Origin: a virus
DNA: 40,538 nt
IMG/VR virus record: IMGVR_UViG_3300043353_000047
Span: 1 to 40,538 of that record
Direction: 5' to 3' (one strand)
Shown here: in pieces, positions 1-40,538 of the stretch
How the letters are laid out: each line of letters begins with the position of its first letter
Numbering within the stretch: the stretch's first letter is position 1
Notes under the pieces: model-generated
Database searches by the model: none
What the model was told of the DNA's origin: nothing
What the model saw: only the letters and a program-made list of their open reading frames with translations
Position numbers and translations under genes: made by a program

Positions 1-515
1 CGCATGACGCGCTTTTGGAAAAACTGCAACGGGTCGGGATAGCGCGGATCGTAGCTGACGAAGTCCCACCAGGCGCGACCCGAGCACGCCATGGCCCAAT
101 GGACTTGCGGCAAGTGATCCTCGGGCACGGCCTGCTCGAGGAGCGTGCGCAGATGCGTCGCCGACGTCGGGCATTTGAGCTCGAGGCCGCCCTCGTCGCC
201 GACCAGGCTGTCGGGCGACGCGTGCGCGTGGAGAATGGTCGGGTGCGGAATGAGGCCGATTTTGACCACCGGAAGATTGGTCAGAAAGGCGTAAGAGGCG
301 CGCGCCTCGTCCTCATGCTCGCGGCCCCAAAACATCGGATTGCTGCGCCTCGACGGCACGCCGGTAATCTGCTCGGCCGCAAGCTCGAGCATGTAATCCT
401 CGGCGGCCGCCGTGCGCTCGCCCGAGCGCTTCAACCGCGACAGGGCGACCGCGATCTTGGACGCGCCGAGCGAACCGCAGCGCGCGTCGAACCATTCAGC
501 CGACCGTTGTTCCAC
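1..515 (-). CDS. YqaJ-type phage exonuclease, 3' end outside the window
   Basis: Partial gene; 171 codons are visible before the window edge. The frame starts at a GTG at 515 that overlaps the end of the ERF gene, and it is open to base 3. The protein has the lambda-exonuclease/YqaJ layout: an N-terminal AEWFDAR-G-LGASKIA segment (residues 7-22), then SPDSLVG (100-106) and LELKCP (111-116). These supply the metal-binding D102, E112 and K114 of the PD-(D/E)XK core. A later QVHWAMACSG and FVSYDPRYP stretch is also typical. The family resects double-stranded ends so that a partner can anneal the single strand; the adjacent ERF gene is that partner. Start choice rests on coupling to the upstream stop, because no ATG lies at the family N-terminus. 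Confidence 0.9.
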   Translation of the reverse strand, partial: MEQRSAEWFDARCGSLGASKIAVALSRLKRSGERTAAAEDYMLELAAEQITGVPSRRSNPMFWGREHEDEARASYAFLTNLPVVKIGLIPHPTILHAHASPDSLVGDEGGLELKCPTSATHLRTLLEQAVPEDHLPQVHWAMACSGRAWWDFVSYDPRYPDPLQFFQKRVM

Positions 516-1332
516 TGGTCGCTCTCCGCTTTTTCTCGTTCAAGAGGGCGATCGCGCGCTTGTATTGCGCCAAGCGCATTTCGGCGATGGAGGGCGCGCC
601 GATCGTCTCGAGGAAAATGGCGAGATTGCTTTCCGTGTCGCGGATGAGTTGCTCGACATAGATGACGTCGTCGGCCTCAATGACCGGGTCGGCGAGGGTG
701 CCGCCGTGGCCGTCGTCATCGCGGCCGGCGGCAATGCCAAGGGCCTCTTTTAAAGAATACCTTTGAAGGTATGTGACCGTTGAGGCGATCGCCTGGTTGG
801 GGTTTTTCATCCCCGACTTGTCCTCGACGCCCTCGAGGGAGTTTTCCTCGCTGTAGCCGTCCTCGTGGCTCAAGATGCACGTGACCTTGATTTTGGCCCC
901 TTCCTGGCTCGACTTGTGGCGATAGCTCAGCCCGTGCTTGGACAGGACCGGGTCGACCACCGCGCCAATGTCGGCGAGCTCCTCGTAGCGGTACGACGTG
1001 CGCCCGTCGCCGCTCTTGTGCTCATAGTCGACGGTGCGGGTCTTGAGGATCGGTCCAAACTCACCCTTGGCCTTGGCCAGCGCGGCATAGAAGGATCGGC
1101 GCGCATCGGCCTGGCCGGCCCGCTCGCGCAACGCCATGAGGCGTTCAAACTTCTCGATATCGACGGCGGGATCGCGCGCCGCGTTGGCGATCATGAGAAG
1201 GATCGGATCGGACGGCGCCCCGGCGGAAGCGGTGCTATGCGGCTCTTCCGCCGGGACTAGCTCGGCCGGCCTAGGGGGTCCGGGTTCGGCCGAAGCGTTC
1301 GTGTCTCGATTTTGGTCATGGGGTCGCCGCAT
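496..1332 (-). CDS. erf: ERF-family single-strand annealing protein
   Basis: Predicted recombinase of 278 aa that anneals complementary single strands, working with the downstream YqaJ exonuclease. Residues 1-40 are a Pro/Ala-rich unstructured leader. The ERF core runs from about 43 to 205, with RRSFYAALAKAK (79-89), YRYEELADI (114-122) and the signature QAIASTVTYLQRYSL (180-194). The C-terminal 70 residues are charged and variable, as is usual for ERF proteins. The ATG at 1332 has no clear Shine-Dalgarno sequence, so a shorter start inside the Pro/Ala leader is possible. The stop at 496-498 overlaps the GTG of the exonuclease, which indicates one transcript and coupled translation. Confidence 0.93.
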   Translation of the reverse strand: MRRPHDQNRDTNASAEPGPPRPAELVPAEEPHSTASAGAPSDPILLMIANAARDPAVDIEKFERLMALRERAGQADARRSFYAALAKAKGEFGPILKTRTVDYEHKSGDGRTSYRYEELADIGAVVDPVLSKHGLSYRHKSSQEGAKIKVTCILSHEDGYSEENSLEGVEDKSGMKNPNQAIASTVTYLQRYSLKEALGIAAGRDDDGHGGTLADPVIEADDVIYVEQLIRDTESNLAIFLETIGAPSIAEMRLAQYKRAIALLNEKKRRATSGTTVG

Positions 1333-1375
1333 CCGCTAAAGAAGTGCAGATCATGCAACCGAAGTCAAGGACGAG

Positions 1376-1384
1376 TTATCCACA
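1376..1384 (+). promoter_or_regulatory. Perfect DnaA box
   Basis: TTATCCACA, identical to the strongest bacterial DnaA-box consensus, lies in the 71-base gap between the repressor gene and the ERF gene. A GGGGAG/CTCCCC inverted repeat (1391-1396 and 1407-1412) lies next to it, over the repressor stop codon. A TTGAC-like -35 for the ERF gene is also visible on minus in this gap, but no convincing -10 was found. A single box is weak evidence for an origin; it could also let host DnaA modulate the ERF promoter. Confidence 0.45.
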
Positions 1385-1403
1385 GGCCCCGGGGAGGAAA
1401 GAA

Positions 1404-1706
1404 TTACTCCCCGTTGAGCTCGAGGAGCTTGCGTTTGAAGAAGCGTTGCCGTTCTCGCAACTGCTTGGCGTCGTCGAGCGCGTCGGGCGGCGGCAAAAAG
1501 AACTCATTGGGCATGACGTTGAGCGCTTGCATGACCCGTAGCTGGAGATCGAACGTCATGCCGGTTTCGCCGTTTTCGTAGCGGCTTATCAGGCTTTTCG
1601 CCGTGCCGACGGCTTTGCCCAAATCCTCCTGCCGCAGGCCACGCTTGAGCCGCCACTCGCGCATGTAGTGAAGGGGCCGGCGCCGGGGCGAATCGTGAGT
1701 TTCCAT
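1404..1706 (-). CDS. XRE-family phage repressor
   Basis: 100-aa regulator with a Cro/CI-type helix-turn-helix at residues 16-68 (REWRLKRGLRQEDLGKAVG, then LISRYENG), followed by a Pro-hinge and a basic C-terminal helix. It has no LexA-like peptidase domain, so inactivation by RecA-driven self-cleavage is unlikely. The ATG at 1706 is chosen over the longer frame because a promoter ends exactly there (TTGACA, 18-bp spacer, TATGTT), putting the predicted transcription start on the A of the ATG. Lambda CI is also made from a leaderless message in lysogens. Divergence from another HTH gene and the lone minus orientation fit an immunity repressor. Its promoter spacer resembles the operators of the 9.5-12.4 kb island (inference: same ligand). 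Confidence 0.8.
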   Translation of the reverse strand: METHDSPRRRPLHYMREWRLKRGLRQEDLGKAVGTAKSLISRYENGETGMTFDLQLRVMQALNVMPNEFFLPPPDALDDAKQLRERQRFFKRKLLELNGE

Positions 1707-1712
1707 AACTGC

Positions 1713-1742
1713 AACATAGGGCGCACAAATGGCCGATGTCAA
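1713..1742 (-). promoter_or_regulatory. Repressor promoter with embedded operator-like site
   Basis: On minus, TTGACA (1742-1737) is separated by 18 bp from TATGTT (1718-1713), and the start codon follows after six bases. The spacer reads CGGCCATTTGTGCGCC near the -35, close to the CGGCCATTGTG of the promoter at 12343-12372, which has the same 18-bp spacing. The right half-site TGGCC is intact; the left half is degenerate. This suggests autoregulation. Confidence 0.6.
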
Positions 1743-1750
1743 ACACAACA

Positions 1751-1769
1751 GGCCCGGTTAATAGGGGCC
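1751..1769. repeat. Inverted repeat in the divergent regulator region
   Basis: GGCCC (1751-1755) and GGGCC (1765-1769) flank nine AT-richer bases between the two divergent HTH genes. A TTGACA at 1777-1782 on plus could be the -35 for the rightward gene, but no good -10 follows at 17 bp. The repeat is a candidate operator for either regulator. Confidence 0.35.
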
Positions 1770-1813
1770 AAATCGCTTGACACGACTTGCAGGATCAGGA
1801 ACCCTCGCCTCCC

Positions 1814-2155
1814 ATGCCTCGGACCTTTCCCCTCACGCCGCGCCGGCCCCGCAAAACGCCAGCCCTCCATGAGCGAACGGGAAAGATCGCCCACGAGCGC
1901 CCCGAACTCATTCGCGCCCGCGAAAAGCTTGGCCTCAGCCGGCCGCAGCTGGCGGAAAAAGCCGGCCTGTCGCGCACCACCATTTTTCGCGGCGAGACAG
2001 GGGTCCTCGATCCAGGCTTGAACATGATCGTCGCCTGGCTCGCCGCACTCGGCCCCGAGGCCTCGCTGTCCTTGTTCGAGCCTCACCCCAAACTTGAGCG
2101 GTGGAGCGCTCTGTTTTTCCGCGACGTCATCGCCCGTCACAAGCTCGTCGCTTGA
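1814..2155 (+). CDS. XRE/HipB-like helix-turn-helix regulator
   Basis: 113-aa protein with a basic Pro/Arg N-terminus and a Cro/CI-type HTH at about residues 32-82 (LIRAREKLGLSRPQLAEKAGLS, shown here in two parts: LIRAREKLGL and SRPQLAEKAGLS). It lies divergent to the repressor and first in the rightward early transcript, the place of Cro or a second regulator. The ATG at 1814 is preferred; an upstream in-frame TTG at 1787 would add nine residues but has no ribosome site. The C-terminal segment (SLFEPHPKLERWSAL) matches no family I recognise. Target sites are unknown; the GGCCC repeat just upstream is a candidate. Confidence 0.75.
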   Translation: MPRTFPLTPRRPRKTPALHERTGKIAHERPELIRAREKLGLSRPQLAEKAGLSRTTIFRGETGVLDPGLNMIVAWLAALGPEASLSLFEPHPKLERWSALFFRDVIARHKLVA

Positions 2156-2164
2156 GGCCGCCAC

Positions 2165-2518
2165 ATGGGCGCGCGGCGACGGAATCATTTTGAGCCGTCC
2201 GAAGATCAAATTACCGACGCCGTCGTCGAGCATTGGCGCATCTTTGGCGTCCCGAACTCGATCGTCGCCGGTATCCCCAACAAGCGCGCTTTTGGCCAGG
2301 CCGGCCTAACGCCAGGCCTGCCCGACCTCCTCGTGCTCTCGCCGAAACTCGGCGCCCTCACGGGCTACATCGAGCTCAAGCGCGGGCGCGACGGCCGGCT
2401 CAGCGATGCGCAATTCGTCATCGGCGAGCTCCTGAAAATGCGCGGCGCGCCCTACGCGGTTTGTTGGGGCCGCGACGAGCCGATCGAGCGACTTCGGGCG
2501 TGGGGCGCGATCCGATGA
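2165..2518 (+). CDS. VRR-NUC domain nuclease
   Basis: 117 aa, a single stand-alone VRR-NUC domain of the PD-(D/E)XK superfamily. Catalytic signatures are in order: TPGLPDLLVL (49-58, with the metal-binding D), GYIELKRG (67-74, the ExK) and LSDAQ (79-83). Phage VRR-NUC proteins are structure-dependent nucleases, often beside replication genes, and probably process branched or Holliday-type DNA. A GAGG ribosome site lies seven bases before the ATG. The stop overlaps the next ATG by four bases (ATGA). Confidence 0.9.
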   Translation: MGARRRNHFEPSEDQITDAVVEHWRIFGVPNSIVAGIPNKRAFGQAGLTPGLPDLLVLSPKLGALTGYIELKRGRDGRLSDAQFVIGELLKMRGAPYAVCWGRDEPIERLRAWGAIR

Positions 2519-3003
2519 GCCGAGAGCCGAAGGACAAAATCGCCGGCTGGATGCGGTCCACATTCGAGAGGTGGGAGTGGGCCGTCCTGCGCATGACGAT
2601 TGGCGACACGCCAATCGAGAATACGCTTTACGTCGCGGTCGAAGCTTGGCTCTGTTGCCACCAACTGACCCCGATCATGCATCGCTGCGGCGGTCAATAT
2701 GGGGCCCCTACACAAGTCTTTGACAAACACCCAAAGGCTGTTTTCCTCTTTGAGACACAAGCACAAATCGAAAACTACCGTGTAGATTTCGCCTTTTACC
2801 AAAGGGGGACAAAAACTCTTATTGTCGAGTGCGATGGACATGACTTCCATGAGCGCACAAAAGAGCAAGCAATAGCTGACAGATCACGCGATAGGCGACT
2901 GCAGGAGCTAGGCTATACTGTATACCGGTTCACCGGATCGGAAATATACAATGATCCGATGAAATGCGCCGAGCAAATTATGGCTTGGGTGGACGAGCCA
3001 TGA
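2515..3003 (+). CDS. DUF559/Vsr-like endonuclease, probably a mobile insertion
   Basis: 162 aa. The C-terminal half is a restriction-endonuclease-like fold: NYRVDFAF (D91), LIVECDGHDFH (E105, D107) and a GYTVYRFTGSEIY strand-helix end, as in DUF559 and Vsr-type nucleases. The N-terminus (PIENTLYVAVEAW) supplies a possible further acidic residue. From about 2740 to 2960 the DNA is clearly richer in A/T than its neighbours and uses codons otherwise avoided here (ATA, CTA, AGG), which points to recent acquisition. The gene sits between two ATGA junctions and both its own start and the next gene read ATGAGCC, so it could have been inserted at a start codon. A housekeeping repair role cannot be excluded. 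Confidence 0.75.
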   Translation: MSREPKDKIAGWMRSTFERWEWAVLRMTIGDTPIENTLYVAVEAWLCCHQLTPIMHRCGGQYGAPTQVFDKHPKAVFLFETQAQIENYRVDFAFYQRGTKTLIVECDGHDFHERTKEQAIADRSRDRRLQELGYTVYRFTGSEIYNDPMKCAEQIMAWVDEP

Positions 3004-3728
3004 GCCTGGCCATCACGGTGCGGGCGATGGTCGACGCCGGTTGCACGGCCGAGCAAGTCGCTGCCGTGGTCGGCGCCCATGAGGGCGAAACCGAGAAGAA
3101 GAGGGCCGCTAAGCGGGCTCAGAACGCTGCACGCCAGCGACGCTTTCGCGTAACGCATCGTAACGCAGATAACGCGTTACGCGATGTTAGTGCGCGTTAC
3201 GAGTGTGACCCCCTAAAAGAGACCCCCCATACCCCCCAAGAAACTACACCCCAGGATATTACCCCTGTCGGTCCTAACGGACCGACATCCCCTGACAGGG
3301 GCGACGAGCCTGTCGCCGCCGGCGAAAAAAGCGCGCAGGCGCGCGCGCGCGCCAGGGGGTCGCGCCTCCCCGATGAATGGGTCCCATCGGAGGCCCTCGT
3401 CGCCTTCGCCGGCGGCTTGGGCTTCGCCGGCCATGGCCTCGACGAGGCGGTGGCCGAGTTTGGCGATTACTGGCGGGCCAGGCCTGGCCCAAACGCCAGA
3501 AAACTCGATTGGGAAGCAACCTTCAAAAACAGGCTCCGCAGCATAGCGGGCCGCCGAAAAGGAAACGCTCATGGCAACGGGAAAAGGGGCGCAATTTCTG
3601 ACATTGCGCCAGGCTTCATCAAACGCATTGACGAGCAATTCGCCTACCTCGACGACGTGCGACCCGCGCACGTCGGCGCGGAAGGCGGCCCAACTGTTCG
3701 GGTGCTACCCACGCAACGAGGCAAATGA
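3000..3728 (+). CDS. Phage replication protein, DnaT/O-like
   Basis: 242 aa. The N-terminal 50 residues are helical and basic, ending ARQRRFR. A long low-complexity linker follows (about 70-120, Pro/Thr then Ala/Arg). The C-terminal domain carries SRLPDEWVPS (121-130), EFGDYWRARPG (153-163) and KLDWEATFKN (168-177). The DYW and DW pair is the hallmark I associate with phage replication-organiser proteins in alphaproteobacterial prophages. A role in loading host helicase is inferred from the family and from the iteron array inside its own codons 50-67, matching the way lambda O contains its origin. It starts by ATGA overlap with the nuclease before it. Confidence 0.7.
   Translation: MSLAITVRAMVDAGCTAEQVAAVVGAHEGETEKKRAAKRAQNAARQRRFRVTHRNADNALRDVSARYECDPLKETPHTPQETTPQDITPVGPNGPTSPDRGDEPVAAGEKSAQARARARGSRLPDEWVPSEALVAFAGGLGFAGHGLDEAVAEFGDYWRARPGPNARKLDWEATFKNRLRSIAGRRKGNAHGNGKRGAISDIAPGFIKRIDEQFAYLDDVRPAHVGAEGGPTVRVLPTQRGK
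3149..3352 (+). other. Candidate replication origin inside the replication gene
   Basis: Four exact copies of CGTAACGC occur in 53 bases: direct at 3149-3156 and 3159-3166, inverted (GCGTTACG) at 3174-3181 and 3194-3201. Within each pair the spacing is 10 and 20 bp, i.e. whole helical turns. About 60 bases downstream is a perfect hairpin, GTCGGTCC (3267-3274) - TAAC - GGACCGAC (3279-3286). It lies inside a wider inverted repeat, CCCCTGTC (3262-3269) and GACAGGGG (3294-3301). An A6 run and a 14-base GC alternation (3339-3352) follow. Lambda ori has the same order of iterons then structure inside gene O. Function is inferred. Confidence 0.6.
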
Positions 3729-4212
3729 TCCCGAAATGTTCATCACGGCCGCGACGGCGATGCTTTCGAGCTATCCCGAAATTGTCGCCGAGCGGGTGTG
3801 CGACCCCATGCGCGGCTTGCCGTCGAAAAACAAATTCTTGCCCGCGATTGCGGAAATTCGCGAGGCGTGCGAGCGCGAAATGATCTGGCATGACGTCGTC
3901 GAGCGGCGCGAGCGAGAGCGGCGCCATACCGCCGAAGTGCTTGCGCCGGCGCCGACGCCGACGCCGACGGAAGAGGCCCGCCGGCGGGTGCGGGCGGAAG
4001 CCGATGACTTGCTCGGCGAACTCGGGGCCAAGGGCGCGCGCAAGATTGACTTTCGGGCGCCGCGATCGCCAGGCGAAGCCGAGGCCGCCAGGCGGCATTT
4101 CGAGGCGCGTTTGCCCGGGCTTGCGGCCGAGTATTCGGCGCGGCCCGTGACGCCGGCGCGTGACCCAATTTCGGATTTAGAGCTCCCCCATTGTGATGAG
4201 GCCGAGGTGTGA
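3571..4212 (+). CDS. Conserved phage replication-region protein, unknown function
   Basis: 213 aa. The conserved block is residues 37-101: ARKAAQLFGCYP, then DPEMFITAATAMLSSYPE, CDPMRGL and KFLPAIAEIREACE. I recognise this block from proteins following the replication protein in alphaproteobacterial phages, but no function is known. The rest is charged and helical with a PTPTPT hinge (a repeated GCCGAC unit in the DNA). The ATG at 3571 has an excellent ribosome site (AAAAGGAAA, ending seven bases upstream). It lies 158 nt inside the preceding gene, so two frames are coding there. The next in-frame ATG is after the conserved CYPR motif, which supports the long overlap. Confidence 0.7.
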   Translation: MATGKGAQFLTLRQASSNALTSNSPTSTTCDPRTSARKAAQLFGCYPRNEANDPEMFITAATAMLSSYPEIVAERVCDPMRGLPSKNKFLPAIAEIREACEREMIWHDVVERRERERRHTAEVLAPAPTPTPTEEARRRVRAEADDLLGELGAKGARKIDFRAPRSPGEAEAARRHFEARLPGLAAEYSARPVTPARDPISDLELPHCDEAEV

Positions 4213-4255
4213 CGGAATGTTGACAAACCTGCAACCGTTGATGTTTCATGATGGG

Positions 4256-4261
4256 TATAAT
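4256..4261 (+). promoter_or_regulatory. Consensus -10 box upstream of the 4310 gene
   Basis: A perfect TATAAT lies 48 bases before the start codon at 4310, preceded by TGGG, which is close to an extended -10. The obvious TTGACA at 4220-4225 is 30 bp away, too far for a normal promoter; the hexamer at the correct distance is poor. Activator dependence is possible. Confidence 0.4.
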
Positions 4262-4309
4262 TACGCAAAAGCAGTCCCGGGGGGCGACGGCAGTTTTTGA
4301 GGGCGACCC

Positions 4310-4552
4310 ATGCACAATCAAGCTCTCTTGGGGCAACCAAATCCGCTTTACGATCGGCTGGTGCGCTGGCTCAAGCAGGCCGGCGAGGCGTCGATCAAAC
4401 GAACGATTACGCACGAAGAAGAGCTCCCGAACGGGCGCTATATCGTGTGCGAGGAATGGCCGTCGCGGGCCGCCTATCTCGATCTCGTCCGCCATCGCAT
4501 CGCGCTCGAATCGATGCTCTACACCGCCGTATCGTCGGAAGAGGAAGATTGA
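4310..4552 (+). CDS. Small protein of unknown function
   Basis: 80 aa, mixed alpha/beta by eye, with an acidic tail (SSEEED). No family recognised. A GAGGG ribosome site precedes the ATG, and a consensus -10 lies in the 97-base gap before it, so the gene may be transcribed separately from the replication genes. Its last 34 bases overlap the end of the convergent minus gene at 4519, which means the two messages are complementary at their 3' ends. Confidence 0.6.
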   Translation: MHNQALLGQPNPLYDRLVRWLKQAGEASIKRTITHEEELPNGRYIVCEEWPSRAAYLDLVRHRIALESMLYTAVSSEEED

Positions 4553-4767
4553 ACGCCGGTTTTGGCCTCGATCGCCTCAAGCCGCCTCGATACGCCGGCG
4601 ATCGCCCGGGCGGCTTGGCGCATTTCGTTGCGCAGCAAAAGCATGGTGTAAATTTGTGCGAGCGCTGTGACGACGAGCACCGCCGTTTGGATGGTGTCGA
4701 TGATTTGACCCGGGCGCAGATCGGCAGATAGCAAGGCTTTCACCCCCTTTTTGACCGTGTTGCGCAT
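4519..4767 (-). CDS. Small single-pass membrane protein
   Basis: 82 aa. An N-terminal basic stretch (MRNTVKKGVKALL) precedes one hydrophobic segment at about residues 25-45 (TIQTAVLVVTALAQIYTMLLL). A charged coiled-coil-like tail follows (RNEMRQAARAIAGVSRRLEAIEAK). The arrangement resembles small phage inner-membrane proteins such as holins or exclusion proteins, but nothing more specific is visible. It is the last gene of the leftward block and converges on the plus gene before it. Confidence 0.6.
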   Translation of the reverse strand: MRNTVKKGVKALLSADLRPGQIIDTIQTAVLVVTALAQIYTMLLLRNEMRQAARAIAGVSRRLEAIEAKTGVQSSSSDDTAV

Positions 4768-4814
4768 TAAACAACAACGGGGGGCAAAAGTTCAACCGCC
4801 ATTTTTTGTGGGGC

Positions 4815-5366
4815 TTACGCCACCGCGATGGCGTTGCTGGTCGCCGGCGTCGCGCCGGCCGCATTGGTGGCCGTCACCCTGCAGCTGACCGACGTCGTGC
4901 TGTCGGCCGCCTGCAGAAGATAGGTCGCCGCCGTTGCGCCGGCGATCGTCGCGCCGCCGCGCAGCCATTGATAGGCGTAGGTGGGCGAGTATTGCCATGT
5001 GCCGCTGGTGCAGGAGAGCGTCAAGCCCACCGTGCCCGTGCCCGAGACGACGGGCGCCGCCGTATTGACCGGCGGAATTTCGTTCGCCAGGCCGGCCGTG
5101 ATCGCCGCCGCCATCGCCGCGTTGGTCAAATTGCCGCCCTTGCCGGCGTTAACCACCGCAAGGATATCATTGGTGAAACGCGAATTGGCCGGGTTGCCAG
5201 GCTGCAGGCCGGCGGGCGCCGTCGTGATTGTCGTGTCATGCGTGCTCGGATCGCTGCCGAGCGCGGTCGCGATCGCGTTGAGCTCGGCAGCGCGGTTGGG
5301 GTTGGCGTAATGGATTTTCGTGTTCAGCAAGACTTGGCCGGTGAAGTCGGCGATTTGAAAACTCAT
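4815..5366 (-). CDS. Ig-like-domain phage surface protein
   Basis: 183 aa. The N-terminal 100 residues are a mostly helical, virion-like domain (MSFQIADFTGQVLLNTKIHY at 1-20). The C-terminal 80 residues are an immunoglobulin-like fold with the repeat signature common in bacterial and phage surface proteins: VGLTLSCTSGTW, YAYQWLRGGATIAGAT, TYLLQAADSTTSVSCRV and TATNAAG. The two cysteines (SC and SCRV) are where an Ig disulphide would sit. Such domains decorate phage particles and bind surface polysaccharide weakly. The ATG at 5366 overlaps the preceding gene by four bases. A decoration protein outside the late operon is unusual. Confidence 0.75.
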   Translation of the reverse strand: MSFQIADFTGQVLLNTKIHYANPNRAAELNAIATALGSDPSTHDTTITTAPAGLQPGNPANSRFTNDILAVVNAGKGGNLTNAAMAAAITAGLANEIPPVNTAAPVVSGTGTVGLTLSCTSGTWQYSPTYAYQWLRGGATIAGATAATYLLQAADSTTSVSCRVTATNAAGATPATSNAIAVA

Positions 5367-6346
5367 GATCGGCCTCCGAACAGATTGAGCGTGGTGTAGA
5401 TCGGGCTCCTCGAGAGCGGGCCGCCCTGGCCGGAGCCGGGGATTTGATATTGCACCGTGCCGAATCTCGGATTGCTTGCGGGCGCCGCCGCCGTCGGGCC
5501 GAGATTCTTTGGCCGCCGGGGCGGGTAGGGCGCCGGTCGGGGCGTGTCGCTCGGCGTGCCTTGGGGGGTATGATCCGCTGTCATTGATCCAAAGGGCGCC
5601 ACGTTGCCCTCGGGCGCGGGGGGCGTCGGCCAAGACGGGTAATTCTGCGGCGTCGGCGAATAGGGGCGGTGCGGCATGCCAGGCTGCGCCGCAAGCGCGC
5701 CCGGCGCGCCGCTGCCGACATAAGGGCCGCCCTGCGGCGGATTGGCGGCCGCCGCCGCCGCGTAAGGGTTGATGCCGTCGGCGCCCGGCTGCGGGCCTGG
5801 CATGGCGCCGGTCGAAGCCGGGTGCATCGGCCGCGCGCCCGACATGCTCAAGGGGAGCGCGCCCGTCTCGGCCGGCGAGGGCGTCATGACGCCGCCGGCT
5901 GCGATCATCGCCCGGGCGTAAGGGTTGCCGCCGGCGAGCGCCGAAAGAATGCTCGGCGCGCCGCTGCCCGCGCCGGCGAACTCGCGCGGATCGATGGTTT
6001 TGGCGTCGGTGAACGGGTTGGTCCACGGGCCGACTTGCTTGCCGGTCCCGACGTTTGAACCTTGGGGCCCGTACATTTGCGGGCCGCCCAGGGCGGGAAA
6101 GCCCATCGATGGCTGGCCTGGCGTGGTGCCCTGGTAGCCCGTGACGCCGCCGCCGGGCACATAGGCCCCGCCTGGCCCGGCGCCATAGGACGGCGCCCCG
6201 CCAGGGCCGTAGGGCGTGCTCGCGCCCGGGCTTGGGATCAGCTGCTTAAGCCAATCGGGGAGGTTGCTCGACGGCCCATAGGAGCCGTCCGGCAATTGCG
6301 TCCAGCCTTGCGGCAGGCGCGTCTCATCGATGCCCGTGAGGGGCAT
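5363..6346 (-). CDS. Pro/Gly/Ala-rich phage protein
   Basis: 327 aa, low complexity throughout: Gly/Pro/Tyr clusters at the N-terminus (PYGPGGAPSYGAGPGGAYVP) and Pro/Ala clusters later. Only short segments look foldable (residues 1-37; about 100-150, with DPREFAG and NPYARAMIAAGG). The composition resembles virion or ejection proteins of this phage (36022 and 36785) rather than an enzyme. It is coupled by a four-base overlap to the Ig-like protein, so the two probably act together, perhaps as stalk and head of a decoration complex (inference). Confidence 0.6.
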   Translation of the reverse strand: MPLTGIDETRLPQGWTQLPDGSYGPSSNLPDWLKQLIPSPGASTPYGPGGAPSYGAGPGGAYVPGGGVTGYQGTTPGQPSMGFPALGGPQMYGPQGSNVGTGKQVGPWTNPFTDAKTIDPREFAGAGSGAPSILSALAGGNPYARAMIAAGGVMTPSPAETGALPLSMSGARPMHPASTGAMPGPQPGADGINPYAAAAAANPPQGGPYVGSGAPGALAAQPGMPHRPYSPTPQNYPSWPTPPAPEGNVAPFGSMTADHTPQGTPSDTPRPAPYPPRRPKNLGPTAAAPASNPRFGTVQYQIPGSGQGGPLSRSPIYTTLNLFGGRS

Positions 6347-6349
6347 GGC

Positions 6350-6595
6350 TTAAGGCGCGGCTTTGCCGACGCCGGCGACGGCTTGCGGCCGGTCCTTGGG
6401 GTCGCGCTCGTCGTGGGCGGCCTTGACGGCTTCAACGCCCTTGTCCTGGATGTCCTGGCTGCGCTCGCGTTGCTCGTCGGCGGCCGTCCTGACCGGCGGG
6501 TCGGGCTGAGTCTCGGGCGAGGCGGCTTCGACCTGGGCCGCCGGCGGATCGGACGACTTGGGCGCGCTTGTCGAAGTCTTGGGTGCAATGGTCAT
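6350..6595 (-). CDS. Small disordered acidic protein
   Basis: 81 aa. The start is moved inward to the ATG at 6595 because a strong GAGGAG ribosome site lies seven bases before it; the longer frame to 6637 has none. The sequence is Pro/Ala/Ser-rich and then charged (DEQRERSQDIQDKGVEAV), with no hydrophobic core, so it is probably disordered. It may be a chaperone or scaffold accessory for its neighbours. No family recognised. Confidence 0.55.
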   Translation of the reverse strand: MTIAPKTSTSAPKSSDPPAAQVEAASPETQPDPPVRTAADEQRERSQDIQDKGVEAVKAAHDERDPKDRPQAVAGVGKAAP

Positions 6596-6638
6596 CGGGC
6601 AAATCTCCTCGAAGGGGATTGCCCGCTTTCGTAGCATG

Positions 6639-6908
6639 TTATCGCGGGCCTCTAAAGCGGCCCTTTAAGACGAGCGCGGCCGCCTCGAGGCGCTTCAACT
6701 TGTCCTGGCTGTCCATGCCATCGAGGATGATTTGCTCGGCCCGGTCGAGATCCCGCTCGGCCGCCTCGAGCGCGATCTCCCACAGCTTGGGCCGCGCCGC
6801 CACGAACTTGCTCAAGGCGCCGCGCGGGACGTCGAGCGCTCGCGCGGCTTCGCGGATGCTGCCCTTGGCCGCAATGAGCGCGCGCTCGGCCTCGTCGGGG
6901 TCAATCAT
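6639..6908 (-). CDS. HTH protein, small-terminase-like or Fis-like
   Basis: 89 aa. Residues 15-38 form a Fis-type helix-turn-helix (KGSIREAARALDVPRGALSK). The remainder is two amphipathic helices (IALEAAERDLDRAEQIIL, and KLKRLEAAALVLKGR after GMDSQD). The whole protein aligns without gaps to residues 33-103 of the protein at 15328-15813, including the GMD turn and the AA...L end. The same layout occurs in small terminase subunits of podoviruses. One of the two may be the packaging subunit and the other a paralogue that regulates; this one lies outside the late operon, so regulator is the better guess. Confidence 0.6.
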   Translation of the reverse strand: MIDPDEAERALIAAKGSIREAARALDVPRGALSKFVAARPKLWEIALEAAERDLDRAEQIILDGMDSQDKLKRLEAAALVLKGRFRGPR

Positions 6909-7393
6909 GATTTCATGCGCTCAAGGCGCTCCTCGCGCTCGCGAATGAGCAGGCGGCGCAATGAGGCCTCGAGCCGCCGGCGGCGGTCGATATTGATCCA
7001 GCGCGGCTTGTGCCTGGCCGGGCCGCCGTACAGAAGCGCGCGCAAGTGCGCGATCCGCCCCGACTTGTCGTGCAGCTGGCAACGGTAGAGGAGGCCGTCG
7101 CAGTCGCAGCACGCAAGCTTGCCGGTCTCGGTCAGGCGCAGGACGCGCCGGGGGCGGCGGCATTGCGGGCAGATGAACAGGCTCCATCCGCCGCCGTTGG
7201 GAAAGCGCAGGTGCGCCAGGCCGATCACGCGCTCGAGCGCGCCGATGCGCAGGGTGACGCGGTCCATGTCGGGCCGGACCGCGCCGGTCGCCCGCAAGCG
7301 CGAGATGCTGATTTTGGGCAGGTCGTCTTTGCTGAGCGGCCTTACTTGTTCCGCAGGAACATGTCGTGACGGGCCGGAACGCAATTGCACCAT
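6905..7393 (-). CDS. Zinc-ribbon protein
   Basis: 162 aa. The centre is a treble-clef-like zinc ribbon: ICPQCRRPRRVLR (74-86) and ACCDCDGLLYRCQ (93-105), giving CxxC and CxxC ligands plus one further cysteine. The N-terminal segment (LPKISISRLRATGAV) and the Arg-rich C-terminus (RRRRLEASLRRLLIREREE) suggest nucleic-acid binding. I recall similar small zinc proteins in alphaproteobacterial prophages without a known function. The ATG at 7393 lies inside the preceding gene by 52 bases and has no ribosome site; a start at the ATG at 7270 would lose the ISISRLRATG segment. Confidence 0.6.
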   Translation of the reverse strand: MVQLRSGPSRHVPAEQVRPLSKDDLPKISISRLRATGAVRPDMDRVTLRIGALERVIGLAHLRFPNGGGWSLFICPQCRRPRRVLRLTETGKLACCDCDGLLYRCQLHDKSGRIAHLRALLYGGPARHKPRWINIDRRRRLEASLRRLLIREREERLERMKS

Positions 7394-7785
7394 AGTTCGG
7401 TATCGATCAGGTTTTGCGCGCCGAGCAACCCCATCGCTTGCCCGAGGCCTTGGTTTTGCTGGTAGTTCTGGTATTGCGCCAGCTGCGCTTGCGCCGCCTG
7501 CGATTGCTGCAGGGCGAGCTCGTGCTGCTGCAGCGGGTGCTGGCCAAACCTTCGCGGGGGTTCGCTCAGCGCTCGAGCTTGCGCGGCGTTCTCGCGCCGC
7601 AGCGCGTCGTAATCGCGCTCGAGCTCGCCGATCCTGGCCTCGGCCTCAAGCTTCCCGTCGTTCAGGCCGGCGTCGTATCCGGCGACGAAACGCGGATGCG
7701 TCTTGTCGCCAACGTCGGTAGGGGCGCGCGACTTTTTGACGGCGACGCCGGCGAGCACAAAAGCCAGGATGCTGGAAACCGACAT
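7342..7785 (-). CDS. Membrane-anchored coiled-coil protein
   Basis: 147 aa. A short hydrophobic N-terminus (SVSSILAFVLAGVAV, 2-16) is followed by KK, so it is either a signal anchor or a weak signal peptide. Then come a charged coiled coil (about 48-75) and a Gln-rich region (QQHELALQQSQAAQAQLAQYQ). The Gln-rich tract resembles the ejection proteins at 32642-38233. Function unknown. It is first in a sub-run of leftward genes ending at 4519. Confidence 0.6.
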   Translation of the reverse strand: MSVSSILAFVLAGVAVKKSRAPTDVGDKTHPRFVAGYDAGLNDGKLEAEARIGELERDYDALRRENAAQARALSEPPRRFGQHPLQQHELALQQSQAAQAQLAQYQNYQQNQGLGQAMGLLGAQNLIDTELWCNCVPARHDMFLRNK

Positions 7786-7818
7786 GGGGCGCGCGCCTCG
7801 AGTTGCTGTCTTTGCAAT

Positions 7819-8181
7819 TCAAGCGTCAGAAACGGCGCACGTCAAGCTGCAGTAGACCGCCGGGCCGCGATAGAGCTTGCCGCACTTGTCACATTCTCGA
7901 GGCTCGAAAGTGTCATCGCGATAGGCGTCGGGCGCGATGGCTTTGCTGGCCTCGAATAGGTCACGGGCGAAGCGCACAAATTCGGCGTGGGACATGGTGG
8001 GCTTGCGGCTGGTCTTGGCGTGGGCTTGCCGGTAAAGGTCGGCGTAAATTTCCGGCTCCGTGTCGATGCCGGCGAGCAAGGCGCCAAGCGCACTTTGCAA
8101 TTCGCAGGCTTGCGCCTTGGTGTAGGTTTTATCGATGGCCCCGATGGCCTCGAGCGCCAGAGCGAACTTGGGCTTTTTCAT
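7819..8181 (-). CDS. Small zinc-finger protein
   Basis: 120 aa. The N-terminal 80 residues are helical (MKKPKFALALEAIG). The C-terminus carries ECDKCGKLYRGPAVYCSLTC, a CxxC-x10-CxxxC zinc-binding knuckle that is the last structured element. The ATG at 8181 overlaps the preceding stop by four bases, which fixes the start against the longer open frame. No family recognised; zinc knuckles of this size are common in phage proteins of unknown role. Confidence 0.65.
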   Translation of the reverse strand: MKKPKFALALEAIGAIDKTYTKAQACELQSALGALLAGIDTEPEIYADLYRQAHAKTSRKPTMSHAEFVRFARDLFEASKAIAPDAYRDDTFEPRECDKCGKLYRGPAVYCSLTCAVSDA

Positions 8182-8504
8182 GGCTTCTCCGGCAGGGCGA
8201 GAATCGGGGTCGGCTTGAAGATTTTGGCGACCATGTTCGCGTGACCCTCCTCGGCCTCGGCCCAAGTCGAATAGCGCTCGCAATCCTCGCCGACGCCGTT
8301 GACGAAAACCATGGTTTCGAACAGGAGCGGCGGCCCGTGGCCGACAGAGTGATCGAGGGCGAGGAACACGGTCGAGACGCGCACGTCGTCGCCTTGAAAG
8401 GTATCGCGCACGTGCCGATCGGCGGTTTCGTACCATTCGGCCCACTTGAACAAATCGGGCTCTTCGACGGGCTTATGGCCGTCGAGGATATAGCGGCCGT
8501 TCAT
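8178..8504 (-). CDS. Conserved phage protein of unknown function
   Basis: 108 aa from the ATG at 8504, preceded by a GGGGGTG ribosome site. The sequence has a pattern I recognise from many phage genomes: RYILDGHKPVEEPDLFKWAEW, then RVSTVFLALDHSVG, PLLFETMVF and RYSTWAEAEEGH. Proteins with this pattern are conserved but unassigned. Coupled by four bases to the zinc-finger gene that follows. Confidence 0.75.
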   Translation of the reverse strand: MNGRYILDGHKPVEEPDLFKWAEWYETADRHVRDTFQGDDVRVSTVFLALDHSVGHGPPLLFETMVFVNGVGEDCERYSTWAEAEEGHANMVAKIFKPTPILALPEKP

Positions 8505-8667
8505 GCCACCCCCGCCCGTTAGGAATGACAATCCCGTCGATTTCGCAGGCCAAATCGGGATCGTCGACCAATCTTCTGATTGCCTCTGCCAGCTGCGCGT
8601 TCTGCCGTCGCCGGATGGCCGGGACGATCCGCAGAAGCCGAACCGTCCTGCGACGCAGCCGGATCAC
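8473..8667 (-). CDS. Small basic protein
   Basis: 64 aa from a GTG at 8667 that overlaps the stop of the HTH gene (GTGA). The N-terminus is very basic (MIRLRRRTVRLLRIVPAIRRR), and the C-terminus is acidic then Pro/Arg-rich. The end overlaps the next gene by 32 bases. Support comes from the coupling pattern shared by the neighbours; nothing in the protein is recognisable, and the frame could be chance. Confidence 0.4.
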   Translation of the reverse strand: MIRLRRRTVRLLRIVPAIRRRQNAQLAEAIRRLVDDPDLACEIDGIVIPNGRGWHERPLYPRRP

Positions 8668-8879
8668 GACTTGATCCCAAGCTCGCGCCGGACCGTCGGA
8701 TGCTTGAGGGCGATGCGCACGAGCAGCGCGACGACGTCGGGGATTTGGTGCGGGCGCCCGTTGCGCTCGCCTTGCTCCCATCCGCCGATTGCGCGCGCGC
8801 TCACCTGGAACGCCTTGGCGAACTCGGTTTGCGTCAGGCCGAGGGCGAGGCGCGCGGCCTTGAGCTCCTCGGGGTTCAC
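8664..8879 (-). CDS. XRE-family helix-turn-helix protein
   Basis: 71 aa, almost entirely a Cro/CI-type HTH: ELKAARLALGLTQTEFAKAF, VSARAIGGWEQGERN and IPDVVALLVRIA. The insertion in the recognition region (GERNGRPHQIPD) is seen in some phage antitoxin-like HTH proteins. It lies in the middle of a coupled run and has no promoter of its own, so it probably regulates elsewhere or acts late. No toxin-like partner is visible beside it. Confidence 0.8.
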   Translation of the reverse strand: MNPEELKAARLALGLTQTEFAKAFQVSARAIGGWEQGERNGRPHQIPDVVALLVRIALKHPTVRRELGIKS

Positions 8880-9103
8880 TTCGCCTCCTCGAGGCCGTCG
8901 ATACGTTCGCGCAATCGGCGAACGTCGTGGCGTAGCGCCGCTATGCCGCGTTCGAGCCGCAGCGACGTCATGACTACGACGTCGACTTGTTCGCGCATCG
9001 ACTGTTGATCTTCGTGCACGTCGGCGACACGCTGACTTAGCGTCGCCAATTGGGCTTGGATCGCAATCAGCGTGCGCAAAGTGGCGTTTTCGGGCTCACT
9101 CAT
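8876..9103 (-). CDS. Coiled-coil protein
   Basis: 75 aa, nearly all heptad-like: LRTLIAIQAQLATLSQRVAD, then REQVDVVVM and RLERGIAALRHDVRRLRERI. There is no membrane segment and no signal. Size and pattern resemble small phage coiled-coil proteins found near lysis or accessory genes. It overlaps both neighbours by four bases. Function unknown. Confidence 0.6.
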   Translation of the reverse strand: MSEPENATLRTLIAIQAQLATLSQRVADVHEDQQSMREQVDVVVMTSLRLERGIAALRHDVRRLRERIDGLEEAK

Positions 9104-9306
9104 GCCACCTCGCTGGCGAAACGAAGAATGGCCTCACTAAAGCCCTCGCCGGGCGCACGGGCGGCCCGCAGGCGATTGAGGGTCACTTTGTCCAGCCAAA
9201 GGTAAAAGCCGCCCTTGGGGCTTGGCAGGGCTTCCAAACGCCTATCGGGCGGGACGCCAGCCGCGAGCGCGGCATAGGCGCGGGCCGAAATTTCAATGCG
9301 GATCAC
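9100..9306 (-). CDS. Small protein of unknown function
   Basis: 68 aa. The start is the GTG at 9306, overlapping the TGA of the upstream gene by four bases; the longer frame to 9321 would begin inside that gene without a ribosome site. The protein opens with a beta-like MIRIEISARAYAALAAG and has a central LPSPKGGFYLWLDKVTLNRL. The opening is one I have seen in small phage proteins; no function is known. Confidence 0.6.
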   Translation of the reverse strand: MIRIEISARAYAALAAGVPPDRRLEALPSPKGGFYLWLDKVTLNRLRAARAPGEGFSEAILRFASEVA

Positions 9307-9500
9307 GAGTGAAAGAACCAAAAGCGCCCAAGCGCCACGCCAACGCCGACGGCCGCCGCGAGCGCGAGGACGAGCTGGACGACGAATTTGCGGTTTTCCA
9401 TGCGGATTTCTTGCCGCAGCCGTTCGATTTGAATGGTCATAAGATCAATCCTCAACTGACGTTCTTCGTCATCGGGCGCCATCGGCGGAAATATGGGCAT
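9303..9500 (-). CDS. Small coiled-coil membrane protein
   Basis: 65 aa. A charged coiled coil (EERQLRIDLMTIQIERLRQE) is followed by one membrane segment at about 40-60 (VVQLVLALAAAVGVGVALG) and a short FWFFHS end. The likely topology is N-terminus inside. Promoter not evident. It is the first gene of the coupled run reading left, and its design (coil plus one membrane helix) is shared with the protein at 40272-40529. Confidence 0.6.
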   Translation of the reverse strand: MPIFPPMAPDDEERQLRIDLMTIQIERLRQEIRMENRKFVVQLVLALAAAVGVGVALGRFWFFHS

Positions 9501-9515
9501 TGTGACTAGCTGTTG

Positions 9516-9959
9516 TCAACGCCGCAACCGCCGGCCGCGCTTGGCCTTCGCCAGATCGTCCTTGCTCGCAATGCCCCACGGCATGGAATCATAGCCGGGC
9601 AGGGTTTCGGGATAGCCGGCCTTGATCGCGAGATAGATTTGCCGGGCTTGCGAGGCCTCGTAGCCGTCATGCTCGCCCGTCTGGTAATCGTAGCAATCGG
9701 CGATTTTGGCCACCGCCTCGGGCCGCACGCGCCTCGGTTTGAAGCGATAGGCCTCGACGGCCTTGAGTTCGGGGAATTGGGCCTCGAGCTCGTCACGCGG
9801 GATATGTCGATAGCGATAGGTGACGCTGGCGATATTCTCGCGCCACAAGACGCGGCCGAGCTCGTTAAAATCGACCAGGCCATGGCCGGCCGGCTTAAGC
9901 TTGGCGAGCGCGGTCACCAGGATATCGATATCGGTTTTCGAGACGACAAAAGCGGACAT
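9516..9959 (-). CDS. Conserved protein of the operator-controlled island
   Basis: 147 aa. The start is set at the ATG at 9959 by an AAAGGAA ribosome site; the longer frame is discarded. The N-terminus SAFVVSKTDIDILVTALAKL and the central ELGRVLWRENIASVTYRYRH resemble a conserved protein I have seen in plasmids and phages of Alphaproteobacteria, often near antirestriction genes, but without a function. The C-terminus is very basic (KAKRGRRLRR). An operator palindrome lies 22-37 bases upstream. Role in anti-defence is an inference from its island. Confidence 0.7.
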   Translation of the reverse strand: MSAFVVSKTDIDILVTALAKLKPAGHGLVDFNELGRVLWRENIASVTYRYRHIPRDELEAQFPELKAVEAYRFKPRRVRPEAVAKIADCYDYQTGEHDGYEASQARQIYLAIKAGYPETLPGYDSMPWGIASKDDLAKAKRGRRLRR

Positions 9960-9980
9960 TTGAGCGGGTTCCTTTGTGGT

Positions 9981-9996
9981 TAGCCATGATGGCCGG
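9981..9996 (-). promoter_or_regulatory. Island operator, site 1
   Basis: GCCAT-G-ATGGC (9983-9993) is a perfect inverted repeat within TAGCCATGATGGCCGG, directly upstream of the ribosome site of the 9516-9959 gene. It matches the TGGCCAyxxTGGCCA family found at six further places up to 12365. A GGGC...GCCC hairpin with a T5 loop lies about 14 bases further upstream. Confidence 0.65.
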
Positions 9997-10062
9997 TTGC
10001 CGGGCAAAAAGCGCCCGTTCATGGCCGCCAGCTTTGTCGCCGACGGCCATGCGCTGGCGTTT

Positions 10063-10131
10063 TCAGATGCGGCCGCTGGCGACCATGTAGAGGGCGAAGA
10101 AAAGGGCGATCGCGGTCATGAGGCCGGGCAT
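10063..10131 (-). CDS. 22-residue membrane micropeptide
   Basis: A short frame, MPGLMTAIALFFALYMVASG plus RI, starts immediately after the TAA of the 10132-10752 gene (TAAATG) and encodes one hydrophobic helix. Tight spacing and a pure membrane segment support it; there is no independent ribosome site, so it would depend on re-initiation. It could be chance. Confidence 0.35.
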   Translation of the reverse strand: MPGLMTAIALFFALYMVASGRI

Positions 10132-10752
10132 TTAGGCGGCCTCCAAAACGCGTTTGCGGGGGCGCCTGGCGGCCTTGATCGGCATGGCCTGGCCATTGGC
10201 CGGATTGAGGCGCTTGACGGGCGCCACGGGGCGGCCGGCGAGACGCATGGCCTTTTGCGCCATCGCTTGCGCATAGGCCTGCTCGATTGTGAGGCCTAAA
10301 GAGCCGACCAGGTTAGACTTCGCCTTGCCGTCGGCCCACTCGCGGCGATCGCGGCCGGCGGCCGCCGCAAATTCCGCGCGGCATTTCGCCGCATAATCCG
10401 GCATTGTGTATTTGAGCACGATAGCCGGCGGCCGCTTGACCGAATTGAGGCCTTTGATCCAATCGCCGACGGCGGCGCCATGGGCGCGCTTTTCATCCGG
10501 GCTGAGCTTGCGGCCGCGTGCCGTCGTGCGCCATTTTTCGACGGGCGCCGACGCGGTTTTGGGATAGACCGGGCCCCATGCGGCCGGTTCGGGTTTGCCT
10601 TGCAAGTCGGCGAAATCAAACGGCCTGGCCACATATTCGGCGGCGATTGTGGAGGCCTTTACGATTGTGCGGCATGACGCGCGCGCAATGATCGCGGCCG
10701 CCTCGGCGCCTTGGTAAAACGTGGTTACTCTTGATTGCCAGATATCGAACAT
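10132..10752 (-). CDS. Unknown island protein with basic C-terminus
   Basis: 206 aa from the ATG at 10752, with GAGG six bases upstream. The N-terminus is MFDIWQSRVTTFYQGAEAAA, and an alpha-helical Ala-rich middle region follows. The C-terminal 40 residues are strongly basic and Pro-rich (RLAGRPVAPVKRL, PIKAARRPRKRVLEAA), suggesting nucleic-acid binding. No family recognised. Two operator palindromes and a TTGACA promoter lie directly upstream, so it is probably expressed early and repressed in lysogeny. Confidence 0.65.
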   Translation of the reverse strand: MFDIWQSRVTTFYQGAEAAAIIARASCRTIVKASTIAAEYVARPFDFADLQGKPEPAAWGPVYPKTASAPVEKWRTTARGRKLSPDEKRAHGAAVGDWIKGLNSVKRPPAIVLKYTMPDYAAKCRAEFAAAAGRDRREWADGKAKSNLVGSLGLTIEQAYAQAMAQKAMRLAGRPVAPVKRLNPANGQAMPIKAARRPRKRVLEAA

Positions 10753-10765
10753 GACGCGCCTCAAT

Positions 10766-10821
10766 TGGCCACGATGGCCGGTTGCAAGTTATGCATATTG
10801 GCCACAATGGCCAGTTGTCAA
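10766..10821 (-). promoter_or_regulatory. Promoter with two operators
   Basis: On minus, TTGACA (10821-10816), an 18-bp spacer and TATGCA (10797-10792) form a promoter for the 10132-10752 gene. The spacer contains a perfect 15-bp palindrome, TGGCCA-CAA-TGGCCA (10799-10813). A second site, GGCCA-CGA-TGGCC (10767-10779), covers about +6 to +18 of the predicted transcript. The same geometry recurs at 12317-12372. Confidence 0.75.
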
Positions 10822-10840
10822 GCGCAAGCGCTCGCATAAA

Positions 10841-10863
10841 CCGGCCGGAATTGAACCGGCCGG
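10841..10863 (-). terminator. Strong GC hairpin after ardC
   Basis: CCGGCCGG (10841-10848) and CCGGCCGG (10856-10863) with a seven-base loop, 18 bases beyond the ArdC stop. An outer GCGCAAG/CTTGCGC pair extends the stem. On minus only TTTAT follows, so it is a weak intrinsic terminator or an mRNA-end stabiliser that also insulates the next promoter. Confidence 0.45.
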
Positions 10864-10880
10864 CTTAAACTTGCGCTCGA

Positions 10881-11774
10881 TTAGGCAGCCTCGAGCATGT
10901 CCTCGACGAGCTCGTCGACGGGCGCCGCAATCGCCGCCTCGCGCATCAACTCGACGGCGCGCGACGCGGCCGCAGCTGCAGCGACGATGACCTTTTCATG
11001 TTCCGTGAGGAGCTTGATCCAAGTGGCGATATAATCAGCGTCGACGCCGTCATTATCGAAACCAAACTCGCCGCACAAAAACGCGCTTGTGAGTTCGGCC
11101 ACGAGCTCCTCGACGGCGTAAGCGCGATCGCCGAAGCGCTTGCCAAACGTGCGCGCCAGCCGCTTGTCGGCGCCCGTCCAATGCCCGAGCTCATGGAACG
11201 CCGTGCCATAATAGAGCGAAGCGCTTTTGAACGTCGCAAACGCGGGCATGTTCACAAAGTCGCCAACGGGCGAATAATAGGCGCGCGCCTCACCATGCTT
11301 GACGGTTGCGCCAGTCGACGCAATGAAGGCCTCGGCGATATCGTCGCGCGCGTTTGGATTGGTGGCGCGCGCTTCGCTCACCGCGTCTGTGACTTTCGCC
11401 GGCAAATTGTCGCATTGCGCGATGTTGAAAACGGTATAGGCCTTAAGGAACGGAATGGCGCGCCGCTCGCCGTCGTCATCTGTTCGAATGACTTTCGACA
11501 CATAGATAACGGTTTCGCCCTTCTCGCCCTTGCGCACGTTTCCGCCAAGCTCAAGCGCTTGTTTGAACGTCAACCACAAGGGCGCCTGAAATCCGCTTTC
11601 TTGCGCGCGCGACCAGAGCAAAAGCACGTTGGCGCCTGAATAGGCGCGTTGCGTGAGGGCGTTGCGCGGCATGACGCCGAATCCTTTGCCCGACCACGGT
11701 TGACGCCAAGGAACAACGCCAGCCTTGAGGCGCGCGATAATCCGATCGGTAATTTCTTTGTGTAGGTTTCGCAT
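10881..11774 (-). CDS. ardC: ArdC-type antirestriction protein
   Basis: 297 aa from the ATG at 11774, with GGAG eight bases upstream. ArdC proteins bind single-stranded DNA through the N-terminal domain (MRNLHKEITDRIIARL, VPWRQPW, RNALTQRAYSGANVLLL) and carry a C-terminal zincin-type metallopeptidase-like domain. Here the motif is FHELGHWTGAD with HELGH at 194-198 and a downstream VEELVAEL that supplies the third ligand. They protect incoming DNA against host restriction. All expected motifs are present and the length is normal. An exact 17-bp operator lies 17 bases upstream of the start, so expression should be off in a lysogen and on after entry. Confidence 0.93.
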   Translation of the reverse strand: MRNLHKEITDRIIARLKAGVVPWRQPWSGKGFGVMPRNALTQRAYSGANVLLLWSRAQESGFQAPLWLTFKQALELGGNVRKGEKGETVIYVSKVIRTDDDGERRAIPFLKAYTVFNIAQCDNLPAKVTDAVSEARATNPNARDDIAEAFIASTGATVKHGEARAYYSPVGDFVNMPAFATFKSASLYYGTAFHELGHWTGADKRLARTFGKRFGDRAYAVEELVAELTSAFLCGEFGFDNDGVDADYIATWIKLLTEHEKVIVAAAAAASRAVELMREAAIAAPVDELVEDMLEAA

Positions 11775-11790
11775 GCTGGTTACTCCATAA

Positions 11791-11807
11791 CTAGCCATTG
11801 TGGCTAG
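11791..11807 (-). promoter_or_regulatory. Island operator, ardC site
   Basis: CTAGCCA-TTG-TGGCTAG is a perfect 17-bp inverted repeat between the ardC ribosome site and a TATGCC hexamer (11819-11814 on minus). The flank to the right, TAGGCGCCCG...CGATTGC, aligns base by base with the flank of the 12015 operator, so the two leaders share ancestry. Confidence 0.7.
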
Positions 11808-11830
11808 GGTTAGGGCATAGGCGCCCGTCC

Positions 11831-11855
11831 TAAACGACCGATTGCCGATCGTTTA
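11831..11855. repeat. Inverted repeat upstream of ardC
   Basis: TAAACGACCG and CGATCGTTTA flank ATTGC, with one mismatch in ten pairs. It lies between the 44-aa gene and ardC, without a T-run on either strand. It could end the short message or bind a regulator. Confidence 0.4.
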
Positions 11856-11865
11856 GAGCTCGCGT

Positions 11866-12000
11866 CTAATTAAGGATTTCGGCCAGCTGCAGAAGGCGAA
11901 TGAGCTTGCGGGCCCATTCGGCCGCCTCCGCATTCTTTCCGCAGCATTTGAAGGCGATCGCCTTCGCCAAGGCTTGCGCGCAAGCGCTTCGATCGATCAT
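11866..12000 (-). CDS. 44-aa microprotein of the island
   Basis: Begins MIDRSACAQALAKAIAFKCC, followed by a helical, basic-to-hydrophobic second half ending LLQLAEILN. An AAAGG ribosome site lies eight bases before the ATG and a perfect operator (12015-12029) sits directly upstream, so it has the same control design as its larger neighbours. The CC pair with a further Cys at position 7 could bind a metal. Function unknown; a small anti-defence inhibitor is a reasonable guess from context only. Confidence 0.6.
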   Translation of the reverse strand: MIDRSACAQALAKAIAFKCCGKNAEAAEWARKLIRLLQLAEILN

Positions 12001-12014
12001 GGTGTTAACCTTTC

Positions 12015-12029
12015 TGGCCATTGTGGCCA
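12015..12029 (-). promoter_or_regulatory. Island operator, 44-aa gene site
   Basis: TGGCCA-TTG-TGGCCA, a perfect 15-bp palindrome just upstream of the ribosome site. A GAGCG-TAGG-CGCTC hairpin (12037-12050) lies further upstream, in the same relative place as GC hairpins near the other three leaders. Confidence 0.7.
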
Positions 12030-12099
12030 CTATCCGAGCGTAGGCGCTCGCCTTATGCGGCCGATTGCGCGGCCGCGAGCATGTCGTCGACGAGCGGGT

Positions 12100-12297
12100 T
12101 TACTTCGCAACAATAACGGCGCTGAAATCGCGCGGGCCGATTGCGTCATCTTCATGTGAGGCCGTGACAAACGCGCGCGCATCGTCGACGGTTTTGAAGG
12201 CCTTGAACGATGCGCCATCGTTGAAACGGACGACGCGTCCCTCGGAAAGGGCCTTCGCCCAATTGGATTTAGCTATCCGTGCTTCCATCTTTGTCAT
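12100..12297 (-). CDS. 65-aa protein of the island, unknown function
   Basis: Starts at the ATG at 12297, which has AGGAG nine bases upstream; the longer frame to 12387 would run through the promoter and is rejected. The protein reads MTKMEARIAKSNWAKAL, then GRVVRFNDGASFKAFKTVDDA, with an FSAVIVAK end. It is compact and mixed alpha/beta. No family recognised. It has the best promoter of the island (TTGACA, 18 bp, TATACC) and two operators, so it is probably strongly expressed on entry. Confidence 0.65.
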   Translation of the reverse strand: MTKMEARIAKSNWAKALSEGRVVRFNDGASFKAFKTVDDARAFVTASHEDDAIGPRDFSAVIVAK

Positions 12298-12316
12298 TTC
12301 AGCTGCTCCTATCAAC

Positions 12317-12372
12317 TGGCCACAATGGCTAGTAACGAGGTTGGTATATGTGGACACAATGGCCGGTGTCAA
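12317..12372 (-). promoter_or_regulatory. Promoter with two operators
   Basis: On minus, TTGACA (12372-12367), an 18-bp spacer and TATACC (12348-12343). One site, TGGACA-CAA-TGGCCG (12351-12365), fills the spacer; a second, TGGCCA-CAA-TGGCTA (12317-12331), covers about +6 to +20. Operator centres are 34 bp apart, against 33 bp at 10766-10821. Confidence 0.75.
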
Positions 12373-12438
12373 GAGGCCAGTGGACAAGTTTTCAAAAGAA
12401 ATTGCGCGCGCTCATGCACAAGCTTAGGATAGCAAGCT

Positions 12439-12690
12439 ATGTCATTGAACGCGCAACAGAACGACGCGTTGAAATTTCAGCTTGCGCAGCTGCTCGATTA
12501 TGACGAACCGGCCGCCTTTATCGCCACTCTGCAGCGAATCGCCGAACGCAAGGCCTATGCGGCATCGCGCGCGTCTAATTACGACGCCGCGATCGAATGG
12601 CAACGCTTGGCCAAGGCCGTCAAACGCGTTGCGGAAGCGCTCGAGCTCGAGGCGCGCCACATCACAGATACTCAGCAACCGGCCATCTAA
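12439..12690 (+). CDS. Small helical protein of unknown function
   Basis: 83 aa, AGGAT ribosome site nine bases before the ATG. The sequence is helical and Ala-rich (ALKFQLAQLLDYDEPAAF, then YDAAIEWQRLAKAVKRVAEA), resembling two or three tetratricopeptide-like helices. It is divergent from the operator-controlled 12100 gene and no promoter was found on plus. Its transcript would enter the 580-base control region. Confidence 0.6.
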   Translation: MSLNAQQNDALKFQLAQLLDYDEPAAFIATLQRIAERKAYAASRASNYDAAIEWQRLAKAVKRVAEALELEARHITDTQQPAI

Positions 12691-12952
12691 CCGCCGCTCA
12701 CGCGCCAGCCCTGGCCTTTTTCGCACGTCTCATTGCGCATCAAGCTCTAGCAATGAGCGCTGACTTGTCACGCCGCCAACATTCCAATCGCTCGCCCTGC
12801 AATCAACCACGCCGCAATCCGCGCCGCTCAACCCAACCACAATCCAAACGCCAGCACGGGAGGAAACGGCGCCGCGCCTATAAAACGCGCGGGCCACTAA
12901 GTACCGCGCCTTGCATGGTGATATGCGCAATGTGCTAGTTGTTCTCATGTGT

Positions 12953-12973
12953 TACGTGATTATAGATCACGTA
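12953..12973. repeat. Perfect inverted repeat
   Basis: TACGTGAT (12953-12960), loop TATAG, ATCACGTA (12966-12973). It lies in the AT-rich part of the control region and has no T-run, so it looks like a protein-binding or structural site rather than a terminator. Confidence 0.65.
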
Positions 12974-13221
12974 GTTTGAGACGCTAACGCATTGATATCA
13001 TTGATGATTGCATCATGACGTCATCATCCATGTGTGTGTCATGTGGACACGTGGAAGCGAAGCACGGCCTCGTCGTTTTCAGCCAGAAAAGGTTTTGGCC
13101 CCCCACTCCCCGCCCTCGACCGGAACCGTTGCCGGGGGCCCCACCCCGTTCGCAACGCGCCTCCATAATCCACATACCCCCGTCGTGTAGTATGCAGGAT
13201 TTGCAATTGGCGGGGGCGTGT

Positions 13222-13267
13222 GTAAAGACTTAACAGGGCGCGTAAAGACTTAACGTTAGGACTTAAC
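13222..13267 (+). repeat. Three 13-bp direct repeats before the 13271 operon
   Basis: GTAAAGACTTAAC at 13222-13234 and 13242-13254, and GTTAGGACTTAAC at 13255-13267 (11 of 13 identical). Steps are 20 and 13 bp. The third copy contains the AGGA ribosome site of the gene at 13271, so a bound protein would block translation start as well as transcription. Confidence 0.65.
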
Positions 13268-13270
13268 GCG

Positions 13271-13534
13271 GTGGCGCTTCGGTGTGTGTTGGGCTGCGGC
13301 CATTCTCATTTGCCGACTGAGGTTTGTGGGAAGGACACGGAAGCTGGGCTAGCTCGGGCTGTCGTCAAGGAGGCGGCGGTCACTGGTCAGACGTTTGTGC
13401 AGGACGGGCGGGTGTTGAGGGCTGAGGAGGTTCTGGCTTCGCCTGTGGAGTCTGGTTTTGACCGGGCGGCGTATCAGAAGGCGTACATGAAAAAGTACAT
13501 GCGGCGGTGGCGAGCGCGGAAGAAGGCGACTTGA
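13271..13534 (+). CDS. Small protein, first gene of the accessory operon
   Basis: 87 aa from a GTG with AGGA nine bases upstream. N-terminal CVLGCGHSHLPTEVC could bind zinc (C-x3-C, H-x-H, C). The C-terminus is very basic, AYMKKYMRRWRARKKAT. Codons end in T far more often than in neighbouring genes, suggesting a separate origin. No family recognised; the basic tail suggests nucleic-acid binding. Confidence 0.6.
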   Translation: MALRCVLGCGHSHLPTEVCGKDTEAGLARAVVKEAAVTGQTFVQDGRVLRAEEVLASPVESGFDRAAYQKAYMKKYMRRWRARKKAT

Positions 13535-13546
13535 GGGAGAGGATCA

Positions 13547-13819
13547 ATGGCCAAGCAGAGTCCGACGTTTAGCGATTTCAACCCGACGAACGATCCGAGG
13601 GTTGGGATCATCAAGGGGCAGGCTGACGATTTGATCCGGTACGTTCGGGAAAAGACTGAGGCGTCGGGGCCCGAGGCGAAGCGGCGAGCATCGATCGCGG
13701 TCACCAACCTCGAGCAGGGGGCGATGTGGGCGGTGAAGGCGCTGTTTTCCGAGGACGCGATCAAGGGGGACGACGGGGGCGACGCGGCGCTTGGGAACCG
13801 GCGGGGGGATGACGCGTGA
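13547..13819 (+). CDS. Acb2/Tad1-hairpin family protein, candidate anti-CBASS sponge
   Basis: 90 aa, close to the usual Acb2 length of about 90-95. It shows the family pattern: F-x2-FNPTNDPRV-x2-IKGQADDLI (8-30), then EAKRRASIAVTNLEQGAMWAV (43-63 region, quoted to 19 residues as AKRRASIAVTNLEQGAMWA), ending KALF. Acb2 proteins form hexamers that trap the cyclic oligonucleotide messengers of CBASS, blocking effector activation. The assignment rests on the TNLEQ-x-MWAVKAL helix and the preceding IK-x2-ADDLI helix; exact nucleotide-contact residues could not be checked. Ribosome site GAGAGGA. It heads the four-base-overlap run of small genes. Confidence 0.65.
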   Translation: MAKQSPTFSDFNPTNDPRVGIIKGQADDLIRYVREKTEASGPEAKRRASIAVTNLEQGAMWAVKALFSEDAIKGDDGGDAALGNRRGDDA

Positions 13820-14037
13820 GCGATTTCCGCACCGACTTTGACCGTTGTCTGTGCTGCGGGCAGGCGGTGGCCAAGCGCGGCGATTCGATCACGCCTGAAC
13901 GGGCCGAGAAGGCGTTAAGGGTTTTCACCGCGCTTGGCCTCACCTTCGAAGAGCTTCTCGGCAAGCACCGAGCGCAGCTTGAATATCAATCGCCGGGCTT
14001 TGTGGATTGGCTTGAGGGGAAGGGCGCGAAGGCGTGA
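13816..14037 (+). CDS. Small protein with CxxC
   Basis: 73 aa from a GTG overlapping the preceding TGA by four bases. It contains RCLCCGQAVAKRG (CxCC near the N-terminus), then a helical ALRVFTALGLTFEELLGKH. A single cysteine cluster is not enough for a zinc ribbon unless it dimerises. No family recognised. Confidence 0.55.
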   Translation: MSDFRTDFDRCLCCGQAVAKRGDSITPERAEKALRVFTALGLTFEELLGKHRAQLEYQSPGFVDWLEGKGAKA

Positions 14038-14234
14038 CGCTCGAGGCGATTTACGAGAATCTGGCTTTGGCGGCGGGCCTGATATCCGAGGTTCGCGGCG
14101 CGCTCGACGGCACGGTGCGGGCCGATACGGCTTTTGCGTTGGGCGAGGCGTTGGGGATTCTGGCCAAGGCGAAGGCCCTGGTCGGCAGGGATATCGACGA
14201 GCGGCCGAAGATGAGGGTGAAGGGGGCGGCGTGA
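14034..14234 (+). CDS. Small helical protein
   Basis: 66 aa, GTG start in a GTGA overlap. Helical and Ala-rich (AIYENLALAAGLISEVRGAL, FALGEALGILAKAKALV). No domain recognised; one of a run of coupled small genes. Confidence 0.55.
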   Translation: MTLEAIYENLALAAGLISEVRGALDGTVRADTAFALGEALGILAKAKALVGRDIDERPKMRVKGAA

Positions 14235-14506
14235 TGGCGATTGACGCGCTGGTGACGATGCGGCTGGCCGACATGGCGCGGATGCATCCGGCCCAGGACG
14301 ACAGCCACGTGTGCGCCGAATGCGGCCATGCGGTGGGGATTTATCCGTCTGGCCAGCGGGCTTTGCGCGATCATCCCGGGTTGAAGATCATCTGCCAGCT
14401 GTGCGCGATCACGCGGCCGGCGCAGCTGATCGAGAATGTCCCGGCGGCCGATTTCGACACCATCATGCAGGAAGGCCGCGATAGCGTCGACGTGGGGCGG
14501 GGATGA
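14234..14506 (+). CDS. Zinc-ribbon protein
   Basis: 90 aa. The ATG at 14234 follows an in-frame GTG at 14231; either could serve. The fold is a CxxC (VCAECGHAVGIYPSG) paired with a second CxxC (IICQLCAIT), i.e. a zinc ribbon, with a helical N-terminus (MRLADMARM). Similar small zinc proteins in phages often bind nucleic acid or host polymerase, but nothing shows which here. Confidence 0.6.
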   Translation: MAIDALVTMRLADMARMHPAQDDSHVCAECGHAVGIYPSGQRALRDHPGLKIICQLCAITRPAQLIENVPAADFDTIMQEGRDSVDVGRG

Positions 14507-14697
14507 GCCAGGCCGACGATGACATGCTCAACCTCAACCTCAACGATATCGGCGACGCCGTCGAGGCGCTGACGGCGGCAAGGGCCGGGGGCGGGCCAGG
14601 CGAGCGGGAAAGGTTCATCTTTCAGATCGGTTATGCGCGCGGCCGGCTCTTGCGCGTTTCGGATCGCATCTACCAGGGCGGCGAGGCGAAGCAATGA
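14503..14697 (+). CDS. Small protein of unknown function
   Basis: 64 aa, ATGA overlap at its start. Acidic N-terminus (ADDDMLNLNLNDIGDAVEAL) and a helical FIFQIGYARGRLLRVSDRIY. The DNA has a short tandem repeat at CTCAACCTCAACCTCAAC. No family recognised. Confidence 0.5.
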   Translation: MSQADDDMLNLNLNDIGDAVEALTAARAGGGPGERERFIFQIGYARGRLLRVSDRIYQGGEAKQ

Positions 14698-14990
14698 GCA
14701 AGAAGCTCACACTCGAGCAACGCGTCGCGCGTCTGGAAAAGGCCATGAAGCATTTTTCCGAAGGCCTTTGGAAGATCGCCGAAGAGGTCGCCGTCAACCG
14801 CAAGGGCAAGAACAATCCGGCGCGCGAGCGATTGGAAAGCCGGGTTTTGGAGCTCGAAAACAAGTTTTTCGCTTTCCAATGCGGGGCGCAAGAACAGATG
14901 AAGCGCGACCGAGAGGCGATCGCGGAGGCGGAAGCCGAGGCGGCGCGGGCGAAGGTGCGGGAGGCGCTCGGGGCGAGGAAAGCAAGTTGA
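14694..14990 (+). CDS. Charged coiled-coil protein
   Basis: 98 aa, ATGA overlap. Two coiled-coil stretches (TLEQRVARLEKAMKHF and RLESRVLELENKFFAF) and a long Glu/Ala/Arg C-terminal helix. No membrane segment. Function unknown. Confidence 0.55.
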   Translation: MSKKLTLEQRVARLEKAMKHFSEGLWKIAEEVAVNRKGKNNPARERLESRVLELENKFFAFQCGAQEQMKRDREAIAEAEAEAARAKVREALGARKAS

Positions 14991-15331
14991 GCATCGATCG
15001 GCAATTCGGCATGCACGAAATCCCCGGCACGGAAGAACCGGCCCCGCAGAAGCGCGAGACGGTGAGCGCCGGCTTCGAAATGCAGATGCGCGGCTACGTC
15101 AACCAGATTTGGGCCAGGATCGGCGAGCTCGACGAGAAGCTGGCCGCATTGAGCTCGCACGGCCGTCCGACGCTCAATGCGGACGATGGCGGCGAGGCGA
15201 AGGGGGAGAGGTCGGCCCCCCCCTCCTCTTCCCCCAAGCCTTCCTTTCAAAAGAAGCCCCGCGCCCCCAAGCCTTGGGAGGCCGAGGGGGTCAGCCGGCG
15301 CACCTGGAACCGGCGCCGGCAATCGGAATGA
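14987..15331 (+). CDS. Small protein with disordered C-terminus
   Basis: 114 aa from a TTG at 14987. The rare start is chosen because GAGGAAAG lies seven bases upstream and TTGA overlaps the previous stop; an ATG at 15011 has no ribosome site. A helical segment (FEMQMRGYVNQIWARIGELD) is followed by a Ser/Pro/Lys tail ending RRTWNRRRQSE. No family recognised. Confidence 0.5.
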   Translation: MSIDRQFGMHEIPGTEEPAPQKRETVSAGFEMQMRGYVNQIWARIGELDEKLAALSSHGRPTLNADDGGEAKGERSAPPSSSPKPSFQKKPRAPKPWEAEGVSRRTWNRRRQSE

Positions 15332-15813
15332 GCGACGCGCGCGCCAAGGCGATCGCCGACAAATACATTCCCCGATTGGTCGAGGATGGCGAGGCGCATA
15401 TCGCTCGCGTGCTCTTCCAGCACCAGGGCAACGTGACCTTGGCCGCCGAGGAGCTCGAGCTCGACTCGGCCGAGCTTCGCCGCATGATCCAGAAATCCGA
15501 ACCGCTCATGGCCGCCATGGCCGAAGTCATGGAACGCCACGTCGACAAGGCGATCGGCATCATTCGCCAAGGCATGGACGAGGAGAGCTACCTGGTCCGG
15601 TTCTACGCCGCCAAGGAGTTCCTGCGCACCGAGACGGGGCGACGGCGCGGCTTTGGCATGGCCCAACAAGCGCAAGTGGTCGAGGCCGGCGGCGGCCGCG
15701 CCATCATCGTGCTCAAATGGCTCGGCGACGAAGCGCCAGAACCAAAAACGATCGATGCAACCCTCGAAGGCCCGCTCAAGGAGGACAGACATGAAAGAGA
15801 AGCCGCTCGATGA
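15328..15813 (+). CDS. Candidate small terminase subunit
   Basis: 161 aa. N-terminal helices lead to an HTH-like QGNVTLAAEELELDSAELRR (33-52), then long helices (AAMAEVMERHVDKAIGIIR, and a YLVRFYAAKEFLR segment after GMDEES) and a variable C-terminus with AIIVLKWLGD, a beta strand as in TerS barrels. Small terminases recognise the packaging site and recruit TerL. The nearest TerL is at 20746, separated by the PEP-CTERM and proline-repeat genes. Residues 33-103 align without gaps to the protein at 6639-6908. Confidence 0.6.
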   Translation: MSDARAKAIADKYIPRLVEDGEAHIARVLFQHQGNVTLAAEELELDSAELRRMIQKSEPLMAAMAEVMERHVDKAIGIIRQGMDEESYLVRFYAAKEFLRTETGRRRGFGMAQQAQVVEAGGGRAIIVLKWLGDEAPEPKTIDATLEGPLKEDRHEREAAR

Positions 15814-16105
15814 GGTTTGGAACGCCGCTTTCGCCCATCCCGGCGAGGCCTTCCCGGTCGGCCGGACCGTCGTTTGCGATGATTGCAGCGGCGATTGGAC
15901 CGACCGCAAGGAAAGCGGCGGCTTTCTGTTCCTGAGCAAGGCCATCTGCCCCGATTGCGCGCCGAAGTTCATGCAATCGATCGCCAAATATAACGAGCAC
16001 AAGCACATTCGCGGCACGTGCCCGACGCTCGAAAGCTTCGCCGACTTCGTCCGCCGCATGCGCGGGCCCGACGCCTTCATCCGCGTCACGGTGCACAAAG
16101 GATGA
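15791..16105 (+). CDS. Zinc-binding protein of unknown function
   Basis: 104 aa. Strong ribosome site (AAGGAGGA, six bases upstream) inside the end of the previous gene. VCDDCSGDW and AICPDCAPKF form a CxxC pair of a zinc ribbon; the C-terminus is helical (FADFVRRMRG). A conserved phage pattern, function unknown. Confidence 0.6.
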   Translation: MKEKPLDEVWNAAFAHPGEAFPVGRTVVCDDCSGDWTDRKESGGFLFLSKAICPDCAPKFMQSIAKYNEHKHIRGTCPTLESFADFVRRMRGPDAFIRVTVHKG

Positions 16106-16356
16106 AAAAGCCCGGCTATTGGATGTACGAAAGCAGCGGGGCCTTGCGCCCGGCGATCGCCGCCTATCTCAATCGCGCCGTCCTGACCGATGCGGAAATC
16201 AGCACGATCCGGGCCTACCTCAAGCAATGGATCATGGCCGACGTCTGGCCCGACGACGTGCAAAAGCTGCGCGACACCGTTGATGACATCGGTTCGCGCT
16301 CGGCGATCGATCGCTGGCTTTACCAGGCCGACGCCATCGGGATCGATCCGCTATGA
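16102..16356 (+). CDS. Small protein of unknown function
   Basis: 84 aa, ATG overlapping the previous TGA. It resembles a widely spread phage protein with AIAAYLNRAVLTDAEISTIR, then YLKQWIMADVW and LRDTVDDIGSRSAIDRWL. Such proteins are conserved but unassigned. Confidence 0.6.
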   Translation: MKKPGYWMYESSGALRPAIAAYLNRAVLTDAEISTIRAYLKQWIMADVWPDDVQKLRDTVDDIGSRSAIDRWLYQADAIGIDPL

Positions 16357-16371
16357 AAGGAGAAGCAACGA

Positions 16372-16716
16372 ATGTCTTACGATGAAAAGGCGATCGCCAA
16401 AATCTGCCATGAGGTCAATCGCGCCTATTGCGAGGCGATCGGCGACCAATCACTAAAGCCTTGGGACGCCGCAGAGGAATGGCAACGCAAAAGCGCCATT
16501 GAGGGCGTTCAATTCGCGCTCGGCAATCCCGACGCGCCGGCCTCGGCTCAGCATGAAAGCTGGCTGGCCGCCAAAGCCAAGGACGGTTGGAAATTCGGGT
16601 CGGTCAAGGACACGGCCAAGAAGGAACACCCGTGCTTTGTGCCTTACCACCAGCTTCCGCTCGAGCAGCGGGTCAAGGATTACCTGTTCAAAGGCGTCGT
16701 CGCAGCAATGGCGTAG
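16372..16716 (+). CDS. RyR-domain protein
   Basis: 114 aa covering the ryanodine-receptor-type RyR repeat: IAKICHEVNRAYCEAIGD, PWDAAEEWQRKSAIEGVQF, then HESWLAAKAKDGWKFGSVKD and KEHPCFVPYHQLPLEQRVKD. The order HESW-GW-x-G-D-KEHP-LP is diagnostic. In prokaryotes RyR domains occur in phages and are suspected to bind nucleotides or nucleotide-like ligands. No partner is visible here. Its presence beside an Acb2-type candidate invites the idea of nucleotide-signal interference (inference only). Confidence 0.85.
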   Translation: MSYDEKAIAKICHEVNRAYCEAIGDQSLKPWDAAEEWQRKSAIEGVQFALGNPDAPASAQHESWLAAKAKDGWKFGSVKDTAKKEHPCFVPYHQLPLEQRVKDYLFKGVVAAMA

Positions 16717-16722
16717 TGACAC

Positions 16723-16992
16723 ATGAGAGCGCCGCAATATGGCAAGGTCTATCCACCCGAGGGCCCCAATTCCGAGGCCGCCAGGGGCCTACGGGTCAAG
16801 CCGTTCGCCAATGTCTTCGCCCTGGTCGAAGGCCTCGGCGTCATTTCCCTGCATCGCACGCAAGCGGACGCGCAAACGGCGCTCGAGGGAGAAATCGAGC
16901 GCCGCCGGCAGGCTAACCAACGCTTAAGCGACGTTAAGCCGGCTTCGCGTCCGCAAGCCCATGAGGCCCATGACCCCGAGGCCGATCGCTAA
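16723..16992 (+). CDS. Small protein of unknown function
   Basis: 89 aa. YGKVYPPEGPN, then KPFANVFALVEGLGVISLHR and a charged C-terminus. The last 69 bases overlap the convergent PEP-CTERM gene on minus. No family recognised. It ends the plus accessory operon; no terminator seen. Confidence 0.55.
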   Translation: MRAPQYGKVYPPEGPNSEAARGLRVKPFANVFALVEGLGVISLHRTQADAQTALEGEIERRRQANQRLSDVKPASRPQAHEAHDPEADR

Positions 16993-17508
16993 CATCGCCC
17001 AGGTCGACGGCTCCGGCGTCGGGACCGACCCAACGCCGGTTACCGCCGTGATCGTGCCGTCGATCGCAATGTGAATCGGCGACCCGCCGCTCAGCCCCGA
17101 CACTTCGGCGAAGTAAGACCCGGCCCCGAGCACGTCGGGCGCGACCGTCGCCTCCTGCCCGCCGAGCACGTTCAGGATCGACGAGCTTTCAATCAACGCG
17201 CCGAGCGGCTGAAACGGCGACACGCCGGCGCTTCCCGTCCAGGTGTTGAGCGACAGCAGCCCGCCCGTGATCCGCTGCGCGCCGATCGCGCTATCCGACA
17301 CCGACAGGGTGACGGTTTCCGCGACCGGCAAGGTGAACTCGAAAAACTCCTGAAACCCGATCCCTGATCCGGGCGTGTCTTGCGCCGGAAGCGCCAGGCT
17401 CTGGTTGAAGACCGCGCCGATGTTTTCGACGGTGATGTCAGTCGCCGCGCTGGCGGGCGCGGCCAACGCGACGACGGCGGCAAGGGTGGCGAAAGTCAGC
17501 TTGTGCAT
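16924..17508 (-). CDS. PEP-CTERM sorting-domain protein
   Basis: 194 aa. Signal peptide at about 1-21 (MHKLTFATLAAVVALAAPAS). The middle has EFFEFTLPVAETVTLSVSD and GSYFAEVSGLSGG, as in the FxDxF-type PEP-CTERM family. The C-terminus is a sorting signal: PTPEPSTWAMLAIGLGVMG, then LRTRSR. The PEP motif, hydrophobic helix and basic tail are all present, in the PEPxxWA form typical of Alphaproteobacteria. Host exosortase would cleave it and place it on the surface. It lies alone on minus between the accessory and late operons and is preceded by the terminator of the neighbouring minus gene, so it is probably a separately expressed lysogenic-conversion gene. A PEP-CTERM protein in a phage is unusual. 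Confidence 0.85.
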   Translation of the reverse strand: MHKLTFATLAAVVALAAPASAATDITVENIGAVFNQSLALPAQDTPGSGIGFQEFFEFTLPVAETVTLSVSDSAIGAQRITGGLLSLNTWTGSAGVSPFQPLGALIESSSILNVLGGQEATVAPDVLGAGSYFAEVSGLSGGSPIHIAIDGTITAVTGVGSVPTPEPSTWAMLAIGLGVMGLMGLRTRSRLNVA

Positions 17509-17572
17509 GCGAATGAATCCCCGGTTCGTGAAGGCCCGACTTACGCACGCCGGAATGACGCGCGCAAGACGC

Positions 17573-17595
17573 AAAAAGGGCCGCGCAAGCGGCCC
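17573..17595 (-). terminator. Intrinsic terminator
   Basis: GGGCCGC (17578-17584), loop GCAA, GCGGCCC (17589-17595), followed on minus by TTTTT. It ends the 17619-18065 transcript before the PEP-CTERM gene, so that gene needs its own promoter. Confidence 0.85.
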
Positions 17596-17618
17596 TCCAT
17601 GAGTTGCAAGAAAGTTGA

Positions 17619-18065
17619 TTACTTGGGAGTGGCCCCGCCAACCGTGACGGTCCATTCCGCCTTGGTCGGGTTCCAAACCGCCACGACGTATTCGTTGACG
17701 ATTTCGTCAGGCGGGGGAGGAAGCGTCTCACCTTCCGGCGGAACCCAAGGATGCGTCGGGACGCCGGGCATGCCGGGGAGCCCCTGATCGGGATAAGGCA
17801 CGTACCCATGATCGGGGCGGGCGCCACCTCCGCCGGGAAGCCCCTGGTCGGGATAGCCCGGAATATAGATCGGGTGGCTCGGGTTGCCCGTGATGTAGAT
17901 CGGATGCTGCGGCGAGCCAGGCGAGCCAGGAGGCGCGCCGGGGATCACAATCGGATGCGACGGGGCGGGGCCGCCGCCCGCCGGCGGTTGCGGCTGCGGC
18001 AAGCCTTGGTCGGGATAGTTGCCGTTGCCGGTCAACGGGGTAATCAAAGCCAAATACGGTTGCAT
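17619..18065 (-). CDS. YPDQGLP-repeat proline-rich protein
   Basis: 148 aa from an ATG with AGGAGGA upstream. After MQPYLALITPL it consists of repeats: YPDQGLP three times, and HPIYI or HPIVI three times separated by Gly/Pro linkers. A compact end follows (VNEYVVAVWNPTKAEWTVTV). I recall such YPDQGLP proteins in alphaproteobacterial phages without known function; the repeats could be a stalk or a ligand array. Transcribed away from the late operon from a 207-base divergent region and closed by its own terminator. Confidence 0.65.
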   Translation of the reverse strand: MQPYLALITPLTGNGNYPDQGLPQPQPPAGGGPAPSHPIVIPGAPPGSPGSPQHPIYITGNPSHPIYIPGYPDQGLPGGGGARPDHGYVPYPDQGLPGMPGVPTHPWVPPEGETLPPPPDEIVNEYVVAVWNPTKAEWTVTVGGATPK

Positions 18066-18145
18066 GATTTCCTCCTTTGGGCCTTTTCGGGAAGGCGGAA
18101 TCAGCCTTGCACGCGGCCACGACGCGGACAAGACATTGCTGCGAT

Positions 18146-18174
18146 TTGATCTTTGAACGATATCAGCCTCTAAT
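18146..18174 (+). promoter_or_regulatory. Promoter of the late operon
   Basis: TTGATC (18146-18151), 17-bp spacer, TCTAAT (18169-18174; five of six matches to TATAAT). It would start transcription near 18181, about 90 bases before the portal gene. Confidence 0.55.
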
Positions 18175-18272
18175 CCTCGAAGCCTCATGGGACGCGTGAA
18201 GGCCAGTTCTCGCTTGGTTCCTGATCTGGACGCGCAGCCGCAATCGGGGCCGTTTTTTAGGACGAGAAGTCA

Positions 18273-20528
18273 ATGCTCGAGCGCATCTTCTCCACATTCA
18301 AAGAGGGTGGCGCGGCCAGCGCCTACGATCCGTCCGACCCCGACAGCTACGAGCCGTTCATCCAGGCGCTCATTCGCGACAGCCGCGACTACGAGGGCTC
18401 CGTGCTCGCCGCCGCCCGCAACCAGGCGCAGCTTTATTACTACGGCTATCTGCCGTCCTTAAACCCCGACGGGTCGCCCTATTCCGACACGATGATTATC
18501 CAAGACCCGAACGCGACCTACGAGCAAATCCTCGGCCACGACAAAGAGAGCGCCAACAAATCGCAATATGTTTCGACCGACGTCCGCGACGCCATCATGC
18601 TCATGCTGCCGTCGCTCATTCGCCTGTTCGCGGGATCTGAAAACGTCATCTCGCTCATTCCCCGCACCCAAGCCGACGTCGAGAACGCGGCGCAGCAAAC
18701 CAATTACATCAATTACGTTTTCTGGCAGGACAACGCGGGTTTTTTGATCCTTTACGGGGCGTTCAAGGACGCCATGACGGTGCGCACCGGGTACGTCAAA
18801 TGGTGGACCGACGATAAAAAGGAAAAGCGGCGCAAGACCTTCATCAATCTCAACCCGCAACAGCTATCGATGATCGCCCAAGGCGATCCGACCGCCAAGC
18901 TGGTCGAGCACGAGGACCCCGACCCAAACACCGGGCTTTTCCCGCGCGTCGTGCTCGAGTTCGAAGTCGACAAGCCGATCATCAAAATTGCCGGCGTGCC
19001 GCCCGAGGAGATGCGGCTCGACCGCAATGCGCGCTCGTTCTCGACCTCGCGCATCGTCGGCCATGAGCGCGTCGTGCCGATCGATGAGCTCGTCGCCATG
19101 GGCTACGAGCGCGAGCAATGCCTCGACTATCTGCAGGGCGCGGCGATCAACGAATACACGATGGAGGCGCAACTCCGTAACGCCGGGCGCTATTCGTCGA
19201 CCCGGATCAGCGACGGCGTGAACTATGGCGAATGGTACATCAAAGTCGACGGCGACGGCGATGGCTTCCCCGAGCTCCGCTACATCTGCACCATGGGCAA
19301 CGATTACGAAATCGTCCATGACGAACCGGCCAACCGGGTCAAATTCGCCGTCTTTGGCGTCGATCCGATCAGCCATACGATCGTCGGCGACTCGATCGCC
19401 GATTACACCAAAGACATTCAGAAAATTAAGACCAATATGACCCGCGCCGTGTTGGACAGCGCGGCCGAAAGCATCAACCCGAAGACCGTCGTCAACGAAC
19501 TCAACACCGACCTCGACGACGTGCTCAACGATGACGTCGGCGCCGTGATCCGCACGCGCGGGGACGTCAACAACGCCGTCGCCTTCAACAACGTGCCCTT
19601 CCTCGGCGCGCAAATGCTGCCGCTGTTTGAGCTCATGAACAACGTTCTGCAGCGCCGCACCGGCTTGAGCGACGCCGCCAAGGGCCTCGACGCCAAGGCG
19701 CTGCAGAGCTCAAGCCAGATCGGCGTCGAGGCGATCATCAACGGCGCCCAGGAGCGCACCGAACTGGTCGCCCGGGTGCTCGCCGAAACCGGCTTTAAGG
19801 ACCTGTTCACCGGCCTTTACAACGAGGTTTGCGAGGCCCCCAACCAGCGCCGAACCTTGCGCATCAACGGCAAGTGGAGCGACGTCGACACCGGCACGTT
19901 CGACGCCTCAATGGGCGTCGAAGTCAATTCGACCCTCGGCAAGGGCTCCGACACCGTGCGCATGATGACGCTCAATCAAATCAAGCAGGATCAGCAGATG
20001 ATTATGCAGCAATTCGGGGTCACCAATCCCGTCTGCGGCATCACCGAATATCTCAACACCATTTCGGACATGCTCGATATCGCCAACATCAAAAACGTCG
20101 GCCGCTATTTCAAGACGCCCGATCCGCAAACGTTGCAGGCGATCGCCAGCCAGCCGAAGGAGCCGGACGCGATGACGCTGGCGGCGCAAGCCCAATTCCA
20201 GAAGGTCAAAGCCGACACCGCGACCGCCGTCGGCAAGCAGCAACTCGCCCAAGCGAAAGCACAGCAAGACGAGGATTTCCGCAATCGCCAGCTTGGCGAG
20301 AAAACCGCCAACGACCAGGCCAAACTTCAACTCGAGGCCGAGAAATACCACTTGGGCCATGTCGAGCGGCTCGGGCAGATGGCGGCCGACATGTTCGGCT
20401 CCCAAATGGACGCCGAAGTCGCCCACCACCAGGCCTACCAAGACGCCGCCGTCGGCCATCACCAGGCCAACGCCGACGTCCAAGCGGCGCAAATCCAGGC
20501 CGACGCCCAACCGCCCGAAGGCTCATAA
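18273..20528 (+). CDS. Portal protein, P22/SU10 type
   Basis: 751 aa, within the range for podovirus portals. Portals form the dodecameric ring through which DNA is packed and ejected. Recognisable stretches include SQYVSTDVRDAIMLMLPSLI near 110, FWQDNAGFLILYGAFKDAM, VGDSIADYTKDIQKIKTNM and a long Gln/Ala C-terminal helix (KQQLAQAKAQQDEDFRNRQL), which corresponds to the barrel seen in this type. First gene of the late operon. Confidence 0.9.
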   Translation: MLERIFSTFKEGGAASAYDPSDPDSYEPFIQALIRDSRDYEGSVLAAARNQAQLYYYGYLPSLNPDGSPYSDTMIIQDPNATYEQILGHDKESANKSQYVSTDVRDAIMLMLPSLIRLFAGSENVISLIPRTQADVENAAQQTNYINYVFWQDNAGFLILYGAFKDAMTVRTGYVKWWTDDKKEKRRKTFINLNPQQLSMIAQGDPTAKLVEHEDPDPNTGLFPRVVLEFEVDKPIIKIAGVPPEEMRLDRNARSFSTSRIVGHERVVPIDELVAMGYEREQCLDYLQGAAINEYTMEAQLRNAGRYSSTRISDGVNYGEWYIKVDGDGDGFPELRYICTMGNDYEIVHDEPANRVKFAVFGVDPISHTIVGDSIADYTKDIQKIKTNMTRAVLDSAAESINPKTVVNELNTDLDDVLNDDVGAVIRTRGDVNNAVAFNNVPFLGAQMLPLFELMNNVLQRRTGLSDAAKGLDAKALQSSSQIGVEAIINGAQERTELVARVLAETGFKDLFTGLYNEVCEAPNQRRTLRINGKWSDVDTGTFDASMGVEVNSTLGKGSDTVRMMTLNQIKQDQQMIMQQFGVTNPVCGITEYLNTISDMLDIANIKNVGRYFKTPDPQTLQAIASQPKEPDAMTLAAQAQFQKVKADTATAVGKQQLAQAKAQQDEDFRNRQLGEKTANDQAKLQLEAEKYHLGHVERLGQMAADMFGSQMDAEVAHHQAYQDAAVGHHQANADVQAAQIQADAQPPEGS

Positions 20529-20749
20529 TGGGCCTCTACTGGCTAATCGTGAATTGGTGGCGCGCTTACCAGCGGCGGATCGACCTCGACATATTGTGGC
20601 CGATTTGCTTGCGCGGCGCGAATGACCTCGACCATGCTGCGGCGGCCTTCGCTGTTCATTGCTTCAACGATCCGGCGTGGCTGGCGTTGGGCGAGGACGA
20701 GATCGTGCGCCGCATCAACGAACTCGCACAGCCGCCCGAAGGCTCATGA
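20528..20749 (+). CDS. Small conserved phage protein
   Basis: 73 aa. The ATG shares a base with the portal stop (TAATG). It begins MGLYWLIVNWWRAYQRRIDL; the middle has ILWPICLRGANDLDHAAAAF and VHCFNDPAW, which I have seen in phage packaging modules. Its last 16 coding-region bases (20732-20747) repeat the last bases of the portal gene (20511-20526), so both proteins end QPPEGS or AQPPEGS. Confidence 0.65.
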   Translation: MGLYWLIVNWWRAYQRRIDLDILWPICLRGANDLDHAAAAFAVHCFNDPAWLALGEDEIVRRINELAQPPEGS

Positions 20750-22059
20750 GCGACGCCGGCCTGGTCGAGCACGAAATCGAAGTCGCCTATCGGCCGCGCT
20801 CGTTTATGAAGCCGCTGCACGGCAGCGATAAGCGCTGGATTTTCATGTGCTGCCATCGCCGCGCCGGCAAGACGGTGGGGATCGCCAATCACCTAATCCG
20901 CGCGGCTTCTAGAAATCCCCGAAAATGGCCGCCTCCCCGCTATGGATATGTCGGCCCTTCTTTCGACCAGGCCAAAGATTTGGTGTGGGGCTACCTCAAG
21001 CAATACACCGAGAATATTCCGGGCGTTGTCCATCTCGAGGGCGAGCTCAAGACCATCCTGCCCGGCGGCGCCTCGATCAAACTCTATGGCGGCGCCGGCG
21101 CTTACCAGCGCATGCGTGGCATGTATTTCGACGGCATCGCGCTCGACGAGTTTCCGCTCCTTGAGCCGACCGTGTTCGGGACCGTGGTGCGGCCCTGCCT
21201 GGCCGACTATCGCGGGTGGGCGATCGTATCGGGCACGTCGAACGGCGACGACCATTTCAACCAGTTAAGGCTCAAGGCCGAGGACGATCCCGACCGTTGG
21301 GACGTCTTTGTCATTCCGCTCTCGGCGACCGGCGAGGAGGCGCTCAGCCACGCCGAGGCCGAAGAGCTCGTGAAAGACATGACCCCCGAGGAATACGCCC
21401 GGGAAATGGAATGCTCTTTCGACGCGCCGGTCGAAGGGGCCTATTACGCCGAAATCCTCAACCAATTGGCCGCACAAGGCCGCATCACCAAGGTTTCGGT
21501 CGACCTTTCGCAACCCGTCATCACCGCGTGGGACCTTGGCATTCACGACTATACCTGCATCTGGCTCTATCAAGTCGCCGGCCGCGAAGTGCACTTCATC
21601 GATTATATTCAGGACAACAACAAAGACTTGGGCCATTACACCGATTTGCTGCGGTTGAAGGCCAAGGCCGGCGGCTACAAGTTCAAGGCCCATTGCCTGC
21701 CCCACGACGTCGAGGCGCGCGAGCTCCAAACCGGGCAGAGCCGGCGCGCCTTCCTCGAAAACGAGCTCGACGAACCGATCATCACCGCCCCGATGGCCTC
21801 GCCAGAGGACGGGATCGCCGCCTCGAGGGGCCTCCTCGGTCTGTCGTGGTTCGACGCCGTGAATTGCAAAAAGGGCCTGGCGATGCTGCGCGGCTACCGC
21901 AGAGGGAAGATGGGCAAGCCCGTGCACGGGCCGGGCCCGCACAGCCACGGCGCCGACGCTTACCGGACCTTTGCGACCGCGTTTCACCTGGTCGGCGGCT
22001 ATCGCTCGCGCCGGCTCGGCGGCGGCGCGCTTCGGCGCAAAATCAGGGGCCTGGTGTGA
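20746..22059 (+). CDS. terL: Terminase large subunit
   Basis: 437 aa. The ATPase half has Walker A CCHRRAGKT (35-43), Walker B IALDEF (131-136) and a coupling motif region VSGTSNGD (161-168). The nuclease half has acidic residues D263 (AWDLGIHD), D321 (LPHDVEAREL) and D404 (HGADAYRT), completing an RNase-H-like site. It packages DNA and cuts the concatemer. All motifs are intact. The start overlaps the preceding TGA (ATGA). Confidence 0.95.
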   Translation: MSDAGLVEHEIEVAYRPRSFMKPLHGSDKRWIFMCCHRRAGKTVGIANHLIRAASRNPRKWPPPRYGYVGPSFDQAKDLVWGYLKQYTENIPGVVHLEGELKTILPGGASIKLYGGAGAYQRMRGMYFDGIALDEFPLLEPTVFGTVVRPCLADYRGWAIVSGTSNGDDHFNQLRLKAEDDPDRWDVFVIPLSATGEEALSHAEAEELVKDMTPEEYAREMECSFDAPVEGAYYAEILNQLAAQGRITKVSVDLSQPVITAWDLGIHDYTCIWLYQVAGREVHFIDYIQDNNKDLGHYTDLLRLKAKAGGYKFKAHCLPHDVEARELQTGQSRRAFLENELDEPIITAPMASPEDGIAASRGLLGLSWFDAVNCKKGLAMLRGYRRGKMGKPVHGPGPHSHGADAYRTFATAFHLVGGYRSRRLGGGALRRKIRGLV

Positions 22060-22337
22060 CCCGCACCACCAAGCCGAAGGCGAAGCGCACGCTCGACGAC
22101 ATGCGCGGCCTCGCCGACGGGGCGAAGGCGATCCTGGCCGATCCGGCGTTCCTCGCCGCCCGCGAAGAGGCGCAAGAGCGCCTGGTCGCCGCGCTGATCG
22201 CCGCGCAAAGCACCGAGGAAAAGCTCGAGCTTGTTGCAAAGTTAAAGTGTTTGACGCAGATTGCCGCCGAACTCGCTGTACTCATGAACGATTACCGGAT
22301 GGCGTCTGACCGTGCCCGAGGGGCTAGACCAAGCTAG
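22056..22337 (+). CDS. Small helical protein
   Basis: 93 aa, GTG start in a GTGA overlap with terL. Basic N-terminus (RTTKPKAKRTLDDMRG), then helical (AREEAQERLVAALIAAQS, KLELVAKLKCLTQIAAELAV). Its end overlaps the scaffold start by 26 bases. Perhaps a head accessory; unassigned. Confidence 0.6.
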   Translation: MTRTTKPKAKRTLDDMRGLADGAKAILADPAFLAAREEAQERLVAALIAAQSTEEKLELVAKLKCLTQIAAELAVLMNDYRMASDRARGARPS

Positions 22338-23430
22338 TTCTGCTTTTCAAGCGGCCATCAATCCCGCTGCGCCGCAGCCTCGGGACACCGGCGGCCGTTT
22401 TCAAGCCACATCCGCCAAGCCCGAACCGATGTTCGAACCGCGCCCGGTCGAGGGCGACGAGAAAACCGGCGACACGCGCGACGCCGGCCCCGATCCAGCC
22501 CTGGTCGAGCGCGAGCGGAGGATAGCCGATGGCCGGTCTGAGCAGGGGGACGAAGACGCCGACGGGCGCGCAGCTGCGGATGGCGCCCGCGCCAGGCCAG
22601 CCGCCGGCGACGGCGACGGCGAAAAGCCCGATGGCGAAGGCGAAAATGCCGATGGCGAAGGCGAAGGCGAAAATGCCGAGCAGGGGCCGACCTATGAAGT
22701 GAACGTCGACGGTGAAACCGTCGAAGTCAGTCTCCCCGAGGCCCTCAAGGGCTACATTCGCGAATCGACTTTCCACAAGCGCATGTCGCAAGTCGACCAG
22801 GCGCGCCAGGCGATCGAGCAAGAAGCCGGCAACGTCGGCCAGGCGCGCGACGTCTACGGCCAAAAGCTCCGCTATCTCGACACCCTGATTGCGCAGATGA
22901 CGCCGGAAGAGCCGAATTGGGACGCCGAATTTCAGGCCGACCCGGCGGCCGCGCACCGGAAGCAAAAAACCTACGCCGAAATCTACCAAAAGCGTCATTG
23001 GATCGACAGCGAGCTCGCCCGCGCCGCCAATGAAGGCAAGGAGGAATACGACAAACGGTCGAAGAATTACGCCATTGAACAATTCACCGATTTCGTGAGG
23101 GAGGCCAAAATCCCTGACGAAAAAGCCCTCGCCGAAACCCTGACCACGATGCGCGCCTATGGCCGCAAGGAAGGGTTCAGCGAGGCCGAGCTCGCCCAAA
23201 CCTACGACAAGCGCATGCTGCGCGTGTTGAGGAAGGCGGCGCTCTACGACCAGGGATTGGCCGACAAACCCAAGCCGGTCATCCCTGGCAAAGGCAGGAC
23301 GTTGACACCCGGAGTCGCTACGCCCCCAGGGAATGCGACACGCCGACATATCGACGAAGCCCAAAGCAAATTGGCAAAATCGGGACGCATCGATGATGCG
23401 GCCCAAGTCATGGCTAGGCTCATTCGATGA
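22312..23430 (+). CDS. Scaffolding protein
   Basis: 372 aa, GTG start, between TerL and capsid where scaffolds lie. Very acidic and Gly-rich first 130 residues (tandem DGEGENADGEGE unit), then a small domain (EVNVDGETVEVSLPEALKGY, IRESTFHKRMSQV) and a long coiled-coil C-terminal half. The domain with the S-x-P-EALKGY-x2-STF motif is typical of scaffold or scaffold-like proteins paired with SU10-type capsids. It directs capsid assembly and then leaves. Confidence 0.75.
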   Translation: MPEGLDQASSAFQAAINPAAPQPRDTGGRFQATSAKPEPMFEPRPVEGDEKTGDTRDAGPDPALVERERRIADGRSEQGDEDADGRAAADGARARPAAGDGDGEKPDGEGENADGEGEGENAEQGPTYEVNVDGETVEVSLPEALKGYIRESTFHKRMSQVDQARQAIEQEAGNVGQARDVYGQKLRYLDTLIAQMTPEEPNWDAEFQADPAAAHRKQKTYAEIYQKRHWIDSELARAANEGKEEYDKRSKNYAIEQFTDFVREAKIPDEKALAETLTTMRAYGRKEGFSEAELAQTYDKRMLRVLRKAALYDQGLADKPKPVIPGKGRTLTPGVATPPGNATRRHIDEAQSKLAKSGRIDDAAQVMARLIR

Positions 23431-23439
23431 GGTCGGAAC

Positions 23440-24426
23440 ATGCCCAAGGTCACCAACGCCTTTACGACTTACCAAGCGGTAGGTAATCGCGAAGATTTAT
23501 CCAACGCCATCTATAACATTGATCCGTTCGACACGCCGATTATGTCGGCTATTCGTCGGCGCAATGTAAAAAACAGGATTTTCGACTGGCAGACCGAGAA
23601 TTTGCCGATCGTCAATCCGAACAACGCCCAAATCGAAGGCTTCGTCCTCGCTAACGCGCCGGCGCAGCCGACCGTGCGCCAGAACAACGTCACGCAAATC
23701 TCAGAGCGCGACGCCACCGTCTCGGGCACCCAGGAAGAGGCCGACGCCGCCGGCAAGGGCTCGGAAATGGCGCACCAGATGGCGCTCGCCTCCAAAGTCC
23801 TCAAGTCGGACATGGAAACGATTCTGTGCGGCCGCCAGGCGCGCAACGACGGCAACGACACCGGCCCGACCGCGCGCACGACCGAAGCGTTCTCGCATTG
23901 GGTGGCGCGCGCCAAGGATAGGCTCGGCGCGGTCAACGCGGCGATCGCGCCCGGCACGGTCACCGCCGGCGTTCCGGTTCTCGCCACCGACGCCTTTGCC
24001 GCCGTCGCCGGCGCCTCGCAAGTCTCGGTTTCCGAGGCAATGCTCGGCGACGCGATGCAACAGGCCTACACCAACGGGGCTTCACCCTCATTGTGGATCG
24101 TTCCGCCAGGCCCCAAGCGCACGATTTCGACCTTCGTCGGGCGCTCGACCACCCAGGTCTTGGTGGGCAAGACCGAAGTCGTCTCGACCATCGACGTCAT
24201 CGCCACCGACTTCGGCAGGATCAAAGTCGCCCCGTCGCGGTGGGTTCCGGTCGACGTCGGCCTCCTGATCGATCCCGATTATGCGGCGGTGGCCTTCTTC
24301 CGCGCCTTCCGCCAGTTCTTGATGGCCCGCACCGGCGACGCCGAAACCCGCATGATCGTGGTCGAGTGGGGCCTCGAGATGCGCAACAGCTTGGCCCACA
24401 TCATTTTCAACGGCATCAAGAAATAA
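23440..24426 (+). CDS. Major capsid protein, SU10/DUF5309 family
   Basis: 328 aa, GAGG ribosome site. HK97-like fold member of the SU10 capsid family: YQAVGNREDLSNAIYNIDPF (13-32), DTPIMSAIRRR, GTQEEADAAGKGSEMAHQM in the middle, and C-terminal DVIATDFGRIKVAPSRWVP with RTGDAETRMIVVEWGLEMRN. The length is typical. It builds the head shell. A hairpin follows the stop within ten bases. Confidence 0.92.
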   Translation: MPKVTNAFTTYQAVGNREDLSNAIYNIDPFDTPIMSAIRRRNVKNRIFDWQTENLPIVNPNNAQIEGFVLANAPAQPTVRQNNVTQISERDATVSGTQEEADAAGKGSEMAHQMALASKVLKSDMETILCGRQARNDGNDTGPTARTTEAFSHWVARAKDRLGAVNAAIAPGTVTAGVPVLATDAFAAVAGASQVSVSEAMLGDAMQQAYTNGASPSLWIVPPGPKRTISTFVGRSTTQVLVGKTEVVSTIDVIATDFGRIKVAPSRWVPVDVGLLIDPDYAAVAFFRAFRQFLMARTGDAETRMIVVEWGLEMRNSLAHIIFNGIKK

Positions 24427-24431
24427 AAAAA

Positions 24432-24451
24432 GGGGCGGCTTGCACCGCCCC
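24432..24451. terminator. Hairpin after the capsid gene
   Basis: GGGGCGG (24432-24438), loop CTTGCA, CCGCCCC (24445-24451). On plus no T-run follows; on minus it is followed by T7. So it would stop antisense transcription, while on plus it can attenuate transcription or protect the capsid message. Confidence 0.6.
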
Positions 24452-24502
24452 TCGAGGCCTTCGCTCATCCCGCTCAAAGGTGAACCGAAGGGACCATAAT
24501 CG

Positions 24503-24799
24503 ATGCAGCGCGCCTTTGTCTATGCAGACGCCAACGGCGTGCGGCGGTCCTTGATCGTCGACGATGAGCGGCCGGACCAATTCACCGTCAAGACCGAACA
24601 GGACATTGAGCCGCTCCTCGATAGCGTCGCCCGCGATCGCGAGCTCATGGCGCACAACGGCGTCAATAAGCTCGCCGCGCGCATCCCCGTGTCGATTTAC
24701 GAACGCTCCGTTCATGAGGAATGGAGCGAGCAGACATGGAAGCGCTGGCTCAACTCGGCCGAGGCCGAGCCCTTCCGCATCTGGAAAGGGCGGCTATGA
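24503..24799 (+). CDS. Conserved phage protein of unknown function
   Basis: 98 aa. YADANGVRRSLIVDDERPDQ, then FTVKTEQDIEPLLDSV, IPVSIYERSVHEEWSEQTW and a RIWKGRL end. The DW/EEW pattern is shared with proteins after the capsid gene in other podoviruses. Function unknown. Confidence 0.7.
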   Translation: MQRAFVYADANGVRRSLIVDDERPDQFTVKTEQDIEPLLDSVARDRELMAHNGVNKLAARIPVSIYERSVHEEWSEQTWKRWLNSAEAEPFRIWKGRL

Positions 24800-25386
24800 G
24801 CACGACCCTGACCGACGACGATTTCGCCCGCGCGGCGAAAGCGCTCAACGTCGAAGAGGCGGCCATTCGCGCGGTCGCCGAAGTCGAGGCCGCCGGCCAG
24901 GGCTTCATCGCCGACGGCCGGCCGGCGATCCTCTACGAGGCCCATGTCTTCCACGCCGAGACGAAGGGCGCATACGCCAACGCCAAGGATCGGCGCGGCG
25001 TGAGCTTAAGCTCGCCGAAATGGGATCGCTCGCTCTATGGCGGGACCGGCGCGGCGCAGCACGCCCGCTATGAGGACGCGCGCAAACTCGACCCCGACGC
25101 GGCCAACAAGGCGTGCTCGTGGGGCACGTTTCAAATCCTCGGGCAGAACTACGCGGCTTGCGGCTTCGACGATAGCCAAGCGTTTGCCGACGCCATGTGG
25201 ACCGGCGGCGCGGCTGCGCATCTCGACGCCTTCGTCGCCTTCATCAAAGCCAACAATCTCGACGGTGCATTGCGCGCCAAAGACTGGAAGACGTTCGCGC
25301 GCGGCTACAACGGCCCAAGCTACGCGGTCAATAAGTACGACACGAAGATGGCGAGCGCTTACGCGCGATGGAAGGCGAAAGGCTAA
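24796..25386 (+). CDS. Endolysin, N-acetylmuramidase domain
   Basis: 196 aa, ATGA overlap. It matches the N-acetylmuramidase (DUF3380) family: AIRAVAEVEAAGQGFI (23-38, catalytic Glu31 expected), GRPAILYEAHVFHAETKG (41-58), RALL-like middle, SWGTFQILGQNYAACGF and ARGYNGPSYAVNKYDTKM. No signal peptide, so release needs a holin. It cuts peptidoglycan at the end of infection. It lies between capsid and adaptor genes, unusual but seen in podoviruses. Confidence 0.92.
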   Translation: MSTTLTDDDFARAAKALNVEEAAIRAVAEVEAAGQGFIADGRPAILYEAHVFHAETKGAYANAKDRRGVSLSSPKWDRSLYGGTGAAQHARYEDARKLDPDAANKACSWGTFQILGQNYAACGFDDSQAFADAMWTGGAAAHLDAFVAFIKANNLDGALRAKDWKTFARGYNGPSYAVNKYDTKMASAYARWKAKG

Positions 25387-25691
25387 TGGCCGACATCGTC
25401 AACCCGCCGCCGATCCCGAAGCTGTTGGACTATCCGGCGTCGATCGGGCTTGCGCTCGCCGTCGTGTTCACGACGATCTTGCTGTTCGTCGCCGGCAAGT
25501 TCGATGCGACCGGCGGGACGCTCACCATCTCGCTCTTGGTGGTCATCGGGTTCTTAAGCCTGGTCACCTTCTGTGCGTTTTTCACCGTTCCCTCCGATGA
25601 AATCACGTCGGGCGCGATCGGGGGCCTGGTCGCGGCCTTCGGCGCCGTCGTCGCCCATTGGCTCGGCCGCAACAGGAAGGACCCGCCATGA
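25386..25691 (+). CDS. Candidate holin, three membrane segments
   Basis: 101 aa, TAATG overlap with the endolysin gene. Hydrophobic segments at about 18-37, 47-68 and 76-93, with a basic C-terminus (RNRKDPP). Size, topology and position right after the endolysin fit a class I holin. No dual-start motif is evident. Confidence 0.75.
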   Translation: MADIVNPPPIPKLLDYPASIGLALAVVFTTILLFVAGKFDATGGTLTISLLVVIGFLSLVTFCAFFTVPSDEITSGAIGGLVAAFGAVVAHWLGRNRKDPP

Positions 25692-25864
25692 ACCCGCTCG
25701 CCCTCGTCCTCGTCGTCGTGCTCGTCCTCATCCTCATCGGCGGCCTTGGCGGCGGCTCGTTCGCACCATGGGGCTACGGCTACGGCTACGGCCATGTTGG
25801 CGTCGGCGGCGTCGGCACGATCCTCGTGATTATCCTCATCCTCGCGCTGTTGGGGTACGTCTAA
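25688..25864 (+). CDS. Small two-helix membrane protein, DUF3309-like
   Basis: 58 aa. Hydrophobic segments (LALVLVVVLVLILIGGLGGG and TILVIILILALLGYV) flank a glycine/tyrosine stretch (WGYGYGYGHVGVGG). It resembles the DUF3309 family of tiny bacterial membrane proteins. Next to holin and endolysin it may be a lysis accessory. Its TAA lies one base from the HNH gene stop on minus. Confidence 0.65.
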   Translation: MNPLALVLVVVLVLILIGGLGGGSFAPWGYGYGYGHVGVGGVGTILVIILILALLGYV

Positions 25865-26316
25865 TGACGGCGGTTATCGACCTGCTCTTTGGGGGTCGCC
25901 CACCGACAATTGCCCGGCTCGTACCCCTTGTCGTTGTCGATGCGGTCAAGGGTAAGCTCTGGCGGCGGCTCCCCCATGTCGGCGAGGAAATTTTCGAAGA
26001 TCAGCCAGCGGTCGCATACTGTGATCCCTCGGCCTCCCCAATCAGCAAATCGTTTGTGTTTCGGATTGCTGCATCGCTGCTTCATCGCTGCCCAACGACG
26101 ATAGATAGTCGAGTTTTTGGTGGTAAGGCCGTGTTTGAAATTGAGGTCGTGCCGCGCGCATCCGCAGCTAGTTGTCTTGCCTCTCTTCAAGTTGCTGCCG
26201 GTAGCTGGTTTTTCTACCCCGCAATCGCATCGACAGGCCCATCGCGAGCCTCTTTCATAGCCCACGACGATCCAGCGACCGAAGCGCTGGCCCGTGATGT
26301 CAAGGGGCGCTGGCAT
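25861..26316 (-). CDS. HNH/AP2-like homing endonuclease-type protein
   Basis: 151 aa on minus inside the plus-strand late operon. Zinc-binding N-terminal domain (GQRFGRWIVVGYE, WACRCDCGVEK, TTSCGCARH), then YRRWAAMKQRCSNPKH, GGRGITVCDRWLIFENFLAD and LTLDRIDNDKGYEPGNCRW, the phage HNH-like pattern that ends NCRW-x-T-x4-Q-x2-NRR. Homing nucleases copy themselves into phage genes. DNA is richer in A/T than its surroundings. Its start overlaps the ATG of the adaptor gene and its stop overlaps the preceding TAA, so it is inserted exactly between two genes that were probably coupled by TAATG. Confidence 0.85.
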   Translation of the reverse strand: MPAPLDITGQRFGRWIVVGYERGSRWACRCDCGVEKPATGSNLKRGKTTSCGCARHDLNFKHGLTTKNSTIYRRWAAMKQRCSNPKHKRFADWGGRGITVCDRWLIFENFLADMGEPPPELTLDRIDNDKGYEPGNCRWATPKEQVDNRRH

Positions 26317-26941
26317 GTCTGATTATACCGACTTCATTTCACAGATTAAGGACTGGGCAAATCGCCAAGATTGGAGCGACAATCTTGCTGCATCTTTTGT
26401 AGCTATGGCCAATCAAAAATTCAACGCCGAGCTCCGCGTCGACCGGATGATTTGCAACGCGCAAAACACCGTCACCCAACGCTGCGCCACCTTGCCCGAC
26501 AATTGGTTGGCGATGGATTTGGTTAAGATCGAAAACCCGAGCGTGCCGGACGGCTTTGCGCCCATTCGCTACATCGCGCGCGACGAGTTTTTCAAACTCC
26601 CCGACAAGTGGGCCTGCCGCTACTACACCATCGAAGGCCGATCAATCTTCTTCGGCGGCACGCCTGACGACGTCGAAGGCCGCGAGTTTACGATCGCCTA
26701 TTTCGGCGAAGTGCCGGGGTTCGCCGATACCGGCACTTCGTGGCTTTATACAAAATTCCCGAGCCTCTATTTGCACGCCGCGCTCATGCACAGCGCCTTG
26801 CACGCGGTCGGCGAAGAGCAATCGGCCGGCAACATGAAACAGTTGACCGAGGACGAAATCCAAAAACTCAACGCGCTTTATCTGCGCTCGAAAGCGAGCG
26901 GCTCGCGCGTCACCCGTCCGCGCGGGAGAAGTTTCGGATGA
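26315..26941 (+). CDS. Head-tail adaptor protein, SU10 type
   Basis: 208 aa. MSDYTDFISQIKDWANRQDW start, then FVAMANQKFNAELRVDRMI, RCATLPDNWLAMDLVKIE, RYYTIEGRSIFFGG and FTIAYFGEVPGF, the pattern of podovirus adaptors (SU10_adaptor). It joins portal and tail nozzle. An AAGGGG ribosome site lies inside the antisense HNH gene. Confidence 0.82.
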   Translation: MSDYTDFISQIKDWANRQDWSDNLAASFVAMANQKFNAELRVDRMICNAQNTVTQRCATLPDNWLAMDLVKIENPSVPDGFAPIRYIARDEFFKLPDKWACRYYTIEGRSIFFGGTPDDVEGREFTIAYFGEVPGFADTGTSWLYTKFPSLYLHAALMHSALHAVGEEQSAGNMKQLTEDEIQKLNALYLRSKASGSRVTRPRGRSFG

Positions 26942-29445
26942 AGGACGGCTGGACCGACAGCAACGGCGGCCCTCTGACGCCCGCCGGCGATTGGTCAGAG
27001 ACATGCGGCTGCGCGCCGCCGAGCGGCCCGGCGATCGCCGACAGCATCACCATCAAAGGGTCGCCTGGCTCGATCACGTCGGTTCAAAACGGCAAATCGC
27101 TATGGTCGCTCGTCCTCAATGACGGCACGCCGGCGGCCGACTTTCGCATCGATCGCTTCGATGACACGGGCGCGCTCCTCGACAGCCCAATGAGCATTGT
27201 ACGGGCGACCGGCGTTGTCACCTTCCATGACCCCGTCATGTTGTCGCGCGACCCGGTCGAGGACATGGAGGCGGCGACCAAGCAATTTGTCGACGCGCAC
27301 GCCTTCCCGGAAGCGCCGGTCGACGGGTCAGTTTACGGGCGCGGCAGCGCTTCTTGGGTTCCGGTTGTCACCGGCGGCCCGTATTTGCCGCTGATCGGCG
27401 GCGCGATCAGCGGCTCGCTCACCGTCAACGGCGTGCTCACGGTGCAGGGCCCCAATAGTTTCGTGCTCAACGGCACGACCGGTCAGCAGCGCGCCATTCT
27501 CGGCCAGACGTCGGGGTTCACCCGCTGGCAGATGCAGCTTGGCAATCAGGTTGCCGAAGGCATCAACAACGTCGGCTCGAATTTCAGCTTGTCAGCCTAC
27601 GGCAGCACCGGCTCTTTTGTTGGCGAATGGCTGACCATCGCGCGGGCGGATGGCGACACCGCTCTTAACGGCCCGGTCAACATGAACGCGGGCGCGGCAG
27701 TCAACGGCACGCTCGCGTTACAGGGGCCGAGTTCGTTCTCCCTTCCCGGGGGCAATCCTGGCGACGTGCTCACGACCAATGGTGCGGCGGCCCTGTCGTG
27801 GACGCCTCAGGGTGGCGGCTATCTGCCTTTGACCGGCGGCGGGTTGAGCGGCGGCTTGAATTTCGGCAGCGCGACGGCGGGATCTGTCGGTGACACTTCG
27901 CGGCATGTTTCGTTGTATGGCGGCAGCGCGACCAGTGGGACATTTGGCTTCAATGTCACTGGCGGACGGATAAACTATAGCGTTCCCCTAGCGTCTCATG
28001 TTCATAGCTTCAACGTTGCTGGCGTTGAAGAAGTGCGGATCAGCAACAGCGGTATCAATCTGGCGAACCCTGGCTTGGTTAGCGGCTTGATTACGCCGAC
28101 CGCCGGGGATCACGCAACTAACAAAACCTACGTGGACGCCCAAGTGGCGACGCGCCTCACCGACGCGCCGAGCGACGGGCAATTCTACACCCGGCAAAAC
28201 GCGGCTTGGGCGGTTGCGCCAGGCGGCATGACCGACGCGCCCAACGACGGCACGGCTTACGCCCGCAAGAGCGTCGGTTGGGCGCATCTCACGCATCTCG
28301 ACATCACCGATTGGGCGGCGACACTCGCCAACTACTACCCAACCAGCAACCCGAGCGGCTACCAGACGGCGGCGCAAGTCACCGCCGCGCTCGCGCCCTA
28401 TGCGCTGACTTCAAGCGTGCCGGTCGCCTCGACCACGCCGCCGCTCATGAACGGAACGGCGGCCGTCGGCACGGGCGCGACTTGGGCGCGGGCCGATCAC
28501 GTTCACGCGAGCGACACGTCGCGCTACGCTGCGACCAATCCGTCGGGCTACCAGACGGCGGCCCAAGTCACAGCGGTCTTGCCGGTCGCCAGCACCGTTG
28601 CGCCCTTGATAAATGGAACGGCGGCGGCGGGCTCGTCGGCCGCATGGTCGCGCGGTGATCATGTTCACCCGACCGACACGTCGCGCTATGCGGCGTCGAA
28701 CCCCTCGGGCTTCCAGACCGCCGCGCAGGTGACGGCGAGCTTGGCGAATTATCTGCCGCTCGCGGGCGGAACTACGACAGGCCCCGTGACCATCCAAGCA
28801 GGGGCCTCGCCCAACGCCTTGAGCCTCACGATCGGCGCGGGCAACGCGACCATCTTGAGCCTTTACGATTCGGTCGGCGGCAACAATCGCAGCAATTATT
28901 TTTTCGACCATACCAACCAATTCGCCGCGATCACGCACGAACAAGTCGTCACCACCTTACAACTCGATATCGCTGGAGCCTTCAACTACACGGGCGGGAC
29001 CGGCGTCGCTCACAAAGTCGGCGGCGGCTCATGGACCGCAGCCTCGGACGATCGCATCAAGATCGTGCTAGGCGATTATGACGTTGGGCTTGATGAAGTC
29101 CTCGCCATGCGGCCGGTCGCCTTCGCCTACAAGGGCAACGATACGCCAACCGACGCACTCGGCCGCACGGTCGCGGGCAAGATCGAACCCTATGCGGGGG
29201 CAGCGCCTTTCCCCGCCAGCCCCCACTACGCGGTTGCGACCAATGAAACGACGTTCATTGGCTTCATCGCCCAAGAGCTTGAAGCGATCTGCCCCGGCAT
29301 GGTCACGCAAACGGCCGGCTTCATTGACGGCGAAGCGGTGACGGACCTTCGCAACGTGGACGTGAGCAATCTGGTTTACGCCCTCGTCAACGCGGTCAAG
29401 ACGCTGGCGGCACGGGTCGGTCAACTGGAAGGCGTCAATGGCTGA
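26938..29445 (+). CDS. Tail fibre with S74 chaperone domain
   Basis: 835 aa. Repeated fibre shaft: NPSGYQTAAQVTA occurs twice with a near copy NPSGFQTAAQVTA, alternating with DHVHPTDTSRYA or DHVHASDTSRYA. The C-terminus is a peptidase S74 intramolecular chaperone: SDDRIKIVLGDYDVGLDE, FIGFIAQELEAICPGMV, and a coiled LVNAVKTLAARVGQLE. S74 domains trimerise the fibre and cut themselves off. It decides host binding. Confidence 0.85.
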   Translation: MKDGWTDSNGGPLTPAGDWSETCGCAPPSGPAIADSITIKGSPGSITSVQNGKSLWSLVLNDGTPAADFRIDRFDDTGALLDSPMSIVRATGVVTFHDPVMLSRDPVEDMEAATKQFVDAHAFPEAPVDGSVYGRGSASWVPVVTGGPYLPLIGGAISGSLTVNGVLTVQGPNSFVLNGTTGQQRAILGQTSGFTRWQMQLGNQVAEGINNVGSNFSLSAYGSTGSFVGEWLTIARADGDTALNGPVNMNAGAAVNGTLALQGPSSFSLPGGNPGDVLTTNGAAALSWTPQGGGYLPLTGGGLSGGLNFGSATAGSVGDTSRHVSLYGGSATSGTFGFNVTGGRINYSVPLASHVHSFNVAGVEEVRISNSGINLANPGLVSGLITPTAGDHATNKTYVDAQVATRLTDAPSDGQFYTRQNAAWAVAPGGMTDAPNDGTAYARKSVGWAHLTHLDITDWAATLANYYPTSNPSGYQTAAQVTAALAPYALTSSVPVASTTPPLMNGTAAVGTGATWARADHVHASDTSRYAATNPSGYQTAAQVTAVLPVASTVAPLINGTAAAGSSAAWSRGDHVHPTDTSRYAASNPSGFQTAAQVTASLANYLPLAGGTTTGPVTIQAGASPNALSLTIGAGNATILSLYDSVGGNNRSNYFFDHTNQFAAITHEQVVTTLQLDIAGAFNYTGGTGVAHKVGGGSWTAASDDRIKIVLGDYDVGLDEVLAMRPVAFAYKGNDTPTDALGRTVAGKIEPYAGAAPFPASPHYAVATNETTFIGFIAQELEAICPGMVTQTAGFIDGEAVTDLRNVDVSNLVYALVNAVKTLAARVGQLEGVNG

Positions 29446-30193
29446 CACACTCACCCCAAACTACGGTTGGGTTAAGCCGGAAGTCGCCGCGAGCGCCGCC
29501 ACGTGGGGCGCGAAGCAAAACGGCGTGTTCGACCAAATCGACGCGCAAGTGTTCGCCAACGCGCAAGCGGGCGTAGCGATCGGCTCGGGCGCGCTATGGT
29601 TTACGCCGACGCCGCCGGCCAACTGGCTGATTTGCAACGGCGCATCGCTCGACACCACGACTTACGCCAAGCTGTTCGCCGTCTTTGGCTACACTTACGG
29701 CGGCTCGGGCGCGAATTTCTTGCTGCCCAATTTCGTCAATGCTTTCCCGATGGGCGCGGGCACACTTGCGGCGACCGGCGGCGAGGCGACGCACCTTCTC
29801 ACCACCGCCGAAATGCCGGTCCATCCGCACCCGATTGTCGACGTCACGCACACGCACGGCGCCTCGCAGCCGGCGCACGTTCACCCCGATCCGGGCCACA
29901 CGCACGGCGTCAATGATCCTGGCCATGTCCACGGCGGGACGATGAGGCAGGCGAATGGATTTTTCGCCCTGGCGGCGCAGAACCCGCAAATTACGTCAAG
30001 CCAGACGGACCCGGCGACGACCGGCATTTCGATCCAGGCCGGCGGAACCGGCCTGCAGGCGGCCGGCGGCGACGCCGTCACGGTCGCCGCCTCGAGCACG
30101 GGCCTCTCGACCACGCAGAACGCCGGCGGCGGCGCGGCCCACAACACCTTGCCGCCCTACCTCTCCATCAATTTCATTGTCCGCTATCAATGA
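29438..30193 (+). CDS. Tail-collar-domain fibre protein
   Basis: 251 aa. A phage tail collar domain at about 55-110 (PPANWLICNGASLDTTTYAK, LFAVFGYTYGGSGANFLLPN). A His-rich section follows (HPHPIVDVTHTHGASQPAHV, HTHGVNDPGHVHGG) with HxH repeats that chelate iron or zinc in receptor-tip spikes. The end is HNTLPPYLSINFIVRYQ, the family's usual C-terminus. It overlaps the preceding fibre by eight bases. Confidence 0.88.
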   Translation: MADTLTPNYGWVKPEVAASAATWGAKQNGVFDQIDAQVFANAQAGVAIGSGALWFTPTPPANWLICNGASLDTTTYAKLFAVFGYTYGGSGANFLLPNFVNAFPMGAGTLAATGGEATHLLTTAEMPVHPHPIVDVTHTHGASQPAHVHPDPGHTHGVNDPGHVHGGTMRQANGFFALAAQNPQITSSQTDPATTGISIQAGGTGLQAAGGDAVTVAASSTGLSTTQNAGGGAAHNTLPPYLSINFIVRYQ

Positions 30194-31740
30194 GCTCGCA
30201 ATTTCAACCGCTGGAAATTCCGCCTGGCGTGGTCGCCAAGCCGACCAAAAAGATGCGCTCGAGCAATTGGGCGGAAGTCAATTGCGTGCGTTGGGTCGAG
30301 CAGCAAATGGCCCCGATCGGCGGCCAGGCGCAATACAATTACGCCTTCGCCTCACGCTGCAAACGCATTCATTCGTGGTACGACCTCGCTCAAGTGCTCC
30401 ACATCGCCTATCTGTGCGAGGGCCATCTTTACGTCGACACCGGCGGCACGCTCACCGACATTTCGCCGACCCCGCCGATCGTCATGCCCGCCCCGCCGGC
30501 GACCGGCGGCTTTGGCGACGGGCCTTTTAGCGCTGACACGTTCGGCACGCCGCGCGTGATTTCGACGATCGAGGCGCTCGACAAAACCCCTGACGCTTTC
30601 AGCCTCGGGAATTTCGGCGCCATTCTCTACGCGATGACCTCGCCCGACGGGCGCTTGCTGATGTGGGACCCGGCCGTCGGCGGCCCGGCCGTGGTGCAGC
30701 CGGCGGCCTCGGGGCGCGGCCCGGTTCCGACCGGCCGCCTGTTCGTCGTCACGCCCGAACGCTTTTTGATGATCTTTGGGGCGACCGGGGACGGCACGGC
30801 CGGCGGCGGTTCGTTCCGGCGCTTCGCCTGGTGCGATCAAGAGAACCCCGGCGCGTGGGACTATGCCGACGTCACGTCGCAAGCCGGCTTTCTCGATATC
30901 GAACCGGCGGCGCCGATCATCGCCGCGCTGGCGACCCGCTCGGGCGTGCTCTTCTGGACGGGGAAAAAGGCCTATGTCAGCCAATTCCTCGGTGCGCCGT
31001 ATATCTACAATTACGTCGAGCTCGCCGAGGCGTGCACGCCCTGGTCGCCGCAATCGGCCGTCAACACCGGCGGCCTGGCGCTGTGGTTTTCGCAGCAAGG
31101 CGTGTTCTCATTCGACGGCACGTCGGTCATGCCGGTTGCCTGCAACGTGCGGCCGTGGATCGATGACGACGTCGATCTTCTCAACGTGCGCTTTCAGGCC
31201 TGCGCGGTGCACGTCGCCAATTTCAGCGAGTTTTGGTGGTTTTTCCCGCAGAACGGCCAGCCCGGAAACACCCGCGCGGTAATCTACTGCTACAAAGAGG
31301 GTTGGTGGGGCCAGGCGCGCATGGCCCGCTCGGCCGGGATCACGTCGAGCTATTCCTCGCACACCATCATGGCCGACGGCCTGGTCGCTTTCGAGCATGA
31401 GGCGGGCAACGTCTATCCGGCCGGCGTCGCCTTGCCATGGGCCGAGACGTTCGACTTGAACCTCAATTCGGGCGCCAAGCTCACGACGATCAAGCAGCTT
31501 TTGCCCGACGTCGAGGGCGATATAACAAATTTGTTATATTCGATCTTCTACCGCAATTCGCGCTCGACCGGCACGCCCGAGCTCCAGACCACGCCCAAGC
31601 CGGTCCGCTCTGACGGCTACGTCGACTTGCGCACCACCGGCCGCGACATTCGCCTGCGCATCGCGCTCGCCGGCCCGCAAGTGCTGCCGGTCACCGTCGG
31701 CCAGCATCTTGTCGACAGCGTCGCTCGAGGGGATCGCTAA
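30190..31740 (+). CDS. Tail hub or DNA-stabilisation protein, gp10-like
   Basis: 516 aa, ATGA overlap. Beta-rich throughout; SNWAEVNCVRWVEQQMAPIG near 25-45, then FSADTFGTPRVISTIEAL, SGVLFWTGKKAYVSQF and FWWFFPQNGQ. Size and beta-rich character resemble P22 gp10-like plug proteins and similar hub proteins of podoviruses; the family assignment is moderate. A perfect 20-bp AT palindrome interrupts its coding sequence (31520-31539). Confidence 0.55.
   Translation: MSSQFQPLEIPPGVVAKPTKKMRSSNWAEVNCVRWVEQQMAPIGGQAQYNYAFASRCKRIHSWYDLAQVLHIAYLCEGHLYVDTGGTLTDISPTPPIVMPAPPATGGFGDGPFSADTFGTPRVISTIEALDKTPDAFSLGNFGAILYAMTSPDGRLLMWDPAVGGPAVVQPAASGRGPVPTGRLFVVTPERFLMIFGATGDGTAGGGSFRRFAWCDQENPGAWDYADVTSQAGFLDIEPAAPIIAALATRSGVLFWTGKKAYVSQFLGAPYIYNYVELAEACTPWSPQSAVNTGGLALWFSQQGVFSFDGTSVMPVACNVRPWIDDDVDLLNVRFQACAVHVANFSEFWWFFPQNGQPGNTRAVIYCYKEGWWGQARMARSAGITSSYSSHTIMADGLVAFEHEAGNVYPAGVALPWAETFDLNLNSGAKLTTIKQLLPDVEGDITNLLYSIFYRNSRSTGTPELQTTPKPVRSDGYVDLRTTGRDIRLRIALAGPQVLPVTVGQHLVDSVARGDR
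31520..31539. repeat. Perfect 20-bp AT-rich palindrome
   Basis: ATATAACAAA joined directly to TTTGTTATAT, i.e. complementary arms without a loop, inside a GC-rich gene. It encodes DITNLLYS with rarely used codons ATA and TTA. See findings. Confidence 0.8.
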
Positions 31741-31989
31741 ATGGCCGGAACCCCGATTTGGATTACTGGCGTCGGCGGACCGCCCCCGGCCGCCGTCGGC
31801 GCCATCCCGGTCTGGATCGCTTCTTATGGCGGGCCGCCATCTGGCCCCTCCATCACCGCGACCCAAGCTTGGATTGCCGGCTATGGCGGGACGCCACCCG
31901 CCACCGCGACGGCGGTCTGGCTCGCTGCCTATGGCGGGCCGCCGCCGATCGGCGCCACCCCGGTCTGGATTTCGAGCGTAGGAGGCTAA
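31741..31989 (+). CDS. YGGPP tandem-repeat protein
   Basis: 82 aa composed of about five imperfect units of 15-18 residues: PIWITGVGGPPP, VWIASYGGPP, AWIAGYGGTPP, VWLAAYGGPPP and VWISSVGG. The invariants are a W, an aliphatic, and GG. A beta-solenoid or fibre-tip repeat is likely. Starts directly after the preceding stop. Function unknown, probably a tail component. Confidence 0.65.
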   Translation: MAGTPIWITGVGGPPPAAVGAIPVWIASYGGPPSGPSITATQAWIAGYGGTPPATATAVWLAAYGGPPPIGATPVWISSVGG

Positions 31990-32268
31990 ATGGCCAATCA
32001 GCCGACGCCGCGCACGGTCCAACCGCCGCCCGATCTTCCGAGCATGCCCGATGTCTCGGACAAGCTATCTGGCTATCTGCGCAATTTCGCTCTGTGGTGC
32101 CGGCACGGCTTCGCCGACAAGATCAGCGCCTCGACTGCGCAGCCCGGAATCATGCTGCAGGCCTTTGACGCGCCGGCCGGCACAATCCCGAAAGTGTTCA
32201 TGGTCCGCGTCGACTCGGCCGGCGTGGTCAGCGCGACGCCGATCGGCCTTGGCGGCGGCAAGCCGTGA
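31990..32268 (+). CDS. Conserved phage tail-region protein
   Basis: 92 aa. PPPDLPSMPDVSDKLSGYLR, then RNFALWCRHGFADKIS and a beta C-terminus (GIMLQAFDAPAG, VFMVRVDSAGVVSATPI). I recognise this arrangement as a small conserved protein in tail modules of this phage type; no assigned role. Confidence 0.6.
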   Translation: MANQPTPRTVQPPPDLPSMPDVSDKLSGYLRNFALWCRHGFADKISASTAQPGIMLQAFDAPAGTIPKVFMVRVDSAGVVSATPIGLGGGKP

Positions 32269-32645
32269 ACGCGCCCGTCCCGAACGCGGACGTTTATCGC
32301 GCCAAGCTAGCCAAGACGCTCGCGCGCGCCGGCGGCCTGTACGAGCTCAGCGACCTCCTCGAGCGCATTGCCGACGGCCGCATGCAAGCTCATGTTTCAC
32401 ATGAAACAATCGCCGTAACTGAAATCAGTGTCTACCCTCGGCGGCGCGTCCTCACTATCATCATCCTCGTTGGCGACTTGGACGACGGCGAGAGCTTGCA
32501 CGCGCAAGTTCTCGACTTCGCTCGCAAAATGGATTGCGACGCGATCGTCACACAAGGGCGTGTCGGGTGGGCGCACCTGGCGAAATCCCATGGCTGGAAA
32601 ATCGTGTCGAAAAACATGGTTTTCCGCAAAGAGGTTTCACCATGA
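32265..32645 (+). CDS. GNAT-like phage protein of unknown function
   Basis: 126 aa, GTG start in a GTGA overlap. It has KMDCDAIVTQGRVGWAHLAK followed by SHGWKIVSKNMVFRKEV, the Gly-Arg-x-Gly-Trp pattern of acyltransferase-like proteins in phage ejection modules. Catalytic function not demonstrated. A parS-like sequence (32393-32408) lies within codons for HVSHET. Confidence 0.6.
   Translation: MNAPVPNADVYRAKLAKTLARAGGLYELSDLLERIADGRMQAHVSHETIAVTEISVYPRRRVLTIIILVGDLDDGESLHAQVLDFARKMDCDAIVTQGRVGWAHLAKSHGWKIVSKNMVFRKEVSP
32393..32408. other. parS-like site
   Basis: TGTTTCACATGAAACA differs by one central base from the bacterial centromere consensus TGTTTCACGTGAAACA. See findings. Confidence 0.55.
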
Positions 32646-34069
32646 GCGGCGGCGGCACAACTCAGACCACCCAAAGCCAAAACACGACGCAGTTGCCGCC
32701 ATGGGTCAACGACGCGGCGCAACAGAACTACGCCTTTGCGCAAAACGTCGCCCAACAGCCGTTGCAGCAATATCAGGGGCAGATGGTCGCCGATCCTGGC
32801 AACCAAATGCAGCAAGCTTGGAATACGGCGGCCACCGGCGGCAATGCCGGCCAGGATCAGTATAATTCCGCGCAGGCGGGCTACCTCGGGGTCATGGGGC
32901 AGGCGCCGCAGAACGTGACGGCGGGCCAATTGAGCTCGACCAATCTGCAGCCCTACATGAACCCGTACACGCAAAACGTCATCGACAAGACGCTGCCCGT
33001 GATGCAGCAGAATTTGGCGCTCTCTCAGAACCAAAATCAGAACCAGGCGAACAGCGCCAACGCCTTCGGCGGCTCTCGCCAGGCCATTCAACAGGGCGTC
33101 ACGCAAGCGCAAGGCGCGCAAGGCATGGCGCAGATGGCGGCGCAGTTGAACCAGGCCAATTACGGCCAGGCGCAGACCGCCGCGCAAAGCGACATCGCCG
33201 GCCGCTTGACCGCGGACACCGCCAACCAGGCGGCGCAGCAAAACCAGGGCAATCTTAACCTACAGGCCTCGGGCGGCCTGACCGCGCTCGGCAATGCGGC
33301 GCAGCAAGGACAGTTGCAGAACTTCGGCGAGCAAGTCACCGCCGGATCGCTCGAGCAGCAGCAAGCGCAAAACCAGATCAACGCGCAGCTGCAGAAATTC
33401 CAAGCGGCTTGGGCTTACCCCGGCCAGCAATTGGGCGTTCTACAGTCGGCGCTCGGAATGACGCCTTACGGCCAGTCGCAGCAAGGGCAGCAAACGACGC
33501 AAACGCAGACCTCGCCCGATTATGCGATGAGCGCGCTCGGCGGCATGCAGATGCTTGGCGGCCTGTTCTCGGGCGGCTCGTCGAGCGCGATGAGCGGCCT
33601 CGGCAGCATGTTCGGCTCCGATCGCGCGTTGAAAACCGACATCACCAAAATTGGCGTGCACAAGCCGACCAAGCTGCCGATTTACGCCTATCGCTACAAG
33701 GGCGACCCAAAGACTTACCCCAAGGCGGTCGGCCCGATGGCCGAGGACGTCGCCAAGGTTGCGCCAGGCGCGATCGCGACGATCCCCGGCTCGGGCGGCA
33801 AGATGGCGGTCCATCCGGCGGTGATGAGCGCGATCGGCATGTCGCCGGGCGGCGTTATGACGCCAGGCGGGGGCATGACGCCGGGCAGCGGCCGGCCTCG
33901 AGGCGTGAGCTTGCCGACCCCGAACCTCGGCGCGATCGCCAGCGGTCCGCTCTCGTCGCCGGTCCCGATGAACGGAATCGGCGCGCTCGGCGCCAATATG
34001 GGCGTCGCCCGTGGGCCTTCGGCGCGTCGCCCGCGCATGCCGCAAATCCGAGGGGCTTTAGGAGGATGA
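32642..34069 (+). CDS. Gln-rich ejection protein with S74-like segment
   Basis: 475 aa. Gln/Asn/Ala-rich first 300 residues (helical; for example QNQNQNQANSANAFGGSRQA). Then MFGSDRALKTDITKIGVHKP and YAYRYKGDPKTYPKAVGPMA, EDVAKVAP: the core pattern of an S74 chaperone domain without the usual coiled C-terminus; the remaining 130 residues are Gly/Pro/Met-rich. GAGG ribosome site. Likely an internal virion protein ejected with DNA; such Gln-rich proteins occupy this place in podovirus genomes. Confidence 0.65.
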   Translation: MSGGGTTQTTQSQNTTQLPPWVNDAAQQNYAFAQNVAQQPLQQYQGQMVADPGNQMQQAWNTAATGGNAGQDQYNSAQAGYLGVMGQAPQNVTAGQLSSTNLQPYMNPYTQNVIDKTLPVMQQNLALSQNQNQNQANSANAFGGSRQAIQQGVTQAQGAQGMAQMAAQLNQANYGQAQTAAQSDIAGRLTADTANQAAQQNQGNLNLQASGGLTALGNAAQQGQLQNFGEQVTAGSLEQQQAQNQINAQLQKFQAAWAYPGQQLGVLQSALGMTPYGQSQQGQQTTQTQTSPDYAMSALGGMQMLGGLFSGGSSSAMSGLGSMFGSDRALKTDITKIGVHKPTKLPIYAYRYKGDPKTYPKAVGPMAEDVAKVAPGAIATIPGSGGKMAVHPAVMSAIGMSPGGVMTPGGGMTPGSGRPRGVSLPTPNLGAIASGPLSSPVPMNGIGALGANMGVARGPSARRPRMPQIRGALGG

Positions 34070-34104
34070 GCAAGATGTTCAGCCTGGAGGCGGGCGGTGG
34101 CTGA
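34066..34104 (+). CDS. 12-residue bridging frame
   Basis: MSKMFSLEAGGG: ATG overlaps the preceding TGA and has GGAGG upstream; its own TGA overlaps the GTG-started lysozyme gene at 34097. It may pass ribosomes from one gene to the next. Existence as a peptide is uncertain. Confidence 0.35.
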   Translation: MSKMFSLEAGGG

Positions 34105-35536
34105 CGACGATCGCCCTCAATACCAGCATGGCGTCGGGACGATTGGCGGCTCCCAATTCCATTGGGGCTCGGGCATGCCGGGGAAATACTGGTCGATCCC
34201 CTATGGCGACTATCCGGTAACCCCGAACGCGCCAACGGGAGCATGGGCGCATCAAGCTGGGGCGATCCCGGTCGCTAACAACGTCATCCCGGATCCGCTC
34301 CTTCACCGGGACCGCATTGGCATTATGATCCACTCGGGGTCCAGTGATAGCCTCGATCAGCTTTACACTCAGGGTTGCTTCAAAGTCGCTCCGCAAGAGT
34401 GGCCGGCCGTCCGGTCGGAAATCCTCAAAGAGGCTGCGAACGGCCCGCTCTATCTGCATGTCGCGCCTGGCGGTGTCGCGGCGTTCACCAATACAAAGAC
34501 GCCCTCGCAAGCCGGCGATCAAACGCCCGCCGCCAACGCCAACGCCGCCGCCAACACCACCGCCGCCAATCAGGGGCCCGAAACCGTCGGCCAGGGCGCT
34601 CCGGTCGCGGCCTCGACAGGCCCGCAGGACCCCAGGCAGATTGTTTTCAACAAGCTGGTCGGCGCCGGCGTGCCGAAGCAAGCGGCGCTCGGCGCGCTGT
34701 GGAGCTTGGGCGGCGAGGGCGGCTCGGGCCTTGATCCGCGCTCCTACAACGCCAACGATCCCGGCGGCTCGATTGGATATGGGCAGTGGAACGGCGTTCG
34801 CCGCACGGCGCTTGAAAATTTCGCTAAGACCAATGGGACCTCGTGGGCGGACCCGAATACGCAAGCCGACCACATTATCAACGAGCTCACCAACAAGGAT
34901 TATGCGAGTTACCAGCCTGGCGTGCTCGCCGCGTTGCAAGCCGCCAAGACGCCGGAAGAAGCGGCCTCAATCTGGACGAGCAAGTTCGAGCGGCCGCAAG
35001 TCGACAATTCCACGCAGCGGATTAAGGGCGGCCCGCAAGTCGCGACGCTCGACGACAACGGCAGCTTGGTGCTCGGCTCCGCTCAAGGCGGCGGCCCGGC
35101 CGCGCCGGTCCCCGGCACGACCCTCAACAGCGCGCCGCCGGCGGTCGCCTCGACCACGGCCACGCCCGGCGTCCTGCCTGGCTTCGCCGACAAGGCCTCG
35201 AGCGACAATTTCACGTCTGGCGCGAAGGCGCTCGACAAGGCGATGCACGGCGACCAAAGCCCCGGCCAAGAAGGCGGCCAGGCGGCGGCGTTCAACTTCC
35301 CGCAAGCGCGCAACGTCTCGCCGCTCCTGCCGATGTCGAGCCAGATTTACGGCAACACGCTCAACAGCATGGCGACACCGGCGCAATGGAGCTCGGCGAC
35401 GCCCGGTCAAAGCCCTTACGCGGCCGCCGGCGGCGCGCCGGTCGGCCAGCAATTCGGCACGCAACTGAGCTCGATCGAGCAAATGCGGCAGATGATGGCG
35501 ATGATGGGCAGTCCCTACGGAGGCGGCTATGGCTAG
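34097..35536 (+). CDS. Tail lysozyme with N-terminal L,D-transpeptidase-like domain
   Basis: 479 aa, GTG start. Residues about 20-110 contain IGIMIHSGSSDSLDQLYTQG then CFKV (H79, G93-C94), the His-x14-GC arrangement of L,D-transpeptidases and related folds. A Pro/Ala hinge follows. Residues about 180-270 are a phage tail lysozyme domain (FNKLVGAGVPKQAALGAL, SLGGEGGSGLDPRSYN, SIGYGQWNGVRR). The C-terminal 170 residues are low-complexity. This is probably the tail-tip enzyme that opens peptidoglycan during DNA entry; two wall-active domains in one protein is unusual. Confidence 0.75.
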   Translation: MADDDRPQYQHGVGTIGGSQFHWGSGMPGKYWSIPYGDYPVTPNAPTGAWAHQAGAIPVANNVIPDPLLHRDRIGIMIHSGSSDSLDQLYTQGCFKVAPQEWPAVRSEILKEAANGPLYLHVAPGGVAAFTNTKTPSQAGDQTPAANANAAANTTAANQGPETVGQGAPVAASTGPQDPRQIVFNKLVGAGVPKQAALGALWSLGGEGGSGLDPRSYNANDPGGSIGYGQWNGVRRTALENFAKTNGTSWADPNTQADHIINELTNKDYASYQPGVLAALQAAKTPEEAASIWTSKFERPQVDNSTQRIKGGPQVATLDDNGSLVLGSAQGGGPAAPVPGTTLNSAPPAVASTTATPGVLPGFADKASSDNFTSGAKALDKAMHGDQSPGQEGGQAAAFNFPQARNVSPLLPMSSQIYGNTLNSMATPAQWSSATPGQSPYAAAGGAPVGQQFGTQLSSIEQMRQMMAMMGSPYGGGYG

Positions 35537-36029
35537 CCAAGTTCCGATCGAATATCTCCGTGAGCGCTTTAGCTATGATCCCGACACGGGCGTTCTGGCA
35601 TGGCGCAACGGCCAACGGGCAGGACAAGAGGCCGGACGCAAAGGAAATCATCAAGCCTTTTTAAGATTTAACGGCAGGCGACATAGTATTCTCGTGCATC
35701 GAATTGCGTTTGCTCTCATGACCGGCAGGTGGCCTCCTCACGACATAGACCATCGTAATGGCATCTCGACGGATAATCGTTGGGACAATCTGCGAGCGGC
35801 CACTCGCGCCGAAAACACCCAAAACCTTGGCGGCCCATATCGCAACGGGTCAACGGGTGTCCTCGGTGTGCATCGGATTGTTAACAGGCTAAAGCCATGG
35901 AGAGCTCGCATCGGGATAAACGGCGGCAAGTGTAGTTTGGGCTGTTTTCCTACGAAAGAAGAAGCCTACCAGGCCTATTTGAGGGCGAAAAAAGAACTGC
36001 ACCCATTCTCGGAGCGGGTCCATGGCTAG
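35529..36029 (+). CDS. HNH endonuclease with AP2 domain
   Basis: 166 aa. HNH part: RIAFALMTGRWPPHDIDHRN, GISTDNRWDNLRAATRAENT. C-terminal AP2-type DNA-binding domain: GVLGVHRIVNRLKPWRARIG, SLGCFPTKEEAYQAYLRAKK. Free-standing homing endonucleases of this type move between phages. Its start ATG overlaps the TAG of the lysozyme gene, and the nine bases ATGGCTAGC occur at both its start and the next gene's start. AT-rich relative to the surrounding genes. It separates two virion genes that were probably overlapping. Confidence 0.9.
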   Translation: MASQVPIEYLRERFSYDPDTGVLAWRNGQRAGQEAGRKGNHQAFLRFNGRRHSILVHRIAFALMTGRWPPHDIDHRNGISTDNRWDNLRAATRAENTQNLGGPYRNGSTGVLGVHRIVNRLKPWRARIGINGGKCSLGCFPTKEEAYQAYLRAKKELHPFSERVHG

Positions 36030-36030
36030 C
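35529..36030 (+). mobile_element. HNH insertion with 9-bp direct repeats
   Basis: ATGGCTAGC at 35529-35537 and again at 36022-36030. Removing one copy with the intervening DNA restores GGCTATGGCTAGCACC, where the lysozyme stop and the next start overlap. The insert is about 493 bases. Confidence 0.65.
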
Positions 36031-36780
36031 ACCCCCACCTTTTCGCCAAATCCCTACGCGAATTTCGATCCTAGCCAGTTCACCAATCCATATTCGCAAT
36101 ATTTCGGCAAAGCGCTTCCCTGGCCAAGCTCATATTCCGGCACGCCGACCAACGCGCTCGGCCAGCCGATCCAGGCGCCGCAGGCGCCGCAGGGGATGAC
36201 GCTCAACTCGACGCCGCAACAGCCGCAGGCGCCGGGCGCCGCCGCTAATCCGTTCGCCAACGTTCCGAACGTTCAAGGCCAAAATGCGCCGGCCACCGAA
36301 CCAAGGGGCGGGCTCAATATTGCTGATTGGCAAGCGCTGTCGCCGGCTCAGAGAAGCGCCGCCATGGGGCCCATGGGCCAATATTCGGCCGGCCTCGCGA
36401 TGATGCCGTCGGGCAATAATTTCGTCGCCTCCGGCAGCAATCCAAGCGGCGCCAATCCGCAGGCCTCAACGGCGTTGGGTTTCATGAACTCTGGCCTCAA
36501 CGGCTTTGGTCAGATGCAACAGCAACAGCAACCGCAGCAGGCCGCCGCGCCGAGCGCGCCGAACAACTGGCAGAACACGCTTTCGATGCTCGCCAACCCG
36601 GGCCATGTGACCACGCCAGGCGCCACCGTGCCGCAGGCTCAGAGCTCGACCGGGGTCCAGCCGGGCGTGCTGCAAAACTTCCTCGCCAATTGGAAGCCGC
36701 AGCAAAGCGGGGCGGGCTCGGGCTTCACGCAGAATTTCAACTCGATCTTGCGCGGCCTGCAGGCGCAGAAAGGGAGTTGA
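36022..36780 (+). CDS. Gln/Pro-rich virion or ejection protein
   Basis: 252 aa. Low complexity (APQAPQGMTLNSTPQQPQAP, MQQQQQPQQAAAPSAPNNWQ) with short ordered parts near YSQYFGKALPWP and the end FTQNFNSILRGLQ. Probably disordered and ejected with DNA, as inferred from place and composition. Its ATG is the copy regenerated by the HNH insertion. Confidence 0.55.
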   Translation: MASTPTFSPNPYANFDPSQFTNPYSQYFGKALPWPSSYSGTPTNALGQPIQAPQAPQGMTLNSTPQQPQAPGAAANPFANVPNVQGQNAPATEPRGGLNIADWQALSPAQRSAAMGPMGQYSAGLAMMPSGNNFVASGSNPSGANPQASTALGFMNSGLNGFGQMQQQQQPQQAAAPSAPNNWQNTLSMLANPGHVTTPGATVPQAQSSTGVQPGVLQNFLANWKPQQSGAGSGFTQNFNSILRGLQAQKGS

Positions 36781-36784
36781 ACCC

Positions 36785-38233
36785 GTGGCTGGCAGCATCC
36801 TCGATCTGATCCAATCGGCCATGGGCCACCCTGATCCTGCGATGGCGATTCAAGCCCGGTTGGGCCAGGCCCCCGGCATGCCCGGCGGGCCCGGCCCGCA
36901 ACCTCTCGCCGGCCCCCCGCCCTCCGCAGGCGGACCGGCGGGGCCTGGCGGTCCCCCTGGCGCCTCGGGGGGGCCGCCTGCGCCAGGCGGCCCGGCCCCT
37001 CCCACCGGACCGCCTGGCGCTCCTCCTGGCGGCGCGCCGCCACCGCCACAGCCGCAGGCCTATCAAACGCCGCCCGACCTCGGGCAGATGTTCGTGCAGC
37101 TGACGCAGCGCCAGCAATCCAACGAGCAATTCAATCGCGGCATGGGCATGCTGGCGGCCGGCTTCGCTCAGCCGCGCGATCGCGGCATTATGGTTGACGC
37201 GATGCAGGGGCAGAGCGGCGACGCCGGCGGCCTCATGGGCAACCTCATGAAGCTGCAACAATACAACATCGAACAGCAGCAAATGGCCGCCTATCGGCAG
37301 AGCGTGCCCGGCATGCTGGCGAAGGCGGGGCTCGACCCGAGCTATGCGCCGCTCGTCATGGCCGACCCCTCGATCATGTCCAAGATCGTCGAGACGCAAG
37401 CCGGCGTCGGCGGCAATCCGGCCTGGCAAGCCCAAATGCGCGCCGAGAAGGCCCTGACCAATCAAGGCCAGCCGATCCCGTGGACGCCTGGCGACCCGAC
37501 GTCTTATGACGCCTACACCAAGGCCAAGACCGGCGAGGCCGTCACCACGGCGGACGCGAAGGCGAAAGACCTCTCGGCCGACCGGGCGAATTTCGCCCCG
37601 GCCAAGACCGCCTATGACGCGATGATCGCCGACAGCCAGGCATTGCTCAAACAGCCGGGCCTCGACGACATCGTCGGCGGCTATCTCAACCAGCACAAGA
37701 GCGACCAGACGCCCGGCCTGGCGGCGAGCACGCAAAGCGCGCTCTCGCTCTACAACAAGGTCATGGGCAACCAATATGCCGCCGGCGTGCAGGACTTCAA
37801 AGGCGCGGGCCGGATCACGCAACAGGAGCTCAAGCAGGACTTGCCGGGTCAGTCGACGATGGCGAATCGCGCGCAATCGTCGGCCGATTTCCGCCAGGGC
37901 GTGCAAGACTACATCGCCAAGCTACAACAGAAGCGGGCGCAGTTGTTCGGCCAGGCTGGGCAACTCGATCATCCCGACTTGAGCGACGCCGATTATGGGA
38001 AGGTCAACGCGATCTATAAGCCTGGCGGCGACCTCTTTGTGGGCGGCCAGACCGAGCGCAAAGCCGCCGCGCAACCCCCGCCGACGCCGGCGGGTGACGC
38101 GACCGGCGTGCTCAAGCCCATGCCCGACGACACCAAGGCGGCCGCGATCGCGATGATCGCCAAAGACCCGACGCAACGCGCCCCGCTCATTTCGCACTTG
38201 CGCGCGCAGGGCATTGACCCGACGGGGCTCTAA
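36785..38233 (+). CDS. Ejection protein with collagen-like N-terminus
   Basis: 482 aa, GTG start. Residues about 30-95 are Pro/Gly repeats (GGPAGPGGPPGASGGPPAP). The rest is helical: FVQLTQRQQSNEQFNRGM, a QQYNIEQQQMAAYRQSV stretch, and C-terminal QSSADFRQGVQDYIAKLQ. The large helical, Gln-rich character fits internal virion proteins that form a trans-envelope channel in podoviruses. No enzymatic motif seen. Confidence 0.6.
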   Translation: MAGSILDLIQSAMGHPDPAMAIQARLGQAPGMPGGPGPQPLAGPPPSAGGPAGPGGPPGASGGPPAPGGPAPPTGPPGAPPGGAPPPPQPQAYQTPPDLGQMFVQLTQRQQSNEQFNRGMGMLAAGFAQPRDRGIMVDAMQGQSGDAGGLMGNLMKLQQYNIEQQQMAAYRQSVPGMLAKAGLDPSYAPLVMADPSIMSKIVETQAGVGGNPAWQAQMRAEKALTNQGQPIPWTPGDPTSYDAYTKAKTGEAVTTADAKAKDLSADRANFAPAKTAYDAMIADSQALLKQPGLDDIVGGYLNQHKSDQTPGLAASTQSALSLYNKVMGNQYAAGVQDFKGAGRITQQELKQDLPGQSTMANRAQSSADFRQGVQDYIAKLQQKRAQLFGQAGQLDHPDLSDADYGKVNAIYKPGGDLFVGGQTERKAAAQPPPTPAGDATGVLKPMPDDTKAAAIAMIAKDPTQRAPLISHLRAQGIDPTGL

Positions 38234-39789
38234 TGGCCGATCCGCTCTTTGGCTTCAAACCGGCGGCCGCGCCCGACCCTTTGATGGGCTTCAAGCCGGC
38301 GACCGCGTCGAGTTCGGGCGCCACACCCGACCTCGGCACGACAGCCATTTGGAACAAGCCGGCTGACACGTCTTGGTCGGATTTCATGCTCGCCCACCTG
38401 GCGAAGCCGTTCCAAGGCGCGGACCAGGCCGCGCAAGACTATTCGCGGACGGCGGTCGACGCGGCGACGTTCGGCCTTGGCGATCGCTTCCAATCCTATT
38501 TGACCGGCAATCCTCTCGACCAGGAGCGCGCGGCGACGGCTGCGGCCTCGGGCCGGCTCGGCGCCATGGCGCCGATCGTCAGCGGCGCAATGTACGCCAT
38601 GGGGCCGGGCGAGCTCGGCCTCGCATCGAAGATCGGCGGCAAGGTTGCGCCGGCGATCGGCAAATGGGCCGGCGGCGTGCTCGGCAGCGGGGCCGAGGGC
38701 GCGATCGCCGGTGGCGCCGGGGCGGCCGGTCATGACGAAGACGTCGGTCAAGGGGCGCTCCTTGGCGGGGCGCTCGGCGCGGGCGCGGGCACGCTCGGCG
38801 GCGTGGTCGGCCGAGGCGGCGCGCCCGCGCCTCCCGTGTCGGCCAGCGACCTCCACGCCGCCGCGCAGCAAATCTATAAGCCGCTCGACAACATCATCTT
38901 CAATTCGAGCAGCGAAGTGCACCCCGAGCTCGACGCCTTCAAGACGGCGATCGGCAATACGACGGACCTCACGGGCAAGCGTCTCGACCAGGCCAAGGGG
39001 ACCTCGGCCATCCTCGAGGACCTATACGGCTCGCCGCAACTGACCGGGCGCAACATTCAGGAGGCGCAACGCAGCCTCGACAAAATCGCCAGTAGCCCGA
39101 GCTCGACCGTGCAAGATCAGGAATACGCGCCCAAGCTCAAGTCGGCGCTCCAAAACGTCATGGACAACGGGCTTCCGTTCGCCGGCGTGCCGGCCGGCAA
39201 CCAGGCGAGCGGTTATGCGGGGCTCGTGCAAAAAGCGGGCGACCTCATCCACGGCCGGGCGCAAGACGTTGGCCGGCTCGACACCATGGTCGACAAGAGC
39301 GCCGTCGCTGGCGGCCCCGACGTCGGCGCGCAAATGGGCGGATATCTGACGAGCAAGCAAGGCCAGCAATTCACCAAGCCGGGCACGCCGCAATATGACG
39401 CGGCCAACACGCTCGCGGCGACGGCGCAAAAGCCGCTGACGAGCGGCCAGGGCTTAACGATGTGGGATTTGAAGCATCATTTGATGTGGCCGGCGATCGG
39501 CTTGGGCGGCGCCTCGGCCGTGAGTCTCGCCGGCACGGAGGAAGGCCATCAACCGGCTTGGGCTCAGATACCCGAAGACATCGCCGGCCTAGCCGCCGGC
39601 TTTGCTCTCAAGAGGGGTTTGGGCGCCGGTGGCGCGCTCGCACAGCAACGCGCGCTCGCCGCCGCGCGCGCCGCGTTCTCGACCGGCCAGGCGCAAGCGC
39701 CGGTCCTGCCCGTCGCGCCGTTCCGCGACGCGGTCCGGCGGCTCATCTTCGGCCAGGGCGCGACGGCCAATATGCCGGGCCAGAATTAG
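38233..39789 (+). CDS. Ejection protein with glycine-zipper membrane segments
   Basis: 518 aa, TAATG overlap. N-terminal repeat PLFGFKP/PLMGFKP (3-9 and 16-22). A Gly/Ala membrane-like section at about 150-200 (GALLGGALGAGAGTLGGVVG) suggests insertion in the host membrane. Another hydrophobic part lies near 415-450 (MWPAIGLGGASAVSLAG). Likely the last ejection protein. Its TAG overlaps the stop of a minus microprotein. Confidence 0.65.
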   Translation: MADPLFGFKPAAAPDPLMGFKPATASSSGATPDLGTTAIWNKPADTSWSDFMLAHLAKPFQGADQAAQDYSRTAVDAATFGLGDRFQSYLTGNPLDQERAATAAASGRLGAMAPIVSGAMYAMGPGELGLASKIGGKVAPAIGKWAGGVLGSGAEGAIAGGAGAAGHDEDVGQGALLGGALGAGAGTLGGVVGRGGAPAPPVSASDLHAAAQQIYKPLDNIIFNSSSEVHPELDAFKTAIGNTTDLTGKRLDQAKGTSAILEDLYGSPQLTGRNIQEAQRSLDKIASSPSSTVQDQEYAPKLKSALQNVMDNGLPFAGVPAGNQASGYAGLVQKAGDLIHGRAQDVGRLDTMVDKSAVAGGPDVGAQMGGYLTSKQGQQFTKPGTPQYDAANTLAATAQKPLTSGQGLTMWDLKHHLMWPAIGLGGASAVSLAGTEEGHQPAWAQIPEDIAGLAAGFALKRGLGAGGALAQQRALAAARAAFSTGQAQAPVLPVAPFRDAVRRLIFGQGATANMPGQN

Positions 39790-39863
39790 AACGGCTTCTT
39801 CACGTCGGCGAGGCAAGCGACGAGAAACGCACACGCGACGACGATGCAAACGGTGGCTACCAT
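39786..39863 (-). CDS. 25-aa lipoprotein-like micropeptide
   Basis: MVATVCIVVACAFLVACLAD then VKKPF. AGGAG ribosome site nine bases before the ATG. Hydrophobic with an LVAC sequence (14-17) that fits a lipobox, giving a tiny lipoprotein of nine residues after lipidation. No positive charge near the N-terminus, so it could instead be a plain membrane peptide. Next to three small membrane genes it might be a minimal outer spanin. Confidence 0.5.
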   Translation of the reverse strand: MVATVCIVVACAFLVACLADVKKPF

Positions 39864-39898
39864 ATTTTTCTCCTAAAGTGAGCGGTGGTTAGAGCGGT

Positions 39899-40117
39899 TC
39901 ATTTCGGCGCCGGAAGTTGAATGATGATCGGCGGCGGGGGCGGCGTTTGACCGATCTTGAAGCCGACAAAGCCAGCGGCCGCGCTTGCCAGCGCCGCCGT
40001 GGCGCCCACAAGAATTGCGATGTTGCGCGGGTGTTCCCAAATATCTTGCTTGCGCCGCAAGCTGACATCCAGGCCGACTAGCGCTTGCTCAAGAACCTTT
40101 TGTTCTTCATCGGTCAT
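39899..40117 (-). CDS. Small membrane protein with proline-rich tail
   Basis: 72 aa. Acidic-basic N-terminus (MTDEEQKVLEQALVGLDVSL), one membrane segment at about 33-55 (AILVGATAALASAAAGFVGF) and a PPPPPIIIQLPAPK tail. The tail resembles the next gene's APLTIAPKP. Possibly lysis or superinfection exclusion. Confidence 0.6.
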   Translation of the reverse strand: MTDEEQKVLEQALVGLDVSLRRKQDIWEHPRNIAILVGATAALASAAAGFVGFKIGQTPPPPPIIIQLPAPK

Positions 40118-40275
40118 GGTTTCGGCGCGATCGTCAACGGGGCGTCCAGATGGACATTGATCGTCTGCGGCTGACGGCTGATCCAGGCGGACACCGCGAG
40201 CACGCTGCCAGCGAAGATCGCGCCCGCTAATAGCACGGCCGCGACGGCCCCGAGTATTACCGCCGCGTCAGTCAT
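40114..40275 (-). CDS. Small membrane protein
   Basis: 53 aa from the ATG at 40275 (ATGA overlap), not the longer frame. Membrane segment about 4-32 (AAVILGAVAAVLLAGAIFAG), then INVHLDAPLTIAPKP. N-terminal anchor plus short periplasmic tail. Confidence 0.55.
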   Translation of the reverse strand: MTDAAVILGAVAAVLLAGAIFAGSVLAVSAWISRQPQTINVHLDAPLTIAPKP

Positions 40276-40529
40276 CCGAGCGCTCCGACTTTGCTGGCAA
40301 CGCGCAACAGCAACCATAGAGCCGGCGCACCGAAAACGACGAGCACGCCGTAAAGGCCGACCATCCACGTCAGGAGGTTTACCCTCCCGTCCAAGCTCAC
40401 GAGCTTCGTCTCAACGCCAGCGAGGCGATTTTCGTACGAGGCGACCTCCTCGGCCGCCTTGTCCGCCTTCTCGGCCGAGGCCCCCGCATCGACCAAAGCC
40501 TCGCGCAGCGCGCCTAACTGTAACGCCAT
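40272..40529 (-). CDS. Coiled-coil membrane protein
   Basis: 85 aa. Coiled-coil N-terminal half (AEKADKAAEEVASYENRLAG, VETKLVSLDGRVNLL), one membrane segment at about 55-77 (MVGLYGVLVVFGAPALWLLL) and a basic end. First gene of the leftward right-edge cluster; upstream control is outside the window. Confidence 0.6.
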   Translation of the reverse strand: MALQLGALREALVDAGASAEKADKAAEEVASYENRLAGVETKLVSLDGRVNLLTWMVGLYGVLVVFGAPALWLLLRVASKVGALG

Positions 40530-40538
40530 GGGTGTTTC

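Follow-up and report, generated by a model that had tools for sequence, protein, structure and literature searches.

Aca HTH repressors (Aca1-10) control acr-aca operons (PMC9410906; PMC9410881; PMC8434428). In these operons, a downstream gene of the cluster encodes a small HTH protein with a single domain, an inverted repeat sits inside one strong -35/-10 promoter and is often joined by another copy upstream or downstream, and the logic is that of autorepression. In the establishment regulon (EGeRS2) of the Bacillus plasmid p576, a single repressor, Reg, serves several promoters of a counter-defence regulon that includes ardC (PMC8708921). Reg is a ribbon-helix-helix protein whose operators consist of directly repeated heptamers ahead of the -35 box; they lie next to the promoter, with another just past the transcription start at two promoters, and the gene content behind the conserved regulatory sequence is mosaic. 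In the archaeal virus SIRV2, an early/anti-defence regulon has one regulatory sequence before many small early genes, TATA/BRE promoters, and a putative Aca, the winged HTH protein Aca8, as shared repressor (PMC11065993). The stoperators of mycobacteriophages are asymmetric, genome-wide copies of the site of a monomeric immunity repressor that could stop elongation, with site and repressor diverging between phages (PMC6550527; PMC9283540). The antitoxins MqsA and HigA2 repress their own operons.

We analysed the phage IMGVR_UViG_3300043353_000047, a linear virus record of 40.5 kb (the window, i.e., the whole stretch of DNA under study), in which one palindrome recurs across a cluster of leftward genes that ends in the gene of a 71-aa HTH protein. 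This locus is closest in logic to the acr-aca operons and to p576 Reg/ardC, followed by the SIRV2 Aca8 regulon. It shares with acr-aca operons the position and kind of the HTH gene, the placement of the inverted repeats and a related fold (Aca2, Aca10, Aca1), as well as, by our reading, autorepression. Unlike them, it has several promoters and cistrons with operator copies in the leaders of inner cistrons, and ArdC in place of a recognised acr gene. As with p576 Reg, a single repressor would serve several promoters of a counter-defence regulon with ardC, operators next to and just past the promoter, and mosaic gene content, but here the protein is of the HTH_3 type and the sites are palindromes in the spacer. 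SIRV2 likewise has a shared sequence before small genes and a putative Aca, but lacks palindromes whose class tracks a recognition helix. The many copies of one site and their divergence between phages recall stoperators, whereas here they are palindromes within 3 kb and the proposed regulator is not the lysogeny repressor. In the literature searched, the combination of a small HTH protein, class-switching palindromes, and promoter and leader copies over several cistrons is not described.

The window encodes portal, terminase, scaffold and head genes, and relatives were found by a portal protein search and also by an HTH alignment search. All members of the phage group seen here come from metagenomes, and the group is probably temperate, since five related records carry a tyrosine integrase, which is missing from the window fragment. 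Operators were compared in seven phages in total, i.e., the window, G003, G009, L067, G008, G017 and G020; the operator is conserved in four of these and has a class-matched replacement in the other three. Strict promoter-operator scans of viral and genome collections yielded, besides one site that is probably due to chance, a gene of Oxalobacter and a prophage of Bifidobacterium. At two promoters of this unrelated Bifidobacterium cuniculi prophage (NZ_JGYV01000001.1; L011 1716 and 2394, also L008 375 and 1053), the same kind of palindrome occupies the same place, as TTGACACG-TGGCC(A/G)CTGTGGCCA-C-TAT, and it probably arose independently.

The operator of the window is a 15-bp palindrome, TGGCCA-N3-TGGCCA. 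The seven copies reported in an earlier note on this DNA are present within one base of the positions given there, all on the minus strand, at 12351-12365 (CGGCCATTGTGTCCA; 15.5 bits), 12317-12331 (23.3 bits), 12015-12029 (TGGCCACAATGGCCA; 25.1 bits), 11792-11806 (CTAGCCACAATGGCTAG; 21.4 bits), 10799-10813 (TGGCCATTGTGGCCA; 25.1 bits), 10766-10780 (15.7 bits) and 9981-9995 (CGGCCATCATGGCTA; 15.2 bits). These scores come from a weight-matrix scan with a matrix trained only on 15 sites from three other phages; the top scores in the window were exactly the seven sites (15.2-25.1 bits). At a threshold of at least 12 bits there were seven matches versus 0.2 expected, and at 10 bits or more nine matches versus 0.55 expected from dinucleotide shuffles. 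All nine fell within 9.4-12.4 kb; coding sequence elsewhere therefore does not carry the motif at a like frequency, which the note had named as a refuting outcome, and the scan placed no operator at replication or structural genes of the window. Similarly, the pattern TGGCCAYNRTGGCCA with up to three mismatches gave 17 matches in the window versus 6.3 +/- 2.4 in dinucleotide shuffles, a number reached in 0 of 100 shuffles. The seven sites are genuine and far above chance. The claim that they lie just upstream of minus-strand genes also held, but the gene starts needed correcting: the mechanical ORF starts (12387, 12030, 10764, 10022) are too far upstream, and each of the likely start codons (12297, 12000, 11774, 10752, 9959) has a site 13-21 nt before it.

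On the transcribed strand, the operators are of two kinds. Promoter sites, across the seven phages, occupy the whole spacer of 17-19 bp that separates a perfect TTGACA from the -10 box. In the window, the sites at 12351 and 10799 fill the 18-bp spacers, ahead of TAT-type -10 boxes, of minus-strand promoters at 12343-12372 (TTGACA 12367-12372, TATACC 12343-12348) and 10792-10821 (TTGACA 10816-10821, TATGCA 10792-10797). A second site lies downstream of the promoter site in all seven phages, and nine of ten such pairs are exactly 34 bp apart, 12351/12317 among them; the tenth, 10799/10766 in the window, is 33 bp apart. Judged from the position of the -10 box, the downstream copy would fall in the first transcribed bases, at about +6 to +20. 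Leader sites adjoin the Shine-Dalgarno sequence in the window, that at 12317 standing directly before it, and in relatives most precede the start codon by 10-21 nt and one by 35 nt. The leader sites before ardC (11792) and before the start codon at 12000 (12015) have no recognisable promoter, and their role is a guess; the former occupies the same place before ardC of G003. This promoter-plus-leader layout is common to the six other phages, and the segment with the HTH regulator gene is immediately preceded, in L067 and G020, by a TTGACA promoter that contains an operator. A long GC-rich inverted repeat, CTAAACGATCGgcaatCGGTCGTTTAG, which lies just before the ardC operator (window 11805-11862, L066 935-985) and is conserved in G003, is possibly a processing or termination hairpin.

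The leftward genes between 8.6 and 12.4 kb, all on the minus strand, comprise ardC, several genes without an assigned function and, at the distal end, the HTH gene. The ArdC anti-restriction protein (10881-11774) has ArdcN and MPTase-PolyVal domains (Pfam 1.8e-41 and 1.4e-43; phrog_7245 6e-83). It is preceded by a 65-aa gene (12100-12297), which is an open frame with a Shine-Dalgarno sequence and no family match, and by a 44-aa ORF (11866-12000) downstream of an operator and Shine-Dalgarno. Beyond ardC lie a 206-aa gene (10132-10752) with no family match and with homologues behind an operator in G003, L067, G008 and G017, a 147-aa gene (9516-9959) with homologues in G009, L067, G008 and G017, and a 68-aa gene (9100-9306) that adjoins the HTH gene on its upstream side in every one of these phages. 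When an association with anti-CRISPRs was examined, ArdC was the only counter-defence gene recognised and the small genes stayed unassigned. ArdC lends the label of a putative counter-defence island, into which the genes without assigned function may fall, and its identification bears out the suggestion that one operator is dispersed as a regulon over an island with an anti-restriction gene. No viral relatives came up in protein searches that used the 210-aa, 148-aa and 66-aa island genes as queries, nor did scanning viral records with the gene next to the HTH gene add a phage; a DNA search of known phages returned short ArdC matches only, and a resolvase search was negative.

Three further features were noted in and around the island. 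The first gene behind the operator pair encodes a GP88 family protein in G009 (L069 477-1211; PF17338) and G020 (L071 3684-4400), where the window has the unrelated 65-aa gene, i.e., a cassette-like exchange behind a conserved operator. Beside the island, a conserved AT-rich palindromic stretch, ACGTGATTATAGATCACGT (window 12940-12985, L051 90-120, L025 4640-4680), is possibly an origin or regulator site. A 189-aa open frame (17619-18188, minus), which runs counter to the structural genes, is rich in proline and glycine and contains repeats HPIYIPGYPDQGLPG.

The best candidate for the regulator is the 71-aa HTH_3 protein (8664-8879, minus). Its gene comes last in the leftward cluster of each of the seven phages, and we predict that the protein binds all of the operators. 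Operators of the TGGCCA type (S class) in the window, G003, G009 and L067 go with a recognition helix that starts SxRA. G008 and G017, which have relatives of the same island genes in the same architecture, have the palindrome TAGGCA-N3-TGCCTA or TAGGCA-N3-TGACTA (D class; TAGGCA/TAGTCA arms) and a helix start DxRT. In G020, the one phage of a third class, arms AGGGCA/AGGACA go with AGRT. L067 was discovered after this rule had been formed and fits it, and matrices built with one phage left out at a time tell S phages from D phages. Judged from the protein sequences, shared descent does not explain the match, because the rest of the HTH protein groups the phages differently from the operator class. 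Outside residues 26-44, G008 (D operator) is 77-85% identical to the S-class proteins of the window, G003 and L067, and G009 (S operator) only 62-63%; inside these residues G009 is identical to G003 (100%), and G008 stands at 68%. Neighbour proteins do not follow operator class either: the 9516-9959 protein of G009 shares 87% identity with its G008 counterpart and 48% with that of the window, and the 10132-10752 proteins of L067 and G008 are 83% identical despite different operators. It counts against the proposed regulon that the HTH gene lies 0.6 kb or more downstream, where a single transcript may or may not reach it. Of the two additional matrix matches of at least 10 bits, that at 9698, within a gene, may be due to chance. 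The other (9494-9508, minus; TGGGCATTGTGACTA; TAGTCACAATGCCCA; 10.1 bits) is probably an eighth operator, because a TTGACA box at 9514-9519 precedes it; its arms resemble the D class although the window phage is of the S type, which also counts against the proposed regulon.

An AlphaFold model of the 71-aa protein (mean pLDDT 94.4) has five helices, with the recognition helix at residues 28-36. The closest solved folds are the antitoxins HigA2 and MqsA (Z 10-10.7), Aca2, Aca10 and Aca1; unlike the antitoxins, the protein appears to stand alone, with no toxin partner recognised. Sequence profiles against the PDB gave Aca10 (2.2e-6), Aca3 (2.9e-4) and Aca2 (about 2e-3), and the Pfam family Aca2_YdiL scored 15 bits, below its cut-off of 23.8. 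By predicted fold and gene layout, the protein is Aca-like, with the features of an autorepressor; its membership of a named Aca family is at most putative.

We consider it probable that the sites are operators of a regulon governed, through autorepression, by the 71-aa protein, and we infer dimer binding, repression, early timing and a role for the leader copies as follows. After entry, host RNA polymerase would transcribe the leftward genes from the strong TTGACA promoters, i.e., the 65-aa gene, the 44-aa ORF, ardC, the 206-aa and 147-aa genes and then the segment with the HTH gene. As the 71-aa protein accumulates, a dimer would occupy each palindrome. The position of an operator within a strong promoter's spacer suggests that RNA polymerase is excluded, in the manner of Aca proteins (PMC9410906), and the copy 34 bp downstream would reinforce the block. 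Copies before ardC and other inner cistrons would, on the simplest reading, be transcriptional roadblocks that lower the output of those cistrons. An operator-bearing promoter before the regulator segment, as in L067 and G020, would provide negative feedback and hence a fast, transient pulse of counter-defence proteins. Activation of the MerR type was considered and set aside, since the ordinary spacer length and an HTH_3 protein make repression likelier.

The leader copies might instead act in the mRNA, as hairpins beside the Shine-Dalgarno sequence to which the HTH protein binds so that translation is blocked. Aca2 reportedly binds RNA, leader copies lie 13-21 nt before start codons, the majority of them lacking a promoter, and perfect stems of 6-7 bp can be drawn for several. 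However, the leader copies of G008 and G017 have a G.A mismatch within the stem, the window copies at 12317 and 9981 have mismatches too, and the loop triplet is found in both orientations, as expected of double-stranded DNA sites; we regard this explanation as unlikely. A broader proposal is that the regulon is controlled at two levels, by DNA operators at promoters and by leader copies acting as roadblocks or RNA hairpins, that new counter-defence genes enter as operator-carrying cassettes, and that protein and operator switched specificity together at least twice; taken whole, it is speculative and seems to us doubtful.

The earlier note had pointed to another protein, encoded at 1404-1706 in its account and at 1404-1748 (minus) in ours, as the binder. 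Its CI/Cro-type HTH gene is divergent from a second HTH gene (1814-2155) in the layout of a lysogeny switch, of which it is more likely a part, and its promoter spacer holds a GGCCA half-site, as might be hoped for if the sites were immunity operators. That they are is nevertheless quite improbable, and the protein is probably not the binder: its helix, KSLISRYE, is the same in the window, G009 and G017 though their island operators differ, the best matrix score at its own promoter is -2.5 bits, i.e., no operator, and the sites are limited to the island. The second HTH gene was also rejected as the regulator, since its helix in G009 is nearer to that in G017 than to that in the window and does not follow operator class. 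The divergent pair (1404-2155) lies beside an Erf recombinase gene and is conserved in L005, L006, L007 and G017, and in relatives an integrase lies just beyond it.

A host-encoded regulator exploited by the phage would suit promoters of the host sigma-70 type, but is very improbable given that operator class changes together with a phage-encoded recognition helix and that only two species of the genome collection, of which neither is a likely host, returned the strict promoter-operator pattern. The abundance of GGCC in the window might speak for chance palindromes in GC-rich DNA, but these are refuted by the seven matches against 0.2 expected and by conservation and fixed 34-bp spacing across phages, and their probability is negligible.

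A regulon repressed by the 71-aa protein would make the operator a tag, so that the counter-defence candidates of this phage group would include every gene located behind it; the genes at 10132-10752 and 9516-9959 thereby become testable candidates. The three operator classes with their matching helices amount to a natural series of specificity switches in a minimal HTH repressor. If this reading is true, Aca-like control extends from one promoter to a regulon.
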